NCBI GenBank assembly: GCA_025716855.1 | Contig: JAIXMQ010000070.1 | Coordinates: 62,001 to 126,000, forward strand | Length of the DNA stretch: 64,000 nucleotides | From: Pilaira anomala | Lineage: Eukaryota; Mucoromycota; Mucoromycetes; Mucorales; Mucoraceae | Direction: 5' to 3' | Shown: positions 1-64,000 of the stretch, one piece after another | How the letters are laid out: each line of letters opens with the position of its first letter | Numbering within the stretch: position 1 is the first letter of the stretch | Notes under the pieces: model-generated | What the model saw: the letters and a program-made list of their open reading frames with translations, nothing else | Told to the model about the DNA's origin: nothing | Databases searched by the model: none | Made by a program: the position numbers and the translations under genes

Positions 1-1057
1 TGATACAGTTGAAACCGATCTTCGATTGAACGATGCTCTACTTTTGGAAAACATAGATCTGATTAATTTATTATCAGGTGAAGGGGGTGATCTTGGAGGT
101 ATTGAATGTTTGGGAGGACTTAAGGGTGTCATGACTATGTTGTCCGAGACATTCTCATGTGCTCTCGAAGAAGTTCTTACTGGTAAATTACGACTATTTA
201 TAATTCTGGTTATCATTTCTTTCGAAGATGGATGGTCCTTTGAAGTATATATATTATTTGAATAAGAAGCCAAGTCTGTTATTTTGTTACCGTTTGCAAA
301 ATTTATGGCGCGACTGCTTGGAGGATAAGTTTCCTCTGCTTCTAATTCTTTAGGTTTTTTGCTACTACTCTCTCCTTTACAATTGATGGCTGAAATGGTA
401 TTCACTTTAGTTTCATGAGTATGATTCTCTTCTAATCTGGATAATTCATCTGATTCAATGTCTTCCTTGGTACGCCGAGGGTGAAATATAAAAATCTAAT
501 AAAGAGAGATAGTTTACAACGATATTTAGCTATATATTGTATACATTTTGATTTATATTTTTTTTTCTTTTCTTTTTACTTACACCAATCACCCACATTA
601 ATGCGGCACACGTATTACAATTAGCCATTAAAAAATCTGTTCCGATTTTGCTTTTTGCAATAACAGTCTCTGGAGTTAAAGCATCGATACAGAGAATGGT
701 TAATGTCAAAGCATAACAACACAGAACTACCGAAAGAAGCATATTCATTTCTTGAAAATAAGTCAATCTTTCAATAACATAATTATTGTGGCCCAAACTA
801 TGAAATAGTTCTATCATTTTTCTAAAGCGTCTATGAGAACGAATACCCAAACTTGCAATAATCAGACCTAAAAAAAAAAGGGGGGGGTGAATTATTCTTA
901 AATAATTATCTTTAAATTTTAAGTTTTTACCTTCTGCAGCATATGCTAATAGAGGAACAGTTTCTCTTAACAATTCACTTTTACGAAAAACATATTGTAG
1001 CACCGGAAATGTTGCTCCACTTCCAATCGCCCTATGAAATATATGTTTGTCAACGTT

Positions 1058-1091
<34 letters not shown>

Positions 1092-1496
1092 GAGTCTCAT
1101 CTGTTTCCAAGCATTTTACCAAAGGATGTAAAGCTTAAACTCGAGAGAAGTCATGAAAGATCTTTTAGCAACGGTATTTGAGAGATAATTCCAAAAACAT
1201 TGTAACAAAATAAGCACGCCAGCTTGCATCGACAAATTGACACATTCGACATAATCCACAGACTACTATCCATACTGGGTTTAAAACATGTCGATTTTTT
1301 TTTTTAATAAAACTTGGAAATGTAACAGTACCTGAGCGGCAGCTTTGTGTTCTGCGGACCAATATTCAAAAGGTTTAGCTACAATTGTTGTGGTTCCTGG
1401 AATCATTACATACTTCTCAGAGTACTTAATCCATGTCAGTACGACATCTATTGATTTTCACATTATTAATATTTATCTTTGGGGAATTTTTTTTTC

Positions 1497-1528
<32 letters not shown>

Positions 1529-2038
1529 CAAGAGGCTTGCATCAATAACATCAGTATATACATGATGGTTATAATTGTTCGTAACTCTCCATCCAATATT
1601 TTTTTTGGGTGAAGACATCTGAATCTATCACTTTTCCAGACTTTAATTAAAAGAAAGGATGCCATGTATATCCATATTCCACATCTTTCTATTTTATCAA
1701 TTTTTAGTTGTTTTTTTTTTTATGTTGTAGAGTCATATTTTTTAAAAAAAAAATGCATAAAATAACATACGAAGATATGAAAAATCACTATTATATAAAA
1801 TATTTAGCACTTCTCTTGAGTAAAAGAAAATCAATTCTATAATTTGTATATTTATAATACCTAAAATGTGTCATCAAAAATTACTATTTTATTTTTATAA
1901 AAAAAAAATTAAAGGAAAGAAGGTATAAATCTTTTCAGAATAATACAAGAAAATGATTACCAATGGTTGTTACAACCTTCAATCCATCAACGGGAACGGT
2001 ACGACATCAAATACCTGAGCGTCAAAGTTGGAAGACAT
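1..2038 (-). CDS. Multi-pass membrane protein (7TM-like), C-terminus beyond window edge
   Basis: Partial gene of unknown function. Exons on the minus strand: 2015-2038, 1961-1976, 1527-1688, 1332-1447, 1120-1262, 931-1031, 584-867 and 1-495; the frame stays open to base 1, giving at least 447 residues. A short N-terminus (MSSNFDAQ) leads into a series of hydrophobic segments: around IWIYMASFLLIKVW, IITIMYILMLLM, AGVLILLQCFW, PLLAYAAE/LIIASLG, LLSVVLCCYALTLTIL and CNTCAALMWVIGIFIF. A long hydrophilic Ser/Pro-rich tail of about 160 residues follows. This layout (about seven helices, then a cytosolic tail) resembles a fungal GPCR-like protein, but I recognise no family motif. Two introns near the N-terminus are uncertain, one being only 38 nt. 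The exon joins are in frame throughout. Confidence 0.6.
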
Positions 2039-3130
2039 CTCCGCATAACCCCCCCCCCCTTTTTTTTTTTTTTTTACTCTGTATTACCTTTAATCGAGAC
2101 GAGGTTACCCAAGGTCTGGGTTTTTTTTTTTATTATTATGATATTAAGATTCTGTTAGATATACAAGCTTATCAACAATTATAGTGTGATATTCCCACCA
2201 GAATACTAATTGTGTACTTGAAATTATGTCAGTATGATGGTACAAGTCAAACGCATCAAATCTGATGAATATTTTACCGACCGTTTCATCAAGGAATTGC
2301 TTATTAAGCTCAATACATAACTAGAGTACAGCAATTGAGATGTCAATCTGTATTAAAGTCTCGTATACTATAGCGCCTACTACTAGTAATAATATTGATA
2401 TATAAACATTTTTCAATTTTGATATGTATAGTAGGACAAAATTTGATGCTATATCCTCGGGTTATAGCGACATGTTTTTGATCAATCTGTTGATAAGCTA
2501 CAATAAAACTTACTACCTTTTTATACATTGCAATTACTTTTTTTGTACATAATGAGGAGAAGAGAGGGGCAAAATCCCTGTAGAGGCTCTCGATTCCTCA
2601 GGCTGTCACACTGAAGAAAAACAAGAAGACTATAGCTATTATTAAAGTAGTAATTATTATAATAATAGAAAATGAATTTTTATTTTAAAATTGGAAAGTT
2701 GTTGCTTTATTCTGTAAAATTTAAAGACTGCACCACCAAGAAAGAGCTCTTTTTGTAATATTAGGTAAACAGTAAAAACCCATTTAACACGTTCTTTTCA
2801 TTTTGATTTTGAAGGGCCGAAATTTGGTAAAATTGTAAGCCTACAGCTCATAACGTTGTTTTCAACGAGCTGGAAAAAAAAAAATCGAATTAGTTTAAGC
2901 GTTAACTCTATTTCTTCGAGTACAATTAAACTGTGAGTAATTATACTCTTATTAAAAATTTAATAATTTAAAAAATCCTTTTAATCTTAATTTTTGTAAC
3001 TCCTTGTTGTAATATACCAGTATATTTTATTCAGTTATGTGGTTAACGATAGAAAGTGTATATATATAAAGCAAGTTTTTTTTTTTATTAATTATGTATT
3101 ATAGTATATTTTATATAGCAAAGAATCAAA
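2039..3130. other. Intergenic stretch, no gene seen
   Basis: AT-rich spacer between the start of the membrane-protein gene and the 3' end of the acyl-CoA dehydrogenase gene. It holds poly(C)/poly(T) runs near 2050-2075 and scattered short open frames without codon bias or recognisable similarity. It probably contains the membrane-protein promoter and the 3' flank of its neighbour. Confidence 0.5.
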
Positions 3131-3240
3131 TTACATCTTGGCGCCCATGAAGGCACCAACCTTCACAGATTGACGCACACCCAAATCAAGCATGATTTCT
3201 ACAAAGAGAGAAAGAAAAAAAAAAGAATATTAATATAAAC

Positions 3241-3281
<41 letters not shown>

Positions 3282-5166
3282 ACTTATTTTACCTTCACTA
3301 CCACCAGGAATTGCAAAAGCACTATTTTTCAAAAAAAAAAAAAAAAAAAAAAAAGTCAATAAAAAAAAAGAGTGGACAAGCTGAGCTTTCTTTTGTACAA
3401 CTTACCGAACTTCTCTGTATAAACGTTCAATCTTTTCACCTTGACCACCACGACTATAAGCTAACCCACCAAAGATTTGAGCGGCTTCACGAGCACAGAA
3501 TTCAAAAGTTTGAGTAGATTGAGCTTTACAGAGAGCGATGGGACCACCAAGACGAACAGCTTGAATCTCTTGAGGCATATGCATGCTTTGATAGGCAAGA
3601 GACTCCATCCAAGCATGAGTAGCTTCCACCTGTCTAATCATATGCGCAAGCTTGTTACGAATCACTGGGTGATCAATCAGACGCTTACCAAATGTCTTTC
3701 TCTTATGAGCATACTTGAGTGATTCTTCAACGCAGACACGAGCAAAACGATTTGCTTGGATGACAATACCCATACGCTCAGAATTGAAGTTGTGCATGAT
3801 GTACTTGAATCCTTTGTTTTCAGAACCAATCAAGTTCTCCTTGGGCACCTTGACATCCTCAAAAGTAACGTATGCGGTACCTAAATGCATTACTAAGTTA
3901 ATATGGATTGATGAAGCAGCCTAATGTATTTTTAAATTTATTACCTGAAGGCCATACACCTGAACACTTCATTTGTGTAGTCCTGTCATAAAAAAAAATA
4001 TATATATATTTAGAAACCCTACTGTAAAAAAAAACCCCCACCCCTCGTTTACTTACTTGATACCAGGCATGGATCTTTCAAGTAAAAGAAATGAAATACC
4101 ATTGAAACCTGCCTCACCGGTACGAACAGCGACAGTAAAGTAATCAGCAAAAGTACCGTTTGTAATCCATTTCTTTTCACCGTTCACGAGGTAATGATCG
4201 CCCATATCTTTTGCTTCCGTTTGGAGACCAGCTACATCCGAACCACCAGAAGGTTCAGTAATGGCTAAACAAATACTCTTTTTACCAGCCAAACAATCTC
4301 TAGCTACTTTATCCTTGAGGTATTTGGAACCGAAATGAAGCACTGGAGGAAGGCCGATACCTAAACCACCAATAAGACCCCAAGTAACCTAATACATATA
4401 TTTTGTTAAAACTTTTTTTTTTTTTTTTTTTTGCTTACGGCAGAATTTTTTTTTTTTTAAAAGAAAAGACTTACACCACCGGAACCGCAACGAGATAATT
4501 CATCAGCAACAATAAGATGATGGAAAGCATCAAACTCAGTAATTGGGACGCCCCCAGGCATTTCATAAGGAACGTATTCAGGATCAACATGACCTACAAC
4601 AGAAGCAAAGATACCAGCCTTTGCAGCCTTCTCGATGATATCTCTAGGTAATTCCTTTGCTTCATCCCATTCAAAAGTATAAGGCATGATATCACGCTCA
4701 ACAAAGTCACGCACGGCTTGTCTGACCTTACGATGGGAGTCGTTATAGTAAGGACTGTACCAATCTTGATACCACATGGGGTCACCAAAGGGAACCATAT
4801 CACCATACGCTTCACCTACTTGAAGAGGATTGACGTCCACGACATCATCCGTCTCTTGTGTTTCGGTACCGACTTCACCAATCAAGTACTTGGATGCAAT
4901 GTTCTTGAGAACGGAAGGACCATGGAAAGCATCAAATTGTTTGGTAGCGTCTGTACCGCCTGCTTTCAAAAGAACCTTTTTTCCTCCTGGATGGTCATCT
5001 AAGAATTTAGTGATATCGTAAATTTTATCATGGACAATAATCCAACTAAAAATGTATTAGAATTTGATTGCATTGCATACATATCAAAGAAGAAAAAAAA
5101 ATTTTTTTACCAATCATCTGCTTGTTGATGCTTTGTCACTTCTTCAATAGTGTATTTCTTGGACAT
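3131..5166 (-). CDS. Cytochrome b5 / acyl-CoA dehydrogenase fusion protein
   Basis: Seven exons (5111-5166, 4475-5045, 4057-4388, 3945-3982, 3406-3880, 3293-3321, 3131-3198) sum to 1569 nt, 522 residues. Residues 1-80 are a cytochrome b5 domain: the heme ligand motif HPGG is at 37-40 and the second His is at about 60 (DAFHG). The rest is an FAD-dependent acyl-CoA dehydrogenase with the signatures AITEPSGGSDV, EKKWITNG, KRKTFGKRL and AAQIFGGLAY. The Glu of the MCAD-type YEG loop is not present (PGGSEEI instead). A Glu in SERMGI aligns with the helix-G catalytic Glu of isovaleryl- and long-chain enzymes, so I infer that class. The family oxidises the alpha-beta bond of acyl-CoA; b5-fused versions occur in fungi. 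The exact substrate is unknown. No clear targeting peptide is seen. Confidence 0.9.
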
Positions 5167-6645
5167 GATTTAGAAAAAAAGTGTGTGGACTTGAGAAGGG
5201 GGGGGGGGAGGAAAGAAAAAAAAAAGTGTGTATTGTAAGAAAGAAAAATGTAATTGATAAATTTAAATATTTTTAAGAATAAACAAAATATTTATATGGG
5301 TGAGTACTTCACATGTCGATTGAAAGGTAAAAAAAAAAAAAAAGGGTAGTCATGTCCCATGACAGAGTGCGTATATTATTGTCCTTTCAATTAATAAACT
5401 ACAAGACACCACTGAATAAGGTACCTACATGTGATTGCCCTTTTGAATACCACTACCCCACATTGGTTGTGTCACATATTTTTTGTTAAACGTCATTTTC
5501 ATCATTTTTAGAGACGAAAAAACATTTAGATAAATTATTTATTTGATACCTATACATTGTTTCTTTTTTTTTATACATGTTTTATCAGTATAATTTTCGA
5601 TAGACGCATGAAAAAGTTGATAAATTATGCAAAAAAAAAAAAAAAAAAAAAGGAATACACTTTTTTTGTCATTCGATGAATATCCTTATTCGTTCATATC
5701 TCTAAATTGGGAATATATGCGCACTACTCATCAAAAGGAATTGAAAAAGTGTATTTCGTTAAACCAAAAAAAAAAAAAAAAAAAGGAAACTTTTTATGTG
5801 ACCTATATGTTGATTAATAGTATTATAAACATTCAAATACTCAGCGGTGTGTATTTTATCACAGTTATGTAGGAAAAAGAGAAAGTGAATAATATATCAT
5901 TTGAGGAATTACGATATAATATCAACAATCGGATATTATGTAAACGATTCATATCACTCGGGCCGTATACTTAATGAAAGAAAAGAATTAAAACCTGTAT
6001 TTACACAGTATAAAATTTTGTAACACTTTACGGAAACCAATGATATTTACTTACTCAGAATTATTTGCAGTAACCAGTAGAGATCACAGTTATTTTACGC
6101 TCCTTTTTGCTTACTTGATGAGCGTAGAATCTACATCTTTTTTCTTATGCTGGTATATAAAACGCGATGAAAAACACGAAAAAAGATTCTAATATGCGTG
6201 CCAACCCTTTTTTTTTTTTTCCCAGCAGCTATTGTTCGTGGGAACGAAACTAAAATTGCAATATTGCTAGGTTGAAATCTAGTTTGTTATTAAATTTTAA
6301 AACAACAAACAAGATGTAAAAAAAAAAAGAAGAAGAAGCTATTTGATAATTATAAAGTTTATCCTTTTTCTCTGTATTTTAAACGATAGAGACTTTCATA
6401 TTCAAAATCACATTCGTTACGGAATAAACCTTCCAATCACGTGAAGTGAGTGAGAGAGAGAGAGTTTTGGATTTCCTCGGGTTTAAAATTTAATGTTACA
6501 CGGCTGTCGGATGAACTAAAAATAATTGATAGTTTTTTTTTATTTTTTTCAATGTAAGGGGGGGGGGAAAAAAAAAAGAGTGGGAGGAGGTATTTGGTTT
6601 TGCTTTGAAAAAAACAATAAAACAATGTTCTATATTACAATAAAT

Positions 6646-6674
<29 letters not shown>
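5167..6674. other. Intergenic stretch with one palindromic E-box
   Basis: About 1.5 kb between the dehydrogenase start and the aminotransferase stop. It contains several poly(A) runs, short ORFs with no coding character, and a perfect TCACGTGA palindrome at 6437-6444 next to a short GA repeat (6451-6465). No gene or RNA was recognised. Confidence 0.5.
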
Positions 6675-6679
<5 letters not shown>

Positions 6680-7311
6680 CCTTGGTGACATTATGAATAG
6701 CTTCAGCAAGGTACTTGACGTTAGCAGAAGAGATACCGGCCATAGAGATTCTACCATCTTGAGTCAAGTATACATGCCAGTCGTTCTTGATGTTATTGAC
6801 TTGTTCGGGAGTCATACCAGAGAAACAGAACATACCAATTTGATCAGTGATATGGTTCCAGTTCTTCTTGGATCCAAAATCGTTTTCGAGATGGTTTCTA
6901 AGTTGAGTTCTCATGGTGATGATACGATCAGCCATTGACTTGACTTCACCTAACCATTCTTGCTTTAATTCAGGTGTGTTCAAGACAGTGCTGACGATAT
7001 GAGCACCGTGAATAGGAGGGTTAGAGTACATGGGACGAATGATAATCTTGAGTTGAGAATCAACACGAGCCTTTTCTTGTTCGTCATGACAGACAATAGA
7101 GAATGAACCAACACGTTCACCATAAAGACCCATGTTCTTGGCGAATGATTGTGCTAATACAACTTGATGTCCTTCATCAACAAACTTACGAAGTGCATAT
7201 GCATCACGAGAACAATCGCCAGAAGCAAAACCTTGGTATGCCATATCGAAGAAAGCGAAATGATCACGTTCCTAATAGATCATATCCGTCAGTGAAGCTG
7301 TTCGACAACTA

Positions 7312-7359
<48 letters not shown>

Positions 7360-8292
7360 ACCTTCATCACTTTGGAAATTTGGTCCCATTGTTCCATGGT
7401 AGGATCAACACCAGTAGGGTTATGAGCACAAGCATGAAGCAAGACAACAGTGTTCTTGGGAGCCTTTTGAAGATCTTCCAACATACCATCAATGTTAAGA
7501 CCGTTGGTTTGCTTATCGAAGTAAGTATATTTCTCTAAACCAAGACCAGCGTTCTTCATGATAGGGATATGGTTACCCCAGGTAGGGTTAGGTACAATCA
7601 CGTTCTTGGCATGAGGGAACCAAGCATTGAAAAACTCAGCACCCATACGGAGAGCACCGGTACCAGAGATAGATTGAGCAATAGCAAGCTTTTTTTTTTT
7701 AAAAAAAGAATATTTCGAATCAGTTACTTATATTTCAATTTGGACTCAATAAAAAAAAAATAAAAACTTACTCTGTTTTCCTTAATGGCAGGACTATCAT
7801 CACCATAAGCAAGAGCACCAGCTGCCTTAGTGAAGCTAGGAACACCAGTAATACCAGCGTATTCCTTGTCCATGTTGTTTTCCATCATAATTCTCTCAGC
7901 CTGAAAAAAAAAAAAATGATGAGTCACACCGTATATATAGAATTTTTTTTTTTTAATTTTTTTTTTTTTTTTTTGTTACCTTCTTAACAGAGGTCAAGAC
8001 ATAAGGTAAACCAGCATCATCACGATAAGCACCCACACCCAAGTTCATCTTATCAGCAGAAACATCCTTCTTGAAAGCTTCAGAGACACCTAAAATAGCA
8101 TCAGGAGGACCTATAACGTATTTAAAACGCGGGGAAAAATTGTTGAAAAAAAAAAAAATTTATTAGTCCCGAAGAAATAAACTTTTTTTTTTTTTTTTTT
8201 TTACCTTGAGGAACTGCGTTCCAGGTGGAAAGGAAAGCACGAGATGCGATTTGGGTAGGCTTAACAGAGGCGCGAGTAAGAGAAGAAAGCAT
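6675..8292 (-). CDS. Aspartate aminotransferase, mitochondrial type
   Basis: Five exons (8205-8292, 7980-8110, 7772-7900, 7362-7688, 6675-7271) sum to 1272 nt, 423 residues, the usual length of eukaryotic GOT2. The first about 24 residues ([20 protein letters not shown]) are rich in Ser, Arg and Ala without acids, as in a mitochondrial presequence. Class I aminotransferase signatures are clear: [22 protein letters not shown] and the pyridoxal-phosphate lysine in [14 protein letters not shown] (Lys at about 270). The enzyme interconverts aspartate/2-oxoglutarate and oxaloacetate/glutamate and supports the malate-aspartate shuttle. Intron 4 contains a long CT microsatellite. The start codon chosen is the only in-frame ATG ahead of the presequence. 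Confidence 0.96.
7315..7357. repeat. (CT)n microsatellite inside an aminotransferase intron
   Basis: About 21 uninterrupted CT dinucleotides on the plus strand. On the gene strand this is a GA run directly after the GTAAAG donor of intron 4 of the aspartate aminotransferase gene. Length variation between strains is likely. Confidence 0.9.
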
Positions 8293-9250
8293 GGTTTTTT
8301 AAAATTGAATTAAAAAAGAAAAAGGAAACAAAAAGAACAAAAAAAAAAAATTCGAACTTTTTTAAAATTCAGGGATTTATATAATTTTGTATGAAAAAAA
8401 AAAAAGGTAATTATCGTTCATGTTACACATATGTTTATAATCCAGTTACGTTTCATTCCGGTAAACTTTTTTACTAAAAAACTTCTAAAATGACAGCAAA
8501 AAAAGCCACTTTTTTTAACCCACAAACATGAGATTTCACACAAAAATCGAACGTTTTTTTTTTTTTTGTTAAAAAACCCGTTATTTCCTTCTTTTTTTTT
8601 TTTCTAAAAAATCGTTGTATAATAGTGAAATAATTTAAACCCGACTTTTCCTTTACATCTCCTCCCCCCACCCCCCACCCCTTATCTTTTGGGCGTCCTC
8701 GCATTAAAGTTACCCCTGCAGCCAAAAAAGCTTCATCTTACAAAAAGCATATATATATATATTTTTAGACGGAGATATTACATACAGTAATATTTGATTT
8801 ATGTAAAAAGAAAAAATATAGATATGACCAACATTTTTTCTCTTCTTGTTATCTTGATCTATAAGATTTAAGGTCAGAAAAAGGTAAAAAAAATCTGATT
8901 AGTGGATCAAATCTTTTTGTGTCCAACGGTTAAGAATTGGACCAATGCCATCCTGATTCATTGTATATTATTCTCACCTCGTAAAGAGTCAAAAAGAAAC
9001 ACGTCTAGTAGTGAATCAATTCCTAATTGACGAGGAATAATGTATTAATAAGATCTCTCTCTAGCAAGGTTTTTGTAAACAATGATTTTGTCTTTATTAG
9101 ATGTGTGTGTGTGTGTGTGTGCGTGCGTGCGTGTTTTAGTGTAACAACGAATAATACATCACAAGAAGAGAAGATGAAAATATATTACATGAAAAAGAAG
9201 AAAAAGGGACATACAAGAAAAAAAAAAATAATAAATAGGCATAAAATAAG
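8293..9250. other. Intergenic stretch with a TG/CG microsatellite
   Basis: Contains the promoter side of the aminotransferase gene and the 3' flank of the pseudokinase gene. A (TG)n tract with GC interruptions lies at about 9102-9132. Poly(T) and poly(A) runs are common. No coding signal was found. Confidence 0.5.
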
Positions 9251-11312
9251 TTATAACTTTTGTCGAGCAAAAACAGAATCTCTTGTACCTAAATGAGATA
9301 AATCTCGATAAGGTTTTTTAGGAGGAGGAAAAGGACCTTGAACTAAAAAAGAAAGAGCTCTTTTAATCAATCTTTTCCCACTAGTAAAAGAGGAAGAAGA
9401 AGAAGAAGAAGGTTTTTTTGAAGGTTTTTTAGAAGAAGAAGTTGTTGTATTAGGTAATGACCTCTTTTGCTGTTGTTGTTGTTGTTGTTGTTGAGGTGGT
9501 GGTGGTGCTGATAAACTCTCGTTTTTAGTTGTTGTAGTTGCGGATGTGGCTTTATTACTTGTGGAATAATAATGATCTAGTAATGAAGGTCGATAGGCTT
9601 TTAACCATGGATGATAGATAATTAAATCTAATGAGGCCCGGTTCATATCTGGTGCCAACATGCGTTTTAATAAATCTTTTGCATCTATTTTATAACTCAT
9701 GTTAGGAAAAAAAAAAAAAAATTGATTGTTATTTATAAATTTACCATCGGATAGCTCGTTGGGAAGAGTAAAGTTACCGTGTAACATCTTTTTGAATAAC
9801 ATTTGATCGTTTTCAGCCGAGAACGGGTACTTTCCAATCAGCATGCGATACAAGAATACGCCCAGTACCCAAATATCAGCTAATTCACTATGGTATTGTG
9901 GATTGATAGATAATTCAGGAGGAACATATTGCGAGTTACTGTTTAAATAGATTAGTTATATATATATATATGTACAAATGTAAAATTAAAAATCAAATTT
10001 ACCCGCAAAACTTGTGATATTCAGATTTACCGTGACGAACCATTCGCATCATATCAATATTCCCATGCACATCAAACAATAGAGCCATTTGACTCGGCCT
10101 TTCATCTTTTTCTTGTTGTGATTGAAACTTATTGGCAGCTAAAACCATTTTAGCAAACTTTCGTTTACAACGGTCTTCATCACCTACAATGGCATCGGAC
10201 ATGTATTTATCACTTGGCGTCTTTTGAATGGATCGAATGTCAGGTAAAGGAGAAGAAGAACAAGAGGAAGTAGAGAGTGTGGATAGGTTATTGTGTATGG
10301 GTTGCTTTTCTATACTGCGATGATGAATTGGATCAATAGAAGTACCTGATTCAGAAGATACTTCTTGTATACTATTTGAGTATAATTTACTTGTGTTATT
10401 TAACATGTTGGATTCAGTTGATTCTGTCATCATGGTTTCGCTTTCTTCAAGTATTGGACAAAGTGTTTGATAGTTTCGATCGTCTGTTGTTGTTGTTGTT
10501 GTTGTTGCTGTTGTTGTTGTATTAGGTGTAACTGTTTTAACTGGCTATATAGAAAGAGAGAGAGAGAAAGAAAGAGAAAGAGAGAAAAGAGAGAAAGAGA
10601 GAGAGAGAGAAAGTTTTTTTTATACATAAAGAAAAATAAAAAAGTTAACAAAAAAAGAAAAATAAACATTTACTCTCTATTATCTCTTTTTTTAGTAAAA
10701 GAAGAAAAGAGAGGGCTAAAAAACAATAACAATCGATTCATACGTATGTAAACAATAATAACCAGTTTCCCAGCTGACCTTTTTTTTTTTTTTCTTTTTT
10801 ATTCATTATATATATTACATGTACTACCTCGCATAAAAAAACGTGGCAAAAAAAAAAAAAAATATATGTACGCAGATGTCTAAAATAATTTTTTTTTTTT
10901 GAAAAAAAAAAGCAGATAATAGAGAGTAATAATAGAGAAGGAATTCAACTGCTCAAACACACACACACACACACACAGACAAACAACAACAAATAAAAAA
11001 AAAAAGATAGTTTACCTTATTACTGCTATTATCTAAATCGTCCAAGTTGGATATGGTTACAGAATCAATTGATTCATTATGAACAGATGAAGTAGGTGAA
11101 GAGGATGAAGTTTCTCGTAAAAAAGGTAATGGAGGTCGATCGGGTGAAAGTGATCTCCAGTCAAGTGTTGTATAAGAGGATGCGCCACTACTGATAGATT
11201 CCGTCTTTTCTTGATGATGATGATGATGATGATGACGACGCCACCACCATTTAATTTGAATTTTATTCTTTAATGATTGAATTTTTGTTGTCTTTATAAA
11301 CAATTGAGGCAT
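9251..11312 (-). CDS. Protein kinase-like protein reduced to a degenerate C-lobe (probable pseudokinase)
   Basis: Four exons (11016-11312, 10003-10544, 9745-9938, 9251-9684) sum to 1467 nt, 488 residues. Residues 1-220 are low complexity (poly-His, poly-Thr, Ser-rich) and hold no N-lobe: no Gly-rich loop and no VAIK lysine. From about residue 250 a kinase C-lobe is visible: LLFDVHGNI (beta 7-8 strand), CGNSQYVPPEL (APE region, PPE), the F-helix ADIWVLGVFLYRML, and KDLLKRML...HPWLK. The catalytic loop appears as KDERPSQ where RDLKPEN is usual, and the DFG position reads MRM. Catalysis is therefore unlikely. After the C-lobe the tail is Gln/Pro/Ser-rich and basic. Such proteins can act as allosteric or scaffold partners of active kinases; no partner can be named. 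Confidence 0.8.
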
Positions 11313-12139
11313 TTTTCTTTTTAAAATAGCTTTAGTCCAACCTCTTTCTTTTTTTTTCTTGTATTTTAAAAAAAGAAAAAAAAGAAGAGGGAGGAGGGAG
11401 GAAGGGAGGAAAAGAAAAGATAATTTATATAATAATTGTTAAAAGACAAAAGAAAGAGAAAGAAAAAAGAAAGAGAAAAAAAAAAGAATTAGTTTTGTAA
11501 TCATAGCAACTAATTTTTACAGATAACCCGAGTAAAATTTACTTTTCTGGTAAATAAACTCTTTGTTCTACCAAACAACTAAAATTGGTGTCATAGTAAC
11601 GAAATGTAAAGTAAATTTATTACGACGCTCTTTTTGCCACCCAAAACAAGAAAAAGATCATACTGCTCCCTTTTTATTTATTATATATATATTTGATTTG
11701 CAAAATATGTCAATTTTTGTTTTTATTTTTTCATTAGCACGTTCTTATTTATATGTGTGTGTTTATCCGAATTATTCAATTTGTTCCAATGAAATCGGTT
11801 GTTTATTGGAAAAAATAGAGTCGATCAATGCCAACACCGTTTGTACTTACCCCCTTAAAGAAACAACTTCAGGTACACATTTATAAAAATTAAAAAATGT
11901 GAGAGAACCAGGCTCATCGTGTAACCTTTCATAATAGAGAGAATAAATTAAATAAACAAAGCTTTATTTTTTTTTTTTTTAGCCCTGCCTGCTGCTGCTG
12001 CTGCTGCTGTTGCTAGGTCATGCTTAGGCTTTGTAAAAATGAATGATTTCATTATTTAGGGTAACCCAGGAAATTTTACAACTTCTAATTTTAGGTTGTA
12101 TTAAGGGCATTATAAAAACCAAAAACCTAACTTTCTTTT

Positions 12140-12171
<32 letters not shown>

Positions 12172-12212
12172 TTTCTTTTTCTTGTATATACATATAAAAA
12201 AAAGAAAAGAAA
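11313..12212. other. Divergent intergenic region with purine/pyrimidine tracts
   Basis: Shared 5' region of the minus-strand pseudokinase gene and the plus-strand transporter gene. It has a GA-rich block at 11360-11490, a CTG run at about 11988-12010 and five CTTTTT units at 12151-12181 just before the transporter ATG. No ORF with coding character. Confidence 0.5.
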
Positions 12213-13438
12213 ATGGCCAAAATGACGATTGATTCGGGTTATATGTGGTTGGGCCTTTATTTTGTTCTGAACTTATCATTAACATTATACAACAAGATCA
12301 TCTTGAATAATTTCAAGTTTCCATATACATTAACTGCTATTCATACACTATGTGGTAGTATAGGTTGTTATCTTTTGTATCTCTTTGGTTTCTTTATGCC
12401 AGCAAAGTTAGGTGACCGTGAAAACTTGATCATGGTTATGTTTTCTGTACTTTATACCATTAATATTGCTATTAGTAATGTTTCATTGTAAGTTTCAAAT
12501 TATATATAAGGAGTATATTATACTTATCTTGACTAATATATATTTCTGTGTAAAAGACATCTTGTTTCTGTACCTGTAAGTTGATTATATAACCCAAAAA
12601 AAAAAAAATCTATATTTATAACAATATACATTTATAGTTCCATCAAATGATTCGTGCAATGACACCCGTATTTACCGTCATTTTATCGATTGCATTTCTT
12701 CAAAAACATTATCCACGTAAAATATATTTATCTTTATTACCAGTAAGTACAAGGAAAAAAAAAAGAGAGTTGTACAAACACTTTATTAAATCATTTATAA
12801 TATTTAAAAAGGTTGTTCTGGGTGTGGGGTTCGCAACATCAGCAGAATACGAATTTACATATATGGGATTTTTCCTTACAGTATTAGGAGCTATTTTAGC
12901 CTCAGTAAAGACCATTGTAACGAACCGAGTCCAAGTAGGCCGACTTAAGCTCAACCCACTCGATTTATTATTCCGTATGTCACCTTTAGCCTTTATCCAA
13001 TGTTTAATTTATGCGCATGTTACAGGTGAATTAGATAGAGTCCATGAGTTCTCGGTCGAATTCATGACTTGGAATTTAGCTAGTTCATTATTGTTTAATG
13101 GTTTGATCGCTTTTGGTTTAAATATCGTGAGTTTTACTGCCAACAAAAAGACAAGTGCACTCACGATGACCGTGGCAGGTAATGTGAAACAAGTTTTATC
13201 CATCATCTTGTCCATCGTCATTTTTGATTACGCCATCAATTCAACCAATGCCTTTGGCATCTTGTTGACTTTATTGGGTGGCGCTTGGTATGGGTCCGTA
13301 GAGCTCTCTTTAAAGAAAAATGCTGCTCAGTTATTACCTACGACCACCAATAATACAACAACTACTTCAAATACCCTATTAGATGAAAAGTATGATCATC
13401 ACAATACTAATATCATGTCTGAAAAGACAGTAATATAA
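12213..13438 (+). CDS. Nucleotide-sugar / triose-phosphate translocator (TPT, SLC35-like)
   Basis: Four exons (12213-12487, 12557-12575, 12638-12742, 12812-13438) give 1026 nt, 341 residues. The protein is a multi-pass membrane carrier of the drug/metabolite transporter superfamily. Typical TPT features are LTLYNKIILNNF in the first helix, AISNVSLHLVSVPFHQMIRA across exons 1-3, the block SVKTIVTNRVQV and the C-terminal TANKKTSALTMTVAGNVKQ...GGAWYG. About nine to ten hydrophobic helices can be seen. Proteins of this type exchange nucleotide sugars or sugar phosphates across Golgi or ER membranes; the substrate cannot be told from sequence. The tail is hydrophilic, Thr/Asn-rich. Exon 2 is only 19 nt but is needed to keep the frame and the conserved segment. 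Confidence 0.92.
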
Positions 13439-13636
13439 TAAAAATTGAAATAAAATACCAAAAAAAAAAAAAAAAAAAAGAAACGTGCTTTGTCTTTCTT
13501 ATCTCATATAGAACGCGTTACACCATTCCTATTTATGATTATATATAATAAAGGGGGCTTATTATAAAAAAACTAAGCCCGTTTTTTTATAAAAAAACAC
13601 ACACACACAAAAATGCATGATTCCTGGTGTAACCAT

Positions 13637-14523
13637 TTATTTATTTATTTTTTTCTCTACGATATTTAATAGTAAAGAAGAATATTTTTCAAGTAATTGA
13701 ATTGTTTCAGGCGACGATTCAATTTTTGGTTTTTGAATCGTTTTTGAGATTTTATCAACTACTTGATCCAGTTTGTTTTCAATCGTCATGAGGGATCGTT
13801 GGTTCGATATGGATTTTACTGTAGCTAAATAAGTCTCTAATACACTATCTAACAAGATCGTCACGCCTTCTAAATCTGCTAATGCGTTTTCTAACTTGGG
13901 ATCCTCCTCTTCTTTCTTTTCTACTACCTGTTTTTGTTCTTGTATAGGCTCTGATGGTTGTTGATTCACGGGTGGCTCAACAATCACAACAGACTGAATT
14001 GGCTCAGAAGGAGGAGGAGGAGGAGGAGGAGGAGTAGGACGCGTGATCTTTTCTTTTGGCGGTGTTGTCTCTTTGATAGGAGGTGCCACATCAATTGTTA
14101 ATTTAACGGGTTCAGTAGAGATAGGTGGACTCATGAGGGGTGCAGGTTGAAACGAGGTAATGAGTTGATCCAAAGAAGGTCTAGGATCTGTTTTGATTGC
14201 ACCTGTTAAAGAAGATAAGAATCGAGCTGTGATACTCTGTCTTTTATTGGACTTTTCCAACTTCTTTTGGATCTCCTTGTAGGCTTTTGTATCATGATGT
14301 TCGGTTGTAGGAGAAGGAACAGGAGGTATAATGATATCATCGAGATGACTTTGTCTACGTAAAGAAACTGAAGTGGTGGTACGACTGATGGATAATGAGA
14401 CGCGAGGTGGTTCACGCGCTGTGATGTCTCGATTGATTTCATCATCTACATTATCTTCACTTGATTCTTCATCATTGACTTGAATATTTGTTTCGTTATC
14501 TGATACAGGTCCACTTTCACTTC

Positions 14524-14554
<31 letters not shown>

Positions 14555-15616
14555 GTCTTCATCACACGTGGTTTGTATACTATGATGCGTTGAAACTTCA
14601 AATGGTTTACTGGTTTTATCTTGTTCGGGCGTGAATATGATTTCTTCTTCATATTCCTCTTCTTCATCTTCTTCTTCTTCCTCTTCTTCTTCCTCTTCTT
14701 TTTCTTCTTCTGTGTTATTATTATTATTATTATCTACATCATTATCTGAATCATCTTCTAAAAAAGAAAATCATGAGTATTTTTTTTTTTTGTGTGTGTT
14801 TCAATTCTTTATATATATATATATACCTTCAGCCAATGTTTTGAATGAAGCCTTATTTGTTACTATTTGTTGTGGATCATCATTCACTCTTCTATTATTA
14901 AATGTAGGTTGACTACTTCTCCTACTAATCACAGCTTGCTTTATTGTTGTTGCTGTCGCACCACCAGCTGTCGTTTTCGTAGGTGATTTTCTATTGGTAT
15001 ATTCTGAATCTTTTCGAAGTATCGCGTCTCTTGAAATAGCGCGTCGTAAGATCGGGTTTCTTCCTGCACTTGTAGGAGGTGTAGGTGACTGTTGTCGATA
15101 CTGAACCAAACCTCCACCTGGTGGTAGTGGTGTGAATTGACTTGTCGTTCTTTCTCTTCCAACAGAGGAGGTAGGTAATCCATTATACAATCGATCTAAT
15201 TTCCCCGTACTACGTTCAGCTGGTGATTTCCTACCTGTTTGTACTGGTGGATGCTGATCTAAAGGAGATGTAATCACTCTACTTTCCTTTCTTAGGAACA
15301 TATTTCGATTATTCAGGATTCGATTATTGGCTGTATTACTTGTAGGTGAACCACTGATGACTGACTCTGTCACTTCTCCTCCTCCTCCTCTTCTTCCAGC
15401 AATCTTTTTATAAACATCATCGTATTTTTGTTCTGCAGGTGACATGGTAGAAAACGTTCTACGTTCTCCTTGACGTATCATTTGAGAAATACTTGCAGTG
15501 GGTCTAACGACCGTACTTACACGTCTTGCACGTTTATTGTTTTGTAACCCAAGTAACATAGCAACTCGTTTCGGATCCTGTTGCTGTTGTTGTTGTTGTT
15601 GTTGATCTATATCCTC

Positions 15617-15649
<33 letters not shown>

Positions 15650-16414
15650 CAGTTTTTGTTTCATCATCTTTTGATCCCGTTCAGTTGCTCTCGCACACAT
15701 TTTTGAAATAATCTCTCGACTGACTTTCCAAATAAAGACCGTACCATCTGAACAGGTACTGACGACGCGTAATCCATCTTCTTCCGTATTCGTTCGAATA
15801 AATTTGACAGACGTGATGAGTTCAGAATGCGCACAGACCTTTTCAATACAGGTACTGTTGGTCAAATCAAATAATCGAATACATCGATCGGATCCACTGG
15901 TGACAGCATAAGTACCTGAAAAGGGATCCAGATCGATATTGATTAAACTACCACCTGAATTCTCTGAGAATTTACCAATCTCTTCTGCCGTCTCGGGTTT
16001 ACAGATTCGAAACGGTTTACCGGACTCGACACTGAGGACATAGAGTTTTCTTTCACCTGTCACGGTGGCTACGTACCGTGCGTTGACGTCTAAAGCCATA
16101 TCAAATACGGTGCTTCGGCCAGAGTAATTGTGGTAGGTGGCGTAAGGACGTGGTGTGATATCTAAAAAGGGAGTGACAGGATGTGTACGGTGTCGAAAGA
16201 TGATGCCTTTATCTGCACCACAACTGATGAGTTTATCTGAATCGTCAGAGAATTTGACCGATGTGATGGAGGATGAATGGTCGTCTAGACTTTGAACGAG
16301 TTGGAAATTGGATTTTATATCGAATATGTGAAGTAATCTATCTCTACTGGCTGTAGCAATTAAACTAGGTGCATCTAGAAATAAAATGCTTAATATTTTT
16401 GAATCTAAAATTAT

Positions 16415-16448
<34 letters not shown>

Positions 16449-17618
16449 AGGTTTCTTGGGTGTGGTTAGATCAATGGAGAGAATTTCAGAATCATGCGCT
16501 TCTTGAAATGTCAAGAGGTCCCAAGAATTCATATCGTGTACTCTTAAATTACCACTACGATCTCCAGTTGCCATCATTGTACCATCTGCGCTCATCTTTA
16601 AGGACCGAATACCGAAATCAGGACATTGATCCTCTGCAATTTCTAAACTTGAATTTTTAGATATACATATGAAAAAAAAAAAAAAGAATATTATTATTAT
16701 TTTACCAAAATTGCTTCGTAATTTTGAGAATTGAGCAGCATCCGGATCGACATAAATCATTTTAACAAGTTCCCTCGAATAAATATTCCTTCGATGTAAG
16801 CCGACCACAGTACTACTACTAGGAGACAAAATTCCATTCTGTTGTTGCTGCATCGGTGGAGAAAGAGGGGAACTGGAAGTAGAGGAAGTGGTATGAATGG
16901 CTGGACTATCCAGGTTCCAGATGCGAACTGTACCATCTGCAGAAAAAGTAGCAAATGAATTCAACGGGATCGCATTATCGTCTCGTTCAATATTTGGGCA
17001 TGCCTCTACACCCCATACACAATCACTATGAAAGATAAAACTACGGTATTTTCCAATCTTGGTCAAGTCTCGAATATCCCATACGTATAGACTTCTATCG
17101 GAGTAAACGGATACCACCCGTTGTGAATGTTCGTTATAGACCATCGCTACTGCATCGGGGTAATTGGCGTCGCTGGATCGTACCATATCCGGAGATGTGA
17201 CTAGACTGATATCGGTGCCTAATGGATGTGGTTTAGGAAGTATACCTACATATTTTAACGTAACGGGTTCAAAGAGTCTTTACTCATAAAAAAAAAAAAA
17301 TAGTTGTAAATATAAAATACAGAAAAGAAAAGAAAAAAAGAAAAAAAAAATTACCGAATGACACCTTCTGAACAGGTACAAATGACATAATTTGAAGAAA
17401 CAGCAATGGAAAAAGAATTCTTGACTTGAAGATCCACCCATTTATCCAAAACTCTGCCTTGTTTAAAAATACATAAAATACCAAGGTCCGTGATGAAGTA
17501 AGTGTAACCACTCTGACTGCTTTGATCACAAGCTACATCAACAAAGTTGGCGTCACGTAATACACCCAAGATACCTGATCTACCATCCAATACTTGTGTT
17601 TGACTTGATGATAAATTT

Positions 17619-17652
<34 letters not shown>

Positions 17653-18803
17653 TTTTTTTCGAGGCAGAGATAAAATATGCTTTACTTACTCTTTTGGGTA
17701 TACGTCCTCGAGCATCTAAATACCAAAATTTGACATGTCTTAATCCAGCAGTAACAAAGTAAGATCCATCTTTTGAAAATGAAACGGCGTTGACTCTACT
17801 CGTTACTTTATTACCGGCTAATTTGATTCCTTTTTTCCAATCCCATACGTAAAGATAGCCATCATGCTGTGTAAAAGATAGTTGATAAAAAGCTTAGAAA
17901 AAAAAAGTTGATATATAAATTACCTGAAATCCTATCGAAACTAAATATCGCATGTTCGGAGAAAATGATAATGACAGGACACCAAATTTATGTGATTTAA
18001 ATTCTCGGAGAAGTTTTTTTTCTTTCACGTCCCAAATAAGTATACGAGGTTGATGACCCATCTAAAACAATAAAAGGGTCAGCCTAAAAACCTTTCTCTC
18101 AGCATGACCACACACACAGTTCCCCAATCCCCTTATTATTATTTTTTTTTTTTTTTTTACTTCTCCAGCAGCTAAATAATTCCCATCGGGAGAAAAGGCT
18201 AAACAGCTGATAGGTTTTGCACGGCTATTTGCAGGTATACCAGACTTCTTTTCATCTAAGGTAGTTGCACTTGGTCCACTTAATTCATTTGAGGATGTAT
18301 TATTTCCACCAATATTACCCAAAGGTAAAATAAGTGGTGCAGTCGAAGCTTGATTTGAATTTAAATTATTTACATTCGTATTATTTATATTTATATTTGT
18401 TGATGACATTGGTTGTTGTTGTTGGGGTGGGTATAATAATGCCACTTGTTTATTACGTTTATGATTATAAATAACTACTACAGCTCCTGCCGCATAAGCA
18501 ATTAAATCATTTGCTGTAGCAAGTATATTCGTCGATGTAGATGTAAGTCCCATAATTCTTTCTAATTTTAACTAATAAAGTTATATTTTTTTTTTTAGTA
18601 CACATTTTTTTTTTCCATAAAAAAAAAAAAATCATATACATGTGTTTTACTTTAGGTACAGGTCTTAAAGTCTCTTTTCCTTTACGTCTTTGTGCATTGC
18701 TATTTTGAAAGGCTGTAAAGTTAGCAAGTTGATGAGAAAGTACATTGGTAGATTGGGAAGGTGGAGGAATATTTCCAGAATTGACAGGAAATTGTTCTTC
18801 CAT
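13637..18803 (-). CDS. WD40-repeat scaffold protein, WDR62/MABP1-like
   Basis: Nine exons (18651-18803, 18161-18571, 17924-18061, 17690-17866, 17355-17620, 16706-17277, 16448-16642, 14827-16374, 13637-14757) sum to 4581 nt, 1526 residues. The N-terminal half is a double WD40 propeller. It matches MABP1/WDR62 block by block: KLERIMGL, CLAFSPDGNYLAAGE, FSPNMRYLVSIGFQHDG, VWDWKKG, GRSGILGVLRD, LPKPHPLG, then SFATFSADGTVRIWNLDS. In animals these proteins scaffold JNK signalling and act at spindle poles. The C-terminal half is disordered: poly-Thr, poly-Gln, long Glu runs, poly-Pro, ending in a predicted helical segment (residues about 1400-1526). Animal homologues are of similar size. Function in fungi is not established. 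Confidence 0.9.
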
Positions 18804-20824
18804 GATATATTTTTTTTTAAAAAAAGTGTTTAAAAAAAAAGAAAAAGAGAGAGAAATAAAAAATAATAGAAAAAGAGAGAGAAATAGTAAACATATAAAT
18901 CACTACAGTACCTTGTGCTGCATTGGCAGTCACTTCAGACTCCTTTTAGTCTATTGTGCTACGCTTCTTTTCTTACTTGGTTTGAACCAACCTCATTGTT
19001 ATAACACAAAGAATGAAAGAAAGAAACTAGTCTATAAATAATTTATCGTACCACATAAACAGTACAAAAAAAAAAGAATGGTATAAACAGTGTGGAACAC
19101 AAAGAATGTAATATCAGAAATAATGAACGATCTTCTAACAACGCTGACAAAAAAAAAATCAACAAAAGTCGTGTAATAGATGCAGCACAAAGAAATAAGT
19201 TGTATAATTTTGCATGTATTATCATCTCGTGATTTTTTTTTTTTAAACTCTTTTTGAGTAACCATAAAAAGTGACAATGGACTATACAAACTAGTTTTTC
19301 GATTAATTAGGGTTGAACACAAAGAAAGGGGGTAGTATATGATGGTTTTGCATAGCCTCATTTTGTAATTAACTTTGATTTCATCTGCTGTATTTATCAG
19401 TAATATGACGAAAAAAAAAAACTTGGTATCCCTTTTTTTTTAACGGAGTCAATTTTAATACATATGTCTCTGTCTGTGAGAAGGGAAAACATTTAAGGAA
19501 TGGCAGCACTTGTTAAGGTTTTGTTGTCGAATGCTTGATTTGAAACAATTAACATGGATTAATATCCGAGTCTTACCCAACCGATTAAATTTTAGCAGTA
19601 ATAGTTAAAGATATACTATAAGCCTTTTTTTATTGATACGTTGCTTTACTATATTACACTCACATACAATATATATTAAAAGTAACTAAAGTATATATAT
19701 TCTACAATAAGTAAAGCTCTCAATTACAACAATATATTCGTTTATTTTAATTCGGAAGTATACGATTATGATAATGGAAACTGGTCAGGTTCAAATATAG
19801 AAGAGGGTGTTTATATAACACAAAAGTGTCTAGTGTTGTAAACGAGCACATTATATTCTCATATATATGTTCTCATCAACTTGCTTCTATATTTCTACAC
19901 ACAACAAGTTTATCTACTTACTCTGATTACTTAGCTGGCTCTTTTATATAAATCACATCATCGTATTTATTGACATAAATTATCAGGTACAGCAGCCAGT
20001 TACATTAACTTGGTTATTCTTACAGGAACTGATTTACCCATGACAAGAACAACGTGGACAGCTAAAGGTCGAAACCTGGGTCAGTTTTCGCTATTCTCAT
20101 GCAACGTCTCTTTAATTACTATTTTACTGTATATATACTAAGATGCTTTTTGTATCTTCTAATGAAGTTTAGTTTATTTTTGCAGTCTGATTATTTTAAC
20201 CTTTTTGTTATATACTTTAATTGCATTTTATTTTCATTTCTTCTATCTTATTTTTATAGCTCGAACATCTCATCTAGTAAAGAAACCAACGACATCATTT
20301 TTTGTCTGGTTAACACTGAGCTATTCACTATCGACTATTTAGTCCAGATCAATTCAATTCATTCTATGGACGCTCTGTCGTGGTGCGGTAGTTAAGACAG
20401 ATCTACCCGGAGTGCAGGAAAATTGACATTTTTACCATTCCCTGGACTCTAAAAAAGCGTGTTGTGTTATAAAAAAATTTTTTTTGTTAAAAACTCTTCT
20501 CCAATTAATGCATTTAAAGCATACGTTTAAGTGGCCCTGACATTGCCAACCTTTGCCACCTTGAGAAATTGACAGTTCTTTCTTCCGGGAACAGCGTCAA
20601 GTTTATTTTGACATACACAACAAATGTTAACCTACATACAACTCTTTCAAAAGTTTACAAACTGTTTAAAAACAAAAGAAAGATTGGTATATAATTCGGT
20701 TTTTGCTTACTTGATATCCTTTGTTTTGATCTACCATTAATACAAGAATTAATAGCTAAAATCAAAAAATGTATCGATTCATTTATAAACGTCTCACGAT
20801 ATCCCCAAAAAATATAAAAAGAGA
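18804..20824. other. Gene-poor stretch upstream of the tRNA
   Basis: Two kilobases without a supported protein gene. It contains the WD40 gene promoter and, at 19004-19326, four scattered copies of CACAAAGAA (three as ACACAAAGAA). The 11-base words TTGTGCTGCAT (near 18912) and ATGCAGCACAA (near 19180) form an inverted pair. Short ORFs here are Leu/Phe/Ile-rich by composition only. Confidence 0.45.
20816..20820 (-). terminator. Pol III terminator of the tRNA-Met gene
   Basis: On the minus strand a run of five T residues starts four bases after the tRNA 3' end, as expected for RNA polymerase III termination. Confidence 0.8.
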
Positions 20825-20897
20825 TGCTCCCTGCCAGGATCGAACTGGCGACCTTCAGATTATGAGACTAACGCTCTACCGACTGAGCCAAGGAAGC
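20825..20897 (-). tRNA. tRNA-Met (CAT), elongator type
   Basis: A 73-nt cloverleaf can be folded by eye on the minus strand. The acceptor stem GCTTCCT pairs with AGGGAGC with one G-T pair. The D arm is GGCTCAGTCGGTAGAGC, the anticodon loop CTCATAA carries CAT, and the T arm contains GTTCGATCC. The anticodon arm closely resembles fungal elongator tRNA-Met, unlike initiator tRNA, which has three G-C pairs there. No intron and no encoded CCA are present; a T run follows. Confidence 0.95.
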
Positions 20898-21153
20898 GCT
20901 CGTATATTTATGTCATTTTTTATGTTCTACTTATAGCTGTAATTTTGGACCCGGTCACGTGATTTCCACGTGGTAATAAATTTGTAAGTAATCGTTTGAT
21001 TGGCTAATTAGCAGAAGTTGTCATTATGATTTACTTAAATATAATCAATATAGCTAAAAGCAATTATTAGCATCTAACTTGACCATATAAAATATTAAAC
21101 GCAATGAGGGCTGTGAAAAATAGAACAAATATCCCTTTTATAAGAAAAAAGTA

Positions 21154-21190
<37 letters not shown>

Positions 21191-21720
21191 GATGATAGTG
21201 CGTACACACAGCAACAGTCTGCGTAAATGAAGGTCTATGTTGTTCATAGTTATGCTTGATTGAATGATTTAAAATCTTAACAACACATTAACTGCATTAA
21301 AAGATATAATTTTTATAACGTTTTCTATGAAGCGAAATCTTATAATAATTATGCAACAGTTGATCTTTTTGCACTTAAATTTTTTGATTTACCACATGAT
21401 GCATGCAATGTATCGGAAATCACATAATAATTTTTTAAAAAAAAGGGAGACGCGAAAGAACATATTACAGCGTGTTAGTTCTTGCATGAACTTTACTTTC
21501 AAATAAAATTAAATACTGTTGTTGAAATCCATCTGTCTTTTTTCGAATTACATAAATTGCTACGGGCTCTAAGGGGAAGAACAATAAAAAAAAGGAAAGT
21601 ATAAAAAGAAATCCTACTTTTTTTTTTTTTTTTTTGTTGCCTTCCTTGTTCAAACTATCTTGAATATAATCCGTATAGCTTGTAAGTGAACATATCTTTA
21701 TTACAAAAAAAAAAAAAAAT
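20898..21720. other. Spacer between tRNA-Met and the complex I gene
   Basis: Holds two palindromic E-boxes (see separate entry), a CCAAT-type ATTGG near 21000, a 30-base poly(T) near 21160-21188 and no supported gene. Confidence 0.5.
20955..20973. promoter_or_regulatory. Pair of palindromic E-boxes (TCACGTGA, CCACGTGG)
   Basis: Two perfect 8-bp palindromes with CACGTG cores at 20955-20962 and 20966-20973 lie 58-76 bp upstream of the 5' end of the tRNA-Met gene. In fungi CACGTG is the site of bHLH factors such as Cbf1 and Pho4. No protein-gene start lies close on either strand, so the target is unclear. Confidence 0.55.
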
Positions 21721-22327
21721 CTATTTCAAGTGAGTTCTAATGACGGGATTCTTCTTGTTATTAACTTGCTCTTGTCCTTCTGGAGTACCAGGAATCTTCT
21801 TTTCCAAACCCTATGATAATATTAAATCAATACCTTTCCCTCTATCCATCATTATAGTAATCATCTATTTACCAATTTCTCAAATACACAAGTATTGAAA
21901 GTACGTTCAGGTTTACGACAAGCATATAAATCTTGGTTGTTCTTTTCCAAACATTGCCAGTGTGCTTCAAATTCTTTTCCACAGTTTTCTCTAAGTTTGG
22001 TAATCCTTCATATATATTGATATCAGTATCAAAGTTTATGACCCCCCTAAAGAAAAAAAAAAAAAAAAGACGTAATACTTACAAATCGATGGCACAACGG
22101 GTAACCTTTCTACCTTCAGTAAGACAGTGCTTAGGATCATTGTTTTCACTCTTACAGAGCATGAAATCATCATTATACTCTTTACAATATTGTCCAATAA
22201 AAAATGATGCACTCTTTAAAGGTGCTGAAGTGACACCAAGCTCATCAACCTTGGGGACTGATTCAGGGAGAGGAGTGGGATCGACAAATTTAGTGTGTGT
22301 GAAAGTAGCTTCTTGTTGAGCAGACAT
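21721..22327 (-). CDS. NADH:ubiquinone oxidoreductase subunit, NDUFA8-like (twin CHCH)
   Basis: Three exons (22083-22327, 21873-22005, 21721-21810) give 468 nt, 155 residues. Paired cysteine motifs of the CX9C type are visible: CKEYNDDFMLC with CLTEGRKVTRC, then CGKEFEAHWQC with CRKPERTFNTC. This is the pattern of the NDUFA8 / fungal 20.8-kDa subunit on the intermembrane-space face of complex I, oxidised through the Mia40 pathway. The N-terminal VDPTPLPESVPKVDELGVTSAPL also fits this family, which lacks a cleaved presequence. The basic C-terminus (EQVNNKKNPVIRTHLK) closes the protein. Its promoter region is shared with the plus-strand acidic protein gene. Confidence 0.93.
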
Positions 22328-22633
22328 ATTAATGCAACCTTTTTTTTTTTTAAAAAAAAAAGAGAAATACACGTTAACAATCAAATTGAATAAAGTTTAA
22401 TTTTTTTTTTTTCGACATTTTGAAAAATATATTACTTGTTTATTTGAATAAGAAAAGGAACAATGTGTCCATATCCGGGGTTTCTACCAGCTTAAAACAA
22501 TCAAAGGTAGACCAGATAAGCGTGACGCAACCGTTTATATTTCATTTGATTGGCTTGATGAAAAATAAAATGTACGCGCCCTTTTTTTCTTTTTTTTTTT
22601 ATTTCTTATTTTTTTTTTTACTACGGATTCAAT
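22328..22633. promoter_or_regulatory. Divergent promoter region
   Basis: The 306 bp separating two divergent start codons. It contains an ATTGG (CCAAT on the other strand) near 22548 and poly(T) runs directly before both ATGs. No known TATA arrangement could be assigned with confidence. Confidence 0.4.
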
Positions 22634-24190
22634 ATGCCACCACGAGCAAAAAGAAAGACAAATGTTGATACACACAGCCAGAAGATTGATAGTTACTTTA
22701 AGCCATTGCCAAAGGTAAAAAGAAAAGTTGAAAACGATGAAAACAGTCAAGAAGCTGGACGACCGTCTCCATCGCCACCTAGTTCTCAGTCAAAACCACT
22801 CAAAAGCTTTGGTGAGAATAGAACAGGAACAACAACCACAACAACAACACCATTTGGATTAAAGTCAGAAAATGAAAACATTGGAACCAAATCGTTTGGA
22901 CTTCAAGGAAATAAAGATGACTGTAAAACATTTGGTACGACCAATGCGTTAAAATGGCATCAACAATTTGATAGACAGCCACTAAGGGAGATATCAGTTG
23001 CACCTGTCAGTATAAAAATGTCTTCCATTTGCCGACCTGTGCAACACACATTCCAAGTACTATCTGATCAAGAAATTGAAAGAGGTATTGAGCAATCGAC
23101 TAGTAGTAGATCAAGATATGATGACAATTCACGACCTACTGAAGTAAATAGTAGCTTGGACAGTAATTATTCAAATGTAAAATCACCTATTCTTTCTTAT
23201 CCTGGTCAAAGCGATACACAAGATTCTTTTGAAGTCTATGCAGATGAAGCTCAAATATCAGATACCGTTCGCGGCGGGATTATTCATAGTGTTACAAATT
23301 CAGACGATGAATCCAGCCCCGAAGATAAATTTGAAGTCTATGTAGACAATCAGGAAGAAGACAAATTTGAAGTATATGTTGATAATCAGGCGGAGCAGGA
23401 GGAAGGGTTTGAAGTCTATGCAGATAAAGATAATGCATACACCGATAAATTTGAAGTCTATTTAGATAATAGTAGTGAAGACGGCAATAAATTTGAAGTG
23501 TATGAAGATCAAGATAATGAAAGCGACCAAGACAGTAAATTCGAAGTTTATGTAGATAAAGGTAATGAAAGCGACCAAGACAGTAAATTCGAAGTGTATG
23601 AGGATCAAGATAATGAAAGCGACCAAGACAGTAAATTCGAAGTTTATGTAGATAAAGGTAATGAAAGCGACCAAGACAATAAATTCGAAGTCTCTGCAGA
23701 TAAAGATAATGGAAGCGACAAAGACAGTAAATTCAAAGTTTATGTAGATGAGAATGACACGCAATCTAACAACAGCACCACCACTACTTGTACTATAAAG
23801 GATGATTCTGAATTACGGATAAAGAGCTCTAGTACAATCACTCAACATCAATTAAAGGAGGATAGACGAAATAAAGAAAATGAACCGGTGTCTGATAGCG
23901 AAGAAAAGTCATCAACTATTGTAAATAGCCCTATTGTTAAAAAGAGCTCGTCTACGTTACCAGACTTCTTTAAACGAGGTACCAGTTCACGTTCAACATA
24001 TGGCTCATCATCAAATGGTTTTTTCGATCAATATGATGAACATGTTAAATTTGATGATTCAGAAATACCAGAAGAATTTTCAATCAATGAATTTACATCT
24101 GAATTTACACCTGAATTTAAAGAACCTTCTGTACCTCTTTTCAGTTCCAAACAGAAACATTTACTTCAGGAACGTAAAGAAAAAAGATAA
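22634..24190 (+). CDS. Acidic repeat protein with ABBA-like motif array, KEN box and PIP-like motifs
   Basis: Single open frame of 518 residues; I do not recognise the family. The N-terminus is basic (PPRAKRKT) and carries a PIP-box-like KIDSYFKP (residues 17-24, Ser instead of Gln at position one). Residues 114-117 read RQPL, an RxxL degron-like site. From residue 199 the motif F-[EK]-V-Y-x-D occurs with Phe at 199, 233, 245, 259, 273, 287, 303, 319, 335 and 367, and once as FEVSAD at 351. An additional weak relative is FQVLSD at 140. Spacing settles to 16 residues. A KEN box is at 414-416 and a second PIP-like site (LPDFFK) at 442-447. The motif matches the ABBA consensus for ligands of Cdc20/Cdh1. 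I infer a cell-cycle protein controlled by, or controlling, the APC/C; this is not proven. Confidence 0.8.
   Translation: MPPRAKRKTNVDTHSQKIDSYFKPLPKVKRKVENDENSQEAGRPSPSPPSSQSKPLKSFGENRTGTTTTTTTPFGLKSENENIGTKSFGLQGNKDDCKTFGTTNALKWHQQFDRQPLREISVAPVSIKMSSICRPVQHTFQVLSDQEIERGIEQSTSSRSRYDDNSRPTEVNSSLDSNYSNVKSPILSYPGQSDTQDSFEVYADEAQISDTVRGGIIHSVTNSDDESSPEDKFEVYVDNQEEDKFEVYVDNQAEQEEGFEVYADKDNAYTDKFEVYLDNSSEDGNKFEVYEDQDNESDQDSKFEVYVDKGNESDQDSKFEVYEDQDNESDQDSKFEVYVDKGNESDQDNKFEVSADKDNGSDKDSKFKVYVDENDTQSNNSTTTTCTIKDDSELRIKSSSTITQHQLKEDRRNKENEPVSDSEEKSSTIVNSPIVKKSSSTLPDFFKRGTSSRSTYGSSSNGFFDQYDEHVKFDDSEIPEEFSINEFTSEFTPEFKEPSVPLFSSKQKHLLQERKEKR
23489..23728 (+). repeat. Five tandem 48-bp coding repeats
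   Basis: Five in-frame 16-codon units start at each KFEV of the acidic protein. Units alternate between a VDKGNESDQDS and an EDQDNESDQDS tail, so a 96-bp higher-order repeat is visible and near-identical at nucleotide level. This points to recent unit duplication within the array. Confidence 0.85.
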
Positions 24191-24521
24191 TACTACTAAT
24201 TTCCATTCATACTACTGCTTTATCATCATATTTCATCTATATCCCTCTTTTTCTCACACATCATACTCACATTCTCACCTCTCTCCTCCAGCAATATCGT
24301 TTTTATTACTAAAATACCCACTCACCCTTTTTTTTTTTTTTTCTCAATTTAATATTTATAAATAAATGAGACTAATCATAAAACACCGGAAGAGTACATA
24401 CATAGTCAATGAAAAAAAAAAAAAAAAGGATTGAATATACACAAAAGTATACATATGCATTTATTAAAGTGTGTATATATAAAATAAAATATGATCGAAC
24501 CAGCAATATAAAAAAAGAAAT
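24191..24521. other. Convergent 3' flanks
   Basis: The 331 bp between two convergent stop codons. It is pyrimidine-rich after the acidic protein stop, then A-rich. No gene seen. Confidence 0.5.
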
Positions 24522-26482
24522 CTAAAACAAATCATCTTCCACAAAAGCAACACCATCTTTATCAAAGGCTAGGTCCAAGAATTGACCCTGTGCATCTTTC
24601 TTCACTTTAGCACTAAATGAAAGATCATACACATCAAAGCCAAAATCAAGATCTTTTAGACTTTTTAATCGAATATATCTATAGCCTGTATCTGTCACAA
24701 TAAATTCGCATTCTAGTAACTGTAGATCCTCATTCATTTCTATGTATTGACAGCTAAAGCTTCTAGAAGACTGTAATTTAAACTATTTGATGATGGTTAT
24801 TAATTACTTGTTGTATATGTAGATATCTATATTATTTTACCCAGTTTAATCCATCATATGACATTTCAATCACCAAGTTTGTTCTATATCCATAAGGATG
24901 GCGTACGAGAAATCGGTATTTTAAAGAAGTACGCATCGGCATTAATAAATCCAATCCAATGTAATCTCCAGCATGAATATCTAAAAAAAAAAAAAGATTA
25001 AAAAAAGAGTGAAATGATAATTTTTCTTCTTCTTTCTTACTTTGAATTGATTTCCATGAAGTTTGATCACTTTTATCTACTGCATTTGCATACTTGTATT
25101 GATGATAATGTTTACTAAAGAAATCGTCATGCATTTCCCTTGATATATCTACATCCACACTTGGAGTATAGGAGAACAACTCAATATCGGGTAATATTTT
25201 TTTGTTGGTTAAAAATAAACAGCGATCATCTTTACATGGTGATCTAGCATTACGATCAAATTCAACTTCCAAGTGAGGATCAATAGGTGCTACGCCTTCT
25301 TCTTCTTCCAAATCATTATATAACACAATTAACCCTAAATCCATTTGTTCTATTTCCTCTTTCGTTAATTGCTTTGTATAATTTCCTGTTCCTTCTAATT
25401 GATAAGGTATTTGGTTCATAAACATGACAAAGTACATGTCTGCATACTGATCCACGACTGCGTTTTTATCATAATGATCAACGAAACTAGTGACTGCAGC
25501 CTTTGCAACAAATGTACCTGATTCTAAATCAATATAACAAGTATGTAACTCGAGATCTATTTTTCCACAATAATAATTTAAATATATATATTCACTTTTT
25601 GTCTTACAAAGTCAAAAATTTACTTACCTTTGTTTGTAAAGCAATATCTCCATTGGGAATCAATAAGAGCAGCATGACTACTAGACTGACCATGAATCAA
25701 ATGAGGTGACTTGAGAAAATTAGCATACGTACTTCTGAGCTTAAGATCCTTTCTGGGTATATCTTGAAAGTAACAATAAGGTGTTTTTGAAAGACGACAT
25801 GCATGGTATCTTGCAGATGAACCCATCTTGGCTGGTGCATTGATTACGCTTAATTTATTCGGAGTACAATTGTTTGTATGAATCATCTATATATATATAT
25901 AATTTAGCTTATATATAATAAAGAAACCCTCAATTACTAACTACTTACATCAATATTGATCTTTAAATTTGGATTATCATTCCATACAATATAATTGGAA
26001 AACATATCATATTGACATAATTCAACTAAGATAGGCTTTACTTTCTCATCCAATTCCTTTTCATGATTTAATAGTATAATTGTAGTTGTAAGCGCTCGGC
26101 CTTCATCCGGATATACCTTATCTAATAAATCGACTTCTTCCAATATCTCATTATAATGCTCTTGATATTTTTCAGTACTAAAGAATCCAACATGAATTAA
26201 TAAGAATAAACAACTTGAAATAACTAGTGTTGCTAATAGAATCGTCTCTAACCATCCCGATTGATGGTATCGTTTTATTAATCGTCTTTTCCAAACTGAT
26301 AAATGTTTACGTAATTTACTTTCTTCCCAAAGTCTTTGAATATAAGGTGGAATACGATGCTGAAACGGATCGGAACTGATGTTGATGTGGATTCCTCTTA
26401 GTGAAGACTGACTTGTTGAACTAGTGGATGGACGTCGAGATGATAAAGAGAATTTTTTTTCATGTCCAGAAGCTGAACGCAT
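24522..26482 (-). CDS. Type II membrane protein, possible glycosyltransferase-like
   Basis: Five exons (25949-26482, 25628-25886, 25041-25556, 24841-24980, 24522-24782) sum to 1710 nt, 569 residues. A Ser/Arg-rich cytosolic N-terminus of about 75 residues is followed by one membrane segment (ILLATLVISSCLFLLIHVGFF, residues about 80-100), so the bulk should lie in the lumen. The block TTTIILLNHEK...YIVWNDNP, then SSARYHACRLSKTPYCYFQDI and SPHLIHGQSSSHA, looks like the start of a GT-A-fold glycosyltransferase of the type seen in many fungi. However, the usual acidic DDD/DxD cluster is only QDI here. The C-terminal 150 residues (DYIGLDLLMP, RFLVRHPYGYRTNLVIEMSYDGLNW) suggest a beta-sandwich of the discoidin type. 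Function is unassigned. Confidence 0.7.
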
Positions 26483-26664
26483 GATGACGCTTTAAATAAA
26501 AGAAAAAAAAAAATATAGAAGAGAGAGAGAGAGAGAGAGATAGAAGGGAAAAGAGTAAAAAAAAAGTTAAATGTATGTAATAAAGAAGGGGGTTAAACAG
26601 AAAAAAAAAAAAAAATATATATTTCCAAAGTCACGTTCTTTTTCCTTTTTTTTTTATTTTTTTT

Positions 26665-28577
26665 TTAAAAGTTGTCAGCTAAATAATTATCTTCATCCAT
26701 AAATGTTGCCACTACAGTTCTATCAGCAAATTTACGACCAGCAAGTGCACGTAACGCTTCTAAAGTTTGGTCTTTTGTTTCATATCGAACAAAAATCTAA
26801 TAGAAAATATTAATACAGTTTGACAGGTAAAGTATACTACAGTTAGTACTTACTAATCCACAACCAGGTACAGGTTCAGATTTGTTAGGTCTTGGAATCT
26901 TCATATCTATAATCTTTCCAAACTTTGAACATTCTTCTGCAATGTCATCCCAAATATCTTGATATTCATCATCATCTTCTAATTCTTCAGGTGTTACCAT
27001 ATTCATCAATTGCAATACACGAGTAGCTTCATCTTCTTTTGCACTAGCAACAGGTAAATAATCTTGAATGTTGACAGGTACTTCACCAGTATATTCAGGA
27101 GGAAGTAAACCATGTTTAGCTCCAACACTAGCTCTTTGAACAACTAATTTACGATCACCTAATTCCATATTATTTAATCCTGTACAAGCTAAATCTGTCA
27201 CTTGAGGATCAGCATATTCACAGAATGCAAATCCCTTATTAGCGCCTGTAATAGGATCTTTAACTAAATTGAATGCGCGTAATTCACCAAATGATTTCAA
27301 TAATTCAACTACTTGATCATCATTTAAATAAACAGGAAGACCACCAATAAATATTTTGTTGGGTGTATCTGGTACATTTGTTGATACTAAACCAGGTAAT
27401 TGAGTTGGTAATTCAATATATTCACCATTCACAGGTGGTTGATAATCTTTAGGTCTACGAATCTTTAATTGTTGACCTTGAAACATAATACCATCAATGG
27501 CCATAGCTGAAGTAGCTTGTTCAGGTGTTTGAAATTCAACAAATGCATAATTCTTATCATGATTAATTTGAACGGCTAATACGGGTGTAGTATCTGCTAA
27601 ATTAAGTTGTACCATGGTAGCATTAAAGAAATCGGCCATTGGTTTCTCTTCAATTCCAAAAGGAATTTGACCAACATAAAGTCTTTTAGCTTGTCTTGCT
27701 AAAGTAGCATTTAATGCAACAGGACCTGCAGCACCTTGAGTAACTCTGATACGTGAACCATCATGCATTGTAGCATGATCAGGAGGAGGTTGGAATGATT
27801 GAGGAGTACGTGTACCAACTACTTGACCAGGTAAAGGAAATAAACCAGTAGATTTCACTTGTTCTGCCGTCATACCTTCCATACCAGCAGGTACCATATC
27901 CCAATTATGAAGTTTTCTTTCTCTTTTACTTAAAGGAATTACATTCTCATCTTCGCGACCACCTCCACGACGTCCACCACTATGACTACGTCTTCTACTT
28001 GTACGACGTGGACTAGGACTTCTTCTACGCGATCTACGGTAGTCGCGATCATCACGATTTCTACCATGATGACGATCACCACGAGGAGAACGTTCACGTC
28101 TATCTCGAGATCTTCTACGTCTTGTGTCGCGTCCTCTGTCATGGTGGCGATCTCTACTATGACGTCTCTCTCTTTCTCCTCCTCCTCCTCTTTCCATATT
28201 TCCTCCTTCTCTTCTACGATAATCTTCATTACCTCCATGGTAACCTATTTCCTCACCATAGCGTCCTTTTAAGTTTTAACAATTAGTTTAAGCTTTCTTT
28301 ATCAATATATATATATATATATACATATAGAAGTTTACCTTGGTATTCATGACCATAAGGATTTTCATTCGATCCGTGAAGTTCTTGACCTACTGAATTA
28401 AGAAAAGAACTAGCAAGATCTGCTGCAGAAGGTGGAGGTGGAGCTACTCAATAAAAAAAGAAAGAATAGTGTTAATCTTTTTTTTTTATAATCATCTTTT
28501 TTTTATTTTATTTTTTTTTTTATTTTAAAAAAGATAAAAATTTTACCAGCTTGGTCTCTATTCCAACCGTAAGACAT
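26665..28577 (-). CDS. Splicing factor U2AF large subunit
   Basis: Four exons (28547-28577, 28339-28446, 26854-28265, 26665-26796) sum to 1683 nt, 560 residues. An Arg/Ser/Asp-rich N-terminal RS domain (residues about 80-150) is followed by RRM1 (RLYVGQIPFGI ... NYAFVEFQT), RRM2 (KIFIGGLPVYLND ... GFAFCEYAD) and a C-terminal UHM-type RRM (CGLIFVRYETKDQ...GRKFADRTVVATF). This is the standard U2AF65/Prp2 architecture and length. The protein binds the polypyrimidine tract at 3' splice sites with the small subunit. This is notable here because introns in the window are full of T runs. The acceptor for exon 2 is ambiguous by one codon (28446 or 28443). Confidence 0.95.
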
Positions 28578-29272
28578 TATATTTGTATGCTTTTTATGTT
28601 TTAAGAAAAAAGATAGAAAAGAGATGAATTGTTGGTATAAATAAAGTGGATTTTTTTTTTCTTAAAAAGAAAAAATATTTATATATATATATACACAACA
28701 CACAAGAAAAAAAAAAAAACTGTCGTGGTTATTTTTTTTTTATAAAAAAAAAAAAGGCTTGAAAAACAAAGTCCTCTACGTCATTTTTTTTTTTTTTTTT
28801 GATTTTTATTTTATTTCTATTACTCTTTTAAACATAATGTCATTTCCAGGTACAAACTAGTTCAATAACACGGTCAGTAATTACCTGTTACGCTCTAAAG
28901 AATGAATACTTGAACTTTTTTTTTTTTTAAAAAAAGTAAGTATAGTTTAAACCTTGCAATAACGCAAACTGTTGTCAACCGCCGTCAAACAACTTAGTAG
29001 AAACAATACACCAATTTCTTTTTGTAAGCATTTCAAGTAATACTAACAATATATCAGAAATTGCCATAGATATTGACTCTTATATCATGAAAAAAAGACA
29101 TTAAATGCATTACAGTTGTCATGTTAAGTCTACATAAATGAAATATGCAAAATAATCAAAAAGAATGATAAGCAACGTGTCACGCGTATGATATTAAAAT
29201 TACAGGTGTGGCCATGGTGATCTTTTTTTTTTTTTTATTCTACAGTTTTTTTTTTTTATGTGAATATAAAAT
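28578..29272. other. Intergenic stretch, no gene seen
   Basis: AT-rich spacer containing the U2AF promoter side and the 3' flank of the Mim1-like gene. It has several 10-20 base poly(A)/poly(T) runs and no coding signal. Confidence 0.5.
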
Positions 29273-29566
29273 TTAGTTTTGAAGTAATTTTTGTTCACGT
29301 TTTACTTCGGTAGAAACGGCTTTCTTGTATTCACTAGTAGCGCTAGAAGGAACACCATGAAGACCAAGTGCAGGTCTAGTAAAACCAAACCAACCATATT
29401 TGAATAAAAGCTCATTAGCTAAAATTTCTCCAAACCCAAGCATGACGCCGTTGAAAAAGGGTAAAACAAAGTTGATGGCGGTTGATTTCATTGCCCAGAG
29501 AAAGGTGGTGTTATAGTACCAAGGTTCACGTTTTATAAGTGCTCCACCATTACTTGAGTTAGACAT
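29273..29566 (-). CDS. Mitochondrial outer-membrane import protein Mim1/Tom13-like
   Basis: Uninterrupted 97-codon frame. The core INFVLPFFNGVMLGFGEILANELL is one predicted membrane span with a GxxxG pattern (GVMLG) and the GFGE signature typical of Mim1. A short hydrophilic N-terminus and a charged C-terminus flank it. Mim1, with Mim2, inserts single- and multi-span helical proteins into the mitochondrial outer membrane. Small size and the position of the span agree with the family. It is divergently paired with the OST subunit gene, 181 bp away. Confidence 0.85.
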   Translation of the reverse strand: MSNSSNGGALIKREPWYYNTTFLWAMKSTAINFVLPFFNGVMLGFGEILANELLFKYGWFGFTRPALGLHGVPSSATSEYKKAVSTEVKREQKLLQN

Positions 29567-29747
29567 CTTTAAATATTAAAAATTAAAATAATTATACAAA
29601 AAAGAGAAGAGAAAAATGAAAAATTGCGAGTTAAAAAATTCAATTTAACCAATTACAATTTTGTATTTCTTTATATTTACACGTCTTTTTTTATTTTTTT
29701 CTATTTTACTTTTCATTTTTTTTTTCATATATATATATTAAAACAAG

Positions 29748-30107
29748 ATGACAGCCTACGTAAGTTTTGAATAAACTCGAAAAACTCAACTCAATACTAA
29801 CTGAAAAAGCTTGAAACAGGACGAATGGATGACAGCAACACCTATTAGTGCACCTATTCCTACTTCTGTATACCCCATGGTCACTTTTATTACAATTGCT
29901 GCAGGACTTTTTGCAGCAGGTCGTTTCGCCATGTAAGCTTTTTTTTTTTTTTTAAAAAAAAAACTTTCATTTCCACTAAAACATATATATTACAGTCTGG
30001 ATAGCAAGACAGCCCTTATTCAACAAATTCAAGCCGCTTTACTTGCTTCAGTACTTTTAGGTTTCGGTAGCATTTTCGCTTCTAATGCTGCCGGTCTTTA
30101 TCTTTAA
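29748..30107 (+). CDS. Oligosaccharyltransferase subunit Ost5/TMEM258-like
   Basis: Three exons (29748-29759, 29820-29932, 29996-30107) encode 78 residues. Exon 1 has only four codons. Two membrane helices are clear: VTFITIAAGLFAAGRFA and ALLASVLLGFGSIFASNAAGLYL. The region SAPIPTSVYPMVTF matches the luminal N-terminus of TMEM258 and the second helix with LLGFGSIF is characteristic. The protein is a small structural subunit of the ER N-glycosylation complex. The length matches the family (about 79-86 residues). Confidence 0.88.
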
Positions 30108-30252
30108 AACAAAACGTGTTTTCGCTATTAAAATAAAAACTGAAAATTGTACCTGAAAGTACCGTCACAATTTAACTATATCTTTTTTTTTTTTTTTTTT
30201 TTTTTTTTTGTAATATATTTTCTCTCTTTTTTCTCAATTGTTTTTATACACC

Positions 30253-31144
30253 ATGAGCGAACAAGTAATTAAACCAGGAAAGACAGCAAAAAAACTAGAC
30301 ATTGTTATTGATAAATGGTGTAATTTATGCGCTAGTTCTTTAACGTAATAATAACAAAGAATAAAAAAACTCAATGTGCTGAAGAGAAACGTTCATGTAG
30401 GAAAGAGATACTATTACGCAAACTCGATTCCGTTGTACCCGAATTAAAAGAGCTGTTAATAGATGCTCTTCAACAAGGGCAACAATATATGGCTACAGAA
30501 CTCAAGGTAAACTCATAAGAGAGAGAGAGAGAGCCAACCACAACTTTTTTTTTATATTTATTTACAGCGAACGACTGGCGCAATGATAGAACAAGAACAT
30601 TTAATAGAGAAAATGAACCAACTAGATGAATTAATACAAATGGCAAAACAAAGACAGCCAGTCAGTCAAAGGTTCGAAAAAAAAAGAGAAGAATGTCACA
30701 TAGTCGCTAAATCGAATTAAAAATAATAGGCTAGCACCAACACCACAACAGATCATGCGAGGCGTAAGCTGGCGTGAAAAACAAAAAGAAAGCAACCAAT
30801 TAATAGCAGAATATGAGAAAGTGAGCTATATAGATCAAGTTTTTTTTTTTATTGCAAATTTATATTAAATTATATGTGATAGATTAGACGAGAAAATGAT
30901 GAAATGATGATACGATTAGCAGCTGCAAAGAATAAACTATCAAGTAAAAGGACAAAGATTACAGACGATGTTGAAAAGTTTAAAAAGGTGAGGAATGAAT
31001 TTAATTACTTTATACAAAGCAGTTTGTTACTAAAAAAAAAAAAAAAAAATGGGTTTATAGGCTTCAAACGTGATAAGATCGATCAATCAAAACGAATTGG
31101 TGAATATAATGAGTAAAATGGACTTAATACCTGAAAGAACTTGA
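30253..31144 (+). CDS. Small coiled-coil protein, unknown
   Basis: Six exons (30253-30344, 30401-30506, 30568-30671, 30730-30820, 30883-30987, 31061-31144) sum to 582 nt, 193 residues. The donor of intron 3 (GTTCGA) is unusual, but the join keeps the frame. The product is almost all helical with heptad-like hydrophobics: KEILLRKLDSVVPELKELLIDAL, then MIEQEHLIEKMNQLDELI, and a charged second coil around EYEKIRRENDEMMIRL. Small coiled-coil proteins of kinetochore (for example Nnf1-like) or vesicle complexes look like this. I find no diagnostic motif and make no assignment. Confidence 0.7.
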
Positions 31145-31264
31145 ATCAGAATTGATTAAATAAAATAAAAATAAAAAAGTGTTTGTTTGTAAACCTCAAT
31201 TCAGGGACTTGTTTTTTTCCTCTTTTTTTTTTTTTTATCTGCAAAAAAAAATTTAAATAAAAAA

Positions 31265-31615
31265 ATGTCGCCTTTTCCTCAAACTGACAACAATCCCACA
31301 GCCACTATAAAACTTTATGAACTTATTAAAGAACGCGATTTAATTGAACTAGAAGACGAACCACCTCAACAACATACAGAGAAGCCTTTAATGGAAGTTA
31401 ATATTAAATTTGAAGACTTGATTGGTGATCAACAAGTTTCTTTTATTAGAAATGAACAGACTCAAGGAACAAAAAATCAAAAACCAGACAACATTATGCA
31501 ATATATGGAAGTCATGGATTATATTGATAAATGTAATCAAACACATGCAATGTTGATGCAACAAGTAGCTGAAACTCGTTTACGTTGTCGCAAGTTATTT
31601 TATGAATTCATGTAA
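31265..31615 (+). CDS. Small acidic/helical protein, unknown
   Basis: A 116-codon intronless frame with a good start context and stop, lying between the coiled-coil gene and the convergent methyltransferase gene. The first half is polar and acidic (ELIKERDLIELEDEPP), the second half is a helix-forming segment with regularly spaced Met/Leu/Ile (MQYMEVMDYIDKCNQTHAMLMQQ). It might be a small subunit of a larger complex. No family recognised. Confidence 0.6.
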   Translation: MSPFPQTDNNPTATIKLYELIKERDLIELEDEPPQQHTEKPLMEVNIKFEDLIGDQQVSFIRNEQTQGTKNQKPDNIMQYMEVMDYIDKCNQTHAMLMQQVAETRLRCRKLFYEFM

Positions 31616-31688
31616 TTTGCCTTCTTTTTTTTTTATGTACATGTAAAAAAAAAAAAAAAACAATATGATAATAGTAATAAAAAAAAGT

Positions 31689-32648
31689 TTACAATTCATT
31701 ACCAATTGTAACCCAATAATCACGAAGATTATTCTTTCTACCAAAGATTTCTAAATATTTACCGTTTGGTACTAATTCTTCAATCATCTCATACAACTCT
31801 TCAGGTTTTTGACTTTGTCCACGTCTTTCAGAAAAGATGACATCTGAACCAACTGAGTGACGACAATTGATAGGATCATTTCCTTTTCTAGCGACAAGAC
31901 AAGTTTCTTTGGCATGTTGTAAATAATAACCATGACCTTTGGCCATACGACGATTGACAGTTTGCTTTACCCAGGTGATATCATCTACATAGGTATATCC
32001 CCATTTTTCCATCAACTCAAATGCTTTTGCATACTTGTTATTGATCACCCAAATAAATAAAAATCCATTCGTCTGAAGTTTAGGTATCGGGATATCTTCA
32101 ATACAGACATCTGGTAATTGTTGATAGGCAATTGCTACACCACGAGTAGGTGCATGTGTAGCGAGCTGCCATGGTGGATCAGTTACAATCACATCAAATT
32201 GTACTTCTTTTGCTAAAGACTACTTTTTTTTTTTTTCCTTTTTTTTTTAGTAATGTATTTTATATATTTAATCCTTTTTAAAAAAACTTACATCCCAATC
32301 ATATGTCATTACATTGGCTTTAATAGGTACACACCATTCAGGTGCTTCAAATTCTTCCAAGTCTGTATTGTTTTGGTTGAGCAAAAAAAAAAAAAAAATT
32401 TTTTTTTGTTCATTCAAATAAAATGTTTTACCTTGTTCTTCTTCTTCATTGTCTTTATTTAGACTCTTTTCTAATACAGTAATTTCACTTTCAACAGCTT
32501 CAATTTCGAGTTTCAAGTCAATTTCTTTTTGTAGTAAAGCTTTTATTGTTTTATCTGAAACAGCTTCTTCATTTATTTCTTCAATTTCAGAAAGTGATAA
32601 AGGAGTCACTTCCCTTAAAGGAGAAGATTCTCTTGAAGAATCAGACAT
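31689..32648 (-). CDS. MT-A70 family adenine N6-methyltransferase, MTA1-like (candidate DNA 6mA writer)
   Basis: Three exons (32432-32648, 32292-32362, 31689-32219) sum to 819 nt, 272 residues. The catalytic motif DPPW is at 110-113, followed by QLATHAPTRGVAIAY, DGFLFIWV-type NGFLFIWVI, TWVKQTVNRRMAKGHGYYLQH, SERRGQSQKPEE and the terminal YWVTIGNEL. The protein has no CCCH zinc fingers and only a short acidic coiled N-terminus. That distinguishes it from METTL3/Ime4, and the PTRG and KGHGYYLQH blocks are as I remember them in MTA1 proteins of ciliates and early-diverging fungi. MTA1 with partners methylates adenine in ApT of DNA. I infer the same role here; RNA methylation cannot be excluded from sequence. 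Confidence 0.82.
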
Positions 32649-32658
32649 GACAATGCAA

Positions 32659-32697
<39 letters not shown>

Positions 32698-32959
32698 TAA
32701 AAACACGAACTTGGCTTCTTTTGTGACTAGTACCGCGTTTGAGCGTATCTTTTTTAAAGAAAGTAATTGATTGGTTTAAGGAGATTGAATCAAGGTACAT
32801 CCAATTAAAGTGATGAAAGCATGGCATGCGGTATGAAATAGGTCTTCTTTTCGAAAAGGGATTAAATTAAATTGATTTCTACCATTTCTTTTTTTTTTTT
32901 TTTTTTTTTTTTTTTCCTTTTCCCTTTTTCCTTTATGTTGTTTAACAAATACTTATAGA
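32649..32959. promoter_or_regulatory. Divergent promoter region between methyltransferase and cyclin
   Basis: About 311 bp between divergent ATGs, bordered by a 31-base poly(A) at 32664-32694 and a poly(T) at about 32889-32915. No specific site could be assigned. Confidence 0.4.
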
Positions 32960-33788
32960 ATGAGTAAATACAAGATGAATATTGCCGAGTTTCCAACACA
33001 AGATTTAATCAAAATTGTATCTGATTTACTGGATTCCATGTTGTTAACAAATAACCAAATACCCACCACTCAAATCACTTATTTTCATTCCCGAGCAGTA
33101 CCTAATATTACTGTTTTATCTTATTTAACAAGAATTCACAAATTTGCTCCTTTTACAAATGAAGCCTTGTTATCCATCTTGATTTATTTTGATAGCATTA
33201 CTAAATTAGAGAATGGTTTTACTATAAATTCATATAATATTCACCGTTTGTTGATTACAAGGTAAAATATATATATATAGTAGATGTATTTTATTTAACT
33301 AATCATCTCTTTATAGTCTGGTAGTGGCTTCTAAATTTACTTCAGATGTATTTTATGCTAATAGTAGATATGCTAAAGTGGGTGGTATACCTCTGCGTGA
33401 ATTAAATCAACTTGAACTAGAATTCTTATTCTTGATTAATTTTCAATTACATATCAAATTACCAGAACTTCAAGACTATGCCGATCAATTATTATCGCAT
33501 GCCATGTCATTACCAAACCCCATCACATTACAACAAACTAGCATCATTTCATATAACCCAACCATTACTCCTAATAATAATAATACAACAACAACAACAA
33601 CTACTACTACTATTAACGCTAATCATCATCATCATCATCATTATCATTACAACACTAAACCTATTGTTTTGCCATTAACACCGCCTTATCCGACCATAGA
33701 AACAAAATCAAAAAAGAATTCATATCATCCTTATAAAAGACCGCATACAAAGAATCGACTTGGATTAGTTTCCCCAAAAGACTTGTAA
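32960..33788 (+). CDS. Pho80/Pcl-type cyclin
   Basis: Two exons (32960-33261, 33317-33788) give 774 nt, 257 residues. The cyclin box covers about residues 45-155. The signature ASKFTSDVFYANSRYAKVGGIPLRELN is highly typical of Pho80/Pcl6/Pcl7 cyclins, which pair with Pho85-type kinases in phosphate and glycogen control. The C-terminal 100 residues are low complexity (Thr, Asn and His runs) and end in a basic segment with HPYKRPHTKNRLG. The start chosen is the first ATG; an alternative Met lies five codons later (MSKYKM). Confidence 0.93.
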
Positions 33789-36700
33789 ATAACTCAACAT
33801 TCATAAATTACATACAATAAAAATATTTTACTTCTAAAAATAGAATTGTCAAATATATATATAAAAAAAAAAAAAATTAGTTAGTTCTGCTGCTGGAAAT
33901 AATAATCTTTTTTTGTTGACGATTCCAAAAATCTTCTGTTTTAACAAAGACCTTCTCTTATGCTGCAGAATCACGATATTATATTCGTTATAATGATACT
34001 GTGATACTGCTGCTGCTACTACTACTACTACTACTACTACTATTAGAAATTTGTCAAACACGATATAATACATCATCTGATTAGAAAAGAAGCACACTTG
34101 TATTGTCTAGATAAAAAGGAGGAGCGTAGGAAAGATATATATATATATATATCTACCCACACATACTCCTCTTTTTTTGTTTAATAGAAATTGGGGTCCC
34201 AAACGGTATACTATCCCTTGATAATTTTAGACTTTTGTCATCAAATGATGAGTGTAACTTTTCTTATTAACAGAGTAGTAATATCACAATGTACTTCCCA
34301 ACTATCTAAATAAATTGTTCTATAGTCTCTTTTTATTTAAGTTTTATTATAGGAAAACCTAACAAATCTAACCATTCGCATACTTGTTTGTTTTCAAATA
34401 TATACTATAGGTTACCTATACCAAATAATAATATAATATCTAACACTACCATTTTCCTTTCATTAGGTTTGTGAAACTAAATAAAACTAATAGTACATAT
34501 ACATGTTACAGTTTTAATTTTATTTTGTCAAACGTCTCTATATATATGAACTGTTTGTTATTCAAATGGAATACCTAGAACATCCCAAGGAATTTGATTT
34601 AAATATGACCAGATGTTTATTAGAGCACTGGGTATACAAACGAACAAAACACAGTAAATGTGCTGCAATATACTTCATTTATATTTAAGCTCGAAAAGAA
34701 ATAGTTGTATGGAACGTAAAGAAGGTAAAAGTTGATATATTCCTAAGTCTGATCCTTTAAAGCTACCTGATTCGAAAAAAAAAAAAATTTCCTGTGTTAA
34801 AGAGAGCACAAGAATTATGCGAGAAATATATTACGCTAGGTATTTCGACCTGGAAAGATCCGAAAGAAGGGTCGAGTGCTCTAATTACACTTTTCTTCTT
34901 TTTTTTTTCCTTTACACGTTAACAAATATTTATTATTTCATCCACCAGTATTTTAGAGATTCCTTGGCACCTAAACTGCGCAACACCGCGCCCGCTTGTA
35001 AAATATTCACCTTTTTTTTTTTTTTTTTTCGACTACATATAAATAAAAACTTTCTGTCAATCGTTTGAATTTTTCATCATCTAACAAATATAAAAATAGA
35101 ACTCTTGCTTCACTAAATCTAGGCCTCTTTTTCCCTTCAGAAAAAAGATATCTTTATTCTTCAAGCTTTTTTGAACCCCATCTATAGAATCTTTTTTTGT
35201 TGGTTGGTATATAACTTAAAAGTTTATCCAATAAGCCCCCCTCGACCCTCTTTTTTTTTTGAACACTAAAAAACTCAACCAGAGATAATTCGGTTGGAGA
35301 CTGAAAAATTCAAAAACGTGTTTTTTTTTTATAAAACACTCATAAGAACTTTTTCATGAAAACGTTCAAAGTTAAGTTCTTGCATGTTGCCCTGATAGTT
35401 ATTAAGTGATTTTATATGATGTTCCACTTATTAGTATTTAAACAGTTAGAAAAGGTTTTTGTTGCTACTGGCTGTCGTTTATTCTATTATACTTATTACT
35501 CTCGGAGAATTTGAAAAGATTATTAAACGGCATTCTTCTTCTTCTAACCAATCGGTATTTCCCGTATTATCAGGATTGAATTCGTTTGGGCAAAAAATCT
35601 CTTAGACTTTTGACCTAATTGTTTTTTTTTCTGACAAGGAATCGTGTAACCTAATCGGTCACATGGTGCACTCGGCTTTTTAATAAACACAAAAGTTGGC
35701 ATCTTATGAACCTTTCTTTTTTTTTTTTTATTATTATCTTTTCTCTGTTACTGCTTCTTCCCCCCGCCCCCCCCTCCTTACATTCTAAAAGTGTTCTATC
35801 ACACCAGTACTTTTGTCATTGTCGTAATCATCATAGTTGTATACCTTAAATGATGACGTTTTCTTCATTATAATACACACACAAGGACTTTTTTTTTTTC
35901 ATCAAAAAGAAAAAAAAGTAAACTTTTCTTATCTATCCTTAAAAGAAAAAAAAAGAGAGAGAGAGTCCCTGTGAAATACAGAAGACAGTTAAAGAAGTCA
36001 AATAAGGAGTGAGAGGGGAAAGGGATCAAGGATTACTACTTACACCTTATAAGTGAGTAAGATACATCTCTCTTCTTTAACTTTTTTTTTTTTTTTTTTG
36101 AATGTAAAGAGAAGTATATACAGATTGTTGGCTTTTTGGAATAGGGAGACTGATTCAAGTGATCTCGATTTGTTGTAAAAAAAGTTAGGGCATTCTACGC
36201 ACACACATATTATTATATTTTAGAATATATATCAAATGAATTGTTTTTTTTTTCGATTTGTAGACACTATACTATATTTCAACAGTGTACCGTCTCTCTC
36301 ATAATAATAAACTTTTACGGTTACACCAGACCTTTCAAAATTTTATGCTAGAACACATTTTTTAGAAAAATGAGGTTATTTGTACTTATTTAGCAAAAAA
36401 TAATGTTGACGAAACAATCCTATATGTACATAGTTGTTTCAAAATATTGATTGATTGGGTGCACAGGCTAATAAGTTTTTTTTTTTTCATGAGTAACGTT
36501 TCAAAAGTCTCACTGTATATATCTTTTTTAGATAAATACAGCAAGAACATATCTCAAACGCTTTTTGCTCACTCTCCCCCCCCCCCTTTTTATATATATA
36601 TCAATTTAAAAACTCAAACAGAGTTTCAAACCAAGGACTTTTTTTTTTTATTGTAGATATTAAAATCTAATAAATGCCAAATAAACTAAACTAGAACCCA

Positions 36701-37840
36701 CTTTCATATGAAAAATATTACGTATATACAATTAATTAAACAATCTTTTCAACATAATTAAAACAATTACAATAATAAGTCAAACAAAAGGGAGACCCTT
36801 TTTTTTTAAATGAAAACTTAGTACTATATACAGTATATATATAGTTTTGACGCATATTCTTTTCTTTTCTTGTTACAGTTTTATAGGGTATTCAGCCTCC
36901 AAAGATTTCACAATGCTATAAATCATGATCTTCAAAAAATGAAAAGCTGTTTGATAAAAGCCATTAGTATCTGAAAAGCTTACCATATTTGCTGTACGTC
37001 GTAGTATCATTATTATGATGAGGAAAAAAAAAAGAAAAAGAACATATATGTATATTGACAGTTTGATATTCTGCAATTAGAAAAAAAAAAAAATGTCAAA
37101 AAATAAAGTGGCCGCATAGCGCTGCTATGTCGGTGATGTTATATAGGCATTATTCCGTCGCTTTAATATCCTTTACTCGCCTAGTTAGGTGGACTGTTGG
37201 ATTACACCTTTTTTTTTTTGTGTGTGTGACCAATTTTTAGAAAAGAAGGTACTATTGTATGATATCTTAGTTTTGATGTACACCTCTTTTTTTTTTTTTT
37301 TTGTAAGCTTGATGTACACCTTGGTTTTGATGTACACCTTTTTTTTTATCTATAATCACCAACAAGGGGGGGATTTTTTTTTTTCGATATACAAGATACA
37401 CACATGATAAAGATATAATAAAAAAGAAACAATCTTTTTCTTATTTGTACTCTTTTTGTATATATATTTGTGTAATAACACACCACATTATATGTTAATG
37501 ATGAACTCTCACTCTACTCACAGGTTGCATCATGCAAAACAATAAAAAAAAATCTATACGTCACGTCGGTGTACAAACTGTGAAAGGTAAGGAGAAAGAA
37601 GTTATTTTACAATGTTCGGCATTGATTTTTTTTTTTTTTTTCTGTACCTGATACACAACAACAACAACACACACTGTATCCTTAAAAAGGTAAGAAGCTA
37701 ACAAACCTATTTGTTTTTCATGTGTGTGCATAAGTTCGCATCTTGAAAAATAAAAATAAAATAAAAAAAACTTTTCTCTTTTCTCTTTTTATTTTTTATT
37801 TTTTATTTTACACACACTCTTAAAAATATATATATACAAA
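33789..37840. other. Four-kilobase gene desert
   Basis: No ORF with coding character on either strand. It includes a CTA/CTG repeat at about 34008-34041, many T runs, a CRE-like ACGTCACGT near 37559-37567 upstream of the next gene, and TGTACACC repeats (separate entry). It may carry a long promoter, 5' UTR introns or non-coding RNA; nothing can be shown. Confidence 0.45.
37275..37338 (+). repeat. Three copies of GATGTACACC
   Basis: Exact 10-base copies at 37275-37284, 37311-37320 and 37329-37338. Each is preceded by a T-rich or CTT stretch and followed by T residues; the first and third share the longer context TTTTGATGTACACCT. The core TGTACA is palindromic. Confidence 0.7.
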
Positions 37841-38299
37841 ATGGTTTTCTGGAAAGATATTGTTGGAATTTTTAATCATAAAAAGAATAAACAAGCACGA
37901 ACTGTCATGAGTGAACGACAACAAGTAAATGAAAGTGAAACTCAACCAAGTACGTCATCAACTCAAGCAGAAGCAGCAGAAGCAGAAGCAGAAGAAGAAG
38001 AAGAAGAGGTGCTGCCGACTACACCTGTTGTTGTGAATCACGCTTTACCAGAAGTTGAATTCGAAGAATCTCGTAACTTGTTACAACTCGACTTTTTCGG
38101 CTCAGGGCAAGACCACGCAATAGCTTCTTTTCCTAAATTTGACTATCTATTACAAGATAATAATAAAAAAACACAGAGTATAGAGAAAAAGCCTAGAAAA
38201 TCATCTACTCTGTTGCGTCATAAACTTTCTCTTTACAAACCAGGTCAGAAGACTGTAAAAAGATCTGTGTCTACGCCTGATATTTACAACAGTAGATAA
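37841..38299 (+). CDS. Small Ser/Glu-rich orphan protein
   Basis: Intronless 152-codon frame with an A-rich context before the ATG. The N-terminus MVFWKDIVGIFNHKKNK is amphipathic and basic. A Ser/Thr/Gln stretch and an Ala/Glu repeat (AEAAEAEAEEEEEE) follow, then a conserved-looking middle (ESRNLLQLDFFGSGQDHAIASFPKF) and a basic tail with KRSVSTPDIY. The tail contains an RxxS.P-like phosphorylation context. No family recognised. Codon use is similar to neighbouring genes, which supports coding. Confidence 0.6.
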   Translation: MVFWKDIVGIFNHKKNKQARTVMSERQQVNESETQPSTSSTQAEAAEAEAEEEEEEVLPTTPVVVNHALPEVEFEESRNLLQLDFFGSGQDHAIASFPKFDYLLQDNNKKTQSIEKKPRKSSTLLRHKLSLYKPGQKTVKRSVSTPDIYNSR

Positions 38300-40262
38300 T
38301 ACTCTACTCAGTAAAAAAAAAAAAAAAAAAAAAAAAGAATAGAAAGAGAAAGAGAAAAAGAGCGAGAGGAAAAACGAAGAAGAGAAAGTTTTGCGCAAAA
38401 AAAAAAAAAACGTAGAATGACATTGTTTTAATCACACCATATTTATTATTATTACTATTATTATTATTATTATTATTATTATCCCTTTACATTTATTATT
38501 TATTATTATTATCATATCATAAAAAAAAAAAAAACTTTATGTAGTACATTTTCTGCAAAAAAAATAAATAAATAAGAAAAAAAAAAATAACTAGGTCACG
38601 AAGAAAGTTAAGAGAGAGAGAGAGAGAGAGGCTTTTCAATCTCTTTTAAAGTTCTTCAAAGACTGTTGTATGTATAGAAAGAAACAGGAAGTAATGAATA
38701 TCTCATCCTAAACAAAAACAAAAATGAAGACCTTAACTCTATAAGCGTTTGTTGTGTTGTTGTAAAGAGCAGCGGGTTTAACTTGATGAGAGGCTGTATA
38801 TTATCTTGATTCCTGACATAAAGAGCACTATGTATTATGCACGATTAAAAAGTTGTCTATTTCTTGATACTCAATTATCTCTTGCAGATCAAACAAAAAA
38901 GAATAGTCAAAAACTTGTTTTTTTGCAATGTAACAATCGTTTCATGCACCGTAAAATGCGTTATGGTTTTTAAAATTAATTGACAACTGTTTTTTTTTAT
39001 TGTACGACCTAATAGTTATGAAGAAAGCGCTTCTCTCTTTTGAGTAAAAATGTGATCATATAATTATATAAAAGGTATCACCTGGAGAAATAACTTGGCT
39101 TTTATTTTTATATCGCCACTTTCTATAATAGGCCTTTACCGAGAATTACAGTTTAGTGAATATTACAAGAGAAAAAAAAAAAAAAAAAAACGATTACCCC
39201 GCCTGTTTTTTTTTTATACACAAGCAGCAGTGAAGCTAGATTTTTGTCCAATATTTATGGAACGAGTAAGTTCCTTTTTTAGTTTAAATTGCACTACTGT
39301 AATTTAAAAAGTGTGCGTGCGTGCATAAGTATATAATGTGTGCGCGCGTGTGTGTTACTAGTAATTTTAAACCAAAACTATCACGTAACAGTTTCATGCA
39401 AAAAAAAAACATATACAATTCAAGGTACACACAGATACAATTACTTTTTTTACGAAAAGATCATATATTTGAAAATCGAATAGATGCAGTCTTCTCTCTT
39501 CTCACTAAGAAAGGATTTTAAAATGGTGGGTCGGTGTACCAACTTGAAGGATAAATGGCAGAAATCAGATTCAAGAATGGCAAAAAGGCTCGTTCACCAA
39601 TCAATTTATTACCTTTCGCGTCAAAAAAAAAAAGAAAAAATCCAGTACGTTAATTACGAAATATCTTGATTTGTGTATTTATATTATCAATCGAAAAACA
39701 TTTTTTTTTTTTTTTTTTTTTTTTTTAGGCCTTGCACGACACGAGATAATAATTCCAACAAAGCAAAAGCGGGGATTTACTTTCAATTTTATATACTTTT
39801 TTTTTAATACAATGTCAGAGCAAACAATTGTAATCTTTAAGATCTATTCTAATCGAGTCAAGTCTATTGTCAAACAAAGAAGGATGCCACTGATAAAACA
39901 AAGGATAAACGGTTTTTTCGAATCAAGAAAAATACAGTTTAGTGTCCGACAGATGACCTTCTTTCTTTTTTGTTTAGAAAAAAAGCAATTGCAGAAAGGA
40001 TGACCCATTTTTTCTATTTTAGCTTTATGATAATACATAGCTTTTTTTCAAAGAAGAGAACGTTTTTTTTTTCTTCTTCTTATTTTGCCATGTGGCAATC
40101 TTTCAAGGAGTATAAAATATTAGAAAGAAAAGGCACGTGGAATGATTCCTTTTTCTGAGTATTAAAAAAAAAAAAAAAATAATTGTATATAAAACTCTTT
40201 TTTCTTTTCTTTTTCCTCCCCTTTTTTTTTTTTTTTTTTTTTTTTACTTATTAAAATATAAT
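38300..40262. other. Gene-poor spacer with TTA repeat
   Basis: Begins with A/GA-rich 3' flank, then an imperfect (TTA)n tract at about 38442-38482 and several poly(T) runs. CACGTG occurs at 40134-40139, 124 bp before the next ATG. Short ORFs are compositional only. Confidence 0.45.
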
Positions 40263-40751
40263 ATGAATCATAGATCTATACCCTCACTTTCATCTTCAAT
40301 TTCATCAAGTGAAAATACAACACCAAGAACATCCTCTTCTTGTTCTAGAAGCAATTATTATTTCTATCAACCACCAACTACAACAACAACAACAACAACA
40401 GTAATGCGTTCAAAATTAACTCATTCAAGTTCATTAAAATTAAATCCTACCGTACAAGAATGTCAATTCAAAAGGTACTCTGAACCACTGGCTCCAGTCA
40501 AACGTTGGGATGACTCTCAATTAGAAATGGAACTAGCAGAAGATGACCTCATCATGGATAAAAAGAAAAATAAGGCACGACGCAATTCATCACTCCGATT
40601 TAAACAATCTTTTATATTCGATAAATTTCGTCATCATCATCATCATCATCATCAACAAGAAGAAGAAATGAGTAACAATAGTTGTCATAGTAACAGAAAA
40701 TCTTTGAAATTTACAAGACCATTTAAAAAATTATGTGATTGGTTATTTTAA
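40263..40751 (+). CDS. Small Ser-rich basic orphan protein
   Basis: Intronless 162-codon frame. The first third is Ser/Thr-rich with a Thr run. The middle block CQFKRYSEPLAPVKRWDDSQLEMELAEDDL looks structured or conserved, and the C-terminal third has a His run and a basic, aromatic end (LKFTRPFKKLCDWLF). An upstream CACGTG lies at 40134-40139. No family recognised; its size, lack of introns and Ser/basic composition resemble the orphan at 37841. Confidence 0.6.
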   Translation: MNHRSIPSLSSSISSSENTTPRTSSSCSRSNYYFYQPPTTTTTTTTVMRSKLTHSSSLKLNPTVQECQFKRYSEPLAPVKRWDDSQLEMELAEDDLIMDKKKNKARRNSSLRFKQSFIFDKFRHHHHHHHQQEEEMSNNSCHSNRKSLKFTRPFKKLCDWLF

Positions 40752-41390
40752 AATTATTTTATTTTTATACCCTTCTCTCTCTGTTGTACATACCTTTTAC
40801 TATATATATATATATATATCAAATAAATTATTCTAATTTTTACTTATTATATCAATTGTGAAGAAAAAAAAAAATATTTTAAGCTTTTTTTTTTTTTTTT
40901 GTGACTAAACTCACGCTTTATTGGCACTGTTTTCGGTTGATAGGTTATATTTCTACTACGTGAAAGATGCAGGTACGTGAAAATAGTACAACAATTTTCT
41001 TTTAAAATATGGTCTGTTTAAAATTCTGTAATGCATTTGCATAACTTATATATATTACTATCATTTTAAAAAGGTTTTATATTAATTCTATTCACGGACC
41101 GGAATTCAATGATATCATTATATAAATGGATTCAATTAAATGTAAAATGCGAGAAAGGGGGGTGGTGGAGGAGGGAAGAAAAAAAAAAAACTCTTATCTT
41201 AAATTATTGATTGATTCAACTCACTCTATTATATGATTTCAATTCTGCTCTTTCTGTGTAACATCATACATCCTTTCATTAAATAAAGCTCAATTATTGG
41301 CAGAAATAAGAAAGGTTATTTATGCAAGGTTAAATAAACAAACGCTTATTACTGCCACTCTATCACCTGTAAAAAGACCTGCTTCTACCC

Positions 41391-41425
<35 letters not shown>

Positions 41426-41574
41426 CAATTTGATATGGAAAAAGATGAATCCCCACTCTCGTCAGAATCTTGTATACATATATGATTCACTTGCTATTAT
41501 ATGTACAAAAATCTAAAGTTCTATCATGAATTGTCCTGGAAATCGACGTTTATTTTTTTTCAAACAAGTTTATA
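40752..41574. other. Spacer, no gene seen
   Basis: Convergent 3' flanks of the Ser-rich orphan and the parvulin gene. It has a TA repeat at about 40802-40819, a G-rich patch at about 41155-41175 and a 28-base poly(T) near 41394-41425. Confidence 0.5.
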
Positions 41575-42304
41575 TTATTTACGATCCTCTACCATAATAA
41601 GATGATACCCGAATTTTGATTTTACTGGTGGATCTGTGAAAATAGGTTTATCACACGTACTAGGTTGCAATGCGAATGCTACACATGTATAAATTTTAAC
41701 CACACCATTTCTTTTTTTTTCTTTATTTTCACGTACCTGCATCTTGAAATACACCGATCATACCTGCTCGAGTCATCCAACCAAGAGAGCCTAATAAATG
41801 ATTTACACATTGTTACTCAAAATCCAATTTTTTTTTAATAATAAGCTTTCTATTAGTTACCTCCAAGTTTAGCTTTATCTTCACTGTATAATTCGGCTAC
41901 TTTATCAAATCTCATATTCTCTTCTTTAATTTTTGTCAAAGCTTCCATAATCTTTTTTTTTTTTTTTTTTAAATAAAAATCATGCATCTTTTTTTTTTTT
42001 CCCCTTCCTTTTTTGTCTTACTTTAGAGTGCTTCTCACATAAAATATGTCTAACCTATTATTAACGTAACCTTATATTAATTTCTATCTTGTATTTCTCT
42101 CTCTCTCTTTTTTTTTTTTTATATTACCTTGACACTGGTTGCAGGTTTTAACTTTCCGTCATCCTTTTTCGTGTCTTTGTCTACAGAAACAAAAAATTTT
42201 TTTTTTCTAAACTTTCCACTTCTTTATTTTTTCTATTCTATTGTTTTCTTACCTCCTCCACTTCCACCTTTGCCTTTACCAGTTGCTTGCTTTCCTTTAG
42301 CCAT
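41575..42304 (-). CDS. Parvulin-type peptidyl-prolyl cis-trans isomerase, Pin4/Par14-like
   Basis: Six exons (42253-42304, 42128-42180, 42022-42054, 41861-41951, 41737-41790, 41575-41678) sum to 387 nt, 128 residues, as in PIN4. A basic Gly/Lys-rich N-terminus ([16 protein letters not shown]) is followed by the rotamase domain: [57 protein letters not shown]-type [21 protein letters not shown]. The enzyme isomerises X-Pro bonds and its relatives bind DNA and pre-ribosomes. The divergent neighbour, Nsa1, is also a ribosome-assembly factor. Exon 3 is only 33 nt. Confidence 0.95.
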
Positions 42305-42502
42305 ATTAAAACCGTGATGAAAAAAGGGAAATAAAAACAAAAAACCCTTGAGTTGGTTTACATTCAAAAATTAGGGTGGCGTTCCCCCCGTGACGTTTTT
42401 TCATAACTTGATCAATTACAAAATAGCCAAATAAAAAAAAAAAAAAAATGGTTTTTCAAAATAAACTATTGTTTCCTTTTCATCGATTCAAAAAAAAACA
42501 AT

Positions 42503-44109
42503 ATGAAATATTTCACTGGTGACGAAAGTGGTTTAATTAAATGTAACCAAACATATAGCTCTCTCAATAAAAAAAAAAAATACACTGACACACTTTTTTT
42601 TTTTTTCCAATTAGGGATCTCTTTCCCTCCCAAGGTAGAGGACAAACGTCGTAAGCGCGTCAAACAAACTGAAGAAGGAGACTCTGCTGAGAAAAAGAAA
42701 CCAGCACTTGAACCTTTAACTGGCTCCTTTGGTAAAGTAGATAAAGAACAAGAAGTCCAAAAATTATCTTGGGCTACTCTTGACGATGAAAAACTTGTAA
42801 AGTAAAATAAGAATTTTTTTTTTATTTTTATTCATGACATATCTAAATGACATGATCAAAACTCACCTTTTATCAATTTCTTTTCAGTTACTCGTTGCAC
42901 GTAAAAATGGTAAAATTCAATTCATGAACCCTGAGACAGGTCATATCCAAAAGGAATTCACCAACCCTCTTGTCGGTTCTAAGCCAGAACAAGGCAAATT
43001 TGTCGGTTTATTTATTCACAACAAGTAAAGGAAAAAAAAAGAGAAGAGCAAAAGAAAATTTTAAGCAATCATTACTGATATAATATTTTTTTTTTTTTTT
43101 TTAAATCTGTTAGACATCTTTGTGTTTGTACCTCCAATGGCGATCTTTCTTATACAGCCTTAGATAGTAAAAAGACAGAGACAAAAACAATCAGTAACCT
43201 TGGACCTGAACTTGAGATCATGCGTGGACACCCTACACAAACACACATCTTTGCTATCGGTGGTAAAGAGCGAGATTTATGTATTTACGATATCGACCAA
43301 ATTCAAAAGAGCAAAAAGGAACAAGAGACCTTAGACGCTGCAGGTCCCAACAAGAATACTTCTCTTCATAAAAAGAAATCAAACAAATCCGTTGGTTTGA
43401 TCTTTCAAGCAAAGAATGTACAAAATGACTTTTTAGATTTACAACAACCTATTTGGATTCACGATCTTCAATTTATGAATCCTGAAGCAACTAAAATTGC
43501 TGTCGCCACACATTATCACCAGGTAGAGGGAATATTATGAATTAGATGGGGGGGGGGGTTTGCTTATACTTTTTTTTTTTTTTTTGCTTATACTCTTTTT
43601 CTTAAAAAAAAAAAAAATAGTTCCGTTTATATGAAACCAAGGTTGGACGTAGACCTACCATCAATGTAGAGATCGGTAAACACCCTATCAAAGTTTTATC
43701 TATCGGTAACGATTTCAACCACGTTTTATTTGCTGATACCATGAGTACGGTGGGTATGATTGATATTCGTACGGGTAAAAGATCTTCTCAATTCAAGGGA
43801 TTCAGTGGTGCTGCGACCGATTTACTGACTGTACCTACACCTAAATTTGATGACGATCCACAAGTTACACGTCATGTAGCTAGTACTTCGCTTGATCGAT
43901 TCATGAGAGTACATGAAACAAGTACTGTATATCGTAATATTGAAAACAAGGCTTACTTGAAACAACGTTTAACTTGTATTGTTGTGGATGAATCATTTGA
44001 ATATCCTGTTCCTAAAGTAAAGACGGCTGAAGAAGAGGAAGCGGAGGAAGAAGAAGCTTTATGGAAATCAATGGAAATTACAAAAGATCGCAAGAGAAAG
44101 CTCGCTTAA
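42503..44109 (+). CDS. Ribosome biogenesis protein Nsa1/WDR74-like
   Basis: Five exons (42503-42542, 42615-42796, 42888-43024, 43114-43522, 43621-44109) sum to 1257 nt, 418 residues. The start MKYFTGDESGLIK is characteristic of Nsa1/WDR74. Several WD-like blades follow (LLVARKNGKIQFMNPETG, CTSNGDLSYTALD, GGKERDLCIYDI, VGMIDIRTGK, STSLDRFMRVHE), and the protein ends in an acidic/basic tail (EEEEAEEEEALWKSM...KRKLA). In yeast Nsa1 acts in a pre-60S subcomplex in the nucleolus with Rix7. The length is within the family range. Confidence 0.9.
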
Positions 44110-44319
44110 AAACACATGTACAAAAAAAAAAAAAAAAATAATATAGATTTGAAATAATAAATAAAAAAGTTGTAAAATATCAAAAAAATACATACATATG
44201 TACATATACAGGGTTGATTGTCAATTGGTTGTTAATTGACATCTTATTTTTTTTTTTTCTCTGTCACACGCTACAGGTAGTGACACTTTTTATTTTCCTG
44301 TCAAGAGAAAGCAGGATTT

Positions 44320-44580
44320 CAGTATAATGCCGAAGCACAATGGATGTCTACGGATAAACAGTTGAAAAACATCCCATCGTACAAAGAAGACAACCACAGC
44401 TATCGGGTGGATGGTATTATCAAGCTGTACGGTCTCAAAATCTTGTTATATATTTGAAACAGCAGGCCGCTTTGGAAATAACGATACATCCAAAATAGCA
44501 GTCGGTCATCATAAAGGTGTCCTAGCCATGCTAAAAAGTATTGCCGATGAGTTTCCTGTTTGCAGCCAAAAATACAAGGT

Positions 44581-44620
<40 letters not shown>

Positions 44621-44870
44621 CGTGCATGGCGTAGCTAAGATACAAAAAGTATAGTTGTCCATTTACTCTGTCTCTTACTTCATCTATAATAATTTTTAGG
44701 CGAAAAAATGTATGTTTGGAGTTTTAAGATTTGAGCCAAAAGACCCAATCTTTGAGCTTTATTCTGGCTCTCAAAGATACGGGTACACATTCAAGCAAGA
44801 CACGGATAACAACGACACTCTGAAATCTTTTATTAGGAAAAGAAGATGCAATCAGCCAAGATTAAGTTGA
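44320..44870 (+). pseudogene. Decayed copy of an unidentified protein family
   Basis: A frame encoding QWMSTDKQLKNIPSYKEDN...YRVDGIIKLYGLKILLYI runs into a stop near 44455, while the continuation (FETAGRFGNNDTSKI..HHKGVLAMLKSIADEF) is in another frame. A 38-base poly(T) at 44583-44620 then lies in what may have been an intron. A third piece (KCMFGVLRFEPKDPIFELYSGSQRYGYTF) ends at 44868-44870. The three pieces look like successive parts of one protein with a broken frame. I associate the ETAG..GN.D..K pattern with multi-copy hypothetical proteins of Mucorales. No start codon or clean splice pattern was found. Confidence 0.5.
44583..44620. repeat. 38-base poly(T)
   Basis: The longest homopolymer in the window, inside the decayed gene copy. 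Comparable runs are a 37-base poly(A) at 3243-3279 and 29 A at 52205-52233. Confidence 0.9.
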
Positions 44871-45361
44871 ATCAAGGTCTCTCTGATCGAAAAATAAAAT
44901 TTAAGTTATCCCAAAAGTGTATTATTTTTACACATTTGATTATGACTCAAAATGCAGAAAATATGTCAAAAAAATAAATAAATAAATGCAACCATCTAAA
45001 CTCAGACAACCTTATTTTTAGTGTGTTGCTTCCCATCTTTCATCCTTTCCTCGAGAAACCAAACCTGGTTTTTTCTTTTAGCAGATAAAAGAACAAGTTC
45101 AATTCGTTTCCTAAAACAAAACAAAAAAAAAAAAAGCGCCAATGAATCAACTTCTAAGTGAATAGAAGGAATTTTCCTTTTTATAAAATTTTCATTTTCA
45201 GTTAGGGGCCCCTCTCTGAATGTGACAAGCGATTGGTTTATTCCAATTACAAAAAAAAAAAAAAAAAAGAAAAAAGAAAAAAAAAAAGGCTTATAAGTAC
45301 TTAAAAATTTTTAAATACTTTATATCCCTTTATCCTTTTTCTTTACAAAAAAAAAAAAAAA

Positions 45362-47495
45362 ATGTTTAGTAAAGTACTCATATCCTCTGCCGGTAAATTA
45401 ACTGGTCAACGTACTTTTACTACTTTATCAAGAACCTTGATCGCTCGTCCTGGTAAGTTATTGTGTAATCTAATTTTATAGATCTTGCAATATATTAACT
45501 TTTTAAACAAACAAAATAGTCCGATCTCTTGTTCATACACAAGCATTGCGTCCTCGCATTCTTACCGATCTCAAGATCTCTCCTTATGCTTTCCTTCACA
45601 CTCAATCCTCAGCAACCAATTCTGTTGCTGAACTCGTCAAGGAAGAATTCAAAGAAGAGATAACCATTGAACCTATTGTTGAAAAGATGCGTTTTGATGC
45701 TATTGAAGCTATCAACCCTTTCACTCAAAAAGCCATTCGTCAAGTATTCAAGTACCAAGAAATGTCTGCAGTCCAAGAAGCCGTCCTTCAAAAATTACCT
45801 AACACTACCGATATGTTTGTCAAAGCAAAGACAGGTACCGGTAAAACCTTGGCTTTCTTGACTGCCGCTTTAGAGACAGCCACAGCCGGTCAAACACCTG
45901 CTGATTTCAGACACTTTGAAGGAACTACTATCATGGTCATCTCTCCTACTCGTGAACTCGCTAATCAAATTGCTGACGAAGCACAAAAATTAGTAAGTTA
46001 TTATCCTTTCAAGGTACATTGTATGGTCGGTGGAGATTCCAAGAGAAAGCAAATCTTCAATTTAGAACGTCGTCGTTGTGATATTGTGGTGGCTACACCG
46101 GGTCGTTTGCAAGATATGCTTTCTTCTGTACCTCGTTTCAAGAAGATGTGTGAGAACCTCAAGGTCTTGATTTTGGATGAAGCTGATCAATTATTGGATA
46201 TGGGTTTCAAGGCAGAACTTCAACGTATCTTGAACCAAATCCCTGAAAAGCGTCAAACCATGCTTTACTCCGCTACTATTTCAGCCGAAATCCGTAACAA
46301 CTTGGGTAAATTCGCTTTAAGTCCTAATTATGATTTAATCGATACTGTCGGTAAAGACGATGTCAACACCAATATCAATGTTAAACAATCCGCTATTGTT
46401 GCACCTTATAAAGATCAATTTGCTTTGATTCGTGAAACCCTTGAAACCCATCAAGCTGCTTTAAATGGTAAGGTCATTGTGTTCTTACCTACTACGAAGG
46501 CAACCATGGTCTATGCGAATGCCTTCAAGCGTTTAATGCCTGATCGTATGGTATATGAAATTCATTCCAAGAAGAACCAAGATCAACGTTCTCGTATTGC
46601 CGATAAGTTCAGAAGATCCAATGAATCCAGTATCTTATTCACATCCGATGTATCTGCTCGTGGTGTTGATTACCCTGGTGTCAAACTTGTTCTTCAAGTC
46701 GGTGTCCCCTCTACCCGTGAACAATATATCCATCGTTTAGGTCGTACCGGTCGTGCAGGTCGTGAAGGTGAAGGTATCATTGTTTTAGCTCCTTTCGAAC
46801 AAGCTTTCTTGGATAAAGAAGTCTCTGATCTTCCTATTGAGATCGCTCAAACCCCTGAACTTTCTCAAGAAATCATTACTGAAACCAACGAATCTGTTCA
46901 TAAGGCACTTACTACCATGGATGAAGATATGGTAAGAGAAGTTTATACCGCTTACTTGGGTTATTACTCTGGAAGAATGCCCATGTTGGGTTATCGTCGT
47001 AACGCTGCGATCACTGAAGCCAATAACTTTATGACTGGTATGGGTGTCACTGAACTTCCTTATTTAAGTCCTCGTTTCCTTTCTCAACTTGGTTTAGGTG
47101 GTTCAAGTGGTGGAGGTGACCGTGGAGGTCGTGGTGGATATAGCCGTGGTGGTAGTAGCTACGGTGGTGGTGGTCGTGATGGTGGATTCAACCGTGGTGG
47201 TGGAGATCGTGGTGGATTCAACCGTGGTGGTGATCGTGGTTTCAGCCGTGGTGGTGACCGTGGTGGATTCAACCGTGGTGGAGATCGTGATAGCTTCAAG
47301 AGCCGTGATGACTTTGGTAGCCGTGATAGCTTCAAGAGCCGTGATGACTTTGGTAGCCGTGATAGCTTCAAGAGTCGTGATAGCTTCAAGAGCCGTGATG
47401 ATTTCGGTGGTGGATTCAAGCGTCGTGATGACGGTGGTTTCAAGCCCCGTGTTGACTACAACCGTCGTGGTAGCTTCAAGAAGCGTGAAGACTAA
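45362..47495 (+). CDS. DEAD-box RNA helicase, mitochondrial Mss116-like
   Basis: Two exons (45362-45452, 45520-47495) sum to 2067 nt, 688 residues. Exon 1 encodes an Arg/Ser/Thr-rich presequence (MFSKVLISSAGKLTGQRTF). Helicase motifs are complete: AKTGTGKT (133-140), SPTRELA, TPGR, DEAD (250-253), SAT, SARGVDYPGV and HRLGRTGRAGR. The VDYPGV form is typical of Mss116/Cyt-19. The C-terminal about 100 residues are Arg/Gly-rich (GGDRGGFNRGG) plus repeated SFKSRDDFGSRD units, a basic tail that in this group tethers RNA. Such proteins help group I/II intron splicing and translation in mitochondria. The intron separating presequence from core is short. Confidence 0.93.
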
Positions 47496-47710
47496 AAAAA
47501 ATCAAAATCAAAAATCTATAGACTAAAAAAAAAAAAAAAAAAAAAAAAAATAACATCTCTCAATTTCAAGTATTTGGAACTTAGAAATTCTGTAAATAAC
47601 TTTATCCCATTTCATATTCTGACGAAAGAAATTTTTTAATATAATAAATAAAAAATATAAGAAAAAAAAAAAAAAAAAAAACTTGTGTGTATATGTATTT
47701 ATTTTTTTTA

Positions 47711-49552
47711 TTATCTTCTTGGATAAACATTATTATATGGCATACGTTGCTGTTGAGGTTGAGGTTGAGGTGGTAGTTGAGGTTGAGGTGGTGGAGGAAT
47801 GTTTACAAAAGGAGGTTTCGTGTAAAAATTAAGTTGTTGTTGTTCAATCATACTAAGTGGAGGATAAATAACATCTTTATCAGTAGGTAATGGAGATACT
47901 TTCACAAGTCGCCAATTATCTTTAGAATATGTGGGTGTAATATTTGCATAAGGTGGTAAATTTTCCGCTTTCTCAGTTGTTGGAAAAGAAAAGATCTTAT
48001 GAGGTGGTAATGTACCTCGATAAGCTGATTCATATAAAGGTAAACGTTCCATTGTCTTTTCTATCACTTCTACACTAGATGTAGCATGAGGTGGTAATTT
48101 TGACAGCATTTCCGTCATATTTTTTTCCAATGTTTTAGCTTTATAAAAAAAAAAAAAAAAATTAGTATATAAATAATACGTTTTAAGAATATATCTTACC
48201 TATTTCCACTTCTTTTTCATCTACTTGTGTCCATGTAGATGCTGTACCATTGAATCTCGAGTTTTGATAACCAACAAGATCCTGTAATAATTGACTGTTA
48301 CGTTCTAATGCTTCATTTACATCTTCTGGCTCTTTATTTAATGCGGCTTCAATTGCATCCATATCAAGCCCTTCTTTCTCTGCCCAAGATGTATTGGCTT
48401 CTATATCTTCTCGTGTAATTTCCTCTCGTGGTTTTTCCAATTGTCTCTTTTCCCATCGCTTAAATCGTTTCGCTGATCTTCCCATATATGTATTCTCGTA
48501 AGTTGCATTGGCATTATTTGAATCCGATGCAGGAGCAAAACTAGCAAATGCTCCAAAATCAAGCCATTGAACTATTTATATATATAAAAAAAAGTTGTCA
48601 TCAGTAATTGTATATTTTTATAGGTTGAATCAATGTTTTTTTTTTTTTTTTTTTACTTGGTAAAACTGGTTTATCTTCATGTTTAGTCAACTTTGGAAAA
48701 TATTTCGGTGGAGGTGCGACTACATTTAAAAGAATAGGAACTTGATCTTTTGTTGCAGGTGGAGCAGGATGAATCATGATTTCTTGTATAGTAGGTGCTA
48801 AAGAAAGTATATAAGTTTCACATTTTTTTTTTAAAAAAAAAAAAATCACAAGAGTTTTCTTACGTAAGTTCGTATAAGGACCAGCAGAAGGATCCTTTAA
48901 AGCCATATCCGTAAAAGCATATCCATCCGCTGTAGGTCTAAATAAAGCAGACAATTGAATCAAATCGGATTCATTAAAAGGTTCATTTAATCGTTTTGAT
49001 TCAAAACGTAAACTGTTTTCTGTAAATGCGTAAAGTTTTTTAAACGCGTCCATATCTGTATGTGATGAACGAGTACAAGGTAATATAGATAATAATAATT
49101 CATCAAAGTCAGACTATATAAATATAAGTATTTGTAAGTTTTTTTTTTTTTTACAATGTATACAAATAATTTACCTTTAAAGAAGCCAAGTCTTTATATT
49201 TGCCTTGATAGACGCGATCTTCAATCGTTTCCCAATCAATGGTACTGTCTTGACTAGCTTGGGAAAATAAAAGATGGTTTGTATCAACACTAGAAATAAA
49301 GCTTGATGTTAATCTTTGAGGCAAAAAAAAAAAAAAAAAAAAAAAAGACGTCTGCAAAAATATTTACTTTATAACAACTTGAAGGAATTGAATCATGATC
49401 TTTTGTACAGGTGTAGGATCAGTAGGTAATTCATGTTGCTTTCGTGCTTCAAATCTAGCTTGACGTGACTCGAGTTGTGTCTCTTTGACCGGTAAGGTGT
49501 TATGAGTGGATCCAGCATGTGGTTTTCCAGCTGTTAACCTTGTAGTTGGCAT
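47711..49552 (-). CDS. Possible Rsc58-like chromatin-remodeller subunit (degenerate bromodomain)
   Basis: Six exons (49368-49552, 49175-49313, 48864-49113, 48657-48797, 48200-48571, 47711-48138) sum to 1515 nt, 504 residues. Residues about 45-150 (FLQVVIKKLTSSF..., IDWETIEDRVYQGKYKDLASLKSDFDELL, AFKKLYAFTENSL) have the helix pattern and spacing of a bromodomain but lack a clear acetyl-lysine Asn. That, and the Pro-rich C-terminal half, resemble the RSC subunit Rsc58. A highly charged region (KRFKRWEKRQLEKPREEITREDIE) and a Pro/Gln tail follow. The assignment is tentative. An in-frame ATG 12 codons upstream (49588) is an alternative start. Confidence 0.6.
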
Positions 49553-49683
49553 GATGAATGAATAAAGAAGAGCAAGAACTCTCCGCAACCTTCTTATTTA
49601 TTGTTTTTTTTTAGAAAGTGACTCACTATTTTTTTTTTTTTTTTTTTTTTTTTTTTCGTTCGTTTTTTCTTCTTTTGTTTATA

Positions 49684-50651
49684 ATGAGCGATGATGGATT
49701 TGTCAAAGTAGAGCGATTTAAATATAAACCTACTAACAAAAAGAAGAATAAAAAGAACAATAAATATGTCTTTAAGGACACTGACGATTGGACCTTGGAA
49801 GATATCAAGAAAACTTTAAAGGAACGAAAGTAAGTCTTTATGTATATATATATATATCTGTATATATTTCAGTATTAACAGAAACAAAAAGGGAAGCTTT
49901 ATTAGACAGTAGATTTTATAAAGAATTAACTGAAGTTTTTGAAGAACATTTATTGAAAAGTAAACCGTTTGATATTATTTGTTATGGAATTGGTTCTGTT
50001 CAGAAATCTAAAAATGCTCAATATCAGTTTGTACTTGCATTGATCCTTCGAGAATTATTAAAGGTAAATATATATATATATATATATTAGTACTATGTAT
50101 GATTACTCTTTGTTACTTATAGTCTATAGATTCCTGGTAAAATGTATATTTTTGATCCAGTCATGACTGATTTAGATAAAGAATTATGTCAGTTCCATGA
50201 TATTGAGATCATTAAAGAAAATGAAAATGGAAAGAGATCTGTGAAAAAGGAAACTTTGTTCTATATGCCACATTGTGGTAGAGGTTTATACAGCAACACT
50301 TTAAGTGCAAACTGGAATAAGGAGCAACTGCCTTTGATTACAATTATTGGCAACAGGTTTGACATGTATGTCGGAAGGTAAAATATAATCATAATATTAA
50401 CAACAATACATGCAATGATAATTAACTTTTACGTTAGTCAATTGGAAAGAGACTTGATAAGGGAATGCCCTTACTTGATCCCAGCCGTTGACATTTTGAA
50501 AGTTGTTTCATTTCCAAAAGAATTTGATAATAATCAAATATTTAATGATCTTTCCATTCAAACCTTTCCAAAAGAAACTATATCGAACTTGAACGATGAT
50601 TTTTGGGAAAATGTACTTACTACAGATGAAGAAAAAATAGATAACGAATAG
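49684..50651 (+). CDS. SRR1-domain protein (Ber1-like)
   Basis: Four exons (49684-49829, 49892-50063, 50130-50377, 50438-50651) sum to 780 nt, 259 residues. After a Lys-rich N-terminus, the SRR1 domain is recognisable by DIICYGIGSVQKSKNAQYQFVLALIL, MYIFDPVMTDLDKELC, LFYMPHCGRGLYSNTL and ITIIGNRFDMY. The family is named after Arabidopsis SRR1; yeast Ber1 is linked to microtubule-related phenotypes, human SRRD to heme and cytoskeleton. The biochemical role is not settled. The start of exon 2 was chosen because other AG sites break the frame. The ATG lies 131 bp from the divergent Rsc58-like gene. Confidence 0.85.
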
Positions 50652-50745
50652 ATACAATAATAATAATAATAAAAAAAAACTACCTAGAGAAACGAATATA
50701 TATATATATATATATATATATTTATTTATTTATTTTTATTTTTTA

Positions 50746-51039
50746 TTACAATGAAACGTCCATTGAATCACCTTCTGCTACATCCACAAATTTGTGAATA
50801 GATTCCTTTAAAATAGCTGTAGTGTTTCTAGGGAAACGATAACTTTGTTCCTTAACACCACGCTCGTTAGGACGACCGTAGTTGCGAAGATAATCAGTAT
50901 CATCTTTTGTAATGACACATACATCAACATTAGAACCGGATCCAAGATCGTTGAAAATACCTGCTTCAATAGCTTGTTCAACAAGATCGATAGCTTCCTG
51001 ACGCTACGTTTTTATATCTCTTTGGTTAGAACACTGAAT

Positions 51040-51076
<37 letters not shown>

Positions 51077-51276
51077 ATTTTTAAAATAACTTACGGTCAT
51101 GTTGGGCTTCCATTGACTTTCAAAAACGCTCATAGCTGCTAATGAACCTGAACCCATAGTAACATAAGGTAATTTATCGGTACTTCCGTGAGGATAAACT
51201 GTATATAATTGAGGTCCTGTTGCATCAAATCCTCCTAAAACAAGAGCAGCACCGATATGACCTTGATATCTAAAAT

Positions 51277-51324
<48 letters not shown>

Positions 51325-51963
51325 AAACTTTTATCCAAATAAATTGTTTCAAAAGCTTACTTGTAAAGCATTTGCTTCAACAATGTCATGGCTGTAACGA
51401 CGCGAGGCTTTCTTCCGGTTGATAAACTATGTAATTCAATTTGAGAACTGATGAGGTTGGTTGTAAATTCGGTATCTGCTGCAGTACCAGCACCACAACA
51501 ATAACTATATAGAACATGATGTAAATATATATATATATAAAAAAGCTTTTAAAATAAAAATAAAAAAAGTTTCTTTGTTCTGCTTACATGTTGGGAGCAA
51601 TATAATGAATCTTTTCACAATTCTTGTCTGCAACGATGGGACCTTCTGTAGCTCTAGTATCTGCACCTAAACAAATACCGTCCTGAAAATGATGATAAGA
51701 AACGTGTATATATATATATGAATTTTAACCTTACTTTGAATACAACACCAACAATAGTGGTACCAGTACTTGTAGCCTTGGGAGGTTTAGCTCCACTTGA
51801 CTCAAGTGCTTTATTTCTATAATTGTAATTTTTTTAATATGCTTTCTAAGGTACCAAGTATTTTTTTTATAAAAAAAAAAAAAAAGAGTTCTCATTCTTT
51901 ATTTTACCTGGTATAATTCTCGAAACTGAAACCACCTTTTCCTAATTCTGTTTTGTTGACCAT
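50746..51963 (-). CDS. 20S proteasome subunit beta-2 (Pup1/PSMB7)
   Basis: Six exons (51908-51963, 51735-51816, 51588-51682, 51361-51504, 51095-51269, 50746-51003) sum to 810 nt, 269 residues. A propeptide of about 37 residues precedes the mature N-terminus TTIVGVVF, with the catalytic Thr at 38 after a Gly. [40 protein letters not shown] and [10 protein letters not shown] are typical of beta-2, which provides trypsin-like activity. The C-terminal arm that embraces beta-3 is present. The length equals that of yeast Pup1 within a few residues. Confidence 0.97.
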
Positions 51964-52200
51964 TGTATATATTATGTAAAGATATAAAGATGTTGAACCT
52001 ACTGAACAACAAAAAAAAAAAAGTGAATGCGTAAGTCTACGGAAGACGCGTAATTTTTTAATGGTCACATTTAGATCTCCGTAATGGTTACTTGCACTCC
52101 TTTTTGACAGTTCGTTCTGTTTAAATTGATCATATGTTTGTATCAATCATTTATAAAATGTATATCAAGCTATCAAATAGAAAATCCTTATATTTTATTC

Positions 52201-52236
<36 letters not shown>

Positions 52237-52240
52237 TCGC

Positions 52241-52987
52241 TTATAATTGAGCACCAGCAACAGCAAGTGAATCTGCTTTTTCATTGCCTACTACACCCTG
52301 ATGTCCAGGAACATAGGTAAACTTGACTGGACCCTTTCTTGATTTAATCAGACTCAACATGCGTTCAAATAAATCTCTATTTTGTACTTCCACTCCAGTT
52401 GACGATTTCCAATCTTTTTTTATCCAATTCTTGGACCAAACTGTAGCTGCATTGATCACATACTGTGAATCCGTCATGATCTCTAACGTATCGGTACCAT
52501 CCTGATTTTGTTCTAACGCATGATTGACTGCACTAGCCTCAGCTCTTTGATTTGTTTGTTTCTTTCCTAATAACCGAATACTAGCATTACGAGGATCATT
52601 TTCTCCCCAATAGACACCATAGCCAGCACGAGCATGTGACCTTCCATTGTTAGAAGAAGCGCCGTCGGTATAGACAACAGTCTTGAGTAGTTCTGGCTCA
52701 CGTTTAATATGTTTTAGAGGTTGTTTCGTATCCTCTTCTGAAAGTTTTCGTTTTTTGGGTTTAGGCTGTTGTTGTTGTGGTTGTTGTGGTTGTTGTGGTT
52801 CTTCTTCTTTTGTATCGATAAAGACTTTTGCTTCTTCAACTGTTGGAAATTTTTTAAAACTTGCACTTGTGAATCCAGAAGTGTTGGCTTGACATTCTGC
52901 CCAAGTCCTATAGATTCCTGGAGTTCTACCTCGACGTACTGCATAAAAGTATGTCTTTTTTTGTTGTCCAGTTGGTTTAGGTCCCAT
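52241..52987 (-). CDS. Ribonuclease H1
   Basis: Single frame of 248 residues from MGPKPTG. Residues about 12-55 (YFYAVRRGRTPGIYRTWAECQ...FKKFPTVEEAKVFI) form the RNase H1 hybrid-binding domain. A Gln/Pro/Lys linker with a nuclear-localisation-like KPKKRK follows, then the catalytic domain. Acidic catalytic residues are seen in YTDGASSNNG, RAEASAV, MTDSQYV and NEKADSLA. The enzyme cleaves RNA in RNA-DNA hybrids. The frame remains open upstream through a poly(Lys/Phe) stretch, and an AAACCAG there could be a 3' splice site for a leader exon. I cannot show such an exon, so the Met at 52987 is used. Confidence 0.93.
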   Translation of the reverse strand: MGPKPTGQQKKTYFYAVRRGRTPGIYRTWAECQANTSGFTSASFKKFPTVEEAKVFIDTKEEEPQQPQQPQQQQPKPKKRKLSEEDTKQPLKHIKREPELLKTVVYTDGASSNNGRSHARAGYGVYWGENDPRNASIRLLGKKQTNQRAEASAVNHALEQNQDGTDTLEIMTDSQYVINAATVWSKNWIKKDWKSSTGVEVQNRDLFERMLSLIKSRKGPVKFTYVPGHQGVVGNEKADSLAVAGAQL

Positions 52988-53626
52988 GACTGGAAGGAAT
53001 CGTGTTGTAATGTATTTGAAAATTTTTCCTGGTTTAAAAAAAAAAAAAAAAAAAAAAAGAGGGGGGGGGGGGAGGGATTTTCTTTTTTTTTTCAAGGAAC
53101 CAGAAACTTATTTATTCGCTACTACTTTTCGAGTTAAATCTGTGCCTGAATTAAAATGCAAAAATGAAGTGTATGGTTCACTTCTCAAGCGAAAAAAAAA
53201 AAAAAAACTCACTCTCAGCAGATTATTTAAATTACAGGGAAAAGGAATGTACTATGTCCAAATAAAACAATTTTATACAATATGGCGTTATCCGCTTTCT
53301 CTCTCTCTCTTTTACTTAAAACAAAAAAAGCTTTAAATGAAGAGATAACAAATAAAATACAAAAGCCTTACATTTATTTTGTTTTTTTTTTATCATTGTA
53401 TCTTATGTCGCAACTACAGATGAGTTACTTGAGAATATCAGAATGAGTTTGTATTCATTTCGTCATGCAATGTATTAAATCTGCAATATTATCAGACAGC
53501 TTTCCTTTTTACTCTTCTTCTTTATTTTGTACTCTCATAGTCACAATAATAAATTGAGATCTCTTTCCTCCCTCTTTCAAAAAAAAAAAATAATAATAAT
53601 TATAATAATTTTTTATTCTTTTCAAC
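52988..53626. other. Divergent region between RNase H1 and FHA kinase
   Basis: Contains an A-rich then G-rich tract (about 53036-53075: poly(A), then a G run), a CT run near 53300-53310 and no supported exon. A leader exon of the RNase H1 gene could be hidden here. Confidence 0.45.
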
Positions 53627-56064
53627 ATGACGACTTCATTACCAGAGCATGAGGTCTTAGGTTACCTTAGAGGTGCTAACGACTATAGCCAAAATTTCTG
53701 TACGCAATAATTTTTTACAACATGTCTATACATTCGACTCATTACCTTTGTATTTAGGCACTCCACTTCCTGTAAACAAGATCTATAGGATAGGCAGTAG
53801 TCGAAAATGGTACACGTTTATATATATATATATATATATATCAACCTATTCACCACAGAACAGTTAACATGTTTCCTTAAATAGCGATATTATTATTGAC
53901 TTGGATTACATTTCTCCTTTTCATTGTGTTATTCGCGCGGTAAATGACTACAAAAAAAAAAAAAAGAGAGAACATAGAACATACAGGTTACTTATATATA
54001 TTTTATTTTTTTTTACAGGAAGCAGAAGAATTTCGATATGTCAAAGTTTATCTTACTGTAAAATAAAAAAAAACAAGAATTATTTTGGACCTTTAAATTA
54101 ACTTTTTTTTTTTTTCATACATAGGACCTCAGTTTAAATGGAACCTATTGTAAATATGAACAATGAAACGAATGGATTGTATACTCAAAGACTCTCTCTT
54201 TTTTTTTTAGTGAATGGTGAATTAATAGGATATAATCAAACTGTAATTTTATATCCTTCTAGTGTAATTTCCTTTGTTTCGAAACATTTGAGTAAACTTT
54301 ATAAAACTACGAAATTCTTTTTTGATTTTTGCTAAAAAAAAAAGAGTTTTTTTGTAGATCTTTATTATATCCCAGTATATAGCAAAAGTGTTCGTAGCGA
54401 ACTAGAAGATAATGCATATGAAGAAGACTTTATGGCTGTAAATATTTATACAATGAGAAAAAAAAAATAATGAAATGACACTGATTTTTTTTTTTTTTAT
54501 GAAGCCGTTGTATCCTAAAGGACATAAGAAACATTGCATGATATCCGTTACAAAACGGGTTGTTGGCAAGGGCCAACAATCTTATGTTTTACTCTGTAAC
54601 GTTGAAAAACGGTTAAGAGTTCAGTTGGCTGTGAAAGAACGTCATCCACAAAACATTTTTGGCCGAGGTAAAGCTCTTGAAACAGAATTAAAAATCTTGA
54701 AAAACAACAAACATGTAAGCGAATTTTTTTAACGTTTACCGCCTTGATATCTAAAAAAAAAAATCGTTATATAGCAAAATGTTTTATCAGCAATTAGTTC
54801 GTTTAATAGAGACCACAAGTCTTATTCTTTTACTCCACTGTAAGTGAGATGTATCCAAGTATTTAAAGCTTATTCAAATCGTAATCATCTCTTTCTCTCT
54901 CTTAGTTATTATGGTGGTACTCTCTCAGAACGTATTAAGAAACATAACCCGATTGAAGAGAAAGATATATTTTTTATTTTTTCTCAAATCTCTTCAGGTT
55001 TAAATTATTTACATAAAAATGGGATCATTCATTGTGGTAAATATATAAATAAGTTATCTTATTCACAAACACACCAAGTAGCTTGACGTATTTTTTTTTT
55101 CTGTAGATTTAAAGGTATAACTAGTGTACTTGTAGTGAATTACCAAAACTGAAAGAGTCTAAATATATATTCTATATAGCCAGATAACATCCTTTTAGAA
55201 AATGATGCCAAACGAACAAGAGTTATCATTGCTGATTTCGGTCTGGTCATCGAGCGTAAAGAGGTCAATGATTGGCCTAATGAATATGGTACCTTGGCGT
55301 AAGTATCCCATTCTTTTTTTTTAAAAAAAAAAATGTCGCAGGAACTAATTATGAGTTGATATCAAAAGATACCGCGCTCCCGAAGTGCTACTCCCAGAAG
55401 CACAGACACATAAACCGTTTAACCAAAAAGTAGACATCTGGGCTCTTGGGATCATCGTTTTTGAGATGTTTACAAAAAAACATCCCTTTTTTCACAAAGA
55501 CGGGCCCACTACACGTCTAAGCATTTTAACAAAAGAACCCGATATGAGTATCTTTATAAATACATCTACTGAAGGTACATAAAAAAAAAAAGATAGATAG
55601 AAAAAAGTTTTAATCCATTATTATTAGCCAAAAATTTAATACTTGCACTCTTGTCAAAAGACCCTTCGACACGATCACCAGATGAATGCTATGGGCTTTG
55701 GGCTCAAATCCATGCAGACAACTATTTCTATCAAGATATGCTCCGAGTTCAAAAGGATTTTGCCAGAGAAAGATATATGTGGTTTGAGGGTGAATTAGGA
55801 GCAACAGACGATGTACTTCTCAGACCCTTGTATCACCCAGATCAGGATGAAACGGCTACCGAGTGCATGATATCTCGTATGAAACTTCCATTGACTCACC
55901 CCAACTATTTACTGAAGCGCAACAAAAGGTTTGCAGGAATTGAGACGGGTGGTCCTGATCATACGTTATTTTTAAATGAAGAAAGGTATCCTGAAAGAAC
56001 CTTACTGAAAAAACGATTAAGTGATTATCCAACCATCTTGTCTGATGAAAACGATTCTTTATGA
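53627..56064 (+). CDS. FHA-domain protein kinase, Chk2/Rad53/Cds1-like
   Basis: Fourteen exons (53627-53660, 53689-53809, 53885-53939, 54019-54057, 54125-54149, 54211-54291, 54358-54437, 54505-54714, 54775-54839, 54906-55036, 55107-55114, 55180-55298, 55369-55574, 55628-56064) sum to 1611 nt, 536 residues. The FHA domain (about 40-120) shows YRIGSSRKCDIIID, SPFHCVI and DLSLNGTYLNG. The kinase domain has VGKGQQSY (Gly loop, 165-172), AVK (Lys 189), HCDLKPDN (279-286), DFG (302-304) and APE (326-328). HRD is HCD, as in RD-less kinases. The order FHA then kinase is that of DNA-damage checkpoint kinases. Intron 1 is only 28 nt and may instead be a frameshift; exon 11 has 8 nt. Confidence 0.85.
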
Positions 56065-56729
56065 ACTTGAAGAAATAAAAAATAAAATGATTCAAGCTTA
56101 TTATGTAAAGAAGTTTTTCTATCGGCCTGTGAAAGTTTTATCGAGAAAATACTGTTTTTTTTTTTTGTTTATGGCGTCTTGGATATTTTATTACACCTTT
56201 ATTGTAATTACATAAGTGTTAAATACAAATACATCATTTGCCTTTTCGCTTCGAGTTATTAATTATTGATGACGAATATTTAACTATTTATGCTGTCAAA
56301 ATGATGATACCCGTTATACAAGCGTCCAGAAAAATTTGCCTGTCACATACACTTCCGCTCAATTTAACAGAAAAGTAATAGCCCAAACTTTTGAGAGAAG
56401 GTTTAATAATATGTTCTATGTTTCAGCCAATAGCAATAAATTACACTACTACACAGGTATAACCTTTATAAAGATGAGGATGGTCAATGAAGAAGCAGGT
56501 CTCTTTCGATTGTATACATGTACTTTGTTTTAATAGATAAAAAATCAATCCAAAGCGGATAATTTTTGATTATTCATCCATGTCGATCATAAAATTCAAT
56601 GTCAGTTATATGTATGTACGTCAAAGTCAAACACGACTAGTATAAAAAAGACATTTTTCCATCACTTTATCTTTTTTTTTTTTTTTTTTTTTTTATTACT
56701 TCAACTTTTTTTTTTAAAATAACATTCAA
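56065..56729. other. Spacer before the reductase gene
   Basis: About 660 bp with short ORFs, none convincing; one at 56336-56533 has balanced composition but no recognisable similarity. A poly(T) at about 56672-56694 lies just before the reductase ATG. Confidence 0.45.
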
Positions 56730-57779
56730 ATGGTATCTAGCAAGCGCGTTCTCTTCACCAAAATTCCTGAAACTTTCCCTGTTGCTGGTGAGCACATGAA
56801 AGTTGACCAAACTACTGTCGATTTGGATGCTGAACTTCCCAAAGGTGACATCATTATCAAGACACTTGAAATTTCTGTTGATCCTTATATGAGAGGTCGT
56901 ATGCGTGATGCATCTATTAAGTCCTATGCACCGGCTTTCGATTTAAATGAGCCCATGACAGGTGATACCATGGCTGTTGTTGTCAAATCCAATAATCCTG
57001 ATTATAAGGTTGGTGATCTCGTTTACGGTCGTACTGCTTGTGGTCTCTTTGAAGAATACGCTCAAGTGTCTGCAGAATACGCAAAGAGATCTTATGTCGT
57101 TCGTAATGATCCCAAGGAAAATGGACTTCCTCTTTCTCATTATGTGGGTGTTCTCGCTATGCCTGGTATGACCGCATACTATGGTCTCCGAGAGATTGGT
57201 AAACCCAAGAAAGGTGAAACACTTTATGTTTCTGCAGCAGCGGGAGCAGTGGGTCAATTGGTTGGTCAATTTGGTAAAGCCATGGGTTTATACGTTGTTG
57301 GCTCCGCTGGTAGTGATGAAAAGGTTGAATACCTTAAGACGATTGGGTTTGATGGAGCATTCAATTACAAGAATGGCGATATTGAAGAAAATTTGCGTAA
57401 GCATTGTCCTAATGGTATTGATATCTACTTTGAAGGTGTGGGCGGTAAGATGCTTGATGCCGTGTTGGCAGTAGCTAATAACTTTTCTCGTATCATTGGA
57501 TGTGGTATGGTCTCTCAGTATAACCTCTCCAAGCCTGAACCTATTTACAATACTTTAAATATTATTGCTAAAAGAATCAAGTTTGATGGTTTTGTTATCA
57601 TGGACCATATGGATTATGAAGAGAAGTTCCTCAAGGAAGTGACTCCTCTTCTTGTCAATGGTCAAGTTAAATATAAGGAAGATATTGTCAATGGTATTGA
57701 AAACACTCCTGATGCTTTAATCAGAGTTCTTCGCGGTAAAAACTTTGGTAAGCAAGTTGTTCATGTTGCCGACTTGTAA
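56730..57779 (+). CDS. Medium-chain reductase (alkenal/prostaglandin reductase type)
   Basis: Intronless frame of 349 residues, the usual length for the leukotriene B4 12-hydroxydehydrogenase / alkenal reductase branch of the zinc-free MDR superfamily. Signatures: SVDPYMRGRM near residue 50, GDLVYG, AMPGMTAYYGL, the Rossmann motif SAAAGAVGQLVGQ, DIYFEGVGG and IGCGMVSQYN. These enzymes reduce alpha-beta double bonds of enals and enones with NADPH. Codon use is strongly biased to C/T-ending codons, and no intron interrupts the gene, which suggests high expression. The substrate is unknown. Confidence 0.92.
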   Translation: MVSSKRVLFTKIPETFPVAGEHMKVDQTTVDLDAELPKGDIIIKTLEISVDPYMRGRMRDASIKSYAPAFDLNEPMTGDTMAVVVKSNNPDYKVGDLVYGRTACGLFEEYAQVSAEYAKRSYVVRNDPKENGLPLSHYVGVLAMPGMTAYYGLREIGKPKKGETLYVSAAAGAVGQLVGQFGKAMGLYVVGSAGSDEKVEYLKTIGFDGAFNYKNGDIEENLRKHCPNGIDIYFEGVGGKMLDAVLAVANNFSRIIGCGMVSQYNLSKPEPIYNTLNIIAKRIKFDGFVIMDHMDYEEKFLKEVTPLLVNGQVKYKEDIVNGIENTPDALIRVLRGKNFGKQVVHVADL

Positions 57780-57868
57780 ATATTATAATTATATTCAACC
57801 TTTCTATTCGCGCATCATTTTTTATTAAATTAAATAAAACTATTTTCAACTTTGGGTATATTCCTTTA

Positions 57869-58351
57869 TTATTTACTTTTATCTGTCTTTTCAGTTACAA
57901 TTTTTATTTCTTCGTCTATTCGCGTTTGATAACTATCATTTTTTAAAGTCTCTAAAGCTTCGTGACGAATTGTATTATAGATACCAGCTCTATATAAAGA
58001 TTTTATTTTTTTTAAAAAAAAAAAGTATATATGTATATATATATATATACTATTACCTTTCTAATTCAGCCGAAACTATTTCGTGAAAGGAAGAAGATTC
58101 CTTTTCGATTAAGGAGGGATCCTTGCTAATCATGTCTTCCATGAAAAATTTAAGTTTATTCAAAAACTTTTGACCTTCTTCCTATTGTTGAAGTTATGGT
58201 TTGAATGAAAATATTAAAAAGAGACGAGATAGATAAAATATATATATATATATATGTTTACACCATTTTGAAATTCGTTTAATAAACGTTTTCTTAAATC
58301 GTCAAAAGTGCCATTCTTCTTTAACTGTAATACAATGTCTTCTGGCTGCAT
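57869..58351 (-). CDS. COMPASS subunit Shg1 / BOD1-like
   Basis: Three exons (58262-58351, 58057-58181, 57869-57989) sum to 336 nt, 111 residues. The segment DIVLQLKKNGTFDDLRKRLLNEF is the hallmark of the Shg1/BOD1 family, followed by FLNKLKFFMEDMI and RAGIYNTIRHEALETL. Shg1 belongs to the Set1/COMPASS histone H3 lysine 4 methyltransferase; animal BOD1 proteins act in chromosome biorientation and with SET1B. The protein is all-helical with a charged tail. Length fits the family core. Confidence 0.87.
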
Positions 58352-58882
58352 TTTTTTTTTTTTAGGAAAGAAGTTCAAAATGTGAAAAAATAAAAAAACA
58401 TGTATTTTTTACAAATCAATTAGACCAATCAGATACAAAGACCTTCTTTTTTTTTCTATTGTGTGTGTAACTTTACTCCCACAGAAAGCAGAAGTACATA
58501 AAACAATAGCAATTGTGAATTTTGGCCTAGAATCTTGGCTCTTGGAAAAATAAATTAAAGTTAAGGAAATCTTGAAACTTTGATTTCAAATTTAGGAAAA
58601 AAAAAGTGTATACAATGCTTCTATTCTTATTTTGACAGCTGAGAGCGTGAATTATGTATTTAAAAGAAAATGGAAAAACCTATTCTACCTGATACGCTTT
58701 AAAATAAATAGAAACGGTACCTTCTTTTAAAACAAAATAAAGAGTGTGTCTTTCGGCGAAAAAAATAACCGGGCCAAATTCTTATATATATATTTTTTTT
58801 TTTTTTTTTTTTTTTTTACTCTCTTTTCCTTCTTTTTTTTTTTTTTTCTTTTTTATATATACACATATATATAGTTGTAGTC
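58352..58882. other. Divergent promoter region, Shg1-like / Zn2Cys6 factor
   Basis: About 530 bp, ending in two poly(T) blocks and TA repeats (58794-58874) directly before the transcription-factor ATG. No specific site identified. Confidence 0.45.
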
Positions 58883-61800
58883 ATGTCAGATCCTCCTAGA
58901 TGGCAAGTGAATCAACCACCTTCCTTACCATTTACAGCACCTTCAACCTTGTTTGATCCAACACAACCACAAACATTACCACAACTAAGACCATTACAAC
59001 CAAGTCCTTTTCGAACTACTACTACGACACCTACGAATTCAAATACAACTGCAAATACAGGATATGCAACATATCCATTTAATCATAATCAAAATACAAA
59101 ATTAAACACACAATTGGAGGAATTCGATCCAAATAAATCAGATAATCGTCGTATTCGTATCAGTAGAGCATGGTATGGTTTTTCTCCTGTTCAAAATAAG
59201 TACTTTTTTTCTTTTTTTTTTTTTTTACTAAATAACAATAATAGCGACGCATGCAGACGTAAAAAAATCAAGTGCGACACGAGCGGTCCAGGAAACACAT
59301 GCAAAAATTGTAAATCATCTAAATTAGAATGTACTTTCAACGATAGGTAACGTGTCAATTAAAGATTTGTTATAGTAAATTTTACTTAATTTATAAAATA
59401 AAAAAAAGTGCAAAGAAGCGTGGACCACCAAAAGGGTAAAACATTGAGTACTGTTGTTATAGAAAGAATGAAAAAAAAAAAAAAAATAGGTTTAATACAA
59501 GTATATATACACTAAATCATTTTAATAATAATAGATATATTGAAGTATTAGAAAATCGGTTAAAACGAATGGAACGTATACTTGGTAATTTAGCAGAAAC
59601 AACAGATGATGAAACAGTGAAATCATTTGAAAACGATAACAGTAATCATGAATCAATGACACACAGTAAAAAAAAGAAAAAGGAACGATTAGTAGTAACA
59701 CCAAATGCCACAGATACATCGACCGAGTTAATCGGCGTCATGTCCGAAGACAAAGGAAATCAAAATGAAACTCCTATCGAACCCTCTTTCGTGGATAATC
59801 ATACTAGTACTACTATGACTACTACTTCTACAACTCCTACTACTTCCATGCGCACAAGATATATAGGTGACATGAGTCCATTACCTTTTTTAGCTCGAAA
59901 GATTAACTTCGAAGATGCACGTATCGCTTCAAAAATTGGTGTCAAAATTAAACGGTTTGGTCAAAGTCTTGTATTATATGAAAAAGATGAAACATTAGAT
60001 GGAAAGAATCCAAATCAAGCTTTATTAGAAGAATTAAATATTATTCAACCTGGAGAAACAATTAAAGGTTTAAATGATTGGATCTATAAAGTAGCTGGTG
60101 TTGATAAAATGACTAGCGATAGTTTAATGAAAATGTAAGCTTTTACTTGATATTTTTTTTTTTATACATATTAGATCAACTCATTTTTTTTTTTTTTTTA
60201 ATTATAGTTATTTCGCTTATATCCATCCAGGTTTACCTGTAGTGAATAAACAATTATTTCTTAAACAATATCGTGGAGAAACGGGTGAGTATCCTTCTGC
60301 CCCACTTTTAAATGCTATTTTTGGTGCGGCCATTCGTTACATCGAAACGTGTCATATTAATGGAGATAAAATATCTCATGAGCATCATATTGAAATGAAA
60401 GAAGGTTGGTCCGAAAAATTATTCGAGAACTTGATCACTTTTGTCAAGGGGAGATATTGGCCCTGTATTTCCACCGTACAGGCTATAGTCATTGGTCAAA
60501 ATCATAGAGCAAGTTTAGACGAGAAAATGGCAAGTGGTTGGTTACTAAATTCGGCTGTAAGTTTAAATTCTACTTTTTTTTTTTTTTTTTTTAATATGTA
60601 TTAATATAATTCATAGGCTGTTCGAATGGTAAAAAGAAAAAAAAATAGAATATTTTATTTTGCACTTGTTTTAAATTATTTTTTACATGTAGGCTCAAGA
60701 TCTTGGTTTACACAGGTCAAGTGAATGTTGGGATATACCAGACTCGGAAAAAGAAACACGCAGAAGAGTTTGGTGGTCAGGTAACAAAAAAAGAATTTGT
60801 ATCACACGAATTGTTTTTTTTTAAAAAAAAAAAACTCGTTTCATGCATTAGTATATATTATGGATAAATGGTCTGCAGCATCTACCGGTCGACCTCAAAC
60901 GATATTTGATGAAGATTGTGATGAATCATATCCGAGCGAAAGCGCCGATTGGGATGAGGTAATGGATGTAAATACAGGTGAGGACAATGGTCCAAGGTAC
61001 CCATCTTTAGATAAAAATGTAGCACAAAAGGCCAAGAGTGAAAATATCCCAATTTATCAACCTTTTGTACAACTGGTCAAACTCTCTGAAATCCTTGGCA
61101 GAATATTACAAGGTCTTTATACGCCTTTAGCAAAGAAACATAGTGAGAAACATGGAAGTGATGGCGTCGTGACTTATTTAGATAATGCTCTTTCTGAATG
61201 GAGGTCGGCTTTACCGCCTGCTTTACAAATTTCGAGTATTAATGTGAGACGCTTAGATGGTCATGGTAAAACACCATTACTTTCAATGTCGGGTAAGTTC
61301 CTTTTTTTTTTTTTTTTAACAGTTGCAAAATAAATTTTAGTCACTCTTTTATTTTTTTTAACATTCCACTTTATATGTAAAAAGGTCTCATGTATTTATC
61401 TTATTGTACATTATTAATATTACTTCATCGACCATTTATTGAAAAAGATGGAGGCCAAAAGACAAGATCATCACAATCATCACTTAGTATTTGTACGAGT
61501 GCAGCAACACGATGCGTAGATATCGCCGAGAAAATGCATTACCGGGATTTCTTACTTGTCTCTTGGAATTTCGCGATTTACCCCGTATTTACAGCTGCAT
61601 TAATTCATATCTACAACGCGGCTAATCCAGACAGTATTGTATCAGATGTTGCGAAATCCAATTTAATTAAAGCAGCAGGAGTCATTAAACGACTTTCGAA
61701 ACTGTCCAGTGCGGCTGGTCGATTATATGAAGTACTTGTACAACTGATGAAACTTCGAAAGATTGATATTGATAGTTGTGAATTATCAGATCAAGAAGAA

Positions 61801-62751
61801 GAAGAAACGGCTAGTATAAAGAAGAAGAAAACGAGTTGGGAACGAAAAAAGCCTCATACGATTTTAACGAATACAAAAGGTAAAAAACGACGTACGAGTG
61901 ATGAATACAGTATACATGAATCGGATGGTATATGCAAAATCTCGGATGTAGGTCGAGGAAATACGCCGAGTAGTAGAGCTTACATGAATAGAGCTTCTCC
62001 TACTGAAACCGTGTCTCCTTCTATGAATATGCTCTCGGATTCTGAAGTAGCAAGTACGCATTCAACTCCTTCTTCTATGAATAATGGTGACTGGATCAAT
62101 GGACTTTACTCTCAATTACAATCTGAAAGTATGTTTCTTTTTTTGTATCTATTTTTTGTATTATTGTTATTTTAACTTTTTTTTTTTTTGTGATAGTGAC
62201 TTCATGTTCACAACAACAACAACAGCAACAGCAACAACAACAACAGCAACAACAGCCTGTATTAATGTCGCAAGCACCACAACCGATACAACATCAACAG
62301 CAGCAACATCAACACCAACAACATCAGCAAGATCGACCTCATCGAAATCTTTCACAGCATTCGTTAGACGTTGAACCTTACTCTTTACGACAATTTGGTA
62401 TCAATATGGAACCTGCTTATACTGTATCTCCTATGACTCAAACCAACACTATGTCACAACCCTATTTACAGGAACAACAACAACAACAACAACAACAACA
62501 AAACATATCAGAAGTCATGTTACCTACGAACCCAGCTGATAGTTTCTTATTTGGACTATCTGATTTCTCTATACCATACAATCATACAACACCAGTTCAA
62601 TACGATACAATGCCCATGCCCTATTTACAAAATCAAGCCATGATAGATCAAACGGTGTTTCGAAATCGCCCGGATAATCCGTTTTGGTCTGTACCGAGTA
62701 GTATTGAATTAGATGATTGGACTGCGTACCTTTTACCGCAACAACCTAATA

Positions 62752-62785
<34 letters not shown>

Positions 62786-62879
62786 TACCACATCATCGAC
62801 AACAAGTTCAGTTCCTCAACAACCGCAGCAACAGCAGCAACAGCAGCAACGTGGTTGGAACTCTTCTGGGTGGGTGTAA
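58883..62879 (+). CDS. Zn2Cys6 fungal transcription factor with Gln-rich tail
   Basis: Ten exons (58883-59172, 59245-59346, 59409-59435, 59535-60134, 60208-60556, 60617-60628, 60693-60780, 60852-61292, 61385-62128, 62197-62879) sum to 3336 nt, 1111 residues. The binuclear cluster CX2CX6CX8CX2CX6C starts at Cys97 (CDACRRKKIKC). A linker KKRGPPKG and a coiled coil (YIEVLENRLKRMERIL) follow, as in Gal4-type dimerisation. The fungal-specific regulatory domain is seen from about residue 340 (AIRYIETC, SAVRMAQDLGLHRS, RRVWWS, LLLLHRPF-type ILLLHRPFIE). The C-terminus has long Gln runs and an Ala run (AAAAAAAAAAA). Exon 6 has only 12 nt (AVRM) but completes the conserved motif. DNA target and pathway unknown; the domain order resembles XlnR/Cat8-like regulators. 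Confidence 0.92.
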
Positions 62880-63910
62880 ATATAGTATTTGTTTTGTATG
62901 TACTACTGAATCAAGAACAAAAAAAAAAAAAAAAAAAAAAAAAAATTATAACATGAATTACGGGGTGAAAAAAAAAATACATATGTACTTAAGCCTTTTT
63001 TTTTTTTTTTTGTAAATACAGTAGAACTTTATCTATGTTAATAATTATAATAAAAAATGGAATGCAAATAAATTTTATCATGAATAATAATGCAGAGAGA
63101 AAATGGTTATACCGACTTGGAAAAATGCTTATCGCTGATTCATGTTTGAAAAGAGAGAGGCATCTTTTCTTGTTATTGTATATTTTAACGCCTCTCTCTC
63201 TCTCTCTCTTTTTTTTTTTTTTTTCTATTGCCAAGAGTTATATCCACGGCTATCTCGTTTGATTTATCTCTTTTTTTTTTTTCCGATCCAAAATTTCGTG
63301 GCCCGTGTTTTTGTGTGCTTGGAACATTTAATTTACAACACTCGATTTCCCACTTTTTGTTTGAGAACCATTTGGGAGAGGCATATGTCAGAAGAAAATA
63401 ACGCTAAAGCCAAAATTATAATGCACACTCTTGATTCTAAATTCAGCTCGTTAGTAAAGGTACGCATGTGTGTGTGTTTTTTTTTTGAATTGCAAAAAAA
63501 AAAAAAAGTATCGTTACATTTATAAGCGATCGTGATACAAAAAATTATTCCAGCTTAAGAATGTGATAATTTGAATTAACCCTGTCAAGTTTTTCCCAGT
63601 ATATTTTACATTTATGGTGAGTTATACGTAAGAAATATTCTTCTTTTTGACAGACTAGAAAAAAAAAAAAACTTCTCATCACATGGAGCTTTTTTTTTTT
63701 TTTTACTGCCATAATAAAAATATACCTGTATTATATGGAGTATAATCCAATGGATGTTTTATTGTAAATTAAAAAAAAAAAATAGAAATACAAGTAATAA
63801 TGTGTGTGTGTGTATGTGTGTTTTTGTAACGCATGAACACATGTATTATAATAAAGCTACTGGGACGTGTGCGAAAAAAGAATGGTAAAATTTAGGGTGA
63901 TACAACATAT
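62880..63910. other. Convergent spacer, no gene seen
   Basis: Contains 3' flank of the transcription factor gene, CT and TG microsatellites (63191-63209; about 63800-63822), and a short frame near 63370-63460 (MSEENNAKAKIIMHTLDS) followed by a possible donor. That frame could be a leftover of a gene but has no start, stop or family support. Confidence 0.45.
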
Positions 63911-64000
63911 TTAAACTAGACTTGAAGAATTATCTTCTTCCAACTTGGTCATGTTTGCATCGTTTTCTACTACTTTAGTAGGTTGAATTTTTCCCGCCTT
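63911..64000 (-). CDS. C-terminal end of an unidentified gene
   Basis: On the minus strand the frame entering from the window edge reads KAGKIQPTKVVENDANMTKL and ends at a TAA at 63911-63913 after a Glu/Ser-rich tail. The charged, non-repetitive composition supports coding, but only 29 codons are visible, so family and function cannot be named. Confidence 0.45.
   Translation of the reverse strand, partial: KAGKIQPTKVVENDANMTKLEEDNSSSLV

Follow-up and report, generated by a model that had tools for sequence, protein, structure and literature searches.

KNL1 carries arrays of MELT motifs, rapidly evolving tandem short motifs which recruit the WD40 protein Bub3, and Emi1 combines a zinc-binding region with a C-terminal RL tail. 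Acm1, the Cdh1 pseudosubstrate inhibitor of S. cerevisiae, contains a single ABBA motif, and its elements follow the order ABBA, KEN box and D-box. As described in the cited sources, these three elements occur together in Acm1 (PMC5717348, PMC9289945) and engage Cdh1 simultaneously (PMC9289945). The single ABBA peptide of Acm1 is reported to have a very low affinity for Cdh1 (PMC8764033), and an Acm1 protein with one D-box mutated is reported to become a degradable substrate (PMC9289945). Allovalency is described for the Sic1-Cdc4 pair in the same source (PMC9289945), and ABBA motifs organized as repeat arrays are reported in the MAD (Mad3/BubR1-like) proteins of Physcomitrella patens, basidiomycetes and stramenopiles (PMC5204127).

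The current study concerns an intronless open reading frame of the mucoralean fungus Pilaira anomala, found within a window of 64,000 nucleotides (positions 62001-126000 of its contig), by which we mean the entire stretch of DNA analysed here (Table 1). The encoded protein of 518 residues contains an array of 11 motif copies, which includes nine FEVYxD copies starting at residues 199, 233, 245, 259, 273, 287, 303, 319 and 335 as well as FKVYVD at residue 367. The copies are spaced by 34, 12, 14, 14, 14, 16, 16, 16, 16 and 16 residues, and Tandem Repeats Finder (TRF) detects tandem units of 48 nt and 96 nt within the array. The repetition is not a product of chance. The ABBA consensus Fx[ILV][FHY]x[DE] is matched by 10 of the 11 copies, the exception being the tenth. 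These results bear out the first-pass annotation of this DNA, which had described ten copies of F[EK]VYxD and one FEVSAD within 175 residues (174 by our count), a spacing converging upon 16 residues (the value of each of the last five spacings), an acidic protein of 518 residues (107 D+E versus 65 K+R), and a KEN box and an RxxL site, each of which is the sole match in the protein.

Table 1. Positions within the window of the open reading frame and its motifs.
Feature	Residues	Window coordinates	Strand	Basis
ORF, 518 aa, intronless, charged, holds all motifs	1-518	22634..24190	+	ORF listing; Pfam, PDB-sequence and genome searches
PIP-like SQKIDSYF, without the canonical Q at position 1	15-22	22676..22699	+	motif scan
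D-box match RQPLREI (RxxL at 114-117)	114-120	22973..22993	+	motif scan
Degenerate upstream look-alike FQVLSD; position 4 fails the ABBA consensus	140-145	23051..23068	+	motif scan
Array of 11 motif copies (nine FEVYxD, FEVSAD, FKVYVD), 174 residues	199-372	23228..23749	+	TRF, motif scan, codon comparison
Copy 10, FEVSAD; Ser for Tyr, fails the ABBA consensus	351-356	23684..23701	+	motif scan, codon comparison
KEN box, context RNKENEP	414-416	23873..23881	+	motif scan
Second PIP-like SSTLPDFF, weak, without the canonical Gln	439-446	23948..23971	+	motif scan

The gene is single-copy, as the whole protein matches only itself within its own genome (34.25 Mb in 225 contigs) at E values up to 0.01. 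No Pfam family reaches its cut-off against the protein, no PDB sequence matches it at E values up to 10, the one NCBIfam match is not credible, and the scanned viral contigs contain no relatives. A single-sequence AlphaFold2 model, built without an alignment, has a mean pLDDT of 42.3 and a pTM of 0.34, scores too low to support a firm statement. The protein is probably disordered. Two PIP-like stretches are located one towards either end of the protein; 0.8% of shuffled sequences contain at least two matches to [ILM]xx[FY][FY], and the protein has no match to Qxx[ILM]xx[FY][FY], the canonical form of the PIP box.

When examining the specificity of the motif, we found that a strict ABBA match arises in a random 16-residue unit of the array composition with a probability of 0.0012, and a chance likeness to ABBA would therefore be conceivable among many repeat proteins. 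Thirteen other docking patterns (LIR, three SIM forms, RVxF, LxxIxE, RxL, MELT, FxxA, EF-hand, F/YxF, FG and NPxY), have no match in residues 199-382, and the only alternative pattern to match is a loose acid-then-aromatic one, with 13 matches in the array. Genome-wide, the pattern TTYRANRTNTAYNNNGAYRA, which misses the FEVSAD copy as well as two copies followed by Gln, has 29 matches, eight of them inside the array gene, while a reversed control has 32. The remaining 21 matches were considered as further ABBA-like genes and are probably due to chance; 19 lie in open frames of at most 126 residues, and the frames around the other two are 341 and 1006 residues long. The KEN box and the D-box add weak evidence by their presence, as shuffling the 344 residues outside the array 20,000 times yields a KEN in 13.0% of cases, a match to the D-box expression in 10.2% and both in 1.3%. 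In the context RNKENEP, the KEN follows an Asn and is itself followed by a Pro at the second residue, much like the context given in PMC5717348. A KEN preceded by Asp or Asn and followed by Pro within one to three residues appears in 0.26% of these shuffles, a figure to be discounted because this context was picked after the sequence had been viewed.

A key question is whether selection has acted upon the motif itself. Across the codons for F, V, Y and D in the 11 copies, a minimum of five synonymous changes and one nonsynonymous change is required, against an expected nonsynonymous share of 78% (P 0.0026 in a binomial test; P stays between 0.001 and 0.009 when the transition weight is varied from 1 to 8). 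F is encoded by both TTT and TTC, V by all four GTN codons and D by both GAT and GAC, with zero replacements at these three positions, and Y is replaced once, by TCT in FEVSAD. Position 5, which is free in ABBA motifs, takes A, V, L or E. By comparison, the other positions of the five in-phase 16-codon units exhibit one synonymous and seven nonsynonymous changes, close to the neutral expectation of 81%, although the contrast between core and remainder within these five units (3:1 versus 1:7) is not significant (Fisher P 0.067). Position 2, which the consensus leaves free, is Glu in 10 of the 11 copies and is thus fixed as strongly as Tyr. The overall pattern agrees with the ABBA positions being kept, except that Glu2 is kept as well, and this evidence is moderate because the events are few, with six core changes in total.

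The same genome encodes coactivators that may serve as partners. Among the 78 WD40 matches listed, two loci score above the CDC20-Fz WD40 family cut-off: L007 is Cdh1-like, its best PDB match being a fizzy-related protein, and L008 is Cdc20-like, Slp1 being the best match of its first exon. Among the aligned PDB chains, the entry 4BH6 contains S. cerevisiae Cdh1 with Acm1 (PMC5717348). In human Cdc20, mutants of the pocket between blades 2 and 3 (R262S, and a double mutant with I280Q) are reported to weaken the binding of ABBA peptides (PMC5179498); the second residue of this double mutant is printed there as Y179 and is taken here as 279, because the chain has Pro179 and Tyr279. In our alignment, the positions of R262 and I280 are occupied by Arg/Ile in the P. 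anomala Cdh1, Arg/Leu in its Cdc20, Arg/Val in yeast Cdh1 and Ser/Gln in human Cdh1. Yeast Cdh1 binds ABBA, and human Cdh1 is described as unable to recognise it (PMC5717348). Based upon their Arg and aliphatic pocket residues, both P. anomala coactivators are predicted to be ABBA-competent. Yeast Cdh1 Lys333, which is described as contacting position 5 of the Acm1 ABBA motif (PMC5717348), is aligned with a His in the P. anomala Cdh1, and this counts against a coactivator ligand.

The genome also encodes members of protein families in which ABBA motifs are known. The Mad3-like locus L002 matches the Mad3_BUB1_I profile; its first ORF has a KEN box (VDARKENIEPRR) and its second has both ISVYQD and FKVHVD. 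This locus has PTDSFKVHVDSKE, to be compared with TQDSFEVYADEA and FKVYVD in the array. The closeness of FKVHVD to FKVYVD places the array copies near the motif of an ABBA-using protein family. FKVHVD is the only strict ABBA match in the scanned Mad3/Bub1-like and cyclin ORFs. A relaxed pattern has 13 matches across the scanned frames of L002, L003, L004 and L048, some of which may be noncoding. The genome has four cyclin loci, and the one scanned, L048 (Cyclin_N and Cyclin_C), encodes the D-box RNALKDF and, shortly after it, the ABBA-like HTVFVDKE with His in place of Phe, in the frame L048:1123-2712. Neither ISVYQD nor HTVFVD carries much weight alone, as the relaxed pattern also matches within Mad3_BUB1_I and kinase regions. 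Between ISVYQD and FKVHVD (L002:406-1497), a FEN (SQFENRIS) takes the place in which one would look for another KEN, and it may be a degenerate KEN2. Besides L002 and L004, there are further Mad3_BUB1_I matches at L003, L005 and L006; L003 is a near-duplicate of the Mad3-like gene L002, and L005/L006 represent a more diverged copy, with stops inside one match. Mad3-like and Bub1-kinase-like loci are separate in this genome, which agrees with the published Mucorales duplication.

It is now possible to place the array protein beside the described systems. Like the MAD proteins (PMC5204127), it presents ABBA motifs in a repeat array, so such arrays are not new in kind, and the first-pass annotation was incomplete in its premise that ABBA motifs occur singly or in small numbers in the known examples. 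The MAD proteins belong to the MADBUB family, whereas the 518-residue protein has no match to Mad3_BUB1_I (PF08311) at E values up to 1, and the genome-wide search with this profile hits other loci only. Among the literature matches listed, which comprise titles and the beginnings of abstracts and leave subscription papers mostly outside their scope, no ABBA array outside MADBUB is mentioned, nor is there an Acm1-like inhibitor for Mucor-type fungi, Emi1 lying outside the search terms. An ABBA array in a protein lacking a Mad3/Bub1 domain thus looks new. The resemblance to Acm1 lies in the motifs. Their order differs, as the D-box at 114 precedes the ABBA array (199-372, with ten ABBA matches) and the KEN box at 414. 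Many weak copies of one motif facing a site on a WD40 protein are also reminiscent of Sic1-Cdc4 (PMC9289945), except that Sic1 presents phosphodegrons to SCF, whereas the array would present ABBA motifs to the APC/C and any allovalency is deduced. KNL1 similarly offers tandem short motifs to a WD40 partner, but both motif and partner differ, and the MELT pattern tried here is absent from the array. Emi1 was rejected as an identity, since the protein has no Pfam match to a zinc-binding region at E values up to 1 and ends in KEKR; securin was likewise set aside, its Pfam profile having no match at E values up to 1, although this profile may miss fungal securins.

Based upon these comparisons, it is somewhat probable that the 518-residue protein serves Cdh1 and/or Cdc20, the coactivators of the APC/C, as an allovalent and probably disordered ligand. 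The coactivator ligand proposed in the first-pass annotation is therefore retained in part, supported by the identity and constraint of the motifs, the competent coactivators and the Mad3-like motif; a MAD-type protein, as one form of the mitotic checkpoint component that it suggested, is disfavoured, given the lack of a Mad3_BUB1_I match and the separate Mad3-like and Bub1-like loci. We infer the binding, the allovalency, the outcome and the cell-cycle timing as follows. Each FEVYxD would be an ABBA motif docking singly on the WD40 propeller of the coactivator, in the groove that separates blade 2 from blade 3. As there is one ABBA pocket per propeller, ten weak and exchangeable copies would most simply act by rebinding, raising its chance through allovalency, and the very low affinity of the single Acm1 peptide (PMC8764033) suggests conditions under which additional copies would be an advantage. 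Of the remaining two degron sites, one would be filled by the sole D-box and one by the sole KEN box. This could lead to either the well-timed destruction of a tightly held substrate or, for a pseudosubstrate inhibitor, blocked access of substrates. The degradable D-box mutant of Acm1 (PMC9289945) implies that these two states lie close together. Destruction is the likelier of the two, and they jointly make up the probability given to the ligand. If real, the array would provide a natural test of allovalency, with one motif array facing one pocket and with intact copies adjoining broken ones, as well as a first lead to how this fungus restrains or is read by Cdh1 or Cdc20 outside the spindle checkpoint proteins; it would also indicate that ABBA arrays arise outside the MAD family.

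Compatible with a coactivator ligand, and a serious contender although short of an even chance, is a protein that is purely an APC/C substrate, having some other main job, perhaps PCNA- or chromatin-linked, with the motifs securing its timely destruction. Such a protein would account for one D-box beside one KEN, it would accommodate SQKIDSYF near the N terminus, and ABBA motifs are reported to act in the substrates cyclin A2 and Clb5 as well (PMC5717348). On the other hand, the cited passages mention no ABBA array in a substrate, no folded domain was recognised with Pfam or PDB sequences to indicate another job, and the PIP-like stretch is without its canonical Gln. It is rather unlikely that we are dealing instead with a stand-alone, lineage-specific allovalent inhibitor that clamps Cdh1/Cdc20 through some ten ABBA motifs, a D-box and a KEN box and fills in this fungus the role of Acm1 in yeast or Emi1 in animals, with the PIP-like box possibly tying it to replication.

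The remaining explanations dispense with the APC/C. The array could bind a different partner, whether as an acidic-aromatic array for basic proteins such as histones H2A-H2B or through the groove of some unknown protein, and its net charge of -41 over 174 residues and 13 acid-then-aromatic matches would suit this scenario. However, that pattern is loose enough to fit nearly every acidic stretch containing aromatics, and it leaves the constant Val3 and Asp6 beside a free position 5 unexplained; we regard a different partner as improbable. Equally doubtful is a young and functionally neutral tandem expansion within a disordered acidic protein, its ABBA likeness being coincidental. The 48- and 96-nt units, the single genomic copy without relatives in Pfam, NCBIfam, PDB sequences or viral contigs, the ease with which KEN and D-box each arise by chance and the non-significant test confined to in-phase units are all consistent with such an expansion, yet F, V and D change only synonymously while the rest of the unit is free to vary, and copies 1-5 retain the motif despite linkers that differ in length and sequence. 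Least probable by far is a joint fold of the repeats into a beta-solenoid-like array in place of linear motifs. The AlphaFold2 model does render 8 of the 11 copies as strands of at least three residues, with block pLDDT values of about 51-64, but the poor overall scores of this alignment-free model, uneven spacings (anywhere between 12 and 34 residues) and the highly acidic character of the region all argue against it.

Outside the coding sequence, the 306-base stretch upstream of the ATG contains one copy of ACGCG at 22574-22578, ending 56 bases 5' of the start codon. It was rejected as promoter evidence, since the window holds 33 matches and about 0.16 would be expected in the 306 bases. ACGCG is in excess across the window as a whole (33 versus 20.4 expected), with none of 100 shuffles reaching 33. 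Elsewhere in the window, TRF reports overlapping tandem repeats at 47167-47456; their units measure between 12 and 54 nt, and several are rich in GGTGG.
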